In this document: positions 1-64,000 of the stretch, piece after piece
How positions within the stretch are numbered: position 1 is the stretch's first letter
Layout: every line of letters begins with the position of its first letter
DNA from: Alphaproteobacteria bacterium
GTDB taxonomy: Bacteria > Pseudomonadota > Alphaproteobacteria > Micropepsales > Micropepsaceae
Assembly (NCBI GenBank): GCA_020852655.1
Contig: JADZAI010000076.1
Coordinates: forward strand, 52,663-116,662
Reading direction: 5' to 3'
DNA: 64,000 bases
Translations under genes and position numbers: made by a program
The notes under the pieces: model-generated
Told to the model about the DNA's origin: nothing
Seen by the model: only the letters and a program-made list of their open reading frames with translations
Database searches by the model: none

Positions 1-429
1 ATAGTCATAGACCGCGCCCGGGGCGAGCAGCGGCTTCACATGCGGCAGCCCGACCGAATGGTCGAGCATCATCGATACGCGCGCCTCTTCCTTGCCGTTG
101 GTGGCGAATTCCGGCCAGTATTTGGCGACCGGCGCGTCGAGATCGAGGAGACCGCGATCGGCCGCCATATGCGCGGTCAGCGCCTGTGCGCCCTTGGTGC
201 AGGAAAAGACGACCGAGACGGTGTCGCGCCCCCAAGCGGGACCTTCCGCCGCCGTGCGGCCGCCCCAGATGTCCACCACGGTCTTGCCGTCGATGGTGAT
301 CGCGCAGCTCGCGCCCACCTCGCCCCGGCTGTCGAAATTCTCCACGAACTCGTCGACCAGTCCCAGGAACCGCTCGTCGCATTCCCCCTCGACGATGCCG
401 TTCGGCACTCTCCGTTCGATCCGCTGCAT
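1..429 (-). CDS. Serine hydrolase, beta-lactamase (class C/esterase) family, C-terminus cut by window edge
   Basis: Translating complement from CAT at 427-429 gives MQRIERRVPNGIVEGECDERF...DTVSVVFSCTKGAQALTAHMAADRG, with SxxK (SCTK). The listed 5..433 ORF is a different, spurious frame. Confidence 0.75.
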   Translation of the reverse strand, partial: MQRIERRVPNGIVEGECDERFLGLVDEFVENFDSRGEVGASCAITIDGKTVVDIWGGRTAAEGPAWGRDTVSVVFSCTKGAQALTAHMAADRGLLDLDAPVAKYWPEFATNGKEEARVSMMLDHSVGLPHVKPLLAPGAVYDY

Positions 430-439
430 CCACCGCTCC

Positions 440-973
440 CTATGTTTCTATGGTCATGTAAAGCATCTCTTCGCCCGGATAGTAGCCGGGAAACACGCCG
501 ATGATGCGAAAGCCCGCCTTCTCATAGGCGCGGATCGCCCGGCCGTTCGCCGGATCGGGATCGATCTGGATTCGCCTGATGCCGTCCATCGCGCAGAGCC
601 TGTCGATCATCGCGCGGGTCAGCCGTGGACCGAGCCCGCACTCGCGGCACTCCGCCAGGAACATGTCGAGCCCGAAGGTCTCCTGCGGCACGCCGAACGC
701 CGTCCACCACGGGTCGCGATTGGCGTGATAGGCCTGGATATAGCCGATCGGCTGCCCGCCCAGCACCACGAGGAAGGGCGAGACGCAGTCGCTCTCGATA
801 TGGGCGCCGAGTTCCGCCACCTGCTCCGCGATCGGGCTGTCGTCATACCAGAATGCAACCTCCGGCTCGGCCAGCAGGCGGCCCATGACGTCGAGATCGC
901 CGTGAACAAGCGGCCGCGCGGTCAGCCCGGCGCCGGCATCCAGGGACCAGTCGAGCTTCGACCGCACCATCAT
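440..973 (-). CDS. GNAT N-acetyltransferase, AAC(6')-like
   Basis: RRIQIDPDPANGRAIRAYEKAGF and GGQPIGYIQAY resemble AAC(6') acetyltransferases. Confidence 0.75.
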   Translation of the reverse strand: MMVRSKLDWSLDAGAGLTARPLVHGDLDVMGRLLAEPEVAFWYDDSPIAEQVAELGAHIESDCVSPFLVVLGGQPIGYIQAYHANRDPWWTAFGVPQETFGLDMFLAECRECGLGPRLTRAMIDRLCAMDGIRRIQIDPDPANGRAIRAYEKAGFRIIGVFPGYYPGEEMLYMTIET

Positions 974-1098
974 TCAGGAACGGTGCGGGCTTTCGCCGCG
1001 CGGCGTCAACGCCGGCCGCCGCGGGCGAAAACCGGCCCGGAATCGCGGCCCGCAAGATAAATCCCCGTTTTGCCGCGCCATCTGCTACACCTGCCCGC

Positions 1099-1332
1099 AT
1101 GAAATACTCGATCTGCGCCCAAAGGTCCGGACTGGACGACGTTTCTGCCGGGCACGAGACTGCCGCCTCGGCGCTTGCCGGCCTGTCGCAACTGAAACAG
1201 GACGGCGTGGCGCATATCCAGATCTTCGACGTCCGGACCGGCCGGCTCATCGACGAGGCGGCCCTCGCCCGCGCCGACGCGCAGGACAAGCTGATGAACG
1301 CCCGCCGCCCGCCTTTGAGGCCGGTAAGGTAG
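1099..1332 (+). CDS. Small hypothetical protein (77 aa)
   Basis: ORF in an otherwise empty gap; no family recognised. Confidence 0.4.
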   Translation: MKYSICAQRSGLDDVSAGHETAASALAGLSQLKQDGVAHIQIFDVRTGRLIDEAALARADAQDKLMNARRPPLRPVR

Positions 1333-1348
1333 ACGCCGCGGGACGATT

Positions 1349-2260
1349 CTAGGCGGGCAGCACCCAGAAGCCCGCGCGCGGGAAATGCACCACGACCTCG
1401 CCGACTTCGGGGTGCTCCCGCCGGATCGCCACCTCATGCAGCGATGACGCGACCAGGACGCCGGCGATCGGATCCTTGCCGTAATCGTCGGGCATCACGT
1501 TGACCTTCTGCCCGGGCTTCAGGCCGTTGGGCTCGTTCGGGTCGGCCTGTTCCCGGGTCGTCGACGTCGCGCCCTTGGCGACCGCAAGTGCCTCCTCGCG
1601 CGCCATCTTCTCGTGCTTGCCATAGCCGATCGCCTTCATCCGCGCGGCCCATGCGTTCACCCGCGTGAACTCCTTGAGCAGCGGCTCCGCCACCTGCGGC
1701 ACGAAGCTGGTGAGGAACCAGATGTTCATATAGGCCTGCGCGTCCAGCACCGTCGGCTTGCCGGTCAGGAAGTCGCCATGCGCGGCGAGCTGCTCCTCCA
1801 CGAACCCGGTATGGGCGCGGAACTGCTCCCGCATCAACGGCACGGCCTGCTTCATCCGGTCGGTGTCGAACGGCGCGCCCGACATCGCCTCGCGGTCCTT
1901 CTTGAACGCCTCGCCGATCGTATCGCCGACAACCGAGAAGATCAGCGGGATGCCGGCCGGGAACCAGGCGCGGTCGGCCCAGAAGCCGAGCGGCGCCGAG
2001 ATGCCGTTGGCTTCGCCTTTCGGGCCCGGGAAGCGGCGCTCGACCTCGCGCAGGATGAGCTGGCTGTCGCAATAGATGTCGGCGCCGATCTGCATCACCG
2101 GAATCTTGCGATAGCCGCCGGTCAGCGGAATGAGATGCGGCTTCGGCATGATCGTGGGCTGCTCGACCGAGCGCCACGAAATGCCCTTCATGCCGAAGAT
2201 GTTGCGTACCTTCTCGCTGAAGGGCGAGGTCCAGTAATGGTGGAAGATGATCTCTGACAT
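1349..2260 (-). CDS. Glutathione S-transferase family protein
   Basis: FHHYWTSPFSEKVRNIFGMKGISW...IPVMQIGADIYCDSQLILREVE thioredoxin-fold GST N-domain. Confidence 0.85.
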   Translation of the reverse strand: MSEIIFHHYWTSPFSEKVRNIFGMKGISWRSVEQPTIMPKPHLIPLTGGYRKIPVMQIGADIYCDSQLILREVERRFPGPKGEANGISAPLGFWADRAWFPAGIPLIFSVVGDTIGEAFKKDREAMSGAPFDTDRMKQAVPLMREQFRAHTGFVEEQLAAHGDFLTGKPTVLDAQAYMNIWFLTSFVPQVAEPLLKEFTRVNAWAARMKAIGYGKHEKMAREEALAVAKGATSTTREQADPNEPNGLKPGQKVNVMPDDYGKDPIAGVLVASSLHEVAIRREHPEVGEVVVHFPRAGFWVLPA

Positions 2261-2269
2261 CGGGCGGCC

Positions 2270-3055
2270 CTATTTGAATTCGTGCGAGAAGCGGATGGTG
2301 TCGTTCTTGATGCCGTCTATCACGATCTCGGCGCCGCCCGAGCGCATCATCCACTCCAGGCGGTGATCGCGATACTCGCGCTTGAAGAGGCCCTGCTTCA
2401 CCAGCGCCGCGACGTCGGTCATCGGGATCTGCACATTCGCGATGTCGGCGACGCATTTCTGCACGCTCGGCCGCGCGTTCGCGCGCGCCTGCCACGCCGC
2501 CAGCTTGGAGCCCGCCTTGGGCCCGTGGAAGCCGCTCGCGCCGTTGACGAACGGAATGACCGCCATGTCGCCCCAGCCGAAGCTCGCGCCGTTGAACCAT
2601 GGCCTGTCGCCGAGCTGGCGCTCCAGCCAGGCATGCATGTTGTCGAGCTGGCCGCGCGCCCGGGCCTGCATCTCCTCGGCCTTCCTGCCCTCGGCGCGCT
2701 TGAAGACGCCGACTTCGCCCATCGCCCAGGTGATGCCCTCGTACTGGGTGTCCATCACCTCCTCCAGCGTGCGCGCCCTGGCCCGCTCATACGGGTCCTT
2801 CGGCATCAGGGGCGGCGCCGGCCAGCGGTCTTCGATGTATTCGGCGATGATGGAGGAATCGAACAGCAGCACATCTCCGTCGACAAAGGCCGGCACTTCG
2901 GCGCGCGGATTGGCCTTCAGGAAGTCGGCATCCGCATGGCCGCTGCCGATCGCGTTCGGCAGGCCGGATTCGAAGGGGACGCCCTTCTCGTGCAGCGCGA
3001 TCTTGCATTTCTGCGCGTAGGGGCTGAACGGATGGTCGTAGAGAAAGATACCCAA
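2270..3055 (-). CDS. Glutathione S-transferase family protein
   Basis: LYDHPFSPYAQKCKIALHEKGVPFE...VPAFVDGDVLLFDSSIIAEYIEDRWP. Confidence 0.87.
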   Translation of the reverse strand: MGIFLYDHPFSPYAQKCKIALHEKGVPFESGLPNAIGSGHADADFLKANPRAEVPAFVDGDVLLFDSSIIAEYIEDRWPAPPLMPKDPYERARARTLEEVMDTQYEGITWAMGEVGVFKRAEGRKAEEMQARARGQLDNMHAWLERQLGDRPWFNGASFGWGDMAVIPFVNGASGFHGPKAGSKLAAWQARANARPSVQKCVADIANVQIPMTDVAALVKQGLFKREYRDHRLEWMMRSGGAEIVIDGIKNDTIRFSHEFK

Positions 3056-3123
3056 GGCGCTTCTCCTGAAATGCGTTATAATTTTCCTCTTACAACTGCG
3101 ACGCGCTCTCTGCGAGTCCCCGC

Positions 3124-3621
3124 ATGACGCTTCCCGCGGATTTGAACGCCGCCGCGCTCGCCGCCACCGGCCTCTACGGCGCCGTCGCCGTTCGCCCGGT
3201 ACTGCCGGGCGATCGCGCCGAATGGGACCGGCTCTGGGGCCTCTATCTCGCCTTCTACGAAACGACGCTCCCGAAGGCGCAATACGATCTTTCCTGGAAG
3301 CGCCTGTTCGATCCGGCGGAGCCGATGTTCGGCTATCTCGCCGAGGTTGCCGGCCAGCCGCACGGCCTCGTCCACATCGTCTTCCACCGCTCGTTCTGGC
3401 TCGACGGCCAGAGCTGCTACCTCCAGGACCTCTACGCCGACGCGAACCTGCGCGGCACCGGCATCGGCCGCGCGCTGATCGAGCATGTCTACAAGGTCGC
3501 CCACGACGCAGGCTCGACCCGCGTCCACTGGCTCACCCAATACGGCAACGCGACCGCCCGCCGGCTCTACGACCGCATCGCCGACGAGTCCGGCTTCCTC
3601 CAGTATCGCAGGAACGTCTGA
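3124..3621 (+). CDS. GNAT N-acetyltransferase
   Basis: YLQDLYADANLRGTGIGRALIEHVY acetyl-CoA binding motif. Confidence 0.85.
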   Translation: MTLPADLNAAALAATGLYGAVAVRPVLPGDRAEWDRLWGLYLAFYETTLPKAQYDLSWKRLFDPAEPMFGYLAEVAGQPHGLVHIVFHRSFWLDGQSCYLQDLYADANLRGTGIGRALIEHVYKVAHDAGSTRVHWLTQYGNATARRLYDRIADESGFLQYRRNV

Positions 3622-3634
3622 GCCGCGGGCCCGC

Positions 3635-4402
3635 TCAGCTCTTCCGCCGCCGCGCCTTCTGCTTCTCGATGAAGCCCGACATGGCAGCACGCGAATCGGC
3701 GCTGGCGGCGGCCGCGTCGAGGGTTTCGACGGCGCCCGCGACGCCGGTGCGGTAGCCGCTGTCGATGCCGCGCAGGAAGGCGGCGCGGCCGAGGCGCATC
3801 AGCGCGGGCGACTTGCCGGCGAGGATCTGCGCCACCCGGCGCGCCTCGTCCATCAGCTCGTCCGCCCGGCACACGCGGTTGACGAGGCCGAGGCGCTGGG
3901 CCTCCTGGGCATCGATCGCCAGCCCGGTGAAGAGCAGCTCGAAGGCCCGGTAGCGGCCGACGATGCGGTGCAGATGCGTGTAGTGGATGCCGGGCAGCAG
4001 GCCGATATCGATCTCGGGATAGGCGAAATTGGCGCTCTCGTCGGCGAGGATCATGTCGCAGGAGATGGCGAGCGTCATGCCGCCGCCCCGCGTCGTGCCG
4101 GTCACCGCCGCGATCGACGGCTTGCCGAGCGCGAACTGCGCTTCGGTGAGGCGCGTATAGAGCTTCTCGATCAGCGCATGCTTCGACTCCGGCGCGAGGT
4201 CGAGGAAGACCGGCAGGTCCAGCCCGGCACTGAAGCGGCCCGGCACGGCGCTCCCGAAGATCACCGCTCGCACACCCTCGTCGCCGCGCGCCCGCTCCAG
4301 CGCCGCCAGCAGAGCATCGGCCAGCCCATGGTCGATCGCATTGACCGGCGGATGGTCGAGCAGGATTTCAGCGACGCTGTCGCGAACGGTGTAACGGATC
4401 AT
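3635..4402 (-). CDS. Enoyl-CoA hydratase/isomerase family protein
   Basis: Start MIRYTVRDSVAEILLDHPPVNAI; crotonase fold motifs (GSAVPGRFSAGLDL, GGGMTLAISCDMILADE). Confidence 0.87.
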   Translation of the reverse strand: MIRYTVRDSVAEILLDHPPVNAIDHGLADALLAALERARGDEGVRAVIFGSAVPGRFSAGLDLPVFLDLAPESKHALIEKLYTRLTEAQFALGKPSIAAVTGTTRGGGMTLAISCDMILADESANFAYPEIDIGLLPGIHYTHLHRIVGRYRAFELLFTGLAIDAQEAQRLGLVNRVCRADELMDEARRVAQILAGKSPALMRLGRAAFLRGIDSGYRTGVAGAVETLDAAAASADSRAAMSGFIEKQKARRRKS

Positions 4403-4460
4403 GCCCCTTCTATGCGCGACGGCCGGGCGAGCGCAAAGCGGCAAACGCCCCTCTGGGGGC

Positions 4461-5327
4461 CTACGCCTCCAGATGCCGCAGGCGGATGAGGCGGGCGCCG
4501 ATCGAGTCACGGGGGCCGGCGGCGAGGGAGACGAGATAGAAGACGCCGGCGGTGAGCACGATCGAGGATTCGGGCGGCGTGCCGGCGTGGAAGGCGAAGA
4601 CCAGACCGGCGAGCGCGGCGCCGATCGTCAGGGCGATGGCGACGGCGATCTGCCCCCCCGCGCTCTCCGACCAGAAACCGGCCGCGGCGGCGGGCAGCAT
4701 CATCAGGCCGACCGCCATGAGCGTGCCGAGCGCCTGGAAGCCGCCGATGAGGTTCAGCACCACGAGGCTGAGAAAGGCGGTGTAGACGAGTGCGCCCGTC
4801 CAGCCGGCCCGCCGCAGGAAGCCGGGATCGAAGCACTCGGCGATCAGCGGGCGGTAGAGCAGCGCGAGCGCGGCCATGGTGACGGTCGCGATCCCGGCGA
4901 TGGTGAGGAGCGCTTCGGCCTTCAGCTCCAGCACCCGGCCGAAGAGCACATGGACGAGTTCCTCGTCGGTCCCGAAGGAGGCGACGAGCAGCGAGCCGAA
5001 GGCCAGCGAGATGATGAAGAAGGCTGCAAGGCTGGCGTCCTCGCGGATCGCCGACATCCGGGTCGCGACGCCGGCGAGGATCGCCGTCGCGAGGCCCGCC
5101 AACAGCCCGCCTATGGTCATCCACAACACCGAGAAGCCTGCGAAGACAAAGGCGATGGCGACGCCCGGCAGGATGGCGTGACTGAGCGCGTCGCCGATGA
5201 GGCTGGTGCGGCGGAGGACCAGGAAGACGCCGATCGGCGCGCCCCCGAAGGCGAGCGCGATGCAGCCGGCCAGCGCCATGCGGACGGCCGGGTCGCCGAA
5301 CGGGGCGAAGAGGAGATCGTGGATCAC
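4461..5327 (-). CDS. Metal (zinc/manganese-type) ABC transporter permease
   Basis: ABC-3 family: AFGGAPIGVFLVLRRTSLIGDALSHAILPGVAIAF; GTG start overlaps the upstream ATPase stop. Confidence 0.87.
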   Translation of the reverse strand: MIHDLLFAPFGDPAVRMALAGCIALAFGGAPIGVFLVLRRTSLIGDALSHAILPGVAIAFVFAGFSVLWMTIGGLLAGLATAILAGVATRMSAIREDASLAAFFIISLAFGSLLVASFGTDEELVHVLFGRVLELKAEALLTIAGIATVTMAALALLYRPLIAECFDPGFLRRAGWTGALVYTAFLSLVVLNLIGGFQALGTLMAVGLMMLPAAAAGFWSESAGGQIAVAIALTIGAALAGLVFAFHAGTPPESSIVLTAGVFYLVSLAAGPRDSIGARLIRLRHLEA

Positions 5328-6061
5328 GGCCGGCACACCGCGGCATCGTCGTGGAACGCCTCGCACATGCGCCGCGCGGCGAGCAGGTGTTCGGGCCGCA
5401 GCGCCTCCTCGGTCGCGCCCCAGGCGACGCAGGCACGGGCGAGCAGCAGCGTCTCCGGGAAATGAGCCCGCATGAGCGCGTCGTCATGGAGCACCGCGAT
5501 GACGGTGCGGCCCTCGCCGCGCCAGCGCTTCAGGATCTCGACGAGATCGGCGGTGGTGCCCTGGTCGATGGCGGCGAACGGCTCGTCGAGCAGGATCAGG
5601 CGGGCGTCCTGCACCAGCAGGCGCGCAAACAGCGCCCGCTGGAGCTGGCCGCCGGAGAGCGTGCCGATGGGCCTGTCCTCGAAGCCTGAGAGGCCGACCG
5701 TATCCACCGCATGATGCGCCAGCGCCAGATCGTCCCGCCCGATCGACCGGAACAGGCCGGCCCGCCGCCAGGCGCCCAGCGCCACCAGATCCAGCACGCT
5801 GACCGGAAAGCGCCGCTCGATCTCGGCGATCTGGGGCAGATAGGCGATGTCGCGCGGCTTCAGCCCGTCGAGCGCGATACGGCCGGAAAGCGGGCGGAGT
5901 TCGCCCGCGATGCCCTTGAGCAGGGTCGACTTGCCCGCCCCGTTCGGGCCCGCGATGGCGGTCAGCGAGCCCGGCGCAAAACTGCCGCTGACATGATGCA
6001 CCGCCGGATGGCGCTGATAGCCGAGGGTCAGGTCCTCGAGCCGGACCGCGCCGGCGCTCAC
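5324..6061 (-). CDS. Metal ABC transporter ATP-binding protein
   Basis: Walker A GPNGAGKSTLLKG, signature LSGGQLQRALFARLL, Walker B LILLDEPF; GTG start. Confidence 0.9.
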   Translation of the reverse strand: MSAGAVRLEDLTLGYQRHPAVHHVSGSFAPGSLTAIAGPNGAGKSTLLKGIAGELRPLSGRIALDGLKPRDIAYLPQIAEIERRFPVSVLDLVALGAWRRAGLFRSIGRDDLALAHHAVDTVGLSGFEDRPIGTLSGGQLQRALFARLLVQDARLILLDEPFAAIDQGTTADLVEILKRWRGEGRTVIAVLHDDALMRAHFPETLLLARACVAWGATEEALRPEHLLAARRMCEAFHDDAAVCRP

Positions 6062-6213
6062 GGCCCGGCCAGCGCCCAGAGGACGCCGAGCCAGACGACC
6101 GCCGCGCCGGCCGCCGCGATTGCCAGCCGGACCGCCGCACTCGTCCGTAACAGCGAGAAAGCGGCGCTGGGCGAATGATGGTGGTGCGCGTGGTGGGTAT
6201 GGCCGCCTGTCAT
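6058..6213 (-). CDS. 51-aa His-rich single-TM small protein upstream of the metal ABC transporter genes (not in the ORF track)
   Basis: Read from complement: [51 protein letters not shown]; its TGA overlaps the GTG of the ATPase gene. Confidence 0.6.
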
Positions 6214-6273
6214 ATGTTACTTTATATCACTTCCGCGGGCGCCAATGCAAATCCCCGCGTGACCGGTCCGCCC

Positions 6274-6870
6274 CTACTTGCCGAGGGCCTTCTCGATTGC
6301 CGCCCAGGCCTCGTTCGAATCCCAGTCCGCCTCGCCCTCCCGGCGGGCGATCTCGCGGCCGTCGGGGCCGATCAGGATGGTCGAAGGGAGGCCGCCGACG
6401 CGCAGCGCGCGCATCATCTTCAGCGTCGGGTCGGCGAAGGGTTCAAGGCCGGACGCACCATTCTCGTTCAGGAACGCCGGCACGTTCGCCTTGCCCGGGC
6501 GGTCGAGGTTGAGGGCGATCACCGTGAAACCGTCGCTGCCGCGCTTCGCCTGGAGGCGGGCGAGCGAAGGCAGCTCCTTGACGCACGGGGCACACCAGGT
6601 CGCCCACAGATTCAGCAGCACCGCCTTGCCCTTGAAGTCGGCGAGCGTGACCTCCTCGCCCCCGCCGTCGAGGAAGGGTTCGGCCGGCAGGGCCGGAGCG
6701 TCGGCCTTGACGGCGAAGAAGGCCTTGGGCCGCGCCGGACCGGGCTCGGCCGCGGGGGCAAGCTGCACTTCCGGTTGACGCGCTTCCTGCCGGTCTTCAA
6801 TGGTGAAGACGATGAGCGCGGCACAGCCGACAAGGGCGAGGCCGGCCAATACCGCAATTCTCCAGATCAT
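6274..6870 (-). CDS. TlpA-type thiol:disulfide oxidoreductase
   Basis: Membrane anchor plus [29 protein letters not shown] (CxxC thioredoxin motif). Confidence 0.9.
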
Positions 6871-6885
6871 CGGAGCGATGGGTCC

Positions 6886-8274
6886 TTGAGTACGAACGAC
6901 ATGTGGGGCGGCCGGTTCGCGGCGGGTCCCGACGAGGTGATGGCGGCGATCAATGTCTCCATCGGCTTCGACCGCCGCATGGCCAAGCAGGATCTCGAAG
7001 GCTCGCTTGCGCATGTCCGCATGCTGGAAGCCAAGGGCCTCATTTCGGCGGCCGATTCAAGCGCCATCCAGTCGGGCCTCGGCACGATCGAATCGGAAAT
7101 CCGGGAAGGCCGGTTCCCCTTCCGCGAGGCCTATGAAGACATCCACATGAATGTGGAGGCCCGCCTCGCCGAGCTGATCGGTGCGGCGGCCGGACGTCTG
7201 CATACCGCCCGCTCGCGCAACGACCAGGTCGCGACGGATTTCCGCCTGTGGGTACGCGACGAGATCGACGCCGGCGTCGTGCAGCTCGACGCGCTGATCC
7301 GCGCCCTGCTCGACAAGGCGGAGGCGCACGCCGCCGACGTGATGCCGGGCTTCACCCATATGCAGAGCGCCCAGCCGGTGACATTCGGCCATCACTGCCT
7401 CGCCTATGCCGAGATGTTCGGCCGCGACCGCGGGCGGCTGCTCGACGCGCGCAAGCGGCTGAACGAGAGCCCGCTGGGCGCGGCGGCGCTGGCCGGCACG
7501 TCGTTTCCGATCGACCGGCACGCGACGGCGAAGGCGCTGGGCTTCGACCAGCCGATGCGCAACTCGCTGGACGCCGTGTCGGCGCGCGACTTCGCGCTGG
7601 AATATCTGGCGGCCGCAGCGATCCTCGCGATGCACCTGTCGCGCCTCGCGGAGGAGATCGTCGTCTGGTCGACGCCGCAATTCGGCTTCGTGCGCCTGTC
7701 GGATCGCTTCTCGACCGGCTCGTCGATCATGCCGCAGAAGAAGAATCCCGACGCCGCCGAACTGGTGCGCGCCAAGACGGGCCGCGTGTTCGGCGCCCTG
7801 ATCGGCCTCTTGACGGTGATGAAGGGCCTCAGCCTCGCCTATGCCAAGGACATGCAGGAGGACAAGGAAACCGTGTTCTCCGCCGCCGATACGCTGGCGC
7901 TCTCGCTCGCGGCGATGGCCGGCATGGTCGGCGACATGACGATCGACGCGCAGCGTATGCATGCGGCGGCCTCGGCCGGATTCGCGACGGCGACGGACCT
8001 TGCCGACTGGCTGGTCCGTACACTGAACATCCCGTTCCGCGACGCGCATCACATCACGGGCCGGCTGGTGAAGCTGGCGGAGGGCCGAGGCGTCGACCTC
8101 ACCGGGCTGACGCTCCACGACATGCAGTCGGTCGAGCCGCGCATCACCAACGACGTCTTCGGCGTGCTGACGGTCGATGCGTCGGTCGCCAGCCGCACAT
8201 CCTTCGGCGGCACCGCGCCCGCCAATGTCAAACGGGAGGTCGCCGCATGGCGCGCACGTCTCGCACAATCCTGA
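6886..8274 (+). CDS. argH: Argininosuccinate lyase
   Basis: TTG start [11 protein letters not shown]...; signature [12 protein letters not shown]. Confidence 0.96.
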
Positions 8275-8465
8275 TCGTCGCCCTGATCGCCCTCTCGGCC
8301 GCCGCCTGCGGGCGGCGCGGCAAGCTCGACGCCCCGCCGGGCGCGATGCCGACCGCGCCCGACGTAACGACCCGCCAGCCGCGTCAGAAGCCGCCCGAGG
8401 TCACGCCGGCCGAACCGCAGCCCGTGCCGAAGCCCGAGACGGTGAAGGACGCGCCCGCGCCGTGA
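8247..8465 (+). CDS. Small lipoprotein (LptM/YifL-like) between argH and lysA
   Basis: [33 protein letters not shown] lipobox; conserved position. Confidence 0.8.
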
Positions 8466-9718
8466 ACCATTTCGAGTATATCGGCGGCATCCTGCACGCC
8501 GAGGACGTTCCGATCCCTGAGATCGCCGCGGCGGTCGGCACGCCGGTCTATGTCTATTCCACCGCGACGCTGGTGCGGCACTTCACGGTGTTCCGCGACG
8601 CGCTGCCGAAGGGTTCGCTGATCGCCTATGCGATCAAGGCGAACGGCAATCTCGCGATCATCCGAACGCTCGCCGCCGAAGGGGCCGGCGCCGACGTCGT
8701 GAGCCAGGGCGAACTGCGCCGGGCGCTCGCCGGCGGCGTGCCGCCCGAGCGGATCGTCTTCTCCGGCGTCGGCAAGACGGCGGAGGAACTCGCCTTCGCG
8801 CTCGACAGCCGCATCCACCAGATCAACGTCGAGAGCGAGAACGAGCTTGAGGCGCTGAACGCGATCGCCGCGGCGAAGGGTGTCGTCGCCGACATCGTCA
8901 TCCGCGTGAATCCGGATGTCGACGCGCGCACCCATGCCAAGATCTCGACCGGCAAGGGCGAGAACAAGTTCGGCGTGCCGATCGACGGGATGCCGGAACT
9001 GGCGAAGCGCTGCGACGCGCTGCCCGGCATCAGCCTCAAGGGCATCGCGGTCCATATCGGCAGCCAGATCACCGATCTCGGCCCGCTGGAGGCGGCCTAT
9101 CGCAAGGTCCTCGACATGCTGGTCGCCCTGCGCGCTGCGGGACATGCGGTGGACCGGGCCGATCTCGGCGGCGGTCTCGGGGTTCCCTATGTGATGAACG
9201 AGACACACCCGCCCGCGCCATCGCTCTATGGCGACATGGTGCGCCGCATTTCCGCCGGATTGGACCTGAAACTGGCCTTCGAGCCGGGGCGCCTGATCGT
9301 CGCCAATGCCGGCATCCTGGTTGCGAAGGCCGTATACGTGAAGAAGGGCGCCGCCCGCGATTTCCTGGTGCTGGATGCGGGGATGAACGACCTTATCCGC
9401 CCGGCCATGTATGACGCGCATCATGACATCGTGCCGGTGGTGCGCTCCGAAGGCGCGGAACACAGCTATGACGTCGTCGGTCCGGTCTGCGAGACCGGGG
9501 ACACGTTCGCGCGAGGCCGCGTGCTGCCGCCGTTCCGCGACGGCGATCTGGCGGCTATCCTGACCGCCGGCGCCTATGGGTCCGCCCAGGCGAGCGAATA
9601 CAACGCCCGACCGCTGGTGCCGGAGGTTCTGGTGAAGGGGCGCGACTGGTCCGTCGTGAGGCCGCGCCCGAGCTACGAGGAGATGCTGGGGCGTGACCGC
9701 CTTCCCGAATGGCTCTGA
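8462..9718 (+). CDS. lysA: Diaminopimelate decarboxylase
   Basis: GTG start [41 protein letters not shown]...AYAIKANGN...GPVCETGD...GAYG. Confidence 0.95.
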   Translation: MNHFEYIGGILHAEDVPIPEIAAAVGTPVYVYSTATLVRHFTVFRDALPKGSLIAYAIKANGNLAIIRTLAAEGAGADVVSQGELRRALAGGVPPERIVFSGVGKTAEELAFALDSRIHQINVESENELEALNAIAAAKGVVADIVIRVNPDVDARTHAKISTGKGENKFGVPIDGMPELAKRCDALPGISLKGIAVHIGSQITDLGPLEAAYRKVLDMLVALRAAGHAVDRADLGGGLGVPYVMNETHPPAPSLYGDMVRRISAGLDLKLAFEPGRLIVANAGILVAKAVYVKKGAARDFLVLDAGMNDLIRPAMYDAHHDIVPVVRSEGAEHSYDVVGPVCETGDTFARGRVLPPFRDGDLAAILTAGAYGSAQASEYNARPLVPEVLVKGRDWSVVRPRPSYEEMLGRDRLPEWL

Positions 9719-12266
9719 GCTGACCGGGCGCGACATCGCGCGCGGCCACCGGCTCATTGCCGGGAGCCGGCTTGCGCTGTGGTGGGAGAAGGCCTGGGGC
9801 GCTTCGTGGCGCGGGCTGACGCTGCTCGGCGCGGGCACGGTGCTGGCGCTGTTCGACGTGTGGACCTGGCTTCCCCCGGGGCCGCGCATCATCGCCCTCA
9901 GCGCGCTCCTCATCGCCGTCGTCACGCTGTGGTGGCGCGACTGGAAGGCAGTGTTCTGGCCGTCGCGCGAACAGAGCATCCGCCGCCTCGAAGACGCCAA
10001 CGACCTCAGCCACCGGCCGCTTTCGTCCGCCGAGGACGCCATGGCGTCGGGCAAGGGCGATCCCGTTGCCGAAGAACTCTGGCGCCGCCACCTGATGCGG
10101 CAGCTCGGCGCCTATGGCCGCCTGGAGCCGGCCTGGCCGAAGCCCAATGTCGCCTTCCGCGATCCCTATGCACTGCGCGCGCTCGTGCTGCTCGGCCTCG
10201 CCGCCGGGGCGTTCGTGGCCGGCCCGGATGCGGCCCGCCGCATCGCCGCATCCTTCGCGGTCGAAGGCGAGCGCGTCATGCTGGCCTCGGGTCCGGCGCT
10301 CGATGCCTGGATCACGCCGCCGCAATATACCGGGCTCGCGCCCATCGTCATGGCACAGGCCAGGGCGAGCGTGCCGCTCGATCCGACGCGTGCCGTTTCG
10401 GTGCCGGCGGGCTCCAAGCTGACGCTCCGCCTCGACGGCGCCGAGCATCCCACGATCGAGCGCATCCCGCTCGAAGGCGAGGCGCAGGCGACGTCCGACG
10501 CGCCCGGGGCGGGCCAGGAGGGTGCGTTCGGCGCGGAATACGAACTGAAGGCGTCGGAACGCGTCCGCATCTTCGCCGCCGGGCGCAAGGTCGGCGACTG
10601 GGAGATCACCGTACTGCCCGACGCGCCGCCCTCGATCGCCTTCGACGGCGAGCCCGAGGCGACGGCGCGCCTGGCGACGAAGATCGCCTTCACCGCGGGC
10701 GACGACTACGGCGTCACCAAGGCCGAGGCCGTCATCCGCCTCGCGGCGGACGCGCAGGCCGGCGACGACCCGACCGCCGAGGAAGGCGCCGACGAGCTGA
10801 CCTTCGCGCTGCCGCTGCGCTCCGACAGCGCCAGGCACGTGAAGGCGGCGGGCTTCGAAGACCTCACCGCACATCCCTGGTCGGGCCTGCCGGTGACGAT
10901 CCAGCTCGTGGCGACCGATGCGTCGGGCCAGACCGCGGTGTCGGACGAGAAGCCCTTCACCCTGCCCGAGCGGGTCTTCAAGGACCCGCTGGCGCGGGCG
11001 GTGATCGAGCAGCGGCGCGAATTGTCGCGCGGCCCGGGCGCCATCCCGAACGTTGCGATGGCGCTTGAGGCCTTCACGCTCAAGCCCGAGCTCTTCGACA
11101 TCAAGGCGCCGGTCTATCTCGGCCTGCGCGCCGCCTATTGGCAGGTGCTGAAGGCGACCAGGCATGCCGAGATCGTCGACGTGCAGGCGATGCTGTGGGA
11201 CATCGCGCTGAGCCTCGAGGACGGCGGCTTCACGATGGCGGCCGACGAGGTGCGCCGGCTCCAGAAGGAGCTCCAGGCGGCGCTGGAACGCAACGCGCCC
11301 GACGACGAGATCGCCGAACTGACCGCACAGCTCCGCCAGGCGATGGACCAGATGATGCAGTCGCTGGCCCAGAAGGCGCCGGGCGAGACGGTGCCCATGA
11401 TCGACGCCCAGACGCTCGATGCGCAGGACCTCCAGTCGATGCTCGACCGCATCGAGGAGCTCAGCAAGCTGGGCGCCAAGGACGCGGCGCAGGAACTTCT
11501 GTCGCAGTTGCAGAACATGATGGAGGGCATGAGCGGCCCGATGGCCGAGCCCTCCGAACGCGAGCGCCAGCTTGCGAAGACACTCTCGGAGCTGAACGAC
11601 ATCGTGCGCCAGCAGGAAAAGCTGCGCGACGAGACCTTCCGCAAGGACCAGGAGTTCGGCGACTTCACCGACGCGCCGCCCCAGGACGAACTCGCCGGCC
11701 AGCAGGGCGATCTGAAGCAGAAGCTCGACCAGGAAGCGCAGCGCCAGGGCGAGATGAAACCGCCCGAGGCGCAGTCCGGCGCGCCGGGCGAGCGCGAGAA
11801 GGATAGCCGGAAGGCGCCCGGCGAGCAGGGCGAACAGGGCGACAAGGGCGCCGGCCAGGAAGAGGCCGACATCGCCGGCAATATGGGCGAGGCCGGCCAG
11901 GCCATGGACAAGGCGGCGGGCGCGCTGCGCCAATCCGACACCGGCGAGGCGCTCGGGCAGCAGGACGAGGCGCTGGCGAAGCTGAAGGCGGCGCAGGATG
12001 CGGCGCGCCAGGCGCTGGCCGCCGAGCAGAAGAAGAACGGCGGCGTCCGCATCGGGCGCGGCATGGGCCGGCGCAATCCCGGCATGGACCCCGCCGGACG
12101 TCCGGCGTCCGACGGCAATATCGACAACGGCTCGGTGAAGGTCCCCACCCAGCGCGAAAGCCAGCGGGCCCGCGACATCCTCAACGAGCTGCGCAAGCGC
12201 TCCGGCGAACGCGAACGCCCCCAGCAGGAACTCGACTACCTCGACCGCCTCCTGCGGCGGTTCTAG
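9693..12266 (+). CDS. DUF4175/TIGR02302 family membrane protein
   Basis: N-terminal TM segments, long Q/E/G-rich C-terminal region; usual position after lysA. Confidence 0.8.
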
Positions 12267-12333
12267 GCGGCGCTGGATTTACCGGCAGTCCGACGCCACA
12301 TTGGCGGCAGAGATTTTCAGGAAAGGACCAGCC

Positions 12334-12996
12334 ATGTTCGGTCTGAAGAAGAAGACGGAAATGCCGAAGCCGGAAGACGCCCTGCCCGGGCGCACCGATC
12401 GGCAGATGCGCGTCGCGCCGGCCCACACCGTGCTCGGCAAGCCCTTGCGCGGACCGTGGCCCGACGGGATCGAGACCGCGATGTTCGGGCTCGGCTGCTT
12501 CTGGGGCGCCGAGCGCAAATTCTGGCAGGCGAAAGGCGTCCATTCGACGGCGGTCGGCTATGCCGCGGGCTTCACGCCGAACCCGACCTACGAGGAGGTC
12601 TGTTCCGGCATGACCGGACACAACGAGGTGGTGCTCGTTGCCTTCGACCCGAAGGCCGTTTCGTACGGCGAACTCCTGAAGCTGTTCTTCGAGAACCACG
12701 ACCCGACGCAGGGCATGCGCCAGGGCGGCGACATCGGCACGCAATATCGCTCGGGCATCTACACCTTCAGCGAGGCGCAGAAGCGCGAGGCGGAGGCGGC
12801 GCGGGCCGGTTATGCGACGGCGCTGAAGGCCCGCGGCTTCGGTCCGGTCACGACGGAAATCCTGCCGGCGCCGACCTTCTTCTACGCCGAGGACTATCAC
12901 CAGCAATATCTCGACAAGAACCCGGGCGGCTATTGCGGCCTCGGCGGCACCGGCGTCGCCTGCCAGATCGGCACCGGCGTCGCCGCGGCGGAGTAG
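12334..12996 (+). CDS. msrA: Peptide-methionine (S)-S-oxide reductase
   Basis: [60 protein letters not shown]. Confidence 0.95.
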
Positions 12997-13005
12997 CAGA
13001 CGTTG

Positions 13006-13053
13006 CGCGTGGTTCGAGGCTCGGTGGCATGCGCCGCCGGGCACCTCACCATC
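13006..13053 (-). repeat. REP-like hairpin unit (family A, copy R0)
   Basis: GCGTGGTTCGAGGCTC-GGTGGC ATGC GCCGCC-GGGCACCTCACCAT; same outer boxes as the units at 22.6-23.4 kb. Confidence 0.75.
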
Positions 13054-13083
13054 ACACCTTGCGTGAAATCCAAACCTATTTGC

Positions 13084-13134
13084 CATCCTGAGGGGCGCGG
13101 TCGCGTCCAGCGACCGGGCCTCGAAGGACGCACC
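13084..13134 (+). repeat. REP-like hairpin unit (family B)
   Basis: CCATCCTGAGGGGCG-CGGTCGC gtcca GCGACCG-GGCCTCGAAGGACGCACC; perfect 7-bp inner stem. Confidence 0.65.
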
Positions 13135-13144
13135 GCGCTTCATC

Positions 13145-14665
13145 ATGTTCATTGACGGACGCGCGCTGCCGGCGGGAACGGCGCTGGAAGCCGACATCGC
13201 CATCGTCGGCGCCGGCGCCGCGGGGATCACCCTGGCGCGGGCGCTCAAGGATTCGGGGCTTTCGGTCGCGCTGATCGAATCGGGCGGCCTGGAGTGGTCG
13301 GAGGAGGCGCAGGACCTCGCGGCCGGCGAACTCGGGCCGCAGACCTATGCGACGCCCGATACGGTGCGGCTGCGCTATTTCGGCGGCACGACCGGCCATT
13401 GGGGCGGCTGGTGCCGCGAGCTCGATGCGATCGACTTCGAGCCGCGCGACTTCGTGCCGCTCAGCGGCTGGCCGCTGAAGAAGGCCGAGATCGACCCCTG
13501 GTACGCCAAGGCGCAGAGCGTGCTCCAGCTCGGCTCGCCGCAGCGCTACGCCGACAGCGAAGGCATCGCGAAGGCGGCGGGCGCGGCGCTGCCGGTCGCC
13601 CGCGGCGGCGACATCGAGCCGATCCTCTTCGAATTCTCCCCGCCGACGCGGATGGGCGAGGTCTATCGCGCCGAGCTCGAGCAGAGCGCGGTGAAGACCT
13701 ATCTCAACACCACGCTCGTCGACCTGCGCGTCGGCGACGACACCAGGACGGTGACGACACTGACGTTGGCGCGCGACGGCGGGCCGGCACTGGCGATGAC
13801 GGCGCGCCATGTCGTGCTCGCGACGGGTGCGCTCTCGAACGCGCAGATGCTGCTCGCGGCGGACAGCCAGGTGCAGGGCGGGCTCGGCAACGGCGCCGAC
13901 CAGGTCGGGCGCTATTTCACCGACCATCCGATCCTCATCGGCTATGCGGCGATCCTGGCGCTCGATCCTTCCGCGGGCGGCCCGTTCGCATTCGGCGACA
14001 TCGCGGCCGACAAGCGGCGCTGGCGCCTCGCGTTCCAGCCGAGCGAGGCCTATCGCGCGGCCCAGAAGCGCCTCTCCTGCCTCATTACCATCGAGCCGCC
14101 GGGGCCGCGCTTCGATCCCGCGGCGGGCGCGTTCGACCGCAGCGACGCGAAGTGGTTCGGAGCACCGGAGACGGTGAATGCACTCGCCGCCGCGAACGCG
14201 ACAGGCCCGGTCCGGCTGCATGTGCTGAACGCCGGCATCGAGACGCGGCCCAATCCGGACAGCCGGGTCACGCTGACCGGCAAGCGCGACCGTTTCGGCA
14301 TGCGGCGGCTGAAGGTCGACTGGCGCCTCAGCGACGCGGACCTGGAACATTACCTGCTGAACCTCGGCGACTTCGCGAAGGCGCTGGCGCACTCCGGCAC
14401 GGCGCTGCTGCGCATCCCGCCCGATGCCGCGGCGCGCTGGCCGGAAGAGACCTCGTGGGGTCATCACAATCTCGGCACAACGCGGATGGGCGACGATCCC
14501 CGGACCAGCGTCTGCGACAGGGACGGGCGGGTCCATGGCATGGCCAATCTCTGGGTCGCCGGGTCGTCGCTGTGGACGACGCCGGGGGCGGCCAACCCGA
14601 CGCTCACCATCGTCGCGCTGGCCCTCCGGCTCGCCGACCGGCTGAAGGCGGAGATGGCGGCATGA
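13145..14665 (+). CDS. GMC family oxidoreductase
   Basis: ADIAIVGAGAAGITLARALKDSGLSVALIESGG FAD motif; GGTTGHWGGWCREL; C-terminal NLWVAGSSLWTTPGAANPTLTIVALALRLADRL. Confidence 0.9.
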   Translation: MFIDGRALPAGTALEADIAIVGAGAAGITLARALKDSGLSVALIESGGLEWSEEAQDLAAGELGPQTYATPDTVRLRYFGGTTGHWGGWCRELDAIDFEPRDFVPLSGWPLKKAEIDPWYAKAQSVLQLGSPQRYADSEGIAKAAGAALPVARGGDIEPILFEFSPPTRMGEVYRAELEQSAVKTYLNTTLVDLRVGDDTRTVTTLTLARDGGPALAMTARHVVLATGALSNAQMLLAADSQVQGGLGNGADQVGRYFTDHPILIGYAAILALDPSAGGPFAFGDIAADKRRWRLAFQPSEAYRAAQKRLSCLITIEPPGPRFDPAAGAFDRSDAKWFGAPETVNALAAANATGPVRLHVLNAGIETRPNPDSRVTLTGKRDRFGMRRLKVDWRLSDADLEHYLLNLGDFAKALAHSGTALLRIPPDAAARWPEETSWGHHNLGTTRMGDDPRTSVCDRDGRVHGMANLWVAGSSLWTTPGAANPTLTIVALALRLADRLKAEMAA

Positions 14666-15033
14666 GCGATCCCGTTGCCCGCGCCTGGGCCGTCACGCGG
14701 CGAACCTTCGGCGCGACTTTGCTCGGCGCGCTCGGCCTTGCCGCGGTCGAGACATGGCCGCGCTGGGCCTTCTGGCGCGGAGCCGCGTCGAGCCTCGATG
14801 CGCTGGCCGGGCTGCCCCAGGCCGCCGCGCTGAAGGCGCTGGGCCGGCAGGCGCAGGCCGCCATGGCGATACCGGCCGGCTATGCCGACACGCTGGCGGC
14901 GCGCCTCGGCGACGAGGGCTATGCGGGCGCCGTCGCGCGCGACCGCGCCGAAGGACGGCTCGTCAGCATCGACGGCTGGCTGGTGCCCGAAACGCAAGCG
15001 CTCGCGGGCCTGTGGCTCGCGAGCGCTGGGTAG
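14662..15033 (+). CDS. Tat-signal small protein coupled to GMC oxidoreductase (putative small subunit)
   Basis: MSDPVARAWAVTRRTFGATLLGALGLAAVE; ATGA overlap with upstream gene; EGRLVSIDGWLVPETQA. Confidence 0.7.
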   Translation: MSDPVARAWAVTRRTFGATLLGALGLAAVETWPRWAFWRGAASSLDALAGLPQAAALKALGRQAQAAMAIPAGYADTLAARLGDEGYAGAVARDRAEGRLVSIDGWLVPETQALAGLWLASAG

Positions 15034-15053
15034 GCCTGGGCTGATCTACGCGA

Positions 15054-16397
15054 TCAGCGGAAGGTCGTGACGCTGGTCGGCTTTTCCGACGGGACGAAAG
15101 TGCCGTCCGTGTTGCCTTCGATCGAGGTGTCGCCCTTGCGGATGAGCGCAACTTCCGTCGCGCCGAGGCTCGAGGGCTTCGCCTGCGGGACGATCACGTC
15201 CACATAGGTCGGGGCCTTGGTCGCTTCGGCCGAAGCGATCGCGGTGCTGGCGCCCAGCGAAGCGGGCTTGGACTTCGGCACGATCGTGTCGACCAGGACC
15301 GGGGCGGCCTCGGCGACGGCCATCGGCGCGACCGAGGCCGAGCCGGCGATCGAGCCCGGCTTGGAGGCCGGCACGATGGTGTCGACATAGACCGGCGTGG
15401 CGCTCGCCAGGGCGACGGTCGCCGCGGGCTGCGCTTCGGCGGAGGCGACCGCAGCCGGGGCACGCAGCGAGGCGGGCTTGGAGGCCGGGATGATCGTGTT
15501 GACGTAGATCGGCTTGCGCGCCGGGAGCGCGTCGATGTCGGCCTCGGCGACGAGCACCGGCGCCGCTGCGGGCTTGGCCACCGGCTTCGCGACGGGCGCT
15601 TCGGTCGCCGCGACGAGAACCGGCGCCGCCTTGACGGGCACCGCGGCCGGGGCGGCCTTCGCCGGCGTCCGGACGACGGCCTCGGCGTACTGCACATTGC
15701 CGGCCAGCGTCGCGGGGACGTCGGCGAGGCTCGCATAGACGGTGGAATTGCCGCGCGCCGAGGCGGGCACGATGAAGCCGGAGACGCCGAGCGCGCGCTT
15801 GCCGTACGAGGCGCGCGGGCCGTTCCAGACCACGACCTTCGACCAGTCATTATTGGCCGAGACGTCCATGACCGGCTGGTCGAGATAGATCTGGCCGTTC
15901 GAGAACCAGTTCGAGTGGTCGATGACGATGGTGCGGCTGTCGACGACCTTGGTCACCACGCCGACATGGCCGCGGCGCGTCTGCATGACGATCACCGAAC
16001 CCACGGCCGGCGCCTTGACGCGGACGAACTGGCCGGCGGCCTGCTTCCACCAGGTATTCGCATTGCCGCGGATGGCGACGCCCGAACGCTCGCGGGCGAA
16101 CGGCACGCACTGGAGGCGGCGGCTGATATAGGCGACGCGCGGCTGCACGTCGGCCGAAGCCAGGATGCCGGCACCGGGCCGCGGCGTTGAATTGATCGTG
16201 CGGACGCTTACATCAAGCGCCGACGCCACATGCGCCAGCGCGGTCGAGGCCGGCGCGATGTCGGGCGCGCGCATGCCGGTCTGCACCGGAACGGGGGCGG
16301 GCTGACGTGACGCGTAATGCGGCGTGTTGACGCAGGCAGCCAGCGCGGTCATCGCACACAAGACACTCGTGCGCGCGAGAACTCCTCGTGCCGTCAT
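15054..16397 (-). CDS. CHAP-domain lipoprotein with repetitive C-terminal tail
   Basis: Lipobox CAMTALAACVNT; LQCVPFARERSGVAIRGNANTWWKQAAG...RGHVGVVTKVVDSRTIVIDHSNW CHAP; repeated (V/I)xVxTI(V/I)PxSKP. Confidence 0.85.
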   Translation of the reverse strand: MTARGVLARTSVLCAMTALAACVNTPHYASRQPAPVPVQTGMRAPDIAPASTALAHVASALDVSVRTINSTPRPGAGILASADVQPRVAYISRRLQCVPFARERSGVAIRGNANTWWKQAAGQFVRVKAPAVGSVIVMQTRRGHVGVVTKVVDSRTIVIDHSNWFSNGQIYLDQPVMDVSANNDWSKVVVWNGPRASYGKRALGVSGFIVPASARGNSTVYASLADVPATLAGNVQYAEAVVRTPAKAAPAAVPVKAAPVLVAATEAPVAKPVAKPAAAPVLVAEADIDALPARKPIYVNTIIPASKPASLRAPAAVASAEAQPAATVALASATPVYVDTIVPASKPGSIAGSASVAPMAVAEAAPVLVDTIVPKSKPASLGASTAIASAEATKAPTYVDVIVPQAKPSSLGATEVALIRKGDTSIEGNTDGTFVPSEKPTSVTTFR

Positions 16398-16594
16398 TAA
16401 TACCAGCCCTTTGAACTATCCCTTGTCATAATGGGTAATTTCGCGTGACAGGGGGGTCAACTTAAAGTTCGCGTAATGTTGCGAACACGGCAAGAACATC
16501 GACTCTAAGCCTTTGATTCTAAAAGGCCGTATTTATCGTAAAGAAGCCCTTAACAGCCCCTGTTCCACGCCGCCGGATGCAACCCAGCACAGGC

Positions 16595-17098
16595 CTAGCG
16601 CGCGTCGGCCAACAGGGGGTGTGGCAGGATAAAGCCTTCGACGTCGTAGATTCGCGCGCCGTACTGCGCGCCCGGTGCATACCATACCCGCACCTCGGAC
16701 CAGTCGTTGCCCTCCGACACGTCCCTGACCGGCTGGTCGAGATAGATCTTGCCGTCATTGAGCCAGTTGGCGTGGTCGATCACGATTTCTCGATCGTCGA
16801 CCACCGCCTTCACGACCGCGACATGGCCGCGGTCCGAGCGCTTGTAGCCTTTGAGCACCATGACGGCGCCTTCCTCGGGCGCCGTCTCGCGTTCGTATTT
16901 GCCGCGCGCCTTGTCCCACCAGGTATTGGCGTCGCCGTAGAGATCGACCCCGCTTTCCGCCCGCGCGAACGGAACGCACTGAATCCCCTTGTCGCGGCTG
17001 ACGACACGGGGCGAACCATAGTCGCCCGTGGAGCCGCACGCGGCGAGCGAAAGCCCTGCGAGGAACATCGTGCCGGAGAGCGAAAATAGGGGACGCAT
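16595..17098 (-). CDS. CHAP-domain lipoprotein (short paralogue)
   Basis: LAGLSLAACGS lipobox; IQCVPFARAESGVDLYGDANTWWDKARGKYE...DRGHVAVVKAVVDDREIVIDHANW. Confidence 0.87.
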   Translation of the reverse strand: MRPLFSLSGTMFLAGLSLAACGSTGDYGSPRVVSRDKGIQCVPFARAESGVDLYGDANTWWDKARGKYERETAPEEGAVMVLKGYKRSDRGHVAVVKAVVDDREIVIDHANWLNDGKIYLDQPVRDVSEGNDWSEVRVWYAPGAQYGARIYDVEGFILPHPLLADAR

Positions 17099-17240
17099 GG
17101 TTCCTGAGCGATTGCCTCAACCGCTGAAACCATACGCCCGCGCCCCTAAATAAAGGCTTGAAGCACCGCCTTCCCAGCTTCCGTGTGCGGAGCGATAATG
17201 GCGCTGCGGGATTACCCCTTTGGGTCGGGAGTTAGGGCCA

Positions 17241-17795
17241 ATGAGAACGACATCCACTGCCGCGGCCGCCGCGCTGTCGGCCGCCTTGATGCTGGGCGCC
17301 TGTGCGACCACGCCGCTCTACCAGCCGCAGGCGAGCGAACGGGGCTCGGGTTATGCCGAGCAGAAGCTCGACCGCAACAATTACCGCGTCACCTTCACCG
17401 GCCGCCGCACGACCTCGCGCGAACGGGTGGAGGATGCGCTGATGCTGCGCGCCGCCGAAGTCACCCGGCAGGCCGGCTACACCCATTTCACCGTCGATGC
17501 CCGGGCGACCGAGCGCGAGAAGCGGGGCGGCTACGTGCCCTTCACCGCCTCCCCGGGCTTCGGGCCGTATGGCCGCTGGGGGTGGGGCTGGGGCCGCCGC
17601 GCCTTCTACGACCCCTATTGGTACGACCTCGACTTCTATTATGACGCCGATCGCAACGCCCGCTACGTGGCGACCGCCAACATCTCGATGCTGACCGCCG
17701 AAGAGGCGCGCGGCCGGGCCGACGCGATCAGCGCCGACGAGGTGATCGCCAATCTGCACGACAAGGTCGACCCCGTCCCGCCGCCGCCGAAGTGA
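17241..17795 (+). CDS. CC0125/CC1285-like lipoprotein
   Basis: MRTTSTAAAAALSAALMLGACATTPLYQPQ...GYAEQKLDRNNYRVTFTGR. Confidence 0.7.
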   Translation: MRTTSTAAAAALSAALMLGACATTPLYQPQASERGSGYAEQKLDRNNYRVTFTGRRTTSRERVEDALMLRAAEVTRQAGYTHFTVDARATEREKRGGYVPFTASPGFGPYGRWGWGWGRRAFYDPYWYDLDFYYDADRNARYVATANISMLTAEEARGRADAISADEVIANLHDKVDPVPPPPK

Positions 17796-17818
17796 TGCCG
17801 CTTCCTTGACGGATTTCC

Positions 17819-17847
17819 GCACGCACGGCTTGATCGGCCGTGCGTGC
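17819..17847 (+). terminator. Rho-independent-terminator-like hairpin
   Basis: GCACGCACGGC-ttgatcg-GCCGTGCGTGC perfect 11-bp stem followed by TTT, just after the lipoprotein stop. Confidence 0.65.
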
Positions 17848-17878
17848 TTTGTGCGGATCAACCGTTCAGGAACCGAAG

Positions 17879-19675
17879 ATGGGTTTTCTCGATACGCTCC
17901 GGCGTGAGGTCGGCTATCTCCGCACCGGCATGCGCATCAACGCGCGGGTCAAGGGCCTCGGGCCGGAAACCCCGCGCACCACCGCCGACCTTCTCGAGGA
18001 ATGGGTCCGCAAGACGCCGGATGCGCCGGCGATCTTCTTCGAGGACCGTGTCGTCACCTGGAAGGATCTCGACCAGGGCGCCGCCCGCTATGCGCGCTGG
18101 GCGATGGACCGCGGGATCGGCAAGGGCGATGCGGTCGCCATCCTCATGGAGAACCGGCCCGAATACATCATGGCCTGGTTCGGCCTGCACAAGATCGGCG
18201 CGGTCGGAGCGCTCATCAACACCAACCTGACCGCCCTGCCCCTGGTGCATTCGCTGGGCATCTCCGGGGCCCGCCATCTGGTGCTGGGCGCCGAGCTCGC
18301 CGGCCACTACGCGAGCGCCGCGGACCGCCTGGAATCGCCGCTCACCGCATGGTCGACCGGCGGCGCAGCGCCCGGCACCGAGGATCTCGACGCAGCGCTC
18401 GCCGAGAAGAGCCCGGCCCCCATTCCGCGCACCTTCCGCGACGGCCTGACCGCCGGCGACAAGGCGCTCTACGTCTACACCTCCGGCACGACCGGCATGC
18501 CCAAGGCCGCCAATATCAGCCACCTGCGCATGCAGATGATGATGCACGCCTTCGGCGGCGCCGCGAACACGACCTCGGCCGACATCATGTATAACGTCCT
18601 GCCGCTGTATCATTCGGCCGGCGGGATCGCGGCGCTCGGCGTCTTCACCAATGGCGGCGCGCTCGCGCTGCGGCGCAGATTCTCCACCACGCATTTCTGG
18701 GAAGACTGCGTCCGCTACAAGGCGACGCTGTTCCAGTATATCGGCGAACTCTGCCGCTATCTGCTGAACGCCCCGCCCGGCCCGTCGGACACTGCGCATG
18801 TGCTGCGCCTCATCGTCGGCAACGGCCTCAGGCCCGAAATCTGGCAGGCTTTCCAGGACCGCTTCCGCATTCCGCGCATCCTCGAATTCTACGGCGCGAC
18901 CGAAGGCAACGTCGCGCTGCTGAATTTCAGCGGCAAGCCCGGCGCGGTCGGCCGCATCCCCGGCTACATGAAGAAGCGCATGCCGGTGCGGCTGGTGAAG
19001 TTCGACGTCGAGAACGAACAGCCCGTGCGCGACCCGGCAACCGGCTTCTGCATCGAATGCGGCGTCAACGAGGCCGGCGAGGCGATCGGCCGGATCGACC
19101 CCGCCGATCCGCGCTCGCGCTTCGACGGCTATTCGAAGAGTTCGGAGACCGAGAAGAAGCTGCTGCGCGACGTCTTCCAGAAGGGCGACGTCTATTTCCG
19201 CACCGGCGACCTTCTGAAGCAGGACGCGGAAGGCTTCTTCTATTTCATCGACCGCATCGGCGACACCTTCCGCTGGAAGGGCGAGAATGTCGCCACCTCC
19301 GAAGTCGCCGAGGTGCTCTCCGTCTATCCCGGTGTCCGGGAGGCCAATGTCTACGGCGTCAAGGTCGGCGCCCTCGAGGGCCGCGCCGGCATGGCCGCCG
19401 TCGTCGCCGGCCCGGACTTCGACCTCGCCGGCCTCACCGCCCATCTGGAGAAGCAATTGCCCGGCTATGCGCGGCCGCTCTTCCTGCGCTGTCTTCAGGG
19501 CGAGATGGAGATCACCGGAACCTTCAAGCATCGCAAGGTGGAACTGGTGAAGGAGGGCTTCGACCCCTCCCTGGTCCACGACCCGCTCTACTGGTTCGAC
19601 GCCGGGGCGAAGACCTATCGCCCGCTCGATCCCGACACCTATCTGAAGCTCGCCTCGGGCGAAGTGAAGCTCTGA
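17879..19675 (+). CDS. Long-chain acyl-CoA synthetase (FadD6/FATP-like)
   Basis: YVYTSGTTGMPKAANISH, LEFYGATEGNVALLNF, YFRTGDLLKQDAEGFFYFIDRIGDTFRWKGENVAT. Confidence 0.93.
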   Translation: MGFLDTLRREVGYLRTGMRINARVKGLGPETPRTTADLLEEWVRKTPDAPAIFFEDRVVTWKDLDQGAARYARWAMDRGIGKGDAVAILMENRPEYIMAWFGLHKIGAVGALINTNLTALPLVHSLGISGARHLVLGAELAGHYASAADRLESPLTAWSTGGAAPGTEDLDAALAEKSPAPIPRTFRDGLTAGDKALYVYTSGTTGMPKAANISHLRMQMMMHAFGGAANTTSADIMYNVLPLYHSAGGIAALGVFTNGGALALRRRFSTTHFWEDCVRYKATLFQYIGELCRYLLNAPPGPSDTAHVLRLIVGNGLRPEIWQAFQDRFRIPRILEFYGATEGNVALLNFSGKPGAVGRIPGYMKKRMPVRLVKFDVENEQPVRDPATGFCIECGVNEAGEAIGRIDPADPRSRFDGYSKSSETEKKLLRDVFQKGDVYFRTGDLLKQDAEGFFYFIDRIGDTFRWKGENVATSEVAEVLSVYPGVREANVYGVKVGALEGRAGMAAVVAGPDFDLAGLTAHLEKQLPGYARPLFLRCLQGEMEITGTFKHRKVELVKEGFDPSLVHDPLYWFDAGAKTYRPLDPDTYLKLASGEVKL

Positions 19676-19746
19676 CGGGGCACAGCCGGGGGCTGGCATT
19701 CGCCGCCATCCTGCGCGACCTTCGCCCGTCGCCAGGGAGGCACGTC

Positions 19747-20691
19747 ATGGATTTCCGCAAGCTCGGGCCCTCGGGCCTTTCGATCGCGCCGCTCGTCCTG
19801 GGCGGCAACGTGTTCGGCTGGACGGCGGACAGGGACACCTCCTTCGCCATCCTCGACGCCTTCCTCGACGCCGGCTTCAACGCCATCGACACCGCCGACG
19901 TCTATTCGCGCTTCATACCCGGCAATCAGGGCGGCGAGTCCGAGACCATCCTCGGCGAATGGATGAAGGCCCGCGGCAACCGCGCCCGGGTCGTGCTCAT
20001 CACCAAGGTCGGCATGGACATGGGCGAGGGCAGGAAGGGCTTGAAGCCCGCCTATATCGCCCGGGCGGTCGAGGATTCGCTGCGCCGCCTCCAGAGCGAC
20101 TATATCGACCTCTACCTCTCCCACGCGCCCGATCCCGAGACGCCCATCGCCGAGACGCTGGGCGCCTACCAGGCGCTGATCGTCCAAGGCAAGATCCGCG
20201 CGGCCGGCGGCTCGAACTACGATGCGCCGGGCCTGAAGGCGGCGCTGGAGGCCGGCGACGGCAAGACCGCGGCGCGCTACACGGTCCTTCAGCCGCATTA
20301 CAATCTCGTCGAACGCAAGAGCTACGAAGGCGCTCTCGAAGATTTCTGCGCCGCCGAAGGTCTCGGCGTCATTCCGTATTTCGCGCTGGCGAGCGGCTTC
20401 CTCACCGGCAAATACCGCTCCGAGGCCGACCTCAAGAAGAGCATGCGCGGCGGCGGCATGAAGCGGCTGCTGGATGATCGCGGCTTCGCCATCCTCGCCG
20501 CGCTCGACGCCGTGTCGTCGCGCCATGCCGCGACCCCGGCCCAGATCGCACTCGCCTGGCTGATGGCGCGGCCCAGCGTCACCGCCCCGATCGCCAGCGC
20601 CACCAGCCTCGCCCAGCTCCACGACATCGTGAAGTCCGCCGCCCTGAAGCTGACCGCCGAAGACCTACGCGACCTCGACGCTACGGCGTAG
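19747..20691 (+). CDS. Aldo/keto reductase
   Basis: MDFRKLGPSGLSIAPLVLGGNVFGWT...FNAIDTADVYSRF...QSDYIDLYLSHAPD. Confidence 0.93.
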   Translation: MDFRKLGPSGLSIAPLVLGGNVFGWTADRDTSFAILDAFLDAGFNAIDTADVYSRFIPGNQGGESETILGEWMKARGNRARVVLITKVGMDMGEGRKGLKPAYIARAVEDSLRRLQSDYIDLYLSHAPDPETPIAETLGAYQALIVQGKIRAAGGSNYDAPGLKAALEAGDGKTAARYTVLQPHYNLVERKSYEGALEDFCAAEGLGVIPYFALASGFLTGKYRSEADLKKSMRGGGMKRLLDDRGFAILAALDAVSSRHAATPAQIALAWLMARPSVTAPIASATSLAQLHDIVKSAALKLTAEDLRDLDATA

Positions 20692-21148
20692 GCGCCGCTC
20701 CCGGACCGGGCCGCACCTCGACGTCCCGCGCGCCGACCGGCGCCCGGCATTCCGAACACACCTGAACCGGATCGAAGTCGCAGCCGCACGCCTTGTGCCG
20801 GTGCAGCAGGGGGCGGCCGGCGCCTTCCGCCATATGCGTGTCGCCCCAATGGACCAGCGCCATCAGCACCGGATGCAGCGCCCTGCCCTTCGCCGTCAGG
20901 CGGTATTCGTGGCGCACCGGCCGCTGCTGATACGGCACCGCGTCGAGGATGCCCTCCGCCACCAGCTTCTTCAGCCGCGCCGCGAGGATCGGCCGCGTCA
21001 CCCCGATCCGCTCCTGGAAGGCGTCGAACCGTCGCACGCCCAGGAAACAGTCGCGCAGCACCAGCAGCGTCCAGCGGTCGCCGATGACCGAAACCGTCCG
21101 CGCCACCGAACACGCCTCCCCCCCGATCGCACCCCACCGCATTCGCAA
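20681..21148 (-). CDS. HxlR-family winged-helix regulator
   Basis: CSVARTVSVIGDRWTLLVLRDCFLGVRRFDAFQERIGVTRPILAARLKKLVAEGIL. Confidence 0.9.
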   Translation of the reverse strand: MRMRWGAIGGEACSVARTVSVIGDRWTLLVLRDCFLGVRRFDAFQERIGVTRPILAARLKKLVAEGILDAVPYQQRPVRHEYRLTAKGRALHPVLMALVHWGDTHMAEGAGRPLLHRHKACGCDFDPVQVCSECRAPVGARDVEVRPGPGAAPTP

Positions 21149-21187
21149 TCACCTTGCCTTTGCCGTCATCTTATGTGAGTTTCGTTT

Positions 21188-21958
21188 TTGAACGCAATAG
21201 CGCGAGGCCCGCCCATGCAGCCCCGGAACGCGAGCTGCGCCGTCATCGGCGCGGGCGATTTCATCGGCGCCGCGATCGCCCGCCGCTTCGCCGCCGGGGG
21301 CTTCCTCACCTTCGCCGGCCGCCGCAACGGCGAGAAGCTCCTACCCCTGAAGGCCGAGATCGAAGCCCAGGGCGGCCGCCTCGAAGCCCGCACCCTCGAC
21401 GCCCGCAGCGAAGAGGCGATCGCCGCGTTCCTCAAGGAGGCCGACGATGCCGCCCCGCTCGAGGTTTGCATCTTCAATGTCGGCGCCAATGTCCGCTTCC
21501 CCCTCACCGAGACGCCCGAGCGGGTCTTCCGGAAGGTCTGGGAGATGGCCTGCTATGCCGGCTTCCTTTCGGGACGCGAGGCCGCGAAGGCGATGCTCGC
21601 CCATGGCCGCGGCACCATCATCTTCACCGGCGCCACCGCCTCGGTCCGCGGCGGTTCGGGCTATGCCGCCTTCGCCGCCGCCAAGGCGGGCCTTCGCGCC
21701 GTCGCGCAGTCCATGGCCCGCGAACTCGGCCCGAAGAATATCCACGTCGCCCATCTCATCGTCGATGCCGGCGTCGACACCGATTTCGTCCGCGGACGGA
21801 TAGCCGAGGCGCGCGGCGCCGAGGCCGCGGCCGGCATCCCGCCCGACACGCTCATGAATCCCGCCTCGATCGCCGAGACCTACTGGATGCTGCACAGCCA
21901 GAAGCGCGACGCGTGGACGCACGAACTCGACCTCCGGCCCTATGGAGAGACCTGGTGA
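21188..21958 (+). CDS. Short-chain dehydrogenase/reductase
   Basis: CAVIGAGDFIGAAIARRFAAGGF; SGYAAFAAAKAGLRAVAQSMARELGPKNIHV. ATG alternative at 21215. Confidence 0.87.
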   Translation: MNAIARGPPMQPRNASCAVIGAGDFIGAAIARRFAAGGFLTFAGRRNGEKLLPLKAEIEAQGGRLEARTLDARSEEAIAAFLKEADDAAPLEVCIFNVGANVRFPLTETPERVFRKVWEMACYAGFLSGREAAKAMLAHGRGTIIFTGATASVRGGSGYAAFAAAKAGLRAVAQSMARELGPKNIHVAHLIVDAGVDTDFVRGRIAEARGAEAAAGIPPDTLMNPASIAETYWMLHSQKRDAWTHELDLRPYGETW

Positions 21959-22602
21959 ACAAGAATCCTGAATTCCATTTCGACTTCGGCAGCCCGAACG
22001 CCTATCTCGTCCACAAGGTCATCCCGGAGATCGAGCTGCGCACCGGCGCGGCCTTCACCTATGTCCCCGTGCTGCTCGGCGGCATCTTCAAGGCGACCAA
22101 CAACAAGCCGCCGATGGTCGCCTTCGCCGAGGTGAAGCCGAAGACCGCCTATATCCGCCTCGAGATCCAGCGCTTCGTGAAGAAGCACGGCCTCGACAAA
22201 TTCGCCTTCAACCCGAACTTCCCAGTCAACACGCTCCAGATCATGCGCGGCGTCGTCGCCGCCGAAATGGAGGGCGTCTTCATGCCCTATGTCGAAGCGA
22301 TGTTCGCCGGCATGTGGGAGACCGGCAGGAAGCTCGACGACCCCGCCGTCATCGCCGAAATCCTCGCTGCCGCCGGGCTCGACGCGCAGAAACTGATGGC
22401 CCGCGCCCAGGACCCCGACGTCAAGGCCAAGCTGGTCGCCAACACGGAGGCGACCGTCGCCCGCGGCACCTTCGGCATCCCCACCTTCTTCGTCGGCACC
22501 GAAATCTTCTTCGGCAAGGACACCCTCCGCGACCTCGAAGACGAAATCACCCACCAGCAACAGGCCGCCGCGGAGCAGGAGCCCGTCAGGGAATTTCCTT
22601 AG
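21955..22602 (+). CDS. DsbA-like 2-hydroxychromene-2-carboxylate isomerase family protein
   Basis: FHFDFGSPNAYLVHKVIPEIE...GTFGIPTFFVGTEIFFGKDTLRDLE; GTG start overlapping upstream stop. Confidence 0.88.
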   Translation: MNKNPEFHFDFGSPNAYLVHKVIPEIELRTGAAFTYVPVLLGGIFKATNNKPPMVAFAEVKPKTAYIRLEIQRFVKKHGLDKFAFNPNFPVNTLQIMRGVVAAEMEGVFMPYVEAMFAGMWETGRKLDDPAVIAEILAAAGLDAQKLMARAQDPDVKAKLVANTEATVARGTFGIPTFFVGTEIFFGKDTLRDLEDEITHQQQAAAEQEPVREFP

Positions 22603-22628
22603 CTCACCGTGTTGTCATCACGATTGGT

Positions 22629-22717
22629 ATGGTGAGGTGCGACCCCGGATTTGATCTGACTTGATCCGGGGGAGCCTCGAACCACGCACGATGTCGCAGC
22701 CTCTTGCTCACGATGTG
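22629..22717 (+). repeat. Hairpin unit R1 (family A) plus linker
   Basis: ATGGTGAGGTGCGA-CCCCGGA..15-nt loop..TCCGGGG-GAGCCTCGAACCACGCACGATGTCGCAGCCTCTTGCTCACGATGTG. Confidence 0.85.
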
Positions 22718-22731
22718 CGCACCATCTTGCC

Positions 22732-22795
22732 ATGGTGAGGTTGCGACCCCGGACTTGATCCGGGGGAGCCTCGAACCACGCACGCTGTTGCAGCC
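22732..22795 (+). repeat. Hairpin unit R2 (family A)
   Basis: ATGGTGAGGTTGCGA-CCCCGGA ctTGA TCCGGGG-GAGCCTCGAACCACGCACGCTGTTGCAG. Confidence 0.85.
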
Positions 22796-22853
22796 GGTCC
22801 AAGGCAGAGGCAACAACCTTGACCTGGCCCCGGAACACCCCATCCCTTACGCG

Positions 22854-23171
22854 ATGATCAACGGCGCCTGGGTCCATATTCTGCTCTGTGCAGACGGCAG
22901 CTACTATGTAGGCTCGACCACCCAGGATCCGGACGTGCGCACCGGCCAGCACAACGACGGCACGTTTGGCGGCTACACGTCGGCGCGGCGCCCCGTGAAG
23001 CTGATCTTCCAGGAAGATTTCCCGGACATCGTCCAGGCAAAGGCCTTTGAATATCAGGTCAAGCGATGGTCGCGCGCTAAGAAGGAGGCTCTGATCCGTC
23101 GCGACTGGGATGTCTTGCAGGCGCTGTCCAGGCGACGGGCCGGGAAGTCCCGTCCGACACAGGCAAGCTGA
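22854..23171 (+). CDS. GIY-YIG nuclease family protein
   Basis: WVHILLCADGSYYVGSTTQDPDVRTGQHNDGTFGGYTSARRPVKLIFQEDFPDIVQAKAFEYQVKRWSRAKKEALIRRDWDVLQALS. Confidence 0.88.
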   Translation: MINGAWVHILLCADGSYYVGSTTQDPDVRTGQHNDGTFGGYTSARRPVKLIFQEDFPDIVQAKAFEYQVKRWSRAKKEALIRRDWDVLQALSRRRAGKSRPTQAS

Positions 23172-23190
23172 CCACCCCCCCTATCTTGCC

Positions 23191-23270
23191 ATGGTGAGGT
23201 GCGACCCCGGACTTGATCCGGGGGAGCCTCGAACCACGCACGATGTCGCAGCCTCTTGCTCACGACGTGT
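23191..23270 (+). repeat. Hairpin unit R3 (family A) plus linker
   Basis: Near-identical to R1/R2: ATGGTGAGGTGCGACCCCGGACTTGATCCGGGGGAGCCTCGAACCACGCACGATGTCGCAGCCTCTTGCTCACGA. Confidence 0.85.
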
Positions 23271-23308
23271 TGTCGTATCCTGCCCACGATGTGTTGCACC
23301 ATCTTGCC

Positions 23309-23366
23309 ATGGTGAGGTGCGTGGTCGCGAAAGCGACCGCGCCTCGAACCACGCACGCTGTTGCAG
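23309..23366 (+). repeat. Hairpin unit R4 (family A boxes, different inner stem)
   Basis: ATGGTGAGGTGCGT-GGTCGC gaaa GCGACC-GCGCCTCGAACCACGCACGCTGTTGCAG. Confidence 0.85.
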
Positions 23367-23370
23367 GATT

Positions 23371-23412
23371 GCGTGGTTCGAGGCTCGCCTTCGGCTCGCA
23401 CCTCACCATACC
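23371..23412 (-). repeat. Hairpin unit R5 (family A, inverted, different inner sequence)
   Basis: GCGTGGTTCGAGGCTCGCCTTCGGCTCGCACCTCACCATACC; outer boxes inverted relative to R1-R4. Confidence 0.8.
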
Positions 23413-23435
23413 AGGAAGCGGAGAGGATCCAGGCG

Positions 23436-24695
23436 CTAGATCCCCACCGCCGCCGGCCTCTTGATCATCATCGAAATCACCGCCGCGACGACACCCGCGC
23501 TGCCCGCCAGCACGAAGGCCTCCAGATAGCCGCCGAACTCGGTGTGCAGCAGCCCCGCGCCGATCGCCGCCGTCGCCGCGCCCGCCTGGTGGCCCACCGC
23601 GATCCAGCCGAACACCACCGGCCCGTCGCGATCGCCGAACGCCTCGTTCGCCAGCCGCACCGTCGGCGGCACCGTGGCGATCCAGTCGAGCCCGTAGAAC
23701 ACCGCGAAGACGTTCAACGACACCAGCGAGAAATCCGAGAACGGCAGGTAGATCAACGAGAGCCCGCGCAACGCGTAATAGGCGAACAGCAGCTTGCGCG
23801 GATCGGCGCGGTCGGTCAGCCAGCCCGATGCCGTCGTCCCGACAAGATCGAACACGCCCATCAGGGCGAGCAGCCCGCTCGCCTGGAATTCGGTGAGGCC
23901 GCGCTCGGAACACAGCGCGATCATATGCGTGCCGACGAGCCCGTTGGTCGTGACGCCGCAGACGAAGAAGCCGCCGAAGAGCAGCCAGAAGGTGCGGCTG
24001 CGCGAAGCACGCGCCAAGGCCCCGAAGGCGTGACCCAGCGCACCCGAGCCCGAGACCCGCGGCGGCGGCACATAATCCTCGTCTGCGCCATAGGGCCACT
24101 GCCCGATCGCCTCAGGTGAATCCGGCACCAGCAGCCACACCGCCGGCGCCAGCAGCAGCGTCACGCCGGAGATCGACAGCACCACCGTCTGCCAGCCGAA
24201 GGCGTTCGCCGCATAGGCCATCAGCGGCAGGAACAGCAGCGTCCCCGTCGCGGTGCTCGCTGTGAGGAGGCCGAGCATCAGCCCGCGATTCCGCACGAAC
24301 CAGCGGTTTACCACCGTCGCGCCCAGCACCGGGGCCACCGCGCCGCTGCCTATCCCTGAGAGCACGCCCCAGGTCGCGACATAGTGCCAGGGCGCCGACA
24401 TCAGCGAACTCAGCGCCGTCGCCCCGCTCATCAGCAGGAAGGCGAGGCTCACCGTGCGCCTCACGCCGAACGACTGCATCAGCGCCGCCGCGAACGGCCC
24501 GGTCAGCCCGTAGAGGAAGATGCCGATGCCCGCCGCCGCCGAGATCGCCGCGCGGTCCCAGCCGAAAGCGCGCTCCAGCGGCAGCATCAGCACGCCCGGC
24601 GCCGCCCGCAACCCCGCCGCCGTCAGCAGCGCCACGAAGATCGCGGCGGCGACCACGAACGCATAATTCTGGCCGAACGGCCGGGTCGCACGCAT
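23436..24695 (-). CDS. MFS transporter
   Basis: Start MRATRPFGQNYAFVVAAAIFVALL; repeated TM segments; NRWFVRNRGLMLGLLTASTATG. Confidence 0.9.
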   Translation of the reverse strand: MRATRPFGQNYAFVVAAAIFVALLTAAGLRAAPGVLMLPLERAFGWDRAAISAAAGIGIFLYGLTGPFAAALMQSFGVRRTVSLAFLLMSGATALSSLMSAPWHYVATWGVLSGIGSGAVAPVLGATVVNRWFVRNRGLMLGLLTASTATGTLLFLPLMAYAANAFGWQTVVLSISGVTLLLAPAVWLLVPDSPEAIGQWPYGADEDYVPPPRVSGSGALGHAFGALARASRSRTFWLLFGGFFVCGVTTNGLVGTHMIALCSERGLTEFQASGLLALMGVFDLVGTTASGWLTDRADPRKLLFAYYALRGLSLIYLPFSDFSLVSLNVFAVFYGLDWIATVPPTVRLANEAFGDRDGPVVFGWIAVGHQAGAATAAIGAGLLHTEFGGYLEAFVLAGSAGVVAAVISMMIKRPAAVGI

Positions 24696-24834
24696 GCGGG
24701 AAGGATCCGGAACGAAAGCTGCGCGCCCGATATGTCGCCTCGCCCGCCGCCCGGCAAGGGCAAAGCCCCATCCGTCCGGTCTTGACAATATTCCTTTTCA
24801 TAAGAATATGAGCAGGGAGGAGGAAGCGGCGGGG

Positions 24835-25824
24835 ATGACGACCACGGCACCTGAGAAACGCAAGCGCGGCGGCCAGCCCGGAAACCGCAACGCGGTCAAG
24901 ACCGGCCGTCGCAGTGCCGCCGCCCGGGCCGAGCGCGCGACGATCCGCAGCTTCGTCCGCCGCGCCCGGCGCCTCTGCGCCCTCGCACGCCTCGTTGCGG
25001 CGCTCCGCGAGGCAAAAAAGCGACAAACGAATGCTCCGGCGCAGCCTCGGGCCGAAAATCGACAAACGAATACGCCCGCCCGTCCTTGCGAAAAGCGACA
25101 AACGAATGCGTCAGGGCGCGATCCGCTTGTCCATCACCCGGCGCCACAGCGGCGGCACGAAGGCGAGCAGGATGCTCCCGGCATATCCGGCGGGCAGTTC
25201 GCGCCCCTCCGCCAATGGCCGGAGCTGCTCGAACGGCACGGCGGGGCGGCGATGATGGTCGCTGTGCCGCCCCATATTGAAGATCCAGCGATTGGCGAAG
25301 CCGTTCGAGGTGTTCCAGCTATGCCGGTCGGTGAACGGCTCCCGCCGCCCGCCCGCCTCGCCCCGCATCAGCCCGTAATGCGCGATGTAGTTGAAGAGCT
25401 CCAGCACGATCACCGCGACCGCACTCTGCCCCAGGAAGAACAGCACGCCCCGCCATCCCGCGACGGCCCCGATCGCCCCATAGAGCACGGCATAAACAGC
25501 GACATCCTGCACCCCGCGATGCCGCCACCAGCGAAGCCCGCGCCGCGCCACGCGCCGGCTCTCGAAGCGCCACGCCTCGATCGCCTGCATCGCGACCGTG
25601 CGCCCGATGAACGCATAGGCGCTTTCGCCCAGCCGCGCCGTCCCCGCGTCGCGCGCCGTGCCCGCCCAGCGGTGATGGCCATAGATATGCGCCACGCGGA
25701 AATGCCGATACGTCATGCCGGTCAGCATCAGTACGCCCAGCGCGATCTCGCCGGCATGATGGCTGTGCACCATCTCGTGCGCCGTCAGCATCCCGAACAC
25801 GCCCGCCGTCACGCCCACCGATAG
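24835..25824 (+). CDS. Hypothetical basic protein with KRKRGGQPGNRNAVKTG motif; credible only to about 25110
   Basis: RBS GGGAGGAGGAAG then ATG at 24835; ATIRSFVRRARRLCALARLVAAL helix; no in-frame stop until 25824, but the distal part is antisense to the AlkB gene. Confidence 0.4.
   Translation: MTTTAPEKRKRGGQPGNRNAVKTGRRSAAARAERATIRSFVRRARRLCALARLVAALREAKKRQTNAPAQPRAENRQTNTPARPCEKRQTNASGRDPLVHHPAPQRRHEGEQDAPGISGGQFAPLRQWPELLERHGGAAMMVAVPPHIEDPAIGEAVRGVPAMPVGERLPPPARLAPHQPVMRDVVEELQHDHRDRTLPQEEQHAPPSRDGPDRPIEHGINSDILHPAMPPPAKPAPRHAPALEAPRLDRLHRDRAPDERIGAFAQPRRPRVARRARPAVMAIDMRHAEMPIRHAGQHQYAQRDLAGMMAVHHLVRRQHPEHARRHAHR
25015..25110 (+). repeat. Three spaced copies of AAAxCGACAAACGAATxC
   Basis: Copies near 25015-25034, 25053-25074 and 25090-25110, period about 37-38 bp. 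Confidence 0.7.
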
Positions 25825-26109
25825 CAGCAGCGCCGCCGCCTCCGCCCCCGATGCGCCCGGCTGCGCCGCCGTCAGCGTCGCCCAGAAAATCACCGCAAGC
25901 TGCGCCGGAATATAGACCCACGGCAGCGCGCGGAAGAAAAGCGCCGTCTCGGCCGCCGCAACCGGCGGCAGCGACGGCTTCCACCGCTCGCTGACCAGCA
26001 ACACCGACAACAACGCCGCCACCGACAGCAGCGGCGCCGCCGGGCTCACCGCATGCAGCAGCGGTATCGCCGCCAGCAACAGGAACGGTCCGCAGAACGC
26101 GAACGCCAT
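25111..26109 (-). CDS. AlkB-like membrane fatty acid desaturase/alkane hydroxylase
   Basis: Histidine boxes HEMVHSHH, HIYGHHRW, NYIAHYGLMR, MGRHSDHHRRP. Confidence 0.88.
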   Translation of the reverse strand: MAFAFCGPFLLLAAIPLLHAVSPAAPLLSVAALLSVLLVSERWKPSLPPVAAAETALFFRALPWVYIPAQLAVIFWATLTAAQPGASGAEAAALLLSVGVTAGVFGMLTAHEMVHSHHAGEIALGVLMLTGMTYRHFRVAHIYGHHRWAGTARDAGTARLGESAYAFIGRTVAMQAIEAWRFESRRVARRGLRWWRHRGVQDVAVYAVLYGAIGAVAGWRGVLFFLGQSAVAVIVLELFNYIAHYGLMRGEAGGRREPFTDRHSWNTSNGFANRWIFNMGRHSDHHRRPAVPFEQLRPLAEGRELPAGYAGSILLAFVPPLWRRVMDKRIAP

Positions 26110-26116
26110 CAGGGTC

Positions 26117-26464
26117 TCAGCGCGGCTTCGGAGGTTCGGCCAGGGTTACCAGATTACCGTCCGGATCTTCGACCTCGGCGATCGCACCGAAATCGCCGCG
26201 GAATGTCTCGCCGGCGGCCACGCCGTTCCGCGCCAGCTCGGCCTTCGCCTTGTCGACGTCGGGCGTCACCAGCGTCATCCTGCCGCGCCCGGCCTTCGCC
26301 GGATCGAGGAACAATTGAAGTCCCGCGCCGGCCACGCCGACCCATTGGGCGAGCGTCGGCATCGGGCGATGATCCGCATCGCGTCCGACGATCTTGGCAT
26401 ACCAGGCGAGGCTGCGGTCCAGGTCGGTCACATAGACCGCTGCGAAGAGTCCCATGATGTCCAT
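26117..26464 (-). CDS. VOC family (glyoxalase-like) protein
   Basis: AVYVTDLDRSLAWYAKIVGRD...AIAEVEDPDGNLVTLAEPP. Confidence 0.88.
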   Translation of the reverse strand: MDIMGLFAAVYVTDLDRSLAWYAKIVGRDADHRPMPTLAQWVGVAGAGLQLFLDPAKAGRGRMTLVTPDVDKAKAELARNGVAAGETFRGDFGAIAEVEDPDGNLVTLAEPPKPR

Positions 26465-26494
26465 GCTGCTCTCCTGTCTATGACGGCGTCGATG

Positions 26495-27334
26495 TTATCC
26501 CCGCTTCACCGCCGCCGGAAACCCCGTCGGGTCCACCAGCGTGCCGTACACGATCATGTTATGGCTATGCCCCAACTGGTGCAGCGCGAAGGCCGCGTTC
26601 ATCGCCCCGACGCGCCCCTGCGCATCCTGCGCGGCGTTCACCGACTCCTTGGCGAGCTTCAGCGCGAAACGCGGCTTCTTCGCGATCCGCTCGGCCAGCG
26701 CCAGCGTGAAGGACGACAGCTCCGCATTCGGCACGACATGGTTCACCATGCCGATCTTCAGCGCCTGTTGCGCATCGATCCAGTCCGACGTGAACAGCAT
26801 CTCCTTGGCCTTGCGCGCGCTCATCTCCCAGGGATGCGCGAAGAACTCGACGCCGTTCACGCCCATGCCGACCGTATTGTCCATGAAGGCCGCATCCTCG
26901 GCCGCGACGATGATGTCGCAGGGCCAGATCAGCATCAGCCCGCCGGCGATCACCTTGCCCTGCACCTCCGCGATGGTCGGCTTCGGCACGTTCCGCCAGC
27001 GTTCCGAGAACCCGATATAGATCTCCTTCTCGCGCGCCATCTGCGCTTCCGAGCCCGCACAGCCGAAGCCGCACCAGGTGCCCACCGTCCTGTGCGACTT
27101 CAGCGCCGCGACGCCGTCGCTCTCGCGCAGGTCGTGCCCCGACGAGAAATGCGGCCCCGCCGCCGCCAGGATGATGACCTTGATCTCGTCATCCTGCGCC
27201 GCCCGGTCGAACGCCTCGTTCAGCGCGTAGAGGAAATGCGTATCCTGCGCATTGCGCGAACTCGGCCGGTTCAGCACCAGCCGCGCCACATGCGGCGCCG
27301 GCGTTTCGTAGAGCACATGATCGGACATCGGCAT
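26495..27334 (-). CDS. Enoyl-CoA hydratase family protein
   Basis: ARLVLNRPSSRNAQDTHFLYALNEAFDRA...AAGPHFSSGHDLRE...VQGKVIAGGLMLIWPCDIIVAAEDAAF. Confidence 0.9.
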   Translation of the reverse strand: MPMSDHVLYETPAPHVARLVLNRPSSRNAQDTHFLYALNEAFDRAAQDDEIKVIILAAAGPHFSSGHDLRESDGVAALKSHRTVGTWCGFGCAGSEAQMAREKEIYIGFSERWRNVPKPTIAEVQGKVIAGGLMLIWPCDIIVAAEDAAFMDNTVGMGVNGVEFFAHPWEMSARKAKEMLFTSDWIDAQQALKIGMVNHVVPNAELSSFTLALAERIAKKPRFALKLAKESVNAAQDAQGRVGAMNAAFALHQLGHSHNMIVYGTLVDPTGFPAAVKRG

Positions 27335-27372
27335 TTCCCTTCGCTGTTGTTCTCAAACCCCTGCCCCCACCC

Positions 27373-27487
27373 TGTCATGGTCCGCGCAGGCGGACCATCC
27401 ACGCCTTGGCGGCGGCACCGTCTTTTGGCATTTGTGCCTCGCAAGGAAGGCGTGGATGGTCCGCCTTCGCCTTCGCGGACCACGACA
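27373..27487. repeat. 115-bp palindromic element (family C)
   Basis: TGTCATGGTCCGCGCAGGCGGACCATCCACGCCTT ... AAGGCGTGGATGGTCCGCCTTCGCCTTCGCGGACCACGACA; arms nearly complementary apart from a short insertion. Confidence 0.8.
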
Positions 27488-27502
27488 ATTTCGGGGAACA
27501 GG

Positions 27503-28111
27503 ATGAAGCTCTATCACTGCAAGGGTGCGCGCTCGCTGCGCGCCGTCTGGATGCTGGAGGAAATGGGCCTCGCCTACGACCTCGTCGTCCTGCCGTTCCC
27601 GCCGCGCGTCTTCCAGAAGGACTATCTCGGCATCAATCCGCTCGGCACGATCCCGTGGCTCGAAGACGGCGACGTCCGGATGAGCGAGTCCTCCGGCATC
27701 TGCCACTATCTCGGCGAGACCTACGGCCCGACGCCGCTGGTGCTGAAACCCGGCGAGGGCGACTACGGCGCCTACATCAACTGGATGTTCTTCAGCGACG
27801 CGACCGCGACCTTCCCGCAGACCCTGGTGCTCCGCTACACGCAGCTCGAACCCGAAGAGCGCCGCGTGCCCCAGGTCGTCGAGGACTACACCAAATGGTT
27901 CCTCGGCCGCATGCGCTTCGTCGATGCCGCCCTCGCCGGGCGCGACTATCTCGTCGCCGGCCGCTTCACCGCGGCCGACATCGCCGTGGGCTACGCCGTC
28001 TATCTCGCCAAGCGCCTCAAAATCGACGCCGACCTCTCGCCCCGCATCCAGGACTGGTACGCCCGCCTCACCGCCCGCGAAGCCTTCAAGCGCGCCGATG
28101 CTCGCAAATAG
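27503..28111 (+). CDS. Glutathione S-transferase family protein
   Basis: MKLYHCKGARSLRAVWMLEEMGLAYDLVVLPFPP...GTIPWLEDGDVRMSESSGICHYL. Confidence 0.9.
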   Translation: MKLYHCKGARSLRAVWMLEEMGLAYDLVVLPFPPRVFQKDYLGINPLGTIPWLEDGDVRMSESSGICHYLGETYGPTPLVLKPGEGDYGAYINWMFFSDATATFPQTLVLRYTQLEPEERRVPQVVEDYTKWFLGRMRFVDAALAGRDYLVAGRFTAADIAVGYAVYLAKRLKIDADLSPRIQDWYARLTAREAFKRADARK

Positions 28112-28112
28112 C

Positions 28113-28607
28113 TCAGCCGACGATAGCGTCGATCTCCCTTAGGCTTGCGACCAGCGTCATCGGCTCGTGCGGCGTCGGCCGGAAGCCGAGCTTCGCGTAG
28201 AACGCCGCCGCTTCGGCGCTGATCGCATGAACGACGAGACCGCGTATGCCGACGTCCTGCGCGGCGCGGTGGATACGGAGCGCAGCATCCTTCAGAAGCC
28301 CGCGGCCGATGCCTTTTCCCTGCCAAGCGCGATCGATAGCGACGCGCGCCCAGATGGCGACCGGAATGGGATCCGGCATGTTGCGGCGAAAGGCGCCCGA
28401 TACTTCCGCAGCCGCGATCGAGCCCGACGCAAGTGCGTGGTAGGCTATGACGCGCCCTTGATCCGCGACAACGAATGTGCGGGTGGCGCCTGCAATATGG
28501 TTGGCGAGCGCGCGGCGCTTGAGCCAGTCGTCCAGCGAAGGCTCGCCGCAGGAGAATGCCGCCAGATCGTGGTGCACCGCCAGCGGCTCCGGAGGCGCCA
28601 GCCGCAT
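28113..28607 (-). CDS. GNAT-type toxin (TacT-like)
   Basis: FSCGEPSLDDWLKRRALANHIAGATRTFVVAD...ARVAIDRAWQGKGIGRGLLKDAALR; directly downstream of a DUF1778 antitoxin. Confidence 0.88.
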   Translation of the reverse strand: MRLAPPEPLAVHHDLAAFSCGEPSLDDWLKRRALANHIAGATRTFVVADQGRVIAYHALASGSIAAAEVSGAFRRNMPDPIPVAIWARVAIDRAWQGKGIGRGLLKDAALRIHRAAQDVGIRGLVVHAISAEAAAFYAKLGFRPTPHEPMTLVASLREIDAIVG

Positions 28608-28610
28608 GGC

Positions 28611-28889
28611 TCAATCCCAGGGCGCCCGTGCCGTCAGGCTCTTGACCAGGTTGGGATTGGGTTTCGGGGGCTCGTCCAGCAGCCTGACGAACTCCCTGAA
28701 CGCATCGGGAGCCATGGTGAAATAGGTGCGCTCCAGCAGCGTTTCCTCCGCCGCCTTGCGTGCAGCGTCGAGCACGAAATCGGTGCGCGTCTTGTTCGCG
28801 ATCTTGGCGGCGCGATCGAGCAGGCTGCGCTCCGCCGGCTTGATGCGGATCGTCAGGCTTTCGCTGCGCAGGGTTGTCGATTTGGGCAT
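28611..28889 (-). CDS. DUF1778 (TacA-like, ribbon-helix-helix) antitoxin
   Basis: MPKSTTLRSESLTIRIKPAERSLLDRAAKIANKTRTDFVLDAARKAAEETLL. Confidence 0.88.
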   Translation of the reverse strand: MPKSTTLRSESLTIRIKPAERSLLDRAAKIANKTRTDFVLDAARKAAEETLLERTYFTMAPDAFREFVRLLDEPPKPNPNLVKSLTARAPWD

Positions 28890-28908
28890 TTGCAGGACCT
28901 CGCTGCAA

Positions 28909-28929
28909 TGTAATGCTGTTGTCATTACA
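28909..28929. promoter_or_regulatory. Palindromic operator candidate upstream of tacA-like gene
   Basis: TGTAATG-ctgttgt-CATTACA perfect 7-bp inverted repeat. Confidence 0.6.
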
Positions 28930-28944
28930 CATCAACCGGGGCCA

Positions 28945-29634
28945 TCACCCCGGCGCGAGCGAGCCGGTCAGCGACTTCCGCTGCGAGATCTCGATCCAGT
29001 TGCCGTCGGGGTCGCGCACGAAGGAGAAGCGCGCAACGTCGCCCAGCGTGATCGCCTCGCGCCCCGGCCGTCCGCCGCGCGCCAGGATGGCGGCTGTCGC
29101 GCCGTCGCAGCTCGCGACCTGCGCGGTCAGATAGCGATAGCCCGCCCCCTCCAGCACGGCATCGGCCGGCGCCGCCGCATCCGCCGCGATCCGCAGCACC
29201 GAATCGCCCAGCAGGAACGCGTCCGCATCGCCGCCGGCCTGCGGCAGCTCCAGCGCTTCGCCATAGAAGCGCCGGTGCGCCGCGACATCGCGCACGCCCA
29301 GCACCATGCCGATCCTGGTCACCCCGCCATGGCCCGGCGGCACCAGCGTGACGCGATTGCCTTCGGGATCGCGCAGGGGCCGCGGCGCCGTCAGGCCCTC
29401 GCGCGCGATCAGCAATTCGCGATAGCCGCTCAGCGGGCGCTCCGGCATGCCGTCCCGCGCGTGATTGATCTTCAGCACCGAACCGAGCAGGTCGTGCCGG
29501 TGCTGGTGGAGGCCGTTGCCGATCGGCAGGACGTGATCGAGCTTCAGCCCGATCTCGCCCTGCCAGAAGGCCAGCGCCGCCTCCAGATCGTTGATCGCGA
29601 GCCCGACATCGAAGCGCGGCTTGACCAGCTCCAT
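28945..29634 (-). CDS. Two-domain VOC/glyoxalase family protein
   Basis: FDVGLAINDLEAALAFWQGEIGLKLDHVLPIGNG...ARFSFVRDPDGNWIEISQR. Confidence 0.85.
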   Translation of the reverse strand: MELVKPRFDVGLAINDLEAALAFWQGEIGLKLDHVLPIGNGLHQHRHDLLGSVLKINHARDGMPERPLSGYRELLIAREGLTAPRPLRDPEGNRVTLVPPGHGGVTRIGMVLGVRDVAAHRRFYGEALELPQAGGDADAFLLGDSVLRIAADAAAPADAVLEGAGYRYLTAQVASCDGATAAILARGGRPGREAITLGDVARFSFVRDPDGNWIEISQRKSLTGSLAPG

Positions 29635-30380
29635 TACGCCGCCGGCTTCTTGAAGCGGTAGACGAACTGGTCCGTCTTGCCGCGGATCTTCTCGTCGAAC
29701 ACCATCAGCTCGTGGGTGTCCGCGGGATTGCTCAGCACGAAGCTCTCGCCCTCGAACTGGAAGCCCGCCGCCTCGACTTCCTTCTTCACGATGGCCGGGT
29801 CGATGCGGTGCAGCTTCTCCGGCGCCTCCAGCCCCGATCCCTCGGCCGCGACATGGTCGACGACGATGAAATACCCGCCCGGCTTCAGCATGTCGTAGAC
29901 GCGCTTGTTGAACGCCGCGACATCGGCGCCCTTCATGAAGCTGGTGTGCAGGTCGTGATAGTTCTGCGAGGTCCACACGATGTCGACATTGGCGATTTTC
30001 GTCGGCCCGTTCAGCGGCTCGATGACGGTCTCGACATTCTTGCGCTCCGCCGCAAGGGCCGTCGCGTGCGTGCCGATATCATGCTCCCCGGCGATCTCCT
30101 GCGGCACCCAGGCATAGACCTTGCCGCCCGGCCCGGCGATGTCTGAGAACAGCCTGGTGAAATAGCCGCCGCCCGGAATCCAGTCGACGACGACGCTCCC
30201 TTCCTGCACGCCCGAATAGGCGAGCAGTTCGGCGGGATGGCGCGCCGCATCGCGCTCCACGTCGTCCGCCGGGCGTGTCGTGTCGGCGATCGCCGCCTGG
30301 ATCTGCTCCGGCGTCGCTTCGGCGAGGGCCGGTGCGGTGAAGGCCAGCGCGGCCACGGCCGCCCACACTATCTTGCGCAT
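29634..30380 (-). CDS. Exported class I SAM-dependent methyltransferase-like protein
   Basis: Signal peptide MRKIVWAAVAALAFTAPALA; VVDWIPGGGYFTRLFSDIAGPGGKVYAW; MLKPGGYFIVVDHVA. Confidence 0.82.
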   Translation of the reverse strand: MRKIVWAAVAALAFTAPALAEATPEQIQAAIADTTRPADDVERDAARHPAELLAYSGVQEGSVVVDWIPGGGYFTRLFSDIAGPGGKVYAWVPQEIAGEHDIGTHATALAAERKNVETVIEPLNGPTKIANVDIVWTSQNYHDLHTSFMKGADVAAFNKRVYDMLKPGGYFIVVDHVAAEGSGLEAPEKLHRIDPAIVKKEVEAAGFQFEGESFVLSNPADTHELMVFDEKIRGKTDQFVYRFKKPAA

Positions 30381-30457
30381 GCATCTCTCCTCTTGTCGGG
30401 CCAGGCTAGCCCGCCCGGCGCGCGGCGTCGCGCGCCGGGCGTTCACGTCTGCGTTCC

Positions 30458-31690
30458 TCAGCGCCCGGGGCCGGCGCGAAGCGCCGACGCCTTCACCACC
30501 GGAATCTCGTCGTCGGTGAGGGCCGGCATCCACTTTTTCCGCTTCATCGCCGCCTCGATATAGGGCGCCAGCTCCTTCGCCTTCTTCGCCTCGCGCTCGG
30601 CGACCTGCGCCTTGAACTCGGGCATGACGTCCTTCGCGAACAGCTCCAGCGCCTCGCAGATATGGGCGTGCTTGTTGAAGCCGGCCTGCTGGAGGAAAAT
30701 CACCTGGTCGACGCCGGACGCCTGGAAGCCCTTGATGTGGTGGCGGATGTCGTCCGGCGTGCCGATGCCGCTCGCGTTGCGCTCCAGCCCCTTCACCGCG
30801 GCGATGATCTCGTCGTCATTTTTCGCCCGCGCCTTCTGGAAGTCCGCGAAGAGGGTCGAGCGGCCGGGCAGCACGTCATGCGCGACCAGCGCATTCACCG
30901 CATAGGCGAAGAACTCGAAGCCCTCCTGGCCGCGCCGGATGGCTTCAGCGCGATCGGGATGCACCGAGAAATTCGAGACCATCGCGAGGTTGGCATTCAC
31001 CGCATGGCCCAGCGGCACGCATTCCTCGCTCTTGATGATCCCGTAATAGATCTCCGCCCAGTTCTTGGCCTCCTCCGGATTGACGAAGGCGAAGGCCAGC
31101 GCGCCGATGCCGTTCTGCGCCGCGACCTTGATCGTGTCGCGGTTGGTGCAGGCCATCCACATCGGCGGATGCGGCTTCTGCACCGGCTTCGGCAGCACGT
31201 TGCGGCAGGGAAACGAGAAGCTCTTCCCCTCGTAACCGGGGTAAGGCGTCATCGTCATCATGTTGGCGATCTGCTCGGCCGCCTCCAGCGCCATCGCGCG
31301 CTTTTCGCGGGCGGGAATCTTGAAGCCGCCGAGTTCGAGCCGCGTGGCGCCCTCGCCGATCCCGAAATCGAGGCGCCCCCGCGAGATGATGTCGAGGGTG
31401 CCGAGCCCTTCGGCCGTGCGTGCCGGATGGTTGTAGTTGGCGATCACCTGCCGGATGCCGTGGCCGACGCGGATATTCTTCGTCAGCGCCGCGCAGGCCG
31501 AGAGGAACACCTCCGGCGCCGAGGAGTGCGAATACTCCTCCAGGAAGTGATGCTCCACCTCCCACGCATAGTCGTAGCCGAGCTTGTCGGCGAGCACGAC
31601 CTGCTCCAGCGCCTCGTGGAACAGCTTCGCCTCGTCGCCCTCCTTCCAGGGCTTGGGCAACTGGTGCTCGTAGAAAATGCCGAAGCGCAT
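30458..31690 (-). CDS. LLM-class (luciferase-like) flavin-dependent oxidoreductase
   Basis: MRFGIFYEHQLPKPW...EVEHHFLEEYSHSSAPEVFLSACAALTKNIRVGHGI. Confidence 0.92.
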   Translation of the reverse strand: MRFGIFYEHQLPKPWKEGDEAKLFHEALEQVVLADKLGYDYAWEVEHHFLEEYSHSSAPEVFLSACAALTKNIRVGHGIRQVIANYNHPARTAEGLGTLDIISRGRLDFGIGEGATRLELGGFKIPAREKRAMALEAAEQIANMMTMTPYPGYEGKSFSFPCRNVLPKPVQKPHPPMWMACTNRDTIKVAAQNGIGALAFAFVNPEEAKNWAEIYYGIIKSEECVPLGHAVNANLAMVSNFSVHPDRAEAIRRGQEGFEFFAYAVNALVAHDVLPGRSTLFADFQKARAKNDDEIIAAVKGLERNASGIGTPDDIRHHIKGFQASGVDQVIFLQQAGFNKHAHICEALELFAKDVMPEFKAQVAEREAKKAKELAPYIEAAMKRKKWMPALTDDEIPVVKASALRAGPGR

Positions 31691-31767
31691 GATGATCCTC
31701 CGATGCTCTTATGGGCCAATGCCGGTTGACCGCATGATTGCGGCCCCGGGGCAGCCCGGCAAGAGGC

Positions 31768-33201
31768 TCAGGAGGCGGCGAGGCGCAGCCCGATCACCCG
31801 GCGCAACTGGTTGCGCCACAGCAACGTCGCGGCGAGCCCGTAGACCGCCGCACCAAAGACGATCGTCAGCGCCAGCTCCGTGGCGGTTGCCGCCGGCGGC
31901 AAGACCAGCATTGCAGCCGCCATGACGGCGGTCGCACCCGCCACCCGGGCCAGGTCCGAGGCCCGGAGATAATACCCGGTCAGCCGCGCCGCATAGGCAT
32001 AGGAGAACAGCGCCCCGCCCAGCGCCGCTACGGCACATCCGGCCACCGCAGCCTCGAGCCCGCCGGTCAGCATGCCGATCGTGCACAGGATCACCGTCGT
32101 CGGCATCTCGACCATCGTCGTCACGATCGTCGCATGCGTCCGCCGGAACACCAGCAGCGACTGTTCCGACGCATGCTCGCGAAATGCCCTCAGCGCGCCC
32201 GCGCACATCGCGAGCGGCAGCAGCTTGCCCGTCGTCGCCGCGAATTCCGGCGCGACCAGAAGCTCTGCCAGCGGCCGCGCGAGCAGCATCACGCCCACCG
32301 TCGCCGGCAGCAGCAGCGCCAGCAGCAGCGCGCCATTGTCCGCAAGCTGCGCCCGCGCCTCCTCCGCCCCGCCGCGATCCAGTTTGGCGATCGCCGCGGC
32401 GAAGGTCGCACCGGTCACCAGCAGCGCGACGAAGGCCGCCAGCCGAAGCCCCAGCCACCACGCGACGGTCATCAGGCCGACGCCGGCGACGCCCAGGCCG
32501 GCCTCGACGATCAGGCGGATGCCATGGATCGACGGCCATTCCAGCAGGTTGGAAAGCAGCAGCGGCGCGCCGTACACCCAGGCCGACCGCAGCATCGCCC
32601 GGTCCGCATGCGGGCGGAGCGGGCGGAAGCTCATGAACGGCAGGCCGGCGATCAGCCCCAGTCCCTGCGCGATCGCCAGGGCGTAGAGCAGCGCTTCCGG
32701 CGTCGCCGACACATTCGCCAGCGCGAATACGCCAAGCGCCAGGCCCCCCGCCGGCCCGACCACCTGGAGAATCGTGAAGGCGATGTCCGACGTCTCCGCC
32801 CGCGCCCGCGCTGCGAAATGTGTCCCGAGATTGCGCGTTACGGTAAACGCCGCGGTCGCCACGACCAGCGACAGCGAGGGCCAGGCGTCCAGGATGAGCG
32901 CGATCGCGGCGCAGGCGATCAGCGCCTGGAGCAGGCCCGAGACCAGTTGCACCGCGCTCTCCGCCGCATTCAGCCGGCGGATGTCGCCCTCCGCCAGATG
33001 CGCCGCCGCGTGCCGCTGCACATAGGTCGACCAGCCCGCGACCACGCCGAAATACGCCAGTTCCTGCGCCGCCCACGCGAGCGCGTAAACGCCCATCGCC
33101 GCCGGCCCCAGCCAGTGCGTGAACGCCACCGCGCCGGCCATCTGGGCCAGCGGCCCGGCGACCTGTCCCGGGATGGTTCGAAGTGTATGGAGGAGAAGCA
33201 T
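31768..33201 (-). CDS. Polysaccharide flippase-like (Wzx/MATE-type) membrane protein
   Basis: MLLLHTLRTIPGQVAGPLAQMAGAVAFTHWLGPAAMGVYALAWAAQELAYFGVVAGWSTYVQR; about 12 hydrophobic segments. Confidence 0.75.
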   Translation of the reverse strand: MLLLHTLRTIPGQVAGPLAQMAGAVAFTHWLGPAAMGVYALAWAAQELAYFGVVAGWSTYVQRHAAAHLAEGDIRRLNAAESAVQLVSGLLQALIACAAIALILDAWPSLSLVVATAAFTVTRNLGTHFAARARAETSDIAFTILQVVGPAGGLALGVFALANVSATPEALLYALAIAQGLGLIAGLPFMSFRPLRPHADRAMLRSAWVYGAPLLLSNLLEWPSIHGIRLIVEAGLGVAGVGLMTVAWWLGLRLAAFVALLVTGATFAAAIAKLDRGGAEEARAQLADNGALLLALLLPATVGVMLLARPLAELLVAPEFAATTGKLLPLAMCAGALRAFREHASEQSLLVFRRTHATIVTTMVEMPTTVILCTIGMLTGGLEAAVAGCAVAALGGALFSYAYAARLTGYYLRASDLARVAGATAVMAAAMLVLPPAATATELALTIVFGAAVYGLAATLLWRNQLRRVIGLRLAAS

Positions 33202-33353
33202 CTGGAGCCGTGTCGCCGCACCAAAAGGCGGGGCAAATCCTCATATGGCACGAGTGTTGAACATCCCTTGCACGTATCCGTCCACAACGTGCGGACGAGG
33301 GGGCTGGTCGCAGAATGGGACGGGTCATTTCGCGGGGGCGCATGATGCCCGGG

Positions 33354-34535
33354 GCTGCTGTATCCCCCTGGCGCGTCGTTGCGACGACGGAAATGGCGAT
33401 CGCAGCGCCACATCTGAGGGTATGCGAAACGCTCGGCGTATCGACCGTCTTCCAGAGTGGCGAATGGCTGGAAGGATGGTACGCGGCCGTGCGCGGCACG
33501 GACGTCGCCCCCCTCTTCGTGCTCGCCTGCGACGAGACCGGTATCCCGGCGATGGCCTTGCCGCTGATCGTCGCGCAGGAGGAGGGCCGCCGTGTCATCC
33601 GCTTCGCCGATCTCGGCGTAAGCGACTACAACGCGCCGCTCCTGGGACCGTCAGCGCCCCGCACGCCCGCGGCGATGGCAACGCTATGGGGTGCGATCCG
33701 CCGCGCCCTGCCGCCGGCCGATCTCGTCCTGCTCGAAAAGCTTCCGCAGCGTATCGCGGAAGAGGTCAATCCGCTTCTGTGGCTCGGAACGGGCCTCTCC
33801 GCCCAGACACAGAGCGCCTGTCACCTTGCCGAGCCCTGGGCGCTCGCGCGGCTGCGGCTCCTCCCGCAGGACTTCCGGGAATCTCTCGACAGCCGTCGCG
33901 CCAAGCTGGCCCGCAAGGCCAAGGTCGCCTTTCGTCTCGTCGAGACGCCCGAGGAGGTCGAAACGGTATTCGCCGCGCTGCTCGCCCAGAAGGCCGAACG
34001 GTGCGCGGCGATGGGCTGGCGCAATCTGCTCGACAATGAGCGCTGGCAGACCTTGTACAAGCAGCTTGCGATGCAGGGCCTCCGGGGTGGCTTGGCGCGT
34101 CTCATGGCGCTCTTCATCGACGGCGCGCCGGCCGCGGCCATTCTGGGCCTCGAGCGCGACGGGCGATTCTGCGACGTGCTGGCCTCGTTCGACGCAGGCA
34201 GGTGGAAGCGGCACTCCCTCGGCCTGCTGGCCCTCGACGAGGCGATGGGCCTGATGGCCGCGCGCGGCGTCACGGTCTACGACCTGACGATCGGCGCCGA
34301 GAGCTACAAGGACAATTTCGGGCCGGCCTCCGAGGCGCTCTACGAATATGTCGAGGCCATCACCTGGCGCGGCATGACGCCGGCCATGACCATGCGGGCC
34401 AAATGGGCCCTGCGCCGCAACCCGCGTCTCGCCCAGTTCGCGAGGCAGGTGGCCACTTCGGCGCGGCTTTCCCCCGCTGCGACAAACCATCTCATCCAGC
34501 AAAGCCCCATCGGTGTCGCGGCAGCGACGCTCTAG
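33354..34535 (+). CDS. CelD/FemAB-like GNAT acyltransferase
   Basis: VFQSGEWLEGWYAAVRGTDVAPLFVLAC...SRRAKLARKAKVAFRLVETPEEVETVFAALLAQKAERC. Confidence 0.75.
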   Translation, partial: AAVSPWRVVATTEMAIAAPHLRVCETLGVSTVFQSGEWLEGWYAAVRGTDVAPLFVLACDETGIPAMALPLIVAQEEGRRVIRFADLGVSDYNAPLLGPSAPRTPAAMATLWGAIRRALPPADLVLLEKLPQRIAEEVNPLLWLGTGLSAQTQSACHLAEPWALARLRLLPQDFRESLDSRRAKLARKAKVAFRLVETPEEVETVFAALLAQKAERCAAMGWRNLLDNERWQTLYKQLAMQGLRGGLARLMALFIDGAPAAAILGLERDGRFCDVLASFDAGRWKRHSLGLLALDEAMGLMAARGVTVYDLTIGAESYKDNFGPASEALYEYVEAITWRGMTPAMTMRAKWALRRNPRLAQFARQVATSARLSPAATNHLIQQSPIGVAAATL

Positions 34536-34616
34536 CGAGACTTGCCGCCGGCTTCCTCTGGGCTAGGATTCATCCGATCCGGCACGCCAAACCGCGCCGG
34601 GTAAGGAGAAAGGCCC

Positions 34617-35519
34617 ATGCCGATCCGCGTCCAGCCCATCTACCCGGACTTCGCCGCCGAGATCGGCGATATCGACCTAGCGCAGCCGCTGGGCGACCAG
34701 GATTGGGCGGCGATCGACGAGGCCTTCCACCGCTACGGCGTGCTCGTCTTCCCGGACCAGAGCCTCGACGGCGATCAGCATCTCGCCTTCGCGCGGCGCT
34801 TCGGCCCCATCGAGGACTCGGCCAAGGGTTTCGCGCCCGACAACGCGAGGCTGCGCCTCGCCCGCGGCATCGCCGACGTCTCGAATCTCGACCTCGAAGG
34901 CAAGGTCTGGTCGCCCGACAGCAAGGCGCGCGGCTTCCAGCTCGGCAACCAGCTCTGGCACACCGACAGCACTTTCAGGGTCGTCCCCGCCCGCGTCTCC
35001 CTGCTCTACGGCTGTGCGATTGCGCCGGTCGGCGGCCAGACCGAGTTCGCCGACATGCGCGCCGCCTATGACGCACTGCCGGACGGCATGAAGGCCAAGC
35101 TCGAGGACCTCGTCGTCGAGCATTCCATCACCTATTCCCGCGCCCGCATGGGCTATGTCGATTTCGGCCCGCTCGACCAGGGCGGTCTCGGCAAGGTGCC
35201 GCAGGTCATGATCCGCCGCAGCGAGCGCACCGGCCGCGCGGCGCTGTATCTCGCCGCCCACGCCGGCCGCATCTACGGCATGCCCGACGTCGAGGCGAAG
35301 GCGCTGATCGACGAACTCCTCGCCCACGCGACGCAGCGCCGGTTCCTCTATTTGCACCGCTGGCGGCAGAACGACCTCGTCATGTGGGACAATCGCTGCA
35401 CCATGCATCGCGGACGCCCGTTCGAAGATTTGCGCTGGCGCCGCGACTTCCGCCGCGCCACGGTCTCCGACGAAATCCCGAGCTGCGAGCGGCGCGGCCT
35501 CGCCGTCGCGGCCGCCTGA
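34617..35519 (+). CDS. TauD/TfdA family dioxygenase
   Basis: GVLVFPDQSLDGDQHLAFARRFGPIE...LWHTDSTFRVVPARVSLLYG...MWDNRCTMHRGRPFED. Confidence 0.92.
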   Translation: MPIRVQPIYPDFAAEIGDIDLAQPLGDQDWAAIDEAFHRYGVLVFPDQSLDGDQHLAFARRFGPIEDSAKGFAPDNARLRLARGIADVSNLDLEGKVWSPDSKARGFQLGNQLWHTDSTFRVVPARVSLLYGCAIAPVGGQTEFADMRAAYDALPDGMKAKLEDLVVEHSITYSRARMGYVDFGPLDQGGLGKVPQVMIRRSERTGRAALYLAAHAGRIYGMPDVEAKALIDELLAHATQRRFLYLHRWRQNDLVMWDNRCTMHRGRPFEDLRWRRDFRRATVSDEIPSCERRGLAVAAA

Positions 35520-35523
35520 CGCC

Positions 35524-35811
35524 ATGACCGACGTCACCGCGCAATTGCTGACGCAGTTGATCTGGCACCAGATTTCGGTCGCCTTCAGTTGGAACCGCGG
35601 CCCCAAGGGCGACATCGTCTTCCTGAACGAGCCGGTGACCGAAGCCTTCATCCGCGTCGCCGCCGGCCTGCTCAGCCAGCAGGCGAATCCCCCTCAGGCC
35701 CTGGAGGACTTCATCGCCCGCCTGCGGGAAGCCATGGCGGCCCCCGCACAGGTCGGCGTCACGCCCGAAATCCGCGCGATGATCGACCGCGTGCTGAAGA
35801 ACAACGGCTAA
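35524..35811 (+). CDS. Hypothetical protein (95 aa)
   Basis: ORF 4 nt after the tauD-like stop, same strand. Confidence 0.55.
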   Translation: MTDVTAQLLTQLIWHQISVAFSWNRGPKGDIVFLNEPVTEAFIRVAAGLLSQQANPPQALEDFIARLREAMAAPAQVGVTPEIRAMIDRVLKNNG

Positions 35812-36287
35812 AGCGGATAGACGAGCGAGTTGCGGATCAGCGCCGAGTCGCAGATCGCGATCTTCTCCTGGAAAAGCAGCGAACCGTCCGCCTGCCGCCT
35901 CAGCACATCGCGATAGCGCCCGGTGGCGAAGCACACCGTCTGCTGCCCCTCCAGCGTCTCGAACACCGCGAAATTCGCCCCGGCCGTGATCGTGGTATTT
36001 CCCTGCTCCAGCAGAAGCCCGGTGACGATGTGGCGGACGCGGCGCGGAATGGTGAGCGAGAGGTTCTCGATCGCGTGCACGCGGTCCTCGATCGCCGCCC
36101 GCGACTCCGCCAGCATCAGCGCAAGCCGCCAGCCGCGATCGACATTCTCGCGGCTGGTGATCTTCAGCAGCGCGTCGTCCGTGAACAGCGTCGGCAACGC
36201 CGCCAAGGGACCTTCGTCAATCAGCGCCACATAGCGTGCGTAGAGCGCCTCGACTTCGAGACGCAGCGCGAGGTCCGCCTGCATCAA
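35808..36287 (-). CDS. Ring-hydroxylating dioxygenase beta-subunit-like (SnoaL fold)
   Basis: ALRLEVEALYARYVALIDEGPLAALPTLFTDDALLKI...; translationally coupled to the Rieske alpha gene. Confidence 0.82.
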   Translation of the reverse strand: MMQADLALRLEVEALYARYVALIDEGPLAALPTLFTDDALLKITSRENVDRGWRLALMLAESRAAIEDRVHAIENLSLTIPRRVRHIVTGLLLEQGNTTITAGANFAVFETLEGQQTVCFATGRYRDVLRRQADGSLLFQEKIAICDSALIRNSLVYPL

Positions 36288-37522
36288 AGCCCCATCACGC
36301 TGCGATAATGGCCATAAAACGCGCGGATTGCCGTCTCCGTGACGATATGGTTCTCGTCTTCGCGACCCCGCCCCCCCATCTCGACGAGCGCCGCACCGGC
36401 TTCGCCGTCGTGGATGCCGCGCTGCGCCAAATCCATCACCTCGCTGTCGTCCAGCGATACGAACCCGGCAGGCCCCATCAAATTGGCGTGCCGCAGCCTC
36501 CGCGCCGTCATCGCCTCGTCGTCGCCTTCATAGCCGAAGAAGGTCCAGTGCAGGTCGAAGGCATTCGGCCCGACCGGAACGATCTGCCGCGTCGCCAGCG
36601 TATTCGCCTGCTGCTGCACGATGAGGTTCGGCCAGATCGTCTGCATGACGACGGTCGCCGGATCGGCGAACTCCTTCACCACCTCGATCTGCCGCGGATC
36701 CCTCAGCACCAGCGTTTCCTTGAACGCCGCCATCTCCTGCGTCGCGCTGGACGCCTTCCGGTCGCCGCCGCGCTGCGAAATCAACGCGCTGTGCATACCG
36801 GTCTCGTCCATCACCGTGCTGGAGGGATTGTCCGCGCGGAACAGTCCGAACGTCACCAGGAACACATGCAGCAGGCTCGCGTGATACGGGTCCTTGATGT
36901 TCTCGAACATCAGCTTCCAGTTCGCCGGAATGCGCTGCCGCAGCACGCCCAGCACGTTCAGCTTCCGTCCGTCGAACACCCGGTCGAAGAGCTTCAGCAT
37001 CTTCGGTCCGAGATAGTCGTCCAGCGGCGCCGTCGCCTGCGACTCGGTGGCGAAGATCACGCCGTTGCGCACCGCCACGCGCAGCTTCGTCAGCCCGTGG
37101 TCGCGCCGGTCGAAATCCTCCGGCATCCCGCCATGCCCGTCGACGCCTTTCATGAAGGGCACGCCGCTGAGGTCGCCGTTCAGGCGATAGCTCCACTGGT
37201 GATACGGGCACTGGAAGGCGCGCGCATTGCCGTACTCCTGCCGGCAGACCTGCAAGCCGCGATGGGCGCACTGGTTCTTGAGCACATGCAGGACGCCGTC
37301 GCGGTCGCGCACCACGATGACCGAGGTCTCGCCGATCTGGCTGCGCTTGAAATCGCCGGCGTTCGGAATTTCGGCCTCGAGGCCGACATAGCTCCACGAC
37401 GCGCCGCCGAAGATCGCCTTCAGCTCGCGCCGATAGATTTCCTCGTCCGTGTAGACCCAGTACGGCACCTGATGCGTGCCGTTTGTGCCCCACACGCGTT
37501 CCGTCTTCGCCAGCGCGCTCAC
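36284..37522 (-). CDS. Rieske [2Fe-2S] ring-hydroxylating dioxygenase alpha subunit
   Basis: NQCAHRGLQVCRQEYGNARAFQCPYHQWSYRLNGDLSGVPF Rieske motif; GTG start (VSALAKTERVWG) overlapping upstream stop. Confidence 0.9.
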   Translation of the reverse strand: MSALAKTERVWGTNGTHQVPYWVYTDEEIYRRELKAIFGGASWSYVGLEAEIPNAGDFKRSQIGETSVIVVRDRDGVLHVLKNQCAHRGLQVCRQEYGNARAFQCPYHQWSYRLNGDLSGVPFMKGVDGHGGMPEDFDRRDHGLTKLRVAVRNGVIFATESQATAPLDDYLGPKMLKLFDRVFDGRKLNVLGVLRQRIPANWKLMFENIKDPYHASLLHVFLVTFGLFRADNPSSTVMDETGMHSALISQRGGDRKASSATQEMAAFKETLVLRDPRQIEVVKEFADPATVVMQTIWPNLIVQQQANTLATRQIVPVGPNAFDLHWTFFGYEGDDEAMTARRLRHANLMGPAGFVSLDDSEVMDLAQRGIHDGEAGAALVEMGGRGREDENHIVTETAIRAFYGHYRSVMGL

Positions 37523-38415
37523 AGGAGACCGCACACTTTCAGCACGCCGTCGAGACGCCGCTCCAGCGCCTCGCCCGCCGCCACCATCGGCAGCCGGTGC
37601 TCGTTGTGGGCGATGATGCCGAGCTTCTTCATCATATATTTCAGCGGGATCGGGTTGGTGTCGAAGAAGATGGCCTTGGAGACCTCGAACAGCGCGAAAT
37701 GCAGTTCGCGCGCCGTCTTGAGATCGCCCGCTTCCATCGCGTGATGCAGAGCCGCCACGCGCTTCGGGTCGAGATTGCCCACGGCGTTCATCATGCCGAC
37801 GGCGCCGATCGCCATCATCGGGAAGCACAGCTCTTCCAGCCCGACGAAGATACGGAAGTCGCGTCCCATCGCGGCGAGCAGGTCGGTCACGAAGGCGAGG
37901 TCGGTCGAGGCGTGCTTCACGCCGACGAGGTTCGGCGCACGGTCCTTGATCGCCTGGAACGTCGCGACATCCATCGAAACGCCGGCCCGCCCGGGGATGT
38001 GATAGACCATCGCCGGCGTCTTCAGCCGTCCCATGATGTCGGCGAAATAGGCCTCCATCCCGCGCTGCGGCGGCTTGATGTAATAGGGCGTGACGATGAG
38101 CTGCGCATCGGCGCCCGCCTGCTCGGCAAATGCCGACAGCTCGCGCGTCTCCGCATAGGACTGCGACCCGGTCGCCGCCACCACGGGGATGCGCCCGCGG
38201 GCCGTCTTCACCGCGAAACGTACCAGCTCATTGCGCTCGGCGACGGTCAGCGTGCTCGGCTCGCTCGTCGTTCCGTTCACCAGGATGCCCTGGCTGCCGC
38301 CCGCGATCTGATGCTCGATCAGCCGGCCATAGGTCTCGAAATCGATCGCGCCGTCGCGGAACGGCGTGATGAGCGGCGGGATCGAGCCCTTGAGCCACGA
38401 GAGATCCTGGGTCAC
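37519..38415 (-). CDS. DapA-family (dihydrodipicolinate synthase-like) aldolase/lyase
   Basis: GSIPPLITPFRDGAIDFETYGRLIEHQIAGGSQGILVNGTTSEPSTLTVAERNELV. Confidence 0.92.
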   Translation of the reverse strand: MTQDLSWLKGSIPPLITPFRDGAIDFETYGRLIEHQIAGGSQGILVNGTTSEPSTLTVAERNELVRFAVKTARGRIPVVAATGSQSYAETRELSAFAEQAGADAQLIVTPYYIKPPQRGMEAYFADIMGRLKTPAMVYHIPGRAGVSMDVATFQAIKDRAPNLVGVKHASTDLAFVTDLLAAMGRDFRIFVGLEELCFPMMAIGAVGMMNAVGNLDPKRVAALHHAMEAGDLKTARELHFALFEVSKAIFFDTNPIPLKYMMKKLGIIAHNEHRLPMVAAGEALERRLDGVLKVCGLL

Positions 38416-39521
38416 GCCGTCAACTCCGCACGATTGGTCTCGAACCCGGCCTGCTTGCCCAGCAGCAGCGGCGGCGAGGCCAGGCTCTCCTGCCAGAGCA
38501 GCGATTCCTGGAAAATGTGGAACGGCTGGTCCTGGATGGTCAGTTCGTAGACCGGCCCCTGGTCGCGCGAGGCGTGATTGTGGACCGCCCAGCCCGGCGC
38601 CGACAGCATCAGGTCTCCGGCGCGCCAGTCATAGTGTTTGCCCGCAACCCGGCTGTAGCCCGCGCCGCTGAAGTAATAGTTGATCGCCGCCGACACATGC
38701 CGGTGCGGCCGGTCGACGATGTTCGGCGGCCGTACCGTCATCGTCGCGAAGAAACTCGGCGTCGTGCCGTTGGTCCGGCCGGTCAGCGGATTGTAGAGCA
38801 GATAGAGCCGCCGCCCGCGATACGCGTCGCCCAGCGCCGTCAGCTTGTCGAGCTCCGCCTTCACCGTCTGCCAGTCCCAGCGATGCGGCAGCGACTCCAC
38901 GGCCGGCGGATTGATCAGCCGCTCATACGACATCAGCCAGTTCTCGTCGGCCAACTGGAAGAGATCGCGAATCTTCGCCGTACCCGGCGCCCCGTGCGGC
39001 CGCGTGTCCGTCTCGGGGGTCGTGCCGGTGATCGCCTTGTCCTCGACCATGTGCACGTTCAGCAACCGCAGCAGCGCCGCGTTGGAATAGGTCAGCCGGA
39101 TTTGCGACGTCCGGCCCGTGTTCTCATACACCGCGGAGGTCCACGCCGGCACGTTCCACACATCGTATTGCGTCATGCCGAAGCTCTGCCCGGCCATCGA
39201 CAGCCGGCCCTCGCCGCCGATGCAGAACCCCACCTCCGTCGCGTTGTGACGGAACGGCTTCGTCCGCTCGCCCGGCTTCAGCGCCGACAGCCGCACCTCG
39301 ATGCCGGGTGCGAGGCCAAGCCCCTTGGTGCAGGCCATCGGATGCACGATCCGCACCTGCCGCTCAATCGGATCGCCCACCTCCAGCGACAGAAGCCGCT
39401 CCGCCTCGTCGGCGATGCGCTGTCCGCTGATGACGACCGGCTCCCACAACTCGTTGCGGGTCGGCTGCGACGGATCGCCCGCCGCAAACCAGGCGTCGGA
39501 CGCCTGCGCCTTCTTATCCAA
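38412..39521 (-). CDS. Cupin dioxygenase-like protein (gentisate 1,2-dioxygenase-like)
   Basis: FRHNATEVGFCIGGEGRLSMAGQSFGMTQYDVWNVPAWTSAVYEN; second cupin RPHRHVSAAINYYFSGAGYSRVAGKHYDWRAGDLMLSAPGWAVHNHAS; TTG start with RBS GGAGGAAAGC. Confidence 0.75.
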   Translation of the reverse strand: MDKKAQASDAWFAAGDPSQPTRNELWEPVVISGQRIADEAERLLSLEVGDPIERQVRIVHPMACTKGLGLAPGIEVRLSALKPGERTKPFRHNATEVGFCIGGEGRLSMAGQSFGMTQYDVWNVPAWTSAVYENTGRTSQIRLTYSNAALLRLLNVHMVEDKAITGTTPETDTRPHGAPGTAKIRDLFQLADENWLMSYERLINPPAVESLPHRWDWQTVKAELDKLTALGDAYRGRRLYLLYNPLTGRTNGTTPSFFATMTVRPPNIVDRPHRHVSAAINYYFSGAGYSRVAGKHYDWRAGDLMLSAPGWAVHNHASRDQGPVYELTIQDQPFHIFQESLLWQESLASPPLLLGKQAGFETNRAELTA

Positions 39522-40500
39522 GCTTTCCTCCCTCTCCGAAGACGAGCGGAGCCGGTGCCGGCGTCGGCAGCGGCGTGCCGACACCCCGCTCACGCGCCGT
39601 GCGATACAGCGCCTCCGCCAATGCCAGATCGGCAATCCCGACGCCCAGCGACTTGAACAGCGTCAGGTCGGCATCCTGCGGCCGGCCGCCGCCCGCAGCG
39701 ACGATGTCGCACAACGGCTTTGCCGCCGAGAAATCATCGCCCCACGCCGCGATCATCTCGCTCGCCAGTGCCTGCGCCTGCTGAACACTGTCCGCCGCGA
39801 CAACGGCGCAGCGCTTCAGCAGCGCCGGCTCGAACTCCTGCCGCTCCGGCGTGATCGCGCCCATCGCGTTGATATGCGCACCGCGCGCCGGCCAAGCCGC
39901 CGCCACGAAGGGCGCGGTCGCCCGCGTGACCAGCGTAACGACCGGCGCGCCCGAAATGGCGCGCTCCGCATCGTCGAACTGCTCGACCGAAACACCGAAC
40001 GCCTCGGCCGCCCGCTGCGCGAACTGCCCGCGCCGCTCCGCATTCCGTCCGAAGAGCCGCACCGTGCGCAGCGGGCGCACCGCATGCACGGCCGCAAGCT
40101 GCGCCATCGCCTGCTTGCCCGTACCGCACAGCGCGAAAAGATCGGCCCGCGCGTCCGCGAGACAATCCGTCGCCAGCCCCGCCATGCCGGCCGTACGCAA
40201 CTGTCCCATGGCGAAGGCCTCGATGATCGCGAGCAGCCTGCCGGTCTCGGCGTCCCACAGGATTTCCAGCGGCGTCGCGCCTTTCGGCGTATGCGCCCAG
40301 GCCTTCACGCCGAGCAGCGCCGTATCCTCGAAACAGGCGCCGATGGCATGCATCGTGCCGCCCGTCCACTGGACATGCGTCTTGTTCATGTTCAGCGCGC
40401 GGCCTTCTGCCTGCCGCGTCATCGCCTCGCGCAGCAACGCGATCGACTGCTTCAGGTCCAGCCCGACATCGCGCTCGCTGATCCAGATCGGCGCCGTCAT
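39514..40500 (-). CDS. Ornithine cyclodeaminase/mu-crystallin family protein
   Basis: GCFEDTALLGVKAWAHTPKGATPLEILWDAETGRLLAIIEAFAMGQLRTAGMAGLATDCLA; CGTGKQAMAQLAAV. Confidence 0.9.
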   Translation of the reverse strand: MTAPIWISERDVGLDLKQSIALLREAMTRQAEGRALNMNKTHVQWTGGTMHAIGACFEDTALLGVKAWAHTPKGATPLEILWDAETGRLLAIIEAFAMGQLRTAGMAGLATDCLADARADLFALCGTGKQAMAQLAAVHAVRPLRTVRLFGRNAERRGQFAQRAAEAFGVSVEQFDDAERAISGAPVVTLVTRATAPFVAAAWPARGAHINAMGAITPERQEFEPALLKRCAVVAADSVQQAQALASEMIAAWGDDFSAAKPLCDIVAAGGGRPQDADLTLFKSLGVGIADLALAEALYRTARERGVGTPLPTPAPAPLVFGEGGKLG

Positions 40501-41048
40501 GGCCGGGCACCGATCGGAGAGGCCACCGGCGCCGCGATCTCCAGCGTATTGCAGATCGCCGCATGCGCCAGATACCGCCCGACCGTCAGCATGACACCCA
40601 TCAGCGTCGGCGCATCGGTCAGCGCCAGCAGCGCATCGGCCTCCGCCTTCGCGCCCTTGCCCTGCTTCGCCGCCATCGCGAGCCCCAGCTTCTGCGCGGC
40701 GCGCTGGACTTGCGTCAGTTCCTCGGCACCATCCGGCGCAAGCCGCTCCACCGCGACCACCCACGCCTCGGTCAGCCCCGACTTGAGCGCCAGGCGCTCA
40801 TGCTGCACGCGCTCGTAGGCGTTGCCGCTGAAGGTGGAGATCGTCAGCGCCAGCAGCTCGACGAGGTCGATCGGCAAGGCCTCCTTGAGGCTCTCGGTGA
40901 AGCGGATGAAATGCCCCAGCGGCTCGGGCTGATGCGCCGCGACCTGGAAGAACTCGCCGAGATAGCCCAGGCGCCGGACCCTGGCGTCGAGTTCGCGCTT
41001 CAGTCCATCCGTCAGGTCGTCAAAGCCGATGCGAGGAAGATTGGACAT
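40497..41048 (-). CDS. Carboxymuconolactone decarboxylase/AhpD-like family protein
   Basis: PLGHFIRFTESLKEALPIDLVELLALTISTFSGNAYERVQHERLALKSGLTEAWV. Confidence 0.8.
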   Translation of the reverse strand: MSNLPRIGFDDLTDGLKRELDARVRRLGYLGEFFQVAAHQPEPLGHFIRFTESLKEALPIDLVELLALTISTFSGNAYERVQHERLALKSGLTEAWVVAVERLAPDGAEELTQVQRAAQKLGLAMAAKQGKGAKAEADALLALTDAPTLMGVMLTVGRYLAHAAICNTLEIAAPVASPIGARP

Positions 41049-41125
41049 CGATGCCGCGTTGCACAACGGCGCGACCATATTCGTTAGATTACGAAGTGTC
41101 TACGCGCGGCGCCGTTAGGCCGACG

Positions 41126-42067
41126 TCACACGACCCGATGCAGCAGCGGCTCCCCGGCCTTCAGCCGGCGGCAATTCTCGAAGGCGACACCCAGGCTCCG
41201 CCCGAGCGTTTCCGGCGTCAGCCACGCAATATGCGGCGCCACGACCACGTTCGGCAACCGGAGGAGCGGGTTGTCGGGCTGAACCGGTTCCTGAACGAAC
41301 ACGTCGAGGCCAGCCGCCGCCAGATGTCCCTTGCGCAGCGCGTCGGTCAGCGCCATCTCATCGACCAGTTCGCCCCGTGCCGTGTTCACCAGCACGGCGC
41401 CGCGCTTCATCCCCCCGATCGCCGCCGCGCCCAGCATGCCCCGCGTCTCGGACGTTGCCGGGCAGTGCAGCGACACCACGTCGCTCACGGCCAGTAGCTC
41501 ACCGAGCGGCATGTACCGCCCCGTCGCTTCGGCTTTCGGCGACCGCGCGGTGTAGCGCACGTCGGCGCCCAGCGCCTGAAGCACCGGCGCCAGCCGAGCC
41601 GCCACCGCGCCGTAACCGACGAGCCCCACCGTCCGGCCGCACACCTCGCCGACATGGTCCAGCGCATCGGTCGCCAGCCAGCCCCGCCCGGCCCGCGTCT
41701 CCGCGTCGAAATGCGCCGCGCGCCGCAACGCCGCGAGCATGAGCATCAGCGTCATCTCAACGACCGCCTGGGTGTTGGTCCCCGGCATGTTGCAGACCGC
41801 AATGTTCAGCCGCTTCGCCGTCTCCAAATCGATCGTGTTCACGCCGACACCGATCTTCTGGATCAGGCGCAAGCCCGGCGCCCCCTCCATGTCGGCCGCG
41901 CGGACCGGCCGCAATGCGTGGAGCAGCACATCCGCGTCCCGCATCTCGCGAGCGAAGCCCGCATCGTCCGCGGCATCGACGACAACGATATCGACATCCG
42001 CCGGACGCGCCGCGGCGATCTGCGCGCGAAATCCCGCGCTCGCCGCGAAATGCAGGACAGCCTTCAT
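41126..42067 (-). CDS. D-2-hydroxyacid dehydrogenase
   Basis: RTVGLVGYGAVAARLAPVLQALGADV; RGAVLVNTARGELVDEMALTDALRKGHLAAAGLDVFVQEPV. Confidence 0.92.
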   Translation of the reverse strand: MKAVLHFAASAGFRAQIAAARPADVDIVVVDAADDAGFAREMRDADVLLHALRPVRAADMEGAPGLRLIQKIGVGVNTIDLETAKRLNIAVCNMPGTNTQAVVEMTLMLMLAALRRAAHFDAETRAGRGWLATDALDHVGEVCGRTVGLVGYGAVAARLAPVLQALGADVRYTARSPKAEATGRYMPLGELLAVSDVVSLHCPATSETRGMLGAAAIGGMKRGAVLVNTARGELVDEMALTDALRKGHLAAAGLDVFVQEPVQPDNPLLRLPNVVVAPHIAWLTPETLGRSLGVAFENCRRLKAGEPLLHRVV

Positions 42068-43353
42068 CGCGTCATGCTCTGCGGGAACGCGCTCCACCCC
42101 GCGAACCGCGCATTCGCGCCGAGCTGCTCCTCGATGCGCAGCAATTCGTTCCACTTCGCCATCCGCTCCGACCGCGCGAACGACCCGACCTTGATCTGCC
42201 CCGCGTCCCAGCCCGTCGCGAGATGCGCGATCATCGTATCCTCGGTCTCGCCCGAACGGGCCGAAACGATCGCCGCCCAGCCCACCTTGCGCGCTGCCCT
42301 CAGCGCCGCCGCCGCGCGGCTCACCGTGCCGGCCTGGTTCACCTTGATCAGCGCCGCCGAGCAGGCACCTGTCTGAGCCGCCCGCTCGACCCGCGCCGCA
42401 TCGGTCACGAGAAAATCGTCGCCCACGATCTGCGCCCCGCGCGACATCGCTGCCGTCGCCGCAACCATGCCCGCCTGATCGTCCTGCGCCGCCGGATCCT
42501 CGATCGACACGATGGGATAGCTCTTAGCCCAGCCCGCGATCCGCGCCACCAGCTCTTCGGACGAGAGCTCCGCGCCATCCAGCGCCAGCCTGTAGCCGCT
42601 CTCGGTGTGAAACTCGCTGGAGGCGATGTCGAGCGAGATGAACACCTCCTCGCCCGGCCGGTACCCCGCCCGCTCGATCGCCTGCATCATCATCCCGAGC
42701 GCCTGCTCGTTGGACTCGAAATTCGGCCACCAGCCGCCTTCGTCGGCGACGCCGGCCAGCAGGCCCTTGTCGGCCATCAGCCGTCCGCCGGCGTGATAGA
42801 CCGCGGCCGTGATCTCGAACGCTTCGGCGACCGTGTCGGCATTCGGCGCCATGATCATGAAGTCCTGCACGTCGGTCCGCCGCCCGGCATGCGCGCCGCC
42901 GCCGAACAACTGGATCTCCGGCAGCGGAACCCGCACCGGTCTTCCCGCGGCGAGATACTGCCAGACCGGCAGACGCTCGGCGCCCGCCGCCGCCTGTAGC
43001 GCCGCAAGCGACACCGCCACCGACGCGTTGCCGCCGATCCGCGCAAAATTCGGCGTCCCGTCCAGATCCTCGAGCCGCGCATCGATTGCCGCCTGGTCCC
43101 GCGCATCCATGCCGGCGAGCGCCGGCGCAACCTCCTGTGCAATACCCTCGACCGCCTTCAACACGCCCTTGCCGTTGAAGCGCTCGCCGCCGTCCCGCCG
43201 TTCGATCGCCTCGTACCGGCCGCGCGATGCCCCCGCGGGCGCGATGCCGCGGCCGACCGTGCCGTCTGCCAGCGTGATCTCCGCCTCGACCGTCGGATGC
43301 CCGCGCGAGTCCCAGATCTGCCGTGCATGCACTCGCGTAATCCGGGCCTTCAT
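42064..43353 (-). CDS. Enolase-family paralogue
   Basis: RQIWDSRGHPTVEAEITLADG...GGGAHAGRRTDVQDFMIM...ADEGGWWPNFESNEQAL...IVGDDFLVTD...ALIKVNQAGT...VSARSGETEDTMIAHLATG. Confidence 0.92.
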   Translation of the reverse strand: MKARITRVHARQIWDSRGHPTVEAEITLADGTVGRGIAPAGASRGRYEAIERRDGGERFNGKGVLKAVEGIAQEVAPALAGMDARDQAAIDARLEDLDGTPNFARIGGNASVAVSLAALQAAAGAERLPVWQYLAAGRPVRVPLPEIQLFGGGAHAGRRTDVQDFMIMAPNADTVAEAFEITAAVYHAGGRLMADKGLLAGVADEGGWWPNFESNEQALGMMMQAIERAGYRPGEEVFISLDIASSEFHTESGYRLALDGAELSSEELVARIAGWAKSYPIVSIEDPAAQDDQAGMVAATAAMSRGAQIVGDDFLVTDAARVERAAQTGACSAALIKVNQAGTVSRAAAALRAARKVGWAAIVSARSGETEDTMIAHLATGWDAGQIKVGSFARSERMAKWNELLRIEEQLGANARFAGWSAFPQSMTR

Positions 43354-44357
43354 CGCGCTCTGACCTCTCTCTCCCACGCCGTCACGATGTCCAACAAAGA
43401 CACGTCGCCGGCTTCCAACAGCTTCAGCGCAAAGCCGCGCACGAACGCCTTGTCGCCCTCGGCGGTGATGTATTCGACCGGCGACTTCCCGTCGATGCGC
43501 GCCAACAGGAACGCCGACAAGAGCTGCGCCGTCCGCCCGTCGATCCGTGCCGCCGGCTCCCAGTCCACGCCGGCAAGATACGCCGCCGACAATCGCCGGA
43601 ACGCCGCGCCATACGCCGCGAGATGCGCCGGCCGCCACATCGCCTTCAGCAGCAGATGGTTGAGGCAGAAGGCGAGATCGAAGGCCGGATCGCCGAAACA
43701 GGCGGTCTCCGCATCCAGGAAGATCGGCCCGTCCGGACCGCACAGGATATTCTTCGGGCTGAGGTCGCCATGCATCAGCGCGATCGACGCCTCGGACAGG
43801 CCGGCCGCCAGACGCTCCAACTGCCCCGCCACGCGCGGCTGAACCGTCGCCGTGTAGAGCAGATAGGGCTCTATCCGCAGCGCCAGAAACAGATCGCGCG
43901 TCGCAAACACCCCAGGCGCGTCCGCGGATACCGCGCTCGCCCGATGGATGCGCGCCGCGATCGCCCCGACCGACGCGGCGAAATCCGCATCGACCTGACC
44001 GTCCCGCAGCATCGGCTTCCACCCGGGATAAGCGGCAGGTTCATAGAACGTCATGGCGAAGAGATGCTCTTCCATGTCTTCAGCCAGCACGGCCGGCACA
44101 TGCGCAGGCACCACCGCTGCCGCAAAGCGCAGCCACGCCGCTTCGTTGTGGATGCGCGTTACCGGCGCCAGCCACTCCGCCGCCACGCGCAGACGCGGCA
44201 GCGCCCGCTTCACGCAGATCGGCCCGCTCGCCAGGTCGACCCGAAACACATCGCCCGAGACGCCGCCGGTCAGCGGCGACACCTGCATCGGCTCTCCCGC
44301 TCCGAGCAGGCTAGCTTTGCGCAGGCAGCGCGCTATCGTCTCTTCGTCCGGCGTCAT
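43350..44357 (-). CDS. APH/MtnK-like small-molecule kinase
   Basis: ALMHGDLSPKNILCGPDGPIFLDAETACFGDPAFDLAF catalytic HGDxxxxN and metal-binding motif. Confidence 0.87.
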   Translation of the reverse strand: MTPDEETIARCLRKASLLGAGEPMQVSPLTGGVSGDVFRVDLASGPICVKRALPRLRVAAEWLAPVTRIHNEAAWLRFAAAVVPAHVPAVLAEDMEEHLFAMTFYEPAAYPGWKPMLRDGQVDADFAASVGAIAARIHRASAVSADAPGVFATRDLFLALRIEPYLLYTATVQPRVAGQLERLAAGLSEASIALMHGDLSPKNILCGPDGPIFLDAETACFGDPAFDLAFCLNHLLLKAMWRPAHLAAYGAAFRRLSAAYLAGVDWEPAARIDGRTAQLLSAFLLARIDGKSPVEYITAEGDKAFVRGFALKLLEAGDVSLLDIVTAWEREVRAR

Positions 44358-44440
44358 GGGCGGCGTCCACGATTGCGCGCCGCGCGGCGAGACGCTAGCA
44401 GACCGCTCATGCATCCGCGCCAAGCCCGCACCTTCACAAG

Positions 44441-45139
44441 ATGACCCGCCGCACGGTCGTTCTCGCCTCCGGCCAGCTCCTGACCGCCGCCTTCTGGGCG
44501 CCGATCCTCGAACGCCTCGGCAGCGCACACGACTTCCGCCACGCCGACAACACGCGCGACGACTCTGTCCAGGCCATGGCGCAGCGCCTGCTCGACGGCG
44601 CGCCTGCTTCCTTCGACCTCGTCGCGCACGCAATGGGCGGCTTCGTCGCCTTCGAAGTGCTCCGCACGGCGCCTCAGCGCGTGCGCAGGCTCGTCCTCGT
44701 GTCGACGCTCGCGCCCAACGACGGTCCGGCCCAGATCGAACGGCGGCAGGGCTATGCGCGCCTCGTCGAGGCCGGCCAGTTCGCGCGTGTCGTCGAGGAG
44801 CGCATTCCGATTCTGCTCCACCCCGATCGCCAGGCCGACGAGGCACTGCTCGGCTTCGCACGGCAGATGGCCGCCGAGACCGGGCCGGAAACCTTCCTCA
44901 GGCAACAGCGCGCGATCATCGCGCGCCCGGACAGCCGTCCCTCCCTGCCTGCGATCCGCTGCCCGACCCTGCTGATCCGCGGCGACAGCGACGGCATCGT
45001 CTCGCAGGCGCACCAGGACGAGATGCTGGCTGCGCTGCCGAACGCCCGGCTTGAGACGATCGCGGCCTGCGGCCATCTTCTCACCCTCGAACGCCCCGAT
45101 GAGACCGCGCATCTCCTCTCCGCCTGGCTGTCGGTCTAG
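44441..45139 (+). CDS. Alpha/beta hydrolase fold protein (nucleophile elbow Ser replaced)
   Basis: FDLVAHAMGGFVAFEVLRTAPQRVRRLVLVSTLA; CPTLLIRGDSDGIVSQAHQDEM; CGHLLTLERPDE. Confidence 0.88.
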   Translation: MTRRTVVLASGQLLTAAFWAPILERLGSAHDFRHADNTRDDSVQAMAQRLLDGAPASFDLVAHAMGGFVAFEVLRTAPQRVRRLVLVSTLAPNDGPAQIERRQGYARLVEAGQFARVVEERIPILLHPDRQADEALLGFARQMAAETGPETFLRQQRAIIARPDSRPSLPAIRCPTLLIRGDSDGIVSQAHQDEMLAALPNARLETIAACGHLLTLERPDETAHLLSAWLSV

Positions 45140-46191
45140 GCGGCGCCGAGTTCGCCGCGGACGATCCGCGCACCGTCCACCATCGCCTTCAGCTTCCCGA
45201 ATGCCACGGGCCGCGCGTGATATTTCATGCCGCAGTCCGGCGCCACGATTACCCGCTCCGGCGCCGCGCAGGCGAGCGCTTCGCGAATACGGCTCGCGAC
45301 CAACTCAGGCGTTTCGACCGCCGCATCGTTCAGGTCGATCACGCCATACATGATCCGCTTGTCGGGCAGCTCCTTCAGCACCTCCGGATCGAGCCGCGGC
45401 TGCGCCGCTTCGATCGAGATGATGTCCACCGGCGAGGCGTTGAGTTCGCCCAGGAAGTCATAGCCGCTCGGCTTGGCCGCGCCGCGATGCACATGCGCGT
45501 AGCCGAAGCAGATATGCAGCGCCGTCAGCCCGTTGACACCCTCCAGCGCCCGCGCGATCGCCTTCAGCGCATAGCCACGCGCCTTCTCCGCGCGCGCCTG
45601 GAGATACGGCTCGTCGAGTTGGACGATGTCGACACCCGCCGCGAACAGGTCCCTGATCTCCTCGTTCACCGCCGCGGCGTAGTCCATCGCCAGCGCCTCG
45701 TCGTCGGCATAGTGGTCGTTCTGCGCCTGCTGCGTCATCGTGAACGGTCCGGGCAGCGTGATCTTCACCCAGCCGCCCGCGCGTGCCTTCAAGAAGCGCG
45801 CATGATCGCCTTCCAGTGATCGCACGCGCCGAATCGGCCCCGAAACCCGCGGCACGGCGTTGGGCGCACCCGTGCGGTCGAGCGCGTTGCCCGGCTGGTC
45901 GAGATCGATCCCCTCCAGCGCATTCGCCAGCGCATTGGAATAGCTCTCGCGCCGCATCTCGCCGTCGCCGACGATGTCGATGCCTGCCAGCTTCTGGTCC
46001 GAGATCGCCATCAACGTCGCGGCATCCTGGGCGTCGGCAAGCCACGGCTCCGGCACGCGCCAGAGCTCGGTCATCCGCACGCGGGGCGGCAGGCGGCTCT
46101 TCAGGTTCTCTCGGTCGATGAGCCACTCGGGCTGCGGATAGCTGCCGACGATGGTCGTCGGCAGCAGGGGAAGTCCAGGCAGCTTGTCCAT
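45136..46191 (-). CDS. MetE C-terminal-like (cobalamin-independent methionine synthase family) protein
   Basis: LPTTIVGSYPQPEWL...GIDIVGDGEMRRESY...VDIVQLDEPYLQAR...HICFGYAHVHRG...GVIDLNDAAVETPELVASRIREAL. Confidence 0.85.
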   Translation of the reverse strand: MDKLPGLPLLPTTIVGSYPQPEWLIDRENLKSRLPPRVRMTELWRVPEPWLADAQDAATLMAISDQKLAGIDIVGDGEMRRESYSNALANALEGIDLDQPGNALDRTGAPNAVPRVSGPIRRVRSLEGDHARFLKARAGGWVKITLPGPFTMTQQAQNDHYADDEALAMDYAAAVNEEIRDLFAAGVDIVQLDEPYLQARAEKARGYALKAIARALEGVNGLTALHICFGYAHVHRGAAKPSGYDFLGELNASPVDIISIEAAQPRLDPEVLKELPDKRIMYGVIDLNDAAVETPELVASRIREALACAAPERVIVAPDCGMKYHARPVAFGKLKAMVDGARIVRGELGAA

Positions 46192-46213
46192 ACGATAGGG
46201 CCGGCCAATACTT

Positions 46214-46225
46214 AGAGTTCTAATC
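46214..46225. promoter_or_regulatory. Short palindrome in the MetE-like/marR intergenic region
   Basis: TTAGA-gt-TCTAA between divergent genes. Confidence 0.3.
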
Positions 46226-46321
46226 GACTAGATGGGCCAAGGAGCGCGGAGCTGTCAAATCCCTCCGTTGACCCGAAGCGATCCCTCTGGCCAACGTCCT
46301 CCTTTGGGAAATAGGGCAGCG

Positions 46322-46810
46322 ATGGCCAAGCGGCACGACGAGATCGGATTCTTTGCCGACCCCGGCAACAGCCTCGGCTATCTGTCGCGAATCGCCTTCC
46401 GCTCCTTCTCGCGCGCGCTGGAACTCCGTACCCAGCCGCACGGCGTTTCGGCAGGCCAATGGCGCTTCCTGCGCGTGCTGTGGCGCGAAGACGGCATCAC
46501 GCAGCGTGAGCTCAGCCGCCGCGTCGGCATGCGTGAGCCGACAACCGTCATAGCGCTGAAGGGCCTGGAGAAGAGCGGCTTCGTCCGCCGCCAGCCCAGC
46601 AGCGAAGACCGCCGCCGCATCCATGTCTTCCTCACGCCGCTCGCCAAACGGCTGGAGGCGAAGCTCCTGCCGTCCGTCGTCGAAGTGAACCGCATCGCGA
46701 CCCAGGGCCTCAGCGCCGCCGAGATCGACGATCTCCGCCGCCTTCTCCGCAAGGTCGGCCAGAACCTCGCCGGGGAAGCGGCCGATGCGCCCGGCGACCC
46801 CGGCGCCTAA
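46322..46810 (+). CDS. MarR family transcriptional regulator
   Basis: VSAGQWRFLRVLWREDGITQRELSRRVGMREPTTVIALKGLEKSGFVRRQPSSEDRRRIHVFLT. Confidence 0.92.
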   Translation: MAKRHDEIGFFADPGNSLGYLSRIAFRSFSRALELRTQPHGVSAGQWRFLRVLWREDGITQRELSRRVGMREPTTVIALKGLEKSGFVRRQPSSEDRRRIHVFLTPLAKRLEAKLLPSVVEVNRIATQGLSAAEIDDLRRLLRKVGQNLAGEAADAPGDPGA

Positions 46811-49800
46811 GGGCGGAAGCCAAGCGCCCGCGGTCCCAGCGTCGACGGCAGCGACACGATGCGCCAAATATTCTCCAGCCACTCGCAGACATAACGCCGC
46901 GTGTCGCGCGGATCGATCATCTCCTCGATCTGGAACTTGTTGAGCGGTCCGATCGGCCCGCGCGCGCTCTCGATGCGCGCATTGATCTCGGCGCGCAGCG
47001 CCGCCGGGTCTTTCGCCTCAGCCAGTTGCCGCTTGTAGGCCGCCTCGATGCCGCCCTCCGGTGGAATCCCGCCGACATCCGCTGCCGGCCACACGACGCG
47101 GGCATGCGCCCCGGCCCGGGGCGAGGCGAAATTGTTGCCCGCGACGCCGAAGCTCCGCCGCATCAGCACGGTAAAGATCGGCACCTGCGCCTGCGCGAAG
47201 GCGATCATCCACTCGCCGCCTTTGCGGATCGTCCCCGTCGTCTCGTGCTCGATGCCCACGGCAAAGCCCGGATTGTCGATGAGGTTGAGGATCGGCAGAT
47301 GGAACACGTCGCATACGTCGATATGCCGCCGCAGCTTGTCGCAGCCGTCGGCCGTCATCGCGCCGCCGTTGACGTGCTGGCTGTCCGAGGCCAGCACCCC
47401 GACCGGATAGCCGTTGAATCGCGCGAAACCGACGATCTGGTCGGTACCCCATAGCGGGCCGACCTCGAAGAACGAACCCTTGTCCGCCATCAGCTTGATG
47501 GCGCGGCGCATGTCGAATGTCGTCGTCCGCTTGCGCGGCACGATCGTGAAAAGCTCCTCGTCCCGCCGGTCATGGGGATCGCCCGGATCCGCCGCGAGCA
47601 CCGGGGCCGGCTCGTAGACGCTGGGCGGCAGATAGGAGAGGAAGCGCTGCGTCTGCGCGATCGCGTCCTCTTCGCTCTCCGCCAGATTGTCGACCGACCC
47701 GTTGCGGCAATGGATATGCCAGCCGCCCAGTTCCTCCTTGGTGACGTCGTACCCCACCGCATGGCTCACCACCGGCGGGCCGGCGACGAAGAGCTGCGCG
47801 ATGTCGCGCACCATCACCGAGAAATGCCCCAGCACCGCCTTCGCCGCGCCGATGCCGACGACACTGCCCAGCAGCACGTTCACCACCGGCACCTTGTTGA
47901 GCTGGTCGGCATACATCGAGCTGCCGAGATGCGGCGTCAGGAACGAGCCGCCGCTGCCGGTCACCCGCGGCCGCCCCGCCTTGATCGCGCCGTGGCTTTC
48001 CTGGGCGCCGCTTTCGCCTTCCTTCTGCTGCTGCGGCACCATCGACGCGACGCTGCCGCCGCCCGACGATCCGTCGAGCAGGCGCACCGAAGGGCAACGC
48101 AGTTCGATCGACAGCTCGTCGAGATAGCGGTTCTTCGCGCCGATCGCGCCATCCGAATGGCCGCCGCGCGAGGTGAAATCGTCGGCGCACACGATCGTCT
48201 GCCGGCGCTCCACCTTGCCCCAGCCGCCGACATGGTTCGACGGCGTGAAGTCGGCAATGCCGCCGTCGTGGTCGTAGCTTGGAAAGCCGGTCAGGCTCCC
48301 CACCTCGCGGAAACTGCCCGCATCGAGCAGAAGGTCTATGCGTTCGCGGCAGGTCAGCTTGCCGCGCGCCCGCTGCCGCACCACGCCCGGATCCTTCGAG
48401 CCCGGCGCGAAGCGGCGATGCGCGATCTCCTGGAGCGTCTTCACCTCGGCCAGCAGCGGCGCCCATGTGTCGGCGCCATAGCTGCGCGCCTCCTGCCGCC
48501 CTTCCGCCGCCGGCCGGATCGCCAGCACGACCTGCCCGGCCCCGACATTCGAACCCGCCGACAGTGCCTCAAGCTGCGTCACGACGCCGTCGCACGGCGC
48601 CGTGACCGCGCTCTCCATCTTCATCGCGCTGATGACGAGCAGCGTGTCGCCGGCCTGCACCTTGGCGCCCACATCGACGCTCACCTGCACGACCGATCCG
48701 GCCATCGGGCACGCGACGCCCTCCTCGCCCTCCGCAAGCGTCAGCGACAACACCGGCTGCATGGCCTGCGGCACCGCCCTGCCGCGCGTCAGCGTCGCCA
48801 TCTGCTGCTCCAGCAACGACAGCGACCCCGACGCCGCATTGCCCATGGGCGCCAGGAGATCCGGATGCTCGCCCAGCAGCGTCGTCCGCGCATCGCCGCT
48901 GCGCACCGCCGGGTGGGCCAGGATCGCGCGCAACTGCGCCAGATTGGTCGGCAGTCCGGCGATGTGGAATTCGCCGAGCGCGCGCTGCGTTCGGTCCAGC
49001 GCCGACGCATAGCTTTGCGAAGAGTTCGACTGCCCGATCAGCTTGGCGAACATCGGATCGAACTGCGGCGGCGGGCTGAGGCCGAGATAGCCGCAGGAGT
49101 CGACCCGGATGCCAGGACCGCCGGGCTCCTTGTACCCCGTCAGCGTCCCTGCCCCGTTCGCGACGATGCGCGCCTGCACCGCAAAGCCGCGCGGCGCCGG
49201 CACCGCCGCCTGGTCGCCGAGCCCGAGATCGGCCAGCGTCTCCCCCGCCGCGATCCGGAACTGCGCCTCGACGAGGTCGACGCCCGTCACTTGCTCGGTG
49301 ATCGTGTGCTCCACCTGGATGCGCGGATTGCACTCGATGAAATAATGCTCCCCCGCCTCCGGGTTGACCAGAAACTCGACCGTTCCCGCATTCACATAGT
49401 CGGCGGCCCGGACCAGCCTTATAGCATCGGCGTGGATGCGCTTGCGGAGCGCCCCGTCGAGACCCGGCGCCGGCGCAATCTCCAGGACCTTCTGATTGCG
49501 GAGCTGCACGGAGCAGTCGCGCTCATAAAGATGCACCGTCGCACCTTGCGCATCGGCAAGCACCTGGACCTCGATATGGCGCGGCCGCGGAACCAGCTTC
49601 TCTACGAACACCACGCCATTCCCGAACGCCGCCTGCGCCTCGCTTTGGCACCGCGCGAAGGCGTCTGCCATCTCGCTCCCGGCCGCAACGACACGCATGC
49701 CGCGCCCGCCGCCGCCGGCTGCCGCCTTCAGCATCACCGGATAGCCCAGACGCCCCGCCAGCGCCGCCGCATCCGTCGCGGTCGCCACCGCTTCGGGGCT

Positions 49801-50211
49801 CCCCGGCACGATCGGGATGTCGAGCGAGCGGGCCAGCGTGCGCGCCTGCGTCTTGTCGCCGAACAGCGCGAGCGTCTGCGGCCGTGGCCCGACGAAAGTC
49901 AGCCCCGCCGCGGCACAGGCCTCCGCGAACGCCGCGTTCTCAGACAGGAAGCCATAACCCGGATGGACGCAGTCGCACCCCGCCTCGCGCGCCGCCTGGA
50001 TCAGCCCTTCGATATCCAGATAGGTGCGCACCGGATCGTTCGCCGGCGCCCCCGCCCCGATCGCCCGCGTCGTCGTGGAGACCCGCGTATGCAGGCCCAG
50101 CGCATCGGCCGGCGCGAAGACGCTCACGGACTCCATGCCGAGCGCCGCGGCGGCGCGGGCAATACGAATGGCGATCTCGCCGCGATTGGCGATCAGGACC
50201 CGCTTGAACAA
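46807..50211 (-). CDS. Single-chain biotin-dependent acyl-CoA carboxylase (BC-BCCP-CT domains)
   Basis: MFKRVLIANRGEIAIRIARAAAALGM...KAAAGGGGRGMRVV (BC); LLVISAMKMESAVTAP (biotinyl Lys); RARGKLTCRERIDLLLDAGSFREVGSLTG...DGCDKLRRHIDVCDVFHLPILNLIDNPGFAVG (CT). TTG start assumed at 50211. Confidence 0.9.
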   Translation of the reverse strand: MFKRVLIANRGEIAIRIARAAAALGMESVSVFAPADALGLHTRVSTTTRAIGAGAPANDPVRTYLDIEGLIQAAREAGCDCVHPGYGFLSENAAFAEACAAAGLTFVGPRPQTLALFGDKTQARTLARSLDIPIVPGSPEAVATATDAAALAGRLGYPVMLKAAAGGGGRGMRVVAAGSEMADAFARCQSEAQAAFGNGVVFVEKLVPRPRHIEVQVLADAQGATVHLYERDCSVQLRNQKVLEIAPAPGLDGALRKRIHADAIRLVRAADYVNAGTVEFLVNPEAGEHYFIECNPRIQVEHTITEQVTGVDLVEAQFRIAAGETLADLGLGDQAAVPAPRGFAVQARIVANGAGTLTGYKEPGGPGIRVDSCGYLGLSPPPQFDPMFAKLIGQSNSSQSYASALDRTQRALGEFHIAGLPTNLAQLRAILAHPAVRSGDARTTLLGEHPDLLAPMGNAASGSLSLLEQQMATLTRGRAVPQAMQPVLSLTLAEGEEGVACPMAGSVVQVSVDVGAKVQAGDTLLVISAMKMESAVTAPCDGVVTQLEALSAGSNVGAGQVVLAIRPAAEGRQEARSYGADTWAPLLAEVKTLQEIAHRRFAPGSKDPGVVRQRARGKLTCRERIDLLLDAGSFREVGSLTGFPSYDHDGGIADFTPSNHVGGWGKVERRQTIVCADDFTSRGGHSDGAIGAKNRYLDELSIELRCPSVRLLDGSSGGGSVASMVPQQQKEGESGAQESHGAIKAGRPRVTGSGGSFLTPHLGSSMYADQLNKVPVVNVLLGSVVGIGAAKAVLGHFSVMVRDIAQLFVAGPPVVSHAVGYDVTKEELGGWHIHCRNGSVDNLAESEEDAIAQTQRFLSYLPPSVYEPAPVLAADPGDPHDRRDEELFTIVPRKRTTTFDMRRAIKLMADKGSFFEVGPLWGTDQIVGFARFNGYPVGVLASDSQHVNGGAMTADGCDKLRRHIDVCDVFHLPILNLIDNPGFAVGIEHETTGTIRKGGEWMIAFAQAQVPIFTVLMRRSFGVAGNNFASPRAGAHARVVWPAADVGGIPPEGGIEAAYKRQLAEAKDPAALRAEINARIESARGPIGPLNKFQIEEMIDPRDTRRYVCEWLENIWRIVSLPSTLGPRALGFRP

Positions 50212-50339
50212 GGGCGCACTCCCGGAGCGTTTTGATGTCTTTCGCCCACAGTCGGGCACGCCCGCCGCGATGTCCACTGCGCGGAATGCCCGCGGCAATC
50301 GGAAAAGCGATCGCGCCCCATCGCAAGCACCGGCGCGAT

Positions 50340-50425
50340 TGGTGCCCCAGGCCGGACTCGAACCAGCACACCCTTGCGGACAACAGATTTTGAGTCTGTC
50401 GCGTCTACCATTCCGCCACTGGGGC
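50340..50425 (-). tRNA. tRNA-Leu (CAA anticodon), CCA encoded
   Basis: Complement: GCCCCAGTGGCGGAATGGTAGACGCGACAGACTCAAAATCTGTTGTCCGCAAGGGTGTGCTGGTTCGAGTCCGGCCTGGGGCACCA; acceptor GCCCCAG/CTGGGGC, anticodon loop CTCAAAA. Confidence 0.95.
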
Positions 50426-50566
50426 AACGGACGGCGCTTCTAGGAGCGGGGCGCGCCTGCGTCAACGCCCGGCCCTGCAAGGGCAGGCGCCCCGCCCCGG
50501 CGCGGGTCCATCGCAGTCGCGTGAACGGGGGTTTCCATGCCGCCTCGCGCGGGGCATACCCGGCCC

Positions 50567-51082
50567 ATGACCGTACGCCAGAGGCTGCGTCTCGTTTCCC
50601 TTGCCATCGCCGCGGCGCCGGCTGCGATGCTGGGTTTTGCCTATTATACCGAGTATGTCGTCGGCCTGCTGCCCTGCATGCTCTGCCTCTATCAGCGGCC
50701 GCCCCACTATGTCGCCGCGATTGCCGGCCTGCTGGCCTTCGCGCTGGTCGGCGGTCCGCGCCTCGCCTCGCGGGCCCTGCTCGGCCTTGCAGGAACGGCG
50801 CTGCTGCTCGGCGCGATCATCGGCTTCTTCCACGCCGGCGTGGAGCTGAAGCTGTGGCTGGGTCCGGCCGAATGCGGCGGCAAGCTCGCCCCGCTGGTGA
50901 CCGACCTCAACGATCTCAGCCAGGCGATGAAGGACACCAAGGTCGTGCAGTGCGACGAGCCCAGTTGGGTCTTCCTCGGCCTTTCCATGGCCGCCTGGAA
51001 CGGCATCCTGTCGCTGGGGCTTGCGCTTTTCGCCTTCTGGGGAATGCTCCAGGGCCAGTTGAAGGGCCGCTACCGCACATGA
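50567..51082 (+). CDS. dsbB: DsbB-family disulfide bond formation protein
   Basis: YYTEYVVGLLPCMLCLYQRPPHYVA; four TM segments; second Cys pair region AECGGKL...VVQCDEPSW. Confidence 0.87.
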   Translation: MTVRQRLRLVSLAIAAAPAAMLGFAYYTEYVVGLLPCMLCLYQRPPHYVAAIAGLLAFALVGGPRLASRALLGLAGTALLLGAIIGFFHAGVELKLWLGPAECGGKLAPLVTDLNDLSQAMKDTKVVQCDEPSWVFLGLSMAAWNGILSLGLALFAFWGMLQGQLKGRYRT

Positions 51083-51654
51083 CCGCCACACGCCGCCGCA
51101 CCCCTCCGCGCCCCGGCGCCGCCCCCGGGAAGACGCCGGACAACGTCGCCGCCATGATCCGCGTGGATCATGCCGGCGAATATGGCGCGGTGCGCATCTA
51201 TCAGGGACAGCTCGCCGTGCTGGGCGCCAGTCCCGCGACAAAACGGTCCGCCGATCTGGTGCGGCACATGGCGGCGCAGGAAGACGAGCATCTGCGCACC
51301 TTCGACCGCCTCATCGCCGACCGGGGGGTGCGCCCGACCGCGCTCGTGCCGCTCTGGGATGCCGCAGGCTTCGCGCTCGGCGCGGTCACCGCGCTGATGG
51401 GCGAGAAGGCGGCGATGGCCTGCACCGAGGCGGTCGAAGAGGTCATCGACGCCCACTACGCCGCCCAGTCCGAAGCGCTGAATGGCACCGACGCCGAGCT
51501 TGAGGATGTCGTCGCCCGCTTCCGTGCCGACGAGATCGTCCACCGCGATACCGCCCGCGCCGAGGGCGCCCGGGAGGCGGTGGGCTATCCCGTCCTCACC
51601 GCGGTGGTGAAGGCCGGTTGCCGCCTTGCCATCCGCCTGAGCGAGAAGATCTGA
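51079..51654 (+). CDS. coq7: Coq7-type demethoxyubiquinone hydroxylase
   Basis: MIRVDHAGEYGAVRIYQGQL, AAQEDEHLRTFDRLIADRG, DEIVHRDTA diiron motifs; ATGA overlap with dsbB. Confidence 0.93.
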   Translation: MTATRRRTPPRPGAAPGKTPDNVAAMIRVDHAGEYGAVRIYQGQLAVLGASPATKRSADLVRHMAAQEDEHLRTFDRLIADRGVRPTALVPLWDAAGFALGAVTALMGEKAAMACTEAVEEVIDAHYAAQSEALNGTDAELEDVVARFRADEIVHRDTARAEGAREAVGYPVLTAVVKAGCRLAIRLSEKI

Positions 51655-52307
51655 TGCCCGCGCCGGGCGAGGACGCCGCCGTCGCGGCCCGTGTCGCGGC
51701 GGCCGATCCCCGCAAGGCAGAAGCGCCGGAACTGGCGCGCGTCGCACGGCTCATGGCGCGCGCCTTCGCCGACGACCCGGTCATGAGCTGGGGTTTCCGG
51801 GCCGCCCGGCACGAAGCCGCGGTCGGCGCCTACATGGATTTCGCGATCCGCCGGCAATGCGCGCCGCATGACGCGATCTTCGTCGCGCCCGACTTCAACT
51901 CTGCTGCCGTCTGGCTGCCGCCCTCGGGCCTCGGCTCGCTGTCGCTGCCGCCGCTGCGCATGCTCGCACTCTTTCCGCGCCTGCTGCGGATGGCCGGGTG
52001 GTCGCGCCTGCGCCGCGTGATGGCCCTGGGCGATGCGATGGAGAAGCATCATCCGCCCGAGCCGCCGCACTGGTATCTCTTCTTCATCGGCGTCGCGCCC
52101 GAGATGCGCGGCAGGGGCCTCGGCTCGTCCATGCTCGAAGCGACGCTGAAGCGCGTCGACGACGACCGGATGCCGGCCTTCCTCGACAATTCCAACCCGA
52201 AGAACACGCGCCTCTACGAACGCCACGGCTTTCGCATCGTCACCGAATACCGCCCCCGCAACGACGCCCCCGTGGTGCAGGGCATGTGGCGCAATGCGCG
52301 GGCCTGA
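51654..52307 (+). CDS. GNAT N-acetyltransferase
   Basis: HWYLFFIGVAPEMRGRGLGSSMLEATLKRVDDDRMPAFLDNSNPKNTRLYERHGFRI. Confidence 0.92.
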   Translation: MPAPGEDAAVAARVAAADPRKAEAPELARVARLMARAFADDPVMSWGFRAARHEAAVGAYMDFAIRRQCAPHDAIFVAPDFNSAAVWLPPSGLGSLSLPPLRMLALFPRLLRMAGWSRLRRVMALGDAMEKHHPPEPPHWYLFFIGVAPEMRGRGLGSSMLEATLKRVDDDRMPAFLDNSNPKNTRLYERHGFRIVTEYRPRNDAPVVQGMWRNARA

Positions 52308-52340
52308 CGCCGGCTGGATAGCAGCTTGCTTTCAGTTCGT

Positions 52341-52356
52341 GCACCTTATATGGTGC
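52341..52356. promoter_or_regulatory. Inverted repeat upstream of higBA-like operon
   Basis: GCACC-TTATAT-GGTGC. Confidence 0.45.
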
Positions 52357-52378
52357 CATTTCGCCGAATGAGGCCAAG

Positions 52379-52735
52379 GTGGACGACAGCGGCACGCCCA
52401 AAATCCCGCTGGTGTTCTTTCGAACGGCATCGGGCAACGAGCCGGTGCGCGATTGGCTGAAGGGGCTTGATCGGGACAGCCGGCTTGAAATCGGCGGCGA
52501 TATCCAGCGTGTGCAATATCGCTGGCCGGTTGGAATGCCGCTGTGCCGGGCGATCGGCGGCGGGCTGTGGGAAGTGCGAACGTCGCTGCCCCGGGGCGGG
52601 ATCGCACGCGTGCTGATCTGCTTCCACAAGGAGACGCTCTACGCGCTGCACGGCTTCGTTAAAAAGACGCAGAAGACACCGCAGGACGATCTGGCGCTCG
52701 CGCGGGAACGCATGAAAGAGGTTCAGGATGAGTGA
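52379..52735 (+). CDS. RelE/HigB-like (Gp49-type) toxin
   Basis: ASGNEPVRDWLKGLDRDSRLEIGGDIQRVQYRWPVGMPLCRAIGGGLWEVRTSLPRGGIARVLICFHKETLYALHGFVKKTQKTP. Confidence 0.88.
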   Translation: MDDSGTPKIPLVFFRTASGNEPVRDWLKGLDRDSRLEIGGDIQRVQYRWPVGMPLCRAIGGGLWEVRTSLPRGGIARVLICFHKETLYALHGFVKKTQKTPQDDLALARERMKEVQDE

Positions 52736-53009
52736 CAGGCACAAGGGATCGGGCATTGACGACTTCCTGCGCGAGGAAGGCGTTCTGGAAGAGTTTCAGG
52801 CCCGCGCGATCAAGGAGGTGATCGCCTGGCAGCTCGGCCGCGCGATGAAGGAGCGCAAGCTGAGCAAGCGCCGGCTTGCCGATCTGATGCACACCAGCCG
52901 GACCCAGATCGACCGGGTGCTCGACCCGGCGGACGGCAACGTCACGATCGAGACGCTGCAACGCGCCGCCGCCATCCTCGGCCGCCGCGTGCAAGTGGAA
53001 CTGATCTGA
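52728..53009 (+). CDS. HigA-like XRE antitoxin
   Basis: AIAWQLGRAMKERKLSKRRLADLMHTSRTQIDRVLDPADGNVTIETLQRAAAILGR-type HTH, overlapping toxin gene. Confidence 0.88.
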   Translation: MSDRHKGSGIDDFLREEGVLEEFQARAIKEVIAWQLGRAMKERKLSKRRLADLMHTSRTQIDRVLDPADGNVTIETLQRAAAILGRRVQVELI

Positions 53010-53018
53010 CGGTACGCA

Positions 53019-53801
53019 CTATCGCAAGCGGTCGATCGCCCATGCCACGAGCCATGGCGCGGCCCGGTTGATCCTGTAGAGCCATCGCGATGAGCGGCCG
53101 GGGACCACGACGCGGCGCCCCTTTCGCGCGGCAGCGAGGATTTCCCTCGCGGCCTGCGCGGCGGAAATCGGCTTGCTTCCGCCGGTGATCTTCGTCGTTT
53201 CGGGCGGACGGGTTTTGATCTCTTCCGCGAGCAACGGCGTCTCGACATCGCCCGGCATGGCGAGGCAGATGCGCACCCCATGGGGCTTCAGCTCATGGGC
53301 CAGCGCCTCGGCGAAGCGCGACAGGGCCGCCTTGGCCGGTGCATAGGCCGTATAGCCGATCAGGCCGCGTTCTCCGGCCAGCGAAGAGATCACGGCAATC
53401 GTCCCCCGCCCCCGCATTTTCATCTGCCGCGCGACGGCGAGGGCGGGCCACAGCGCCGAGGCATAATTGTTGGCCATCGAATCGCTGAACGACCGGGGTG
53501 CCATCGCATCGAAATACCCCGCCGCCGCCGATCCCGCGGAACAGACGAGCAGGTCGATGGGGCCGCGCCGCCGTGCCGTCTCGACCAGAGCCGAAACGGC
53601 GTCCGGATCGGATGCGTCGCACACCGCTATGTCCACGTTTGCGGTGCCGCATCGCCGCACGGCTTCGGCCGCGTCGCGGAGCCTGTCGCCATTGCGGGCC
53701 ACGAGCAGAATGTCGGTGCCGGCCGCGGCCAGCAGGCGGGCGATCTCGAGGCCGATCCCGCTGGACCCGCCAATGATCACCGCATGCGCAAAGTCCGACA
53801 T
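53019..53801 (-). CDS. Short-chain dehydrogenase/reductase
   Basis: AVIIGGSSGIGLEIARLLAAAGTDILLVARN; YTAYAPAKAALSRFAEAL. Confidence 0.9.
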   Translation of the reverse strand: MSDFAHAVIIGGSSGIGLEIARLLAAAGTDILLVARNGDRLRDAAEAVRRCGTANVDIAVCDASDPDAVSALVETARRRGPIDLLVCSAGSAAAGYFDAMAPRSFSDSMANNYASALWPALAVARQMKMRGRGTIAVISSLAGERGLIGYTAYAPAKAALSRFAEALAHELKPHGVRICLAMPGDVETPLLAEEIKTRPPETTKITGGSKPISAAQAAREILAAARKGRRVVVPGRSSRWLYRINRAAPWLVAWAIDRLR

Positions 53802-53822
53802 GCTTGCGTTTGCCCTCGGGGC

Positions 53823-54575
53823 CTAATCATACGAAAACGTAACGCGCAGGCCGCTGTTGATGAGGCGGTCGCGCGTGCCGTGGAATTCGTAGTCGCGGTC
53901 GGTGTGGGCGAGGCCGATGCGGCAGCCGAGGCCCGGCGCATCCGGCGCGGCGCGGCAGACCTCGCGCGCGAGTTCCACGTCCCAGTCGGTGAGGCGCTGG
54001 CGCTGGCCGTCGCGGTCGGCGAAGCGCTGGGAGATCTGGCCGCTGAGACGCCACGGGCCGGCCGTCGCCTCGGCGCCCGCCAGATAGGCCCACGCGAACT
54101 CATTCAGCCGGTCCACATAGGGGCCGAAGGCGAGGCGCGATTTCATCCGGCCGATCCCCGCGGCGGCGAAGCCGCTGAGCGTGTCGAGCGGGCCGAGGTC
54201 GGTGAACAGCACATACTGACCGCCCCCGGCAAAGACATCGCGATAGTCGACATCGAAAACGCCGGGCTGGCGATCAGACTCATAATTGCCGGCGACCATG
54301 GCGAAGGTGCCGAAATCCGTCAGCGGGACCGACAGCTGCGCCTTTACGGCAAGGCTCTTGTAGACATCGGTCTCGACATAGACCGGCTTCACTTCGAGCG
54401 ACGCCCACCCCGCATCCAGCGCCAGCCGCCCGCTATATTCGGCATCGGCCCCTTCACTGCTGTGGAAGACGCCCATTACCGCGCCATCGGCGGAGAAGGT
54501 CAGGCCCTCCGCCGAGACCGCATCGCCTGCGACAGCCAACCCAAAGCCTGCGACAGCGGTGGAGAGCAGCCTCAC
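53823..54575 (-). CDS. Exported hypothetical protein, probable outer-membrane beta-barrel
   Basis: Signal peptide MRLLSTAVAGFGLAVAGDAVSA; alternating amphipathic strands; C-terminus LRVTFSYD. Confidence 0.6.
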   Translation of the reverse strand: MRLLSTAVAGFGLAVAGDAVSAEGLTFSADGAVMGVFHSSEGADAEYSGRLALDAGWASLEVKPVYVETDVYKSLAVKAQLSVPLTDFGTFAMVAGNYESDRQPGVFDVDYRDVFAGGGQYVLFTDLGPLDTLSGFAAAGIGRMKSRLAFGPYVDRLNEFAWAYLAGAEATAGPWRLSGQISQRFADRDGQRQRLTDWDVELAREVCRAAPDAPGLGCRIGLAHTDRDYEFHGTRDRLINSGLRVTFSYD

Positions 54576-55768
54576 GTGCAGGCCTTCACCGCAGCGGCGA
54601 TTACGTTCGCGGCGTGCGTCAGCGCATCAAGGTCGTGATCGGCTGTCACCGTGGCGCGTAGCCGTGCCTTGCCCATCGGCACCACGGGAAACGGGATGGC
54701 CGTCAGGTAGACGCCGTGCCGCATGCAACGGTCCGCCGCTTCAAATGTCCTGTCCGAATCGCCGACGATGACGGGCGTGATCGGCGTTGCCGTTAGGCCG
54801 ATGTCGAGGCCGTGTCGGCGCAGCGCGGTATGGAAATGATCCGTCTTGGCGTTCAGCGCCAGCAGGATGCCCGGCTCGCGCTCAATAAGGTCGAGGCAGG
54901 CAAGCGCGACAGCCGCCTGAAACGGTACGATGGCGCCTGAGTAGATATAGCTCTTGCCGTTATGGCGTAGATAATCGGTCAGCCCCGCGCTGGCGCAGAC
55001 ATAGCCGCCGGTGCCGGGAATCGCCTTGCTCAGCACGCCCATAACAAGGTCGATGGCGCCCGGCGCCGTATCGAAATGCTGTGTAACCCCATATCCGTTG
55101 GCGCCCAGCACACCGAGCGAATGCGCTTCGTCGATCATCAGCAGCGCGCCGAAGCGGGACTTGAGCTCGATCAGCTTTGGAACATCGGCGATGTCGCCAT
55201 CCATCGAGAACACCGCGTCGCTGACGATGAGAGCATTGCCGTCGCCGCGGTCAGCCAGCTTCGCTTCCAGGTCGGCCATGTCATTGTGGCCATAGGTGAC
55301 GACCCTAGCGCCCGAAGCCTGGATACCATCGAGAATGGAGGCGTGATTTAATTGGTCCGAGAAGATCGTATCGCGCGGCGTGAAAAGCGCCTGGATGGTC
55401 GACACATTGGCTTGATACCCGCTCGGATAGAGGATGCAGTCCTCCGAACGGGTCAAGCTCGCCAGACGCCGCTCGAGTTCCACATGAACCGCCGTCGTGC
55501 CGCAGTTGATTCGCGTGCCGTGCGCGCCCAGGCCGAAACGGTCGAAGGCATCCGCCGCCACCTCGCGAATGGCGCGATCGAGGATGAGGCCGAGATAGGA
55601 ATACCCGGCCATCATCAGCAGGCGCTGGTCGCCGCAGCGCACGAAGCCGCCGGGCAGATATTCATCCACGACCTTGTTGTGGTGATAGATGCCCTTCGTT
55701 CGCGCCTTGCGCGCCAGCCGGCTGATGAAGGACGGCGGCGGAGCGTAGCCGGGGACGAGCGCGTTCAT
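54572..55768 (-). CDS. Alpha-oxoamine synthase family PLP enzyme (BioF/KBL/SPT/CqsA family)
   Basis: GLGAHGTRINCGTTAVHVELERRLASLTRSEDCILYPSGYQANVSTIQALF...LLMIDEAHSLGVLGANGYG...VMGVLSKAIPGTGGYV. Confidence 0.88.
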   Translation of the reverse strand: MNALVPGYAPPPSFISRLARKARTKGIYHHNKVVDEYLPGGFVRCGDQRLLMMAGYSYLGLILDRAIREVAADAFDRFGLGAHGTRINCGTTAVHVELERRLASLTRSEDCILYPSGYQANVSTIQALFTPRDTIFSDQLNHASILDGIQASGARVVTYGHNDMADLEAKLADRGDGNALIVSDAVFSMDGDIADVPKLIELKSRFGALLMIDEAHSLGVLGANGYGVTQHFDTAPGAIDLVMGVLSKAIPGTGGYVCASAGLTDYLRHNGKSYIYSGAIVPFQAAVALACLDLIEREPGILLALNAKTDHFHTALRRHGLDIGLTATPITPVIVGDSDRTFEAADRCMRHGVYLTAIPFPVVPMGKARLRATVTADHDLDALTHAANVIAAAVKACT

Positions 55769-55824
55769 GGCGCAGCCCCGGCGCCCGCTTCAAGGTCTGA
55801 ATAAAGCTCGTCCCCGAGTGTCAT
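55765..55824 (-). CDS. 19-aa leader ORF overlapping the alpha-oxoamine synthase start
   Basis: MTLGDELYSDLEAGAGAAP*, stop overlaps the synthase start (ATGA). Confidence 0.4.
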   Translation of the reverse strand: MTLGDELYSDLEAGAGAAP

Positions 55825-55851
55825 GGCGCGTCCCCTCGCCTCTAATATGTC

Positions 55852-55876
55852 GACTATATAAGGTGTTTTTATAGTC
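55852..55876. promoter_or_regulatory. Palindromic operator candidate between the synthase operon and the XRE gene
   Basis: GACTATA-taaggtgtttt-TATAGTC, perfect 7-bp arms. Confidence 0.55.
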
Positions 55877-55899
55877 TTCAACCAGTTGGCGTGCGCCGC

Positions 55900-56163
55900 A
55901 TGAACGGGCGGGCGCTTCTGGCTTGGAATCTGCGGCGGTTGCGTGCAGAGCGTGGCGTGTCGCAGGAGCATCTGGCCGTCGATGCCGGCATCGACCGGAC
56001 CTATCTCAGCCTGATCGAGCGTGAACTTGGGAACGCCAGCGTCGATGTCATGGATCGGCTGGCCAAATGCCTGAGCGCCGAACTGGGCGACTTCTTCATC
56101 CGTCCCGCACGCGGCACCGCGCGGCCCCAGCCGCTGCCCAAGGGCCGCAAGCCGAAGCGCTGA
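55900..56163 (+). CDS. XRE-family transcriptional regulator
   Basis: LAWNLRRLRAERGVSQEHLAVDAGIDRTYLSLIERELGNASVDVMDRLAKCL. Confidence 0.92.
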   Translation: MNGRALLAWNLRRLRAERGVSQEHLAVDAGIDRTYLSLIERELGNASVDVMDRLAKCLSAELGDFFIRPARGTARPQPLPKGRKPKR

Positions 56164-56272
56164 GCCGGCCGGCCCGGCCGACCGATCGATAGACGTGCAA
56201 TCACCCATGGCCGCCCCTTTGCCCGACTTGCCGTCATGGTGGCGACGCCGGATGGACGGCGCATGACCCGGA

Positions 56273-56334
56273 TGGGATAGGCGCGAAGACAGACCGCACG
56301 AAAATGACGCCGCGCTTATCCCATTTGGGATAGG
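56273..56334. promoter_or_regulatory. Repeated TGGGATAGG sites upstream of the LuxR-type gene
   Basis: TGGGATAGG at 56273-56281, and TATCCCA-tt-TGGGATA at 56317-56332. Confidence 0.5.
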
Positions 56335-56389
56335 AGGCCGATCCCGCGTTGCGTTAGGCTGAAGCACCCTCCGCAACCGGCTTTGGAAA

Positions 56390-57556
56390 ATGCTGCCTTC
56401 CGATCGCCTCCGTCAGATCGATGCGGCCTCGGCTTCCCTCTACGAAGCGGCCATCGGACTGGTACCGTGGCGGACGGCACTGGACATGTGCGCCACAGCG
56501 TGCGGTGCCGATGCCGCCATCCTGTTCAGCAAGGACCTTGGGCTTGATCCGCGGGTGCCGACCGAAACGTCCGCGATCGATCTCAACGTGGCCGCCGATT
56601 TCCTGAAGTACCACAAACATCTCGATCCTTGGACGCAGGCACTGAGTTCTCAGCGCGGCTATGCCAAGAAGGCAACGGGATTATTCCTTGGGGAACGTCT
56701 CATCACAGATCGGGATCTGCAAAAGACGATCGGATACAATGAATACTACAAGAAGCAGGATCTTCGCCGGCTGATCTCCATAGGGGTGGAGGCGCGTAAC
56801 GTCGACGACGCGCCCGACCTGATCCTGTCCCTGCTGCGCCGCGTGCGTTCGCCGGAATACGAGGGCGACGATGCGCTGGCGACGGCGCATATGCGAAGCC
56901 ACTTCGATGCGGCGATCAATCTGCACCTGCGGGTGCGAGAGCGCAGCCTGGCAAGCGCCGAAGCCTTGTTCGGCGGCGAAGGTTCAGCCATAGCGCTGCT
57001 GGGTCTGGAAAAGCTGATCCTGTATGCCAACGAGAAATTCCGGCTTCTGATCCGGTCGTCGCCGGCAATCCGCATCGAAGGCGGCTTCCTGAAATTTGTC
57101 GGCTCGGCCCAGCCCGTCGAACTGGCCTGCAATCGCATCCTCACTGCCGATGGCATGATCGCCGGCAAGCCCCAGTTCTTCCCCGTCGGCCCGGCGCCGG
57201 GTTCGATCCAGGCCCGGTACATGGTCATCGCACCATTGCCGGCGCGCATTGCAGAGGTCCTGAACCTTGGCCCCAAGCTCGTGATCGCCAAACTGGCCGA
57301 CCTGCCGACATCAAGCGGCAAGGCCGCCGACGCGGCAGCAACCGCATTCGGCCTCTCCGGAGCGGAAAGACGCATCCTGCATCACCTGGTCGCCGGCCGT
57401 GGCGTCGAGGAGATCGCGGCGCGCACCGGCGTCGCCCCCGGCACGGTGCGTATCCAGATGAAGGCGATCTACGCCAAGGCCGGCATCCACCGGCAGGCCG
57501 AACTCGTCAGCCATGTGCTGACGAATTTCGATCCCAGCCTGCGCATCCTTCTGTGA
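56390..57556 (+). CDS. LuxR-type HTH transcriptional regulator with unknown N-terminal sensor
   Basis: C-terminal FGLSGAERRILHHLVAGRGVEEIAARTGVAPGTVRIQMKAIYAKAGIHRQAELV. Confidence 0.88.
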   Translation: MLPSDRLRQIDAASASLYEAAIGLVPWRTALDMCATACGADAAILFSKDLGLDPRVPTETSAIDLNVAADFLKYHKHLDPWTQALSSQRGYAKKATGLFLGERLITDRDLQKTIGYNEYYKKQDLRRLISIGVEARNVDDAPDLILSLLRRVRSPEYEGDDALATAHMRSHFDAAINLHLRVRERSLASAEALFGGEGSAIALLGLEKLILYANEKFRLLIRSSPAIRIEGGFLKFVGSAQPVELACNRILTADGMIAGKPQFFPVGPAPGSIQARYMVIAPLPARIAEVLNLGPKLVIAKLADLPTSSGKAADAAATAFGLSGAERRILHHLVAGRGVEEIAARTGVAPGTVRIQMKAIYAKAGIHRQAELVSHVLTNFDPSLRILL

Positions 57557-57560
57557 GCCC

Positions 57561-58121
57561 TCAGGGCTCCAGTTCGCTGTCCCAGTAGAGATAGTCGCGC
57601 CAGCTCTGGTGCAGGTGGTTGGGCGGGAAGGCCCGGCCGTTGCGCTGGAGCTGCTGCACCGTCGGGCGCACCGGGCGATGCGCCGGATACATGCCGCACT
57701 GATGCGTCAGCCGTCCGCCCTTCAGCAGGTTGCACGTCGAACAGGCCGCGACGACATTCTCCCACGTCGTGCGCCCGCCGCGCGAGCGCGGGATGACGTG
57801 GTCGAAGGTCAGGTCGCGCCGGTCGCCGCAATACTGGCACTCGAAGCGATCGCGCAGGAACACGTTGAACCGCGTGAAGGCCGGCGTCCGCGCCGGCTTC
57901 ACATATTCCTTCAGGCACACCACCGAAGGGAGCTGCATCTCCCATCCGGGCGAGCGCACCACGCGGTCGTAGTGGCTGAGGATGGTGACCCGGTCGAGCA
58001 CCACGGCCTTGACCGTGTCCTGCCAGGACCAGAGCGAGAGCGGAAAATACGAGAGCGGCCGATAGTCGGCGTTGAGAACGAGCGCAGGGCAGGCTTCGGG
58101 CGCACGATCAGACGCGAGCAC
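57561..58121 (-). CDS. HNH endonuclease family protein
   Basis: FECQYCGDRRDLTFDHVIPRSRGGRTTWENVVAACSTCNLLKGGR. Confidence 0.92.
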   Translation of the reverse strand: MLASDRAPEACPALVLNADYRPLSYFPLSLWSWQDTVKAVVLDRVTILSHYDRVVRSPGWEMQLPSVVCLKEYVKPARTPAFTRFNVFLRDRFECQYCGDRRDLTFDHVIPRSRGGRTTWENVVAACSTCNLLKGGRLTHQCGMYPAHRPVRPTVQQLQRNGRAFPPNHLHQSWRDYLYWDSELEP

Positions 58122-58240
58122 GACACGCCTCTTCCAGAACTAAATTGGGGTGACGCGCTTTGACGAAGACGACGGGCTCGCTCGATTCGAGGTTCAACGC
58201 CATTTAGTATAGGGATCGCGACGCCCGTGTGAAGGTGCCC

Positions 58241-58912
58241 CTAGCCCGCCCGCGCCATCCGCCCGGCGAGCGCGTCGCGCACGAAGTCGATCGCCAGCTT
58301 CAGCCCCTCCGGGTCGATCGAATGGCCGACGCCGCGCGATACGTGCCAGCGCACGGCGACGCCCGCCGCCGCCAGTCCGTTGGTCGCCGCATGCAGGGCG
58401 TCGACCGGCACCATCGGATCGCTGTCGCCGTGCACCAGCAGCACCGGCGGCCGGCCTTTGATCTCCTGCGCCAGGCGGTCCGCCGCGACCAGCGCGCCCG
58501 AGAAGCCGACGATCGCGACCGGCGGCACCGCACGGCGAAGGCCCACATGCAGCGACATCATCGTGCCCTGGCTGAACCCGACCAGCACCAGCCGCGACGG
58601 ATCGACGCCGGTGCGCTGAAGCTCGGCGTCGATGAAGCTGTCCAGCGTCGCCGCGGCGGAGTCGGCGCCCGCCGCCATCAGCGCCGGATCCAGCCGCGTG
58701 ATGCCGAACCACTGATAGCCGAAGGGCTGGCCCGGAATGCGCTCCGGGGCGTTCGGGCTGGCAAACGCGGTCGCCGGCAGGACCTTCTGGAAATAAGGCG
58801 CCAGGCCGATCAGGTCTTCGCCGTCGGCGCCATAGCCATGGACGAAGATGACGAGGCTGTCGGCCTGCCCGGTCTTGGCGGGCACCCGGGGTCCGTCGAT
58901 AAGCGTGGCCAT
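58241..58912 (-). CDS. Carboxylesterase/phospholipase (alpha/beta hydrolase)
   Basis: VIFVHGYGADGEDLIGLAPYFQ; LVLVGFSQGTMMSLHVGL; GVGHSIDPEGLKLAIDFV. Confidence 0.9.
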   Translation of the reverse strand: MATLIDGPRVPAKTGQADSLVIFVHGYGADGEDLIGLAPYFQKVLPATAFASPNAPERIPGQPFGYQWFGITRLDPALMAAGADSAAATLDSFIDAELQRTGVDPSRLVLVGFSQGTMMSLHVGLRRAVPPVAIVGFSGALVAADRLAQEIKGRPPVLLVHGDSDPMVPVDALHAATNGLAAAGVAVRWHVSRGVGHSIDPEGLKLAIDFVRDALAGRMARAG

Positions 58913-58973
58913 GCTGTCCTCCTGACGACCCAGGCGCTCTACCAGCCCGGGCGCGCCCGCGCTATGCCGCGCC

Positions 58974-59789
58974 ATGACCGCCGTCACGCGTTTCGCGCCG
59001 TCTCCGACCGGGCTGCTCCATCTGGGGCACGCCTATGCGGCGCTGTTCGCCGCCGAGGCGGGGGATCGCTTCCTGCTGCGCATCGAGGATATCGACCGCA
59101 CGCGCTGCCGTCCCGCTTTCGAAGCCGCGATCGCCGAAGACCTCGCCTGGCTCGGCCTCGACTGGGAGACGCCCGTGCGCCGCCAGTCCGATCATTTTGC
59201 CGACTACCGCGCCGCGCTCCGCCGCCTGGAAGGCATGGGCGTGACCTATCCCTGCTTCTGCACCCGCAAGGACATCGCGGCGAGCATCGATGCCCCGCAC
59301 GGCCCCGACGGCCCGGTCTACCCCGGCACCTGCCGCCGTCTGGATGCCGCGCTCCGCGCCGAACGCATCGCCCGCGGCGATACCTATGCGGTGCGCCTCG
59401 ACATGGCGAAGGCGATCGGCAGGGCCGGGCCGCTGACCATGGTGGAAGGCGGGAAGCGTATCCCCGCCGACCCCGCGATCTTCGGCGACGTGGTTCTCGC
59501 CCGCAAGGACACCCCGGCGAGCTATCATCTCGCCGTCACGACCGACGACGCCCTGCAAGGCATCACCCTGGTCACCCGCGGGGAGGACCTGCTGCCCGCC
59601 AGTTTCGTCCACCGCTTGTTGCAGACCCTGCTCGGCCTGCCCGAGCCCGCCTATCGCCATCACCGCATCCTGACCGACGCCCATGGCAAGCGGCTGGCCA
59701 AGCGCGACAATGCAGAACCCCTGCGGGCGATGCGCGAGCGCGGCGTTTTGCCGGATGATTTGCGCCGCCGATTGGGCTTCGATGGCTGA
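58974..59789 (+). CDS. gluQRS: Glutamyl-Q tRNA(Asp) synthetase
   Basis: TRFAPSPTGLLHLGHAYAALFA; LRIEDIDRTRCRP; RILTDAHGKRLAKRDNAEPLR; short, without anticodon-binding domain. Confidence 0.93.
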   Translation: MTAVTRFAPSPTGLLHLGHAYAALFAAEAGDRFLLRIEDIDRTRCRPAFEAAIAEDLAWLGLDWETPVRRQSDHFADYRAALRRLEGMGVTYPCFCTRKDIAASIDAPHGPDGPVYPGTCRRLDAALRAERIARGDTYAVRLDMAKAIGRAGPLTMVEGGKRIPADPAIFGDVVLARKDTPASYHLAVTTDDALQGITLVTRGEDLLPASFVHRLLQTLLGLPEPAYRHHRILTDAHGKRLAKRDNAEPLRAMRERGVLPDDLRRRLGFDG

Positions 59790-59807
59790 AACACAAGGAG
59801 ATTCTCC

Positions 59808-60263
59808 ATGCGCATCCTGACCATCGCCGCCACCGCCGCTCTCGCGGTGCTGCCGGCCTTCGCCGGACCGAACGAAGACGCCCTTCTGGCCGCCGACAAG
59901 GCCTTCAACGAGATGGCGCAGACCAAGGGCATCCCCGCCGCCTTCGAAGCCTTCGCCGCGCCGGACGCGCGCATGTTTCAGGCGCAGGAGAAGATCGTCA
60001 GCGGTCCCGCCGAGATCCGCACCCATGTGGAAGCGCAATATGGCGCAGGCGGCACGCTGAGCTGGACGCCGCTGGAGGCGGTCTCGTCCGACGACGGCAC
60101 GGTCGGTTTCACGCGCGGCCGCTGGACCTATGTCAGCCCGCCGGTCGACGGGAAGACGCAGACCATGCTCGGCGCCTATGTCACCATCTGGGGCAAGCAG
60201 CCCGACGGCACCTACAAATACACGGTCGACATCGGCCAGAGCGACGCGCCGGCGCCGAACTGA
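59808..60263 (+). CDS. Exported NTF2/DUF4440-like protein
   Basis: Signal MRILTIAATAALAVLPAFA; DALLAADKAFNEMAQTKGIPAAFEAFAAPDARMFQ. Confidence 0.75.
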   Translation: MRILTIAATAALAVLPAFAGPNEDALLAADKAFNEMAQTKGIPAAFEAFAAPDARMFQAQEKIVSGPAEIRTHVEAQYGAGGTLSWTPLEAVSSDDGTVGFTRGRWTYVSPPVDGKTQTMLGAYVTIWGKQPDGTYKYTVDIGQSDAPAPN

Positions 60264-60264
60264 G

Positions 60265-63222
60265 CTATCCCTTCAGCTTGCGCGCGACATGCCGGAAGAA
60301 GGGCTCGACATCGAGCCCCGATCCGGTCGCGTTGCGCATGATATCCTCCGCCGGCAGACGATCGCCGTGCCGGTGGACCTTCTCGCGCAGCCACCCGAGC
60401 AGCGGCGCAAACGAACCCGCGGCGATCTCGCCGTCCAGCTTGTCGACGCCATAGGCCTCGACGAGCTGCGCCGCATAGAGGCTGCCCACCGTGTAGGTCG
60501 GGAAATAGCCGAACATCGCGCCCGCCCAATGTCCGTCCTGGAGCACGCCCTCATTGTCCGACGCGGGCTCCAGGCCGAACAGGGCGCGGCATTTTTCCCG
60601 CCATGCTCCGGGCAGGTCGGCAACGCTCAGCTCGCCGGCGACCAGCGCTGTCTCCAGTTCGTACCGGAGGATGATGTGCAGGTGATACGACAGCTCGTCG
60701 GCTGACGCGCGGTGCAGTCCGCGTTGTACGCGATTGACCTTCCGGTGCAGCCCGGCCGGCGACAGCGCCCGGCCCGCCTCGCCCAGGGTCGGCACGAACC
60801 AGCCCCAGAACGCCCGGCTCCGGCCGACATGGTTCTCCCACAGCCGCGCCTGCCCCTCATGCAGCGCCGCCCCCGGCGATGCCGCGAGCAGCGTGAAGCG
60901 GTCCTCCGCCGCATAGCCCTGGTCATAGAGCCCGTGCCCGCCCTCGTGCAGGGCCGTCAGCACCAGCCCCGTCAGCTCGCCTGCGCCATGCCGGACGGCG
61001 ATGCGCACATCGTCGAACCCCAGCGCGCTCGTTCCGGGATGCATCGCGCAATCGATCGCCCCGCGTGCAAAGTCGAACCCGATCCGCTCCAGAAGCCTGC
61101 GGCTCATCTCCAGATGCTCACCCTCGCCGATCATGACCGCCGGATCGGACGCATCGTCCTGCGCACGCGCCTCAGCCTCGCGCACCAGCGGCACGAGCCG
61201 CTCCCGCAGCTCTGCGAGAACGGGATCCAGCCGCGCCCGCGTCATGCCCGGCTCGTGCTCGTCCATCAGCACGTCATAGGCGTCCCGATCGTGGTCGCTT
61301 GCCGCCGCCCATGCGCGCGACAGCTTCAGCACCTCGCCGAAGGCCGGCGCGAATACGCCGAAATCATTCGCTTCGCGCGCCTCCTCCCACGCTGCCTGCG
61401 ACGCCGAGCGCGCCTGCGCATAGGCCCGCACCAGGTCCTCTTCCAGCGTCAGCTCGCCCGCGCGCAGGTCGCGCAGCAATTCGATCTGCCGCGCCCATCC
61501 CGCATCGCCGTTGTCGCCGAGCGCCGCCTCCTCGATCAGATCGCCGAAGCTATCGGCCGTGATGCACCCGTGCCGCATCGCCTCCAGGGTCGCCAGTTGC
61601 CTTCCGCGTTCCGCATGCGCCCCCTCCGGCAGCCGCGTCTCCTCGTCCCATTCGAGCGACGCGATCGCGTTGTCGAGATTGAGAAGCTCCGCGATCTCGC
61701 GCTTCAGATCCGCCACCGCGCCGTCCGACCGGCGCTTCGAGCGGCGCGGCGCTGACAATTCCGACGGCGGATCGGCGATCAGCACCGCCGCCATGCCGCC
61801 ATTCTGCGCGACGTTGACGACCTGCTTCTGCGAGACGCGGCACATCACGCCGAGCCCGTGATCGGTCGGCGCAAAGCCCATCACGGCATAGAAGGGCTCC
61901 CGGAAGACACGCCCGTCCGCGCCGACCACCGGAAACTCAGCGACCGGCAGCCGCGTCGCAGCCTGCAACACCCACGAATATTCCGGGTCATCCGCCGCCG
62001 CGACCGCCTCGTTCAGCTTCGCATCCCACTCCGCCTCGCTGACCGACGCACCGATCACGATGCCGTCGCCGCCATAGGAACGGTTCGGCTTCAGCACCAG
62101 CAGGTCGCGATGCCCGCGCGCATAGCTGAGCAGATCACCCTCGGCGTGATGCGGCAGCAGCGTGCGGCGCTCCCCGACGACACGCGTCCACAGCATGTGG
62201 CGGCGGAACATGCGGCACTCGTCGAAGCTGAAATGCCGCTCCGCCAGCTCCGGATTCGTCAGCACTTCCAGGCACGACTTGTGATCGAAGTCGCCCGCCG
62301 CCGACGAGATCACCCGGTTCTCGCGGAACAGCATGCGGATCGCCTCCAGCGGCCGACCCAGTTCCTCCTCCAGTGCGATGAAGTCGCGCGCCTCGTAGTC
62401 GCGATAGATCACGTCGATGCACTGGTCCTCGTAGAAGACCTGTCCGTCCTTCACGTAGAGCTCGCTCGGGTCGGCATGCGCGATCGCCACGCGATGCCGC
62501 TCGGACAACAGCTTCTGCAACACCACCTGTTCGCAGATCCCGTCATCGGCATATTTCGCCTCGACGAAGGCGATGCCGCAGTCGGAGCGCCCCAGCGCGC
62601 GCGAATGGTCGATCAGCGCCTGGATGAAGAGATCGCGCTGGTCGCGCGGCATTTCGACCCCAAGGCCCGGATCGTGCGCCCGCAGCGAGGGCACGAGCTC
62701 CTGCATCACCAGCGCCTCGGCCAGCGGGCTGTAGGAGATGCCGCCCACGCCCGAGAGATTCGCCTCCATGAACTTCAGCGAATCCTGCCAGCCGGCGGCG
62801 GAGAAGTCGCACACCGCATCCAGCCGCCCATAGACGGTGTTCAGCCGGTCATGGGCCGGCGTCCAGATGTCGCGCAGCCAGCGGTCCTCGCCCTCGGTCA
62901 CCTTGAGGATGCGCCGTATATCCGGGTCCGCCAGATACAGCGACGGCATGTTCTTCAGCGCGTCCATCATCTGGTTGCAGACCGCATGCACATAGTCGAG
63001 CTGCTCGCGCATCGCGAGCAGCGGCCGCAGCATGATGGGGATGGGCTGAAGCACCCCGTCATGCTCGTAGACGAACTCTGCCGCTTTCGCCTCGTCGCGC
63101 AGATTCTGCGCGATCCGCGCCAAGCTGCGGTCGCCGATATGTCCGATGGCCTGCTTGACGCGCCCTTCAAGGGCGACGCCTGCGAGGCCGAGGATTTCCG
63201 TAGGGCTGAGGATGGGTTTCAT
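60265..63222 (-). CDS. Fusion protein: ATP-grasp-like N-terminal half plus M32 (Taq-type) metallocarboxypeptidase C-terminal half
   Basis: Single 985-codon ORF. C-half LHEGGHGLYDQG (HExxH), LHEGQARLWENHVGRSRAFW, DGHWAGAMFGYFPTYTVGSLYAAQL; N-half LVLKPNRSYGGDGIVIGASVSEAEWD, FREPFYAVMGFAP. Confidence 0.82.
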   Translation of the reverse strand: MKPILSPTEILGLAGVALEGRVKQAIGHIGDRSLARIAQNLRDEAKAAEFVYEHDGVLQPIPIMLRPLLAMREQLDYVHAVCNQMMDALKNMPSLYLADPDIRRILKVTEGEDRWLRDIWTPAHDRLNTVYGRLDAVCDFSAAGWQDSLKFMEANLSGVGGISYSPLAEALVMQELVPSLRAHDPGLGVEMPRDQRDLFIQALIDHSRALGRSDCGIAFVEAKYADDGICEQVVLQKLLSERHRVAIAHADPSELYVKDGQVFYEDQCIDVIYRDYEARDFIALEEELGRPLEAIRMLFRENRVISSAAGDFDHKSCLEVLTNPELAERHFSFDECRMFRRHMLWTRVVGERRTLLPHHAEGDLLSYARGHRDLLVLKPNRSYGGDGIVIGASVSEAEWDAKLNEAVAAADDPEYSWVLQAATRLPVAEFPVVGADGRVFREPFYAVMGFAPTDHGLGVMCRVSQKQVVNVAQNGGMAAVLIADPPSELSAPRRSKRRSDGAVADLKREIAELLNLDNAIASLEWDEETRLPEGAHAERGRQLATLEAMRHGCITADSFGDLIEEAALGDNGDAGWARQIELLRDLRAGELTLEEDLVRAYAQARSASQAAWEEAREANDFGVFAPAFGEVLKLSRAWAAASDHDRDAYDVLMDEHEPGMTRARLDPVLAELRERLVPLVREAEARAQDDASDPAVMIGEGEHLEMSRRLLERIGFDFARGAIDCAMHPGTSALGFDDVRIAVRHGAGELTGLVLTALHEGGHGLYDQGYAAEDRFTLLAASPGAALHEGQARLWENHVGRSRAFWGWFVPTLGEAGRALSPAGLHRKVNRVQRGLHRASADELSYHLHIILRYELETALVAGELSVADLPGAWREKCRALFGLEPASDNEGVLQDGHWAGAMFGYFPTYTVGSLYAAQLVEAYGVDKLDGEIAAGSFAPLLGWLREKVHRHGDRLPAEDIMRNATGSGLDVEPFFRHVARKLKG

Positions 63223-63302
63223 GGCGCGCGAGGGTTCCAGGCACGCCTGAGTACGTGCACGGCCGGTGGCACGCAACGAAGCTTGGTGTCGCGGTCAGCC
63301 GC

Positions 63303-63875
63303 TCAATGCGCCGCTGACGGCTTCTTCTCACCGGCCAGGATTGCGATGGGGAGGCGGTCCACGGCCACCGGACAATTATAGTGCGGCGAACGCGCGCAAT
63401 TCGGATTGTAGAGATAGTTGAAGTCGAGCGTGATCTCGTTCGGGATGATGCCTGGGGTCAGCGCGACGTCGATATAGCGCCCGACGCCGTAGGTCTCCTT
63501 GCCGGTCGTGTCGTCCATGATGAACGCCGCGAGGCTGTCGATCTCGGGCAGCTTGTCGCTCCCCGCATACATCGGCAGGGTGATCTGCCTGTCCTTCAGC
63601 GTGAAGACCGCATCGCCGATGTGGAAGAATGCCTTGTACCAGCCGCGTGAGGTCTGGAAGACCTTCTTCTCCCACTGCGCCGCCGGCGCGAACTTGGCCG
63701 TCGCGACGAAGGATGGGTCATAGGTGAAATATTCGAGCCCGCCGAACGCCGCGGCATGCGGGTTGTCGTCGTTGAAGACCATCAGCCGGAAGCCCATTTC
63801 GTCCGGCGAAATCTGCGCCATGCCGCCACCGACCCGCAGCGTCGCGCTCACCTCGTGTAGCGTCTCACCCTCTTT
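63303..63875 (-). pseudogene. DUF1684-family protein, 5' truncated by the IS-like element
   Basis: C-terminal DUF1684 features: SLAAFIMDDTTGKETYGVGRYIDVAL...ITLDFNYLYNPNCARSPHYNCPVAVDRLPIAILAGEKKP; usual N-terminal half absent. Confidence 0.6.
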
Positions 63876-64000
63876 GAGAGCCTGACCGGAAAGATGTTGA
63901 ATCGGAAGAGTCGGTTGTGATTCATGTTGGAGCGCCGCGATTTGCAGGGAGGCGCCGATGTGGACAGAGGAACACCGCCGCGCGGCCGATCGCCGCGGAC
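63876..64000 (+). mobile_element. Left end of an IS5-like insertion sequence (runs off window)
   Basis: End GAGAGCCTGACCGGAAAGATGTTGAATC followed by RBS GGGAGG and ATG at 63958: MWTEEHRRAADRRG..., typical start of an IS5-group transposase. Confidence 0.65.

Follow-up and report, generated by a model that had tools for sequence, protein, structure and literature searches.

GIY-YIG nuclease genes embedded in REP arrays as putative enzymatic partners of two REP superfamilies

A 787-bp block located at positions 22626–23412 of the window (the whole 64,000-nucleotide stretch of DNA analysed here) contains a single gene, encoding a 105-aa GIY-YIG nuclease, that is preceded by two REP-like hairpins and followed by three. 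The system to which it belongs is wider in scope than the first-pass annotation of this DNA had supposed, comprising a two-clade family of nucleases and two REP superfamilies and reaching beyond Alphaproteobacteria. We conclude from comparisons of sequences that two REP superfamilies, both with a C[G/C]TC tag, have these nucleases as their putative enzymatic partners, cleavage and mobilization of the REPs being the predicted activities of the nucleases. The block itself is probably a nuclease-bearing REP element, i.e. a GIY-YIG gene residing in a REP array, with gene-less REP singlets and dimers found elsewhere, and its nuclease would act on the REPs and spread them.

The block starts with GGTATGGTGAGGTGCGA at 22626, and the exact reverse complement of this sequence closes it at 23412, as the first-pass annotation had described. 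In a repeat search, the inverted arms extended to 21 nt (22625–22645 and 23393–23413) with 95% complementarity. All five hairpin units named there were found in the reported order, with R1 and R2 located 5' of the gene, R3 and R4 located 3' of it, and the inverted R5 in the last position. REP R1 (22626–22688, plus strand; hairpin unit, 22630–22684) forms the left end of the block and comprises the tag GGTA, an outer stem (TGG/CCA), a TGAG ... TCGAA core, and a long inner hairpin. REP R2 (22728–22782, plus strand; unit, 22733–22778) carries the tag TTGCCA and is followed 72 bp downstream by the start codon of the nuclease gene (22854–23171, plus strand). REP R3 (23187–23240, plus strand; unit, 23192–23236), also tagged with TTGCCA, begins 15–20 bp past the stop codon. 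REPs R4 (23305–23355, plus strand; unit, 23310–23351) and R5 (23370–23412, minus strand; unit, 23374–23408) together form an inverted dimer, in which R4 is the left half; R5, the right half, is GGTA-tagged and forms the right end of the block. R1–R2 and R3–R4, previously described as direct repeats with common linkers, do share unit and linker sequence (60 nt at 98% and 23 nt at 100%), but the R3–R4 linker is ∼25 bases longer than the R1–R2 linker. Elsewhere in the window, at 13010–13128, REPs of the superfamily to which the block REPs belong form a further dimer that stands alone; it combines two REP subtypes, one TGG/CCA unit and one TCC/GGA unit.

As single-stranded DNA, R1–R4 are predicted to adopt the same two-stem fold, folding better than 190–199 of 200 shuffled sequences, and the R4–R5 dimer is highly stable in the shuffle test (z = −8.4); the fold of R5 alone was not significant against shuffles (z = −0.3). 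When the window genome (G000; 115 contigs) was searched with the block sequence, 43 matches were obtained, and ∼40 related REP copies are dispersed in this genome, mostly as singlets and inverted dimers. Because of these dispersed copies, and because the R1–R4 and R4–R5 folds are better than those of shuffled sequences, the hairpins are not attributable to chance. Ordinary terminators, CRISPRs, and IS ends were also dismissed as explanations of the block, all of them fitting it poorly. The GGTA-tagged tip GGTATGGTGAGG occurs exactly twice in the 3.95-Mb genome, i.e. at the two ends of the block; the tags of R2–R4 and nearly all other listed REPs of the genome end in GCC(A) and are usually TTGCCA. 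The 17-bp terminal inverted repeats of the first-pass annotation are real as sequences but not as separate transposon-type ends, being formed by the outermost parts of R1 and R5. The block is REP-bounded and is not a classical TIR transposon.

The gene assignment was corroborated by Pfam, in which the sole match of the 105-aa ORF was to GIY-YIG (PF01541; E = 7e-15). In a tree of 217 proteins, three clades were identified, namely A (including the window gene), B, and C (UPF0213/YhbQ type). The solved structures nearest by sequence are the UPF0213 proteins 1zg2 and 1ywl, which belong to the same single-domain fold family. Among the 217 relatives, Y8, Y18, G20, R29, H33, and E66 (window numbering) are near-invariant in all three clades. 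The window protein retains Y18, G20, R29, H33, and E66, and with them the GIY-YIG catalytic set (Y, Y, R, H, and E) except for the first Tyr, in place of which it has His8; nearly all of the relatives have Tyr at this position, and one other clade A protein differs. R.Eco29kI and I-TevI both lost their activity when the first GIY tyrosine was replaced by Ala (PMC1952068). Because His replaces this nearly invariant catalytic residue, the window copy of the nuclease is probably catalytically weakened and may be inactive.

In total, four Pfam GIY-YIG genes were identified in the window genome. The paralogue on contig C104, which shares 81% amino acid sequence identity with the window protein, retains Tyr8 and has two A-REPs of the strict motif (see below) within 300 bp and more by looser matching. 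A third gene (contig C9) belongs to clade B and is accompanied by a CGTC-type REP and by no A-type REP, whereas the two A genes of this genome are accompanied by A-REPs and by no CGTC REP. Elsewhere, the reading frames of three clade A genes (L038, L039, and L041) continue into the downstream REP, which encodes a C-terminal tail (RHPEV..., as in RHPEVRVQRASKDD). A nuclease of intermediate similarity (L174, G273:C67:58158–58427) is found in a genome having its own REP forms, CCTGAGTAGCCCCGG...GGGGCGTATCGAAGG and CCTGAGCGAAGTCGAAGG, and possibly represents a further nuclease/REP subclade.

The linkage of nuclease genes to REPs was analysed across genomes using motif A, which consists of three outer bases, TGAG, 3–80 bases, TCGAA, and the complement of the outer bases. 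This motif was derived from ∼10 clade A loci and then tested on 80 further loci picked by protein similarity alone. It was present within 400 bp of the gene in 78 of these 80 loci (on both sides in 54), and its density was ∼5/kb in the 250 bp upstream of the gene vs. 0.1–0.3/kb farther out. The loci tested include those of Actinobacteria (Janibacter and Gryllotalpicola), a Dehalococcoidia bin, and Thiobacillus. A relaxed motif ([TC]GAG...[TA]CGA[AG] with two outer pairs) was too permissive, matching 185 of 489 controls, and the strict form was used. For clade B, the motif was the CGTC-tagged REP of the literature (Di Nocera et al. 2013; PMC3733652). Strict A-REPs were found within 300 bp of 113 of the 126 non-identical clade A genes, 2 of the 86 clade B genes, and none of the 14 clade C genes, as compared with 32 of 750 random windows, whereas CGTC-REPs were found within the same distance of 47/86 clade B, 10/126 clade A, and 1/14 clade C genes and in 57/750 random windows. 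In a tag-free test, in which any perfect 8-bp hairpin was accepted, the corresponding numbers were 63/80 for clade B, 2/14 for clade C, and 216/740 for random windows. Clade C genes, unlike those of clades A and B, are thus not REP-associated. Because the loci are related by descent, Fisher p-values for these counts overstate independence and serve as indications only. The strict motif was missing at 13 of the 126 clade A and 39 of the 86 clade B genes; many of the clade A misses have variant REPs (e.g. CGAG...TCGAG), and a few are without any recognized REP. The enrichment of GIY-YIG genes beside such repeats, which the first-pass annotation had proposed to look for across genomes, is strong.

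The same association is seen at the level of whole genomes. Among 289 alphaproteobacterial genomes, for which the pattern counts were copied over by hand from tables, at least 10 matches to the common A-REP pattern were found in 21 of the 29 genomes with a clade A gene vs. 23 of the 260 without (p = 1e-13). At least 15 CGTC pattern matches were found in 32 of 93 genomes with a non-A relative (mostly clade B) vs. 13 of 167 with none. No clade B gene was found in genomes G264 and G271, with 143 and 125 CGTC-type pattern matches, respectively, and no clade A gene was found in G130, with 87 A-type pattern matches; the REPs of such genomes are either persisting orphans or are served by a different enzyme. 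The CGTC-REP hosts named in PMC3733652 (N. aromaticivorans, A. lipoferum, and Neisseria) possess clade B genes that are flanked on either side by CGTC REPs. The clade B gene of Aeromonas also has CGTC REPs on both sides, and that of Photobacterium is followed by an array downstream. One entry of the plasmid collection, a 2.17-Mb Neisseria gonorrhoeae ‘plasmid’ (L281, NZ_CP119142.1), resembles by its length a chromosome deposited as a plasmid. A clade B gene without CGTC REPs (L294, Planktothrix agardhii p1, 1498–1782) is located between the gene for MmeI, which is a restriction enzyme of type IIL, and drmA, which encodes the DISARM helicase.

Clade A REPs are composed of a tag, an outer stem, a T/A pair, a GA...TC stem, and an inner hairpin, with a 2-nt GA bulge predicted to separate the two stems on the 3' side. 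When TGAG...TCGAA cores were collected without demanding outer pairing, the three outer pairs were complementary in 348 of 507 cores near the genes vs. 64 of 239 far from them, and 14 different outer triplet pairs were found among the complementary cores, indicating that the sequence of the outer stem varies while its pairing is kept. The 5' tag logo of A-REPs is C-[C/G]-T-C-A (77/59+25/88/94/80%). It coincides with the tag of CGTC REPs (CGTC/CCTC), REPs of both kinds beginning with C[G/C]TC. Near clade B genes, 101 REPs were identified by a search that itself required a [CT]GTC tag and a 7-bp perfect stem; their stems start with A (88%) and T (83%), and their tails read C (91%), C (66%), and A (68%), in accordance with the published CGTC form. 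They agree with the CGTC-tagged REPs described by Di Nocera et al., which include dRS3 of Neisseria and RPE-4 and RPE-6 of Rickettsia (PMC3733652), in the [CT]GTC tag, the AT-starting stem, the CCA tail, and the species in which they occur. The window REPs, with two stems split by the GA bulge, are unlike the simple CGTC REPs (8–9 bp stem and 4–5 nt loop). What they have in common with the CGTC superfamily is the tag class only, at the superfamily level, the window units themselves using TTGCCA or GGTA. For the nearest REPs on both sides of a gene, the arrangement with the tags outward is the commonest in both clades (A, 42/73; B, 14/26), and the median distances are about 22–28 bp before the start codon and 12–17 bp after the stop codon.

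The REP subtype tracks nuclease phylogeny, and this also holds for paralogues within a single genome. When the A-REPs were sorted by inner class (short, GAG, GTGC, and other), 34 class changes were counted on the clade A tree, which has few columns and many weak forks, vs. 61 after shuffling, and none of 200 shuffles gave as low a number. In Bradyrhizobium sp. 132, two loci on contigs of record set NZ_JADPKY belong to different classes, L082 to GAG and L107 to GTGC. The outer pair was common to the upstream and downstream REPs in 60 of 70 loci.

The nuclease gene and its REPs are located between genes that are otherwise adjacent. In a complete genome of the same genus (G002), the two genes that flank the block have orthologues (69 and 83% amino acid sequence identity) that abut, and the window contains ∼834 bp of extra DNA (22603–23436) at this junction. 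A clade B counterpart was found in A. lipoferum 4B, in which the gene, with CGTC REPs on both sides, is located between sufB and sufC; in the five other Azospirillum replicons inspected, a short, unrelated spacer lies between sufB and sufC, and the clade B block is absent. The presence/absence polymorphism that had been suggested as a check on the block is thus seen in both clades, although the absent sites were compared between species and gain is therefore not separable from loss. In Bradyrhizobium, the nuclease gene L108, whose product is 95% identical to that of L083, is located at a different site. No recent duplicate of a nuclease gene was seen within a genome; paralogues in one genome are ∼68–78% identical in DNA, which suggests that the nuclease gene itself moves rarely, and they are too old for the ends of the element to be obtained by comparing them. 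In the search for strain-level empty sites, just four plasmid members with recognizable clade A identity were found, and no phage match covered 80% of the query.

In the mechanism that we propose, the nuclease would recognize its own REP as an extruded or single-stranded hairpin, on the lagging strand or in a cruciform, and would cut at or near the C[G/C]TC tag. DNA cleavage by GIY-YIG enzymes is hydrolytic and proceeds without a covalent strand-transfer intermediate; for this reason, the break or the released hairpin or dimer is suggested to be copied to new places by host repair. The gene-bearing block would represent the source, or autonomous form, and the short dimers its non-autonomous derivatives, a relationship like that of RAYTs to REPs and REPINs. 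The C104 paralogue, with its Tyr8, could act on the REPs of the window copy. We give an even chance to the more specific proposal that the two sister GIY-YIG clades are the missing mobilizing enzymes of the CGTC-type and TGAG/TCGAA REPs, which would then be spread by a hydrolytic hairpin nuclease and host repair with no transposase.

It is also conceivable, but unlikely, that the nuclease serves the host by trimming or resolving REP hairpins and cruciforms, without spreading REPs, and is kept beside its substrate by co-selection (domestication). Branched and cruciform DNA is cut by SLX1 and ANKLE1 (PMC7610144, PMC10287932, and PMC6902002), GIY-YIG relatives that have the small GIY-YIG domain in common with the present nucleases, for which a hairpin or cruciform substrate is plausible; the latter are, however, bacterial and REP-linked and are without the RING, LEM, and ankyrin parts. 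The conserved catalytic residues and the low copy number of the genes, located at conserved sites across species, are also consistent with such a role, which by itself leaves unexplained the matched REPs on both sides of the genes, the interruption of conserved operons by nuclease and REPs in single species, and the 95%-identical gene at a new site. Far less probable is a homing-type scenario, in which REPs are the target cleaved and invaded by a free-standing selfish GIY-YIG gene and the flanking REPs mark the insertion site. GIY-YIG homing enzymes without recognition of their own element exist (PMC1564403), and the flanks are usually REPs, but an insert of this kind would halve one target, whereas whole REPs, often several, are present on each side, and the REP subtype tracks the nuclease tree. 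I-TevI-type homing endonucleases share the catalytic domain and a selfish-element context with the present family, but 105 aa is too short for their DNA-binding C-terminal modules, and neither an intron nor an intein is involved. Least probable of all is that the REPs are locally duplicated transcription or mRNA-stability hairpins tuning nuclease expression, since, despite their close proximity to the start codon (median, ∼25 bp) and stop codon (∼12–16 bp), the same REPs are dispersed genome-wide in correlation with gene presence across genomes, and generic terminators are not expected to give a clade-specific REP type.

The nuclease-bearing REP element favoured here is best compared with REP/RAYT systems (REPtron/REPIN; PMC2817692, PMC3116915, and PMC3733652), which combine GTAG-tagged REPs with an IS200/IS605-like tyrosine transposase. 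The first-pass annotation had proposed a partnership of this type with a GIY-YIG nuclease, and the linkage and the presence/absence pattern support this proposal. In both systems, short tagged palindromes occur as singlets and inverted dimers in mostly intergenic positions, one or a few enzyme genes are flanked by cognate REPs, the REP type follows the enzyme type, and the gene is rarely duplicated. The enzyme here is, however, a GIY-YIG nuclease and not an HUH/Y1 transposase, the tag is C[G/C]TC (C[CG]TCA in the A-REP logo; TTGCCA or GGTA in the window) and not GTAG, and in the REPs of clade A two variable stems are separated by a conserved GA bulge. The nuclease/REP system thus works like REP/RAYT yet is no member of it, both the enzyme and the tag being different. 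CGTC REPs were published without an associated gene and ‘apparently lack a dedicated transposase’ (PMC3733652), whereas a GIY-YIG partner is found here; the words nuclease and transposase are absent from the text of a 2025 REP survey (PMC12306157). No report of a GIY-YIG/REP association was found in open-access full texts, the scope of the literature search, and an earlier report in preprints or subscription papers is possible.

With two independent REP superfamilies each linked to a nuclease branch of its own, these repeats would be supplied with an enzyme. If this is true, the origin of these REPs becomes testable in the laboratory, many ‘GIY-YIG nuclease family proteins’ now without a role would acquire one, and REP-type dispersal can rest on a nuclease unrelated to transposases. 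For a large class of bacterial repeats, the nucleases described here are probably the partners so far missing, by which the repeats are spread or processed.

Follow-up and report, generated by a model that had tools for sequence, protein, structure and literature searches.

Why are an ATP-grasp-type ligase fold and an M32 carboxypeptidase encoded by one reading frame, and do the two halves serve a common substrate? The gene that raises this question lies in the window, the 64,000-nucleotide stretch of a Micropepsaceae contig (JADZAI010000076.1) that was analysed here. A preliminary description had placed an unbroken frame of 985 codons at 60265-63222. This was confirmed, but on the minus strand, where the frame runs uninterrupted from an ATG at 63222 to a stop at 60265-60267; the plus strand of the same interval is interrupted by stops. 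A longer version starting from a TTG at 63276 is possible, but ATG 63222 is preferred because homologues begin there. No signal peptide is apparent in the protein, which, judged from its sequence, is probably cytoplasmic. The features of the gene are collected in Table 1.

Table 1. Coordinates of the fusion gene and of its domains and motifs (positions in the window, residues of the encoded protein).
Feature	Position	Strand	Basis or remark
Whole fusion gene (P0001)	60265..63222	minus	985 codons plus stop; start backed by homologues
ATP-grasp ligase domain, eukaryotic glutathione-synthetase type, residues 1-483	61774..63222	minus	AlphaFold, Foldseek, profile match
R133-L-D135, R-x-D, first part of Mg/acyl-phosphate motif	62818..62826	minus	Invariant 28/28
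E153-A-N155, E-x-N, second part of Mg/acyl-phosphate motif	62758..62766	minus	Invariant 28/28
D270-V-I-Y-R274-D275	62398..62415	minus	Aligned to DVIYRR, which is conserved in canonical CP ATP-grasp proteins
K378-PNRSYGGD-G387, probable ATP-binding Lys and Gly-rich loop	62062..62091	minus	Aligns with KAVGESGGYG of CP_ATPgrasp_2
Flexible linker, residues 484-503	61714..61773	minus	pLDDT below 50 at 490-497; fastest-evolving part
M32 metallocarboxypeptidase domain, residues 506-982	60277..61707	minus	PF02074 E=3e-138; Foldseek
H759-EGG-H763, HEXXH zinc site, catalytic Glu760	60934..60948	minus	H, E, H invariant 28/28
E789, probable third zinc ligand, HE[S/G]Q motif	60856..60858	minus	Invariant 28/28
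R838-ASA-D842, RXXAD motif of M32	60697..60711	minus	Motif list PMC7918520
G892-VLQDGH-W899, GXXQDXHW motif of M32	60526..60549	minus	Motif list PMC7918520

The last ~490 residues had been read as a full M32 carboxypeptidase with an HEGGH site, and the profile match, the fold and the invariant zinc site all bear this out. Foldseek matched the full-length model to M32 structures (BsuCP, ChtCP and others) with TM(target) values of 0.86-0.93, reaching 0.93 for 3hq2, and domain length, fold and zinc site are as in BsuCP, ChtCP, TthCP and PfuCP. The motifs of the family are HPF, DXRXT, HESQ, I/VRXXAD and GXXQDXHW (PMC7918520). The claim that other M32 signatures are present holds in part: GXXQDXHW and RXXAD are kept, whereas HPG stands in place of HPF, DVRIA in place of DXRXT and HEGQ in place of HESQ. 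Among the 28 intact fusions (the window's included) on which all invariance counts are based, the last position of HPF is F in 17 and G in 11. The C-terminal half is best described as a putative carboxypeptidase. Known M32 carboxypeptidases are single-domain proteins, commonly homodimers (PMC7918520), and in the open-licence papers searched no pairing of M32 with ATP-grasp was found among the M32 architectures described.

The N-terminal half had been proposed to adopt a circularly permuted ATP-grasp fold of the glutathionylspermidine-synthase type. Its Pfam matches to circularly permuted ATP-grasp families are all sub-threshold (14.3 bits against CP_ATPgrasp_2, PF14403, with a curated cut-off of 32), no NCBIfam family is matched, and querying the PDB by sequence alone with a profile of this half produced no usable match. 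CP_ATPgrasp_2 is weakly matched by 15/15 aligned N-half members, with a best value of 1e-6 that falls short of a family assignment. When aligned by hhalign with canonical CP_ATPgrasp_2 proteins from the bacterium's own family and class, the N-half profile was colinear over residues 150-436 (87.5%). With 29 related sequences as input, AlphaFold modelled this half confidently (pLDDT 90.3, pTM 0.90). The model's top Foldseek matches in the PDB, and the best across the whole half, are eukaryotic-type glutathione and homoglutathione synthetases (2hgs, 1m0w and 3kal; E 1e-16 to 1e-15, TM 0.62-0.68), followed by Cp1B, YjfC/YgiC and GspSA (2io8, E=2e-9), all of which are circularly permuted ATP-grasp ligases. 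The fold assignment is therefore sustained by model and structure search; of the glutathionylspermidine-synthase label the fold class stands, but eukaryotic-type glutathione synthetases are the closer folds (E~1e-16 versus ~2e-9).

In Cp1B, a fungal E-64 ligase, R139, D141, E163 and N165 lie around the adenosine and are proposed to assist in forming the acyl-phosphate, and their substitution by Ala abolishes or strongly reduces activity (PMC12568646). R133, D135, E153 and N155 of the fusion share the R-x-D...E-x-N pattern with Cp1B; the residues are matched by this pattern and by their order along the chain rather than by superposed structures. K378, G384, G385 and G387 are likewise invariant in the 28 fused sequences. 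The N-terminal half is a ligase fold with the expected catalytic residues intact, and we consider it a putative ATP-dependent ligase. The failure to reach any cut-off of the known ATP-grasp families could indicate that this half is no longer an enzyme and only binds ATP or peptides, regulating or positioning the peptidase. We judge this improbable: the expected catalytic residues are all invariant in 28 sequences, and the N-terminal half is the more conserved of the two. With glutathione and homoglutathione synthetases as nearest folds, the N-terminal half might instead make glutathione or a close analogue, from which the M32 half would remove the C-terminal residue. However, it is just ~15% identical to true glutathione synthetases, and the window's genome already encodes a canonical bacterial GshB (PF02955, E=9e-72), as do G003, G008, G458, G459 and G465. 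A product of this type is therefore very unlikely; glutathione itself is unlikely because of the host's GshB, and a role as the missing glutathione synthetase of these bacteria was discarded on the same ground.

Between window and nearest relative (L037), both halves are under purifying selection, with rough dN/dS values of ~0.31 and ~0.35, whereas the linker, at a rough ~0.66, evolves fastest. The pTM of the full-length model is just 0.54 and the relative placement of the two halves is not predicted; therefore, channelling between them cannot be argued.

An assembly chimera was ruled out by the intact two-half frame in other genomes of the family and in public records. One intact ORF of ~1000 aa with both halves was found in 27 public records in addition to the window gene. 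Within the window's own family, the N-terminal half was matched in 16/37 genomes, compared with 0/24 class relatives outside the family, and both halves occur in a single frame of 972-1031 aa in 13 further genomes. In one of these, G011, the first ~52 codons lie in a different frame, and in G036 the ligase is cut off at a contig end. M32 is present in 15 of the 16 N-half-positive genomes, solely as the fused copy and with no other M32; one of them, G034, has it split over contigs, the frame entering the M32 half before the contig ends. Two other family genomes carry a standalone M32 without the ligase. The fusion is rare, since a full match was obtained only in the window's own genome in an even sample of 399 Pseudomonadota genomes. 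Named records come from Alphaproteobacteria, Gammaproteobacteria, a Deltaproteobacteria bin placed in Myxococcota, and Planctomycetota; these are metagenome bins, and some taxon names may be wrong. At least four bacterial lineages thus retain the fusion, which, recurring beyond a single genome, is more than a curiosity. Long frames in L170 and L174 were considered as further fusions and rejected, because their extra parts look like antisense or low-complexity open frames in GC-rich DNA.

In a tree of 57 N-terminal halves, the fused ones lie on one side of one branch (support 92/90). The fused M32 domains form a 100/100 group in their own tree, placed with the M32 genes found near unfused ligases and with a single standalone M32, away from other standalone M32s of related bacteria. 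As each half groups on one side of one branch, the trees, whose roots are not fixed, are consistent with one fusion that was later passed between phyla. A phage or viral origin was rejected, as no relative was found in phages or in viral contigs.

Further evidence that ligase and peptidase belong together comes from close unfused ligases of ~500 aa in Chloroflexota and Planctomycetota. At 6/19 of these loci an M32 gene lies nearby: a few genes from the ligase in the related Chloroflexota loci L149, L151, L153, L154 and L155, and as a divergent neighbour in the Planctomycetota locus L164. Five of the six represent one Chloroflexota clade, so that two independent lineages are involved. In 5/6 of the genomes there is no full-length M32 besides the neighbouring gene. 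Given one or two M32 genes per ~5 Mb genome, we estimate that a neighbour within ~6 kb would occur in well under 1% of genomes, and adjacency in two independent lineages is therefore unlikely to be chance. As unfused ligase genes occur near M32 genes, a shared pathway for the two proteins is likely. Several genomes with an unfused ligase contain no M32; thus, the unfused ligase can work without it. These genomes, and the many gene contexts in which the fusion occurs, would suit a chance joining of two housekeeping activities that have no common substrate, but the neighbouring genes in two separate lineages and the retention of the fusion across four lineages, where it was never separated, make this the least probable reading that we considered.

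M32 is not the only peptidase found with these ligases. Genes of the TldD/TldE family, peptidases known from peptide natural-product maturation, lie beside the unfused ligase in two further loci (L148; L057/L163), one of which also has an M42 peptidase gene. In two Planctomycetota genomes (L179:4054-8868 and L180:5612-8782, minus strand), a distant ligase homologue follows an HExxH-motif domain in one open frame. In L180 this domain shows a weak similarity to DUF2268 zinc proteases (E=0.0025, short of the cut-off). These frames may, tentatively, represent a second ligase-metallopeptidase fusion. Two Chloroflexota loci have a prolyl-oligopeptidase family (S9) gene (L156:7081-9312 and L157:7257-9269, minus strand) immediately upstream of their unfused ligase; such peptidases are common enough for this to be chance.

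Ligase and peptidase hence appear to be functionally linked: there are two folds with intact catalytic residues on both sides, a fusion that has been conserved, and M32 genes that recur near unfused ligases. Catalytic activity, as well as the substrate and the direction of the putative reactions, is inferred. The best fold matches of the N-terminal half are all peptide- or amide-forming ligases. With ATP and Mg, this half would phosphorylate the carboxylate of a small peptide or acid and then join the activated carboxylate to an amino acid or amine, and the M32 half would cut residues off a peptide C-terminus. In our proposal, the two share a chain because the C-terminal linkages that they act on are of one kind: one half would most likely add an amino acid or amine to the C-terminus of a small peptide, and the other would take it off the same peptide. 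A two-enzyme protein whose halves form such a making and breaking pair is the reading we favour, with a confidence that is about evenly balanced. A point against it is that the pair could run a futile cycle on one chain unless regulated, and no regulatory domain was found in the fusion protein.

The combination appears to be new, although its parts are of known kinds. GspSA of E. coli resembles it in that a single chain combines a hydrolase with a circularly permuted ATP-grasp ligase. The hydrolase of GspSA is an N-terminal cysteine amidase. In contrast, that of the fusion is an unrelated zinc carboxypeptidase at the C-terminus, so that the domain order is reversed, and Pfam detected only M32, and no CHAP-type cysteine amidase, outside the ligase half. 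The analogy to GspSA drawn in the preliminary description thus holds for the ligase-hydrolase principle but not for the hydrolase or the domain order. RimK and RimB offer another parallel, as the ATP-grasp ligase RimK adds C-terminal glutamates to RpsF and the protease RimB removes them (PMC12239564); however, RimK is of another ATP-grasp class, RimB is an aspartic protease, and the two are encoded by separate genes. Cp1B and E. coli YgiC/YjfC share the fold class of the N-terminal half but, unlike the fusion, are standalone enzymes; the substrates of these known systems are epoxysuccinate plus amino acid (Cp1B) and peptide plus spermidine (YgiC/YjfC). Eukaryotic-type glutathione and homoglutathione synthetases differ from the fusion in carrying no peptidase.

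In the main rival of the making and breaking pair, the M32 half trims the C-terminus of a peptide, e.g., a protein-derived fragment or a peptide precursor, and the ligase then attaches an amine or amino acid to the carboxylate so exposed, both being steps of one biosynthetic or recycling pathway. The fold similarity to YgiC/YjfC and Cp1B, which cap carboxylates, the TldD/TldE genes beside the ligase in two loci and a distant ligase relative (24% identity) that is encoded on a plasmid alongside other ATP-grasp and adenylating enzymes point in this direction, whereas neither a precursor-peptide gene nor a conserved cluster was seen beside the fusion. We regard this order of events as rather unlikely, at a probability of roughly one in four. 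The plasmid is pNBBC01-5 of Pantoea agglomerans (L212, 38 kb), and its gene set, which looks like a small-peptide natural-product cluster, comprises a diaminobutyrate transaminase (ectB), a ThiF adenylyltransferase, a TauD-like dioxygenase, GNAT enzymes, another ATP-grasp gene and a purD-annotated gene.

Returning to the making and breaking pair, it is tempting to speculate, if only tentatively, that the fusion is a writer-eraser gene moved between phyla, which installs and removes a C-terminal amino-acid or amine conjugate, its target being a small peptide or a protein tail. It would then be a member of a larger group of glutathione-synthetase-like ligases that repeatedly pair with peptidases, namely M32 (fusion and adjacency), TldD/TldE (adjacency) and a DUF2268-like zinc protease (possible fusion). 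In most bacteria, to our knowledge, M32 carboxypeptidases lack a clear physiological substrate. The ligase product is a candidate for what the M32 peptidase acts on, and the conserved fusion gives a concrete handle on it; the fusion may also hint at a small-peptide metabolite or a C-terminal modification not yet described, in bacteria most of which are uncultured.

In the neighbourhoods of the fusion loci, annotated with a home-made gene caller, no gene is conserved beside the fusion, and a conserved operon as a clue to the substrate was sought without result. In the window, a DUF1684 gene (63306-63851, minus strand), co-oriented with the fusion, precedes it by ~80 bases and, as far as gene calls show, is not kept beside it elsewhere. 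Further away, a class I/II aminotransferase-like gene (54572-55768, minus strand), which by eye reads like an alpha-oxoamine synthase, is found next to an XRE-type HTH gene (55891-56163, plus strand), with a LuxR-family regulator (56390-57556, plus strand) in the same neighbourhood.
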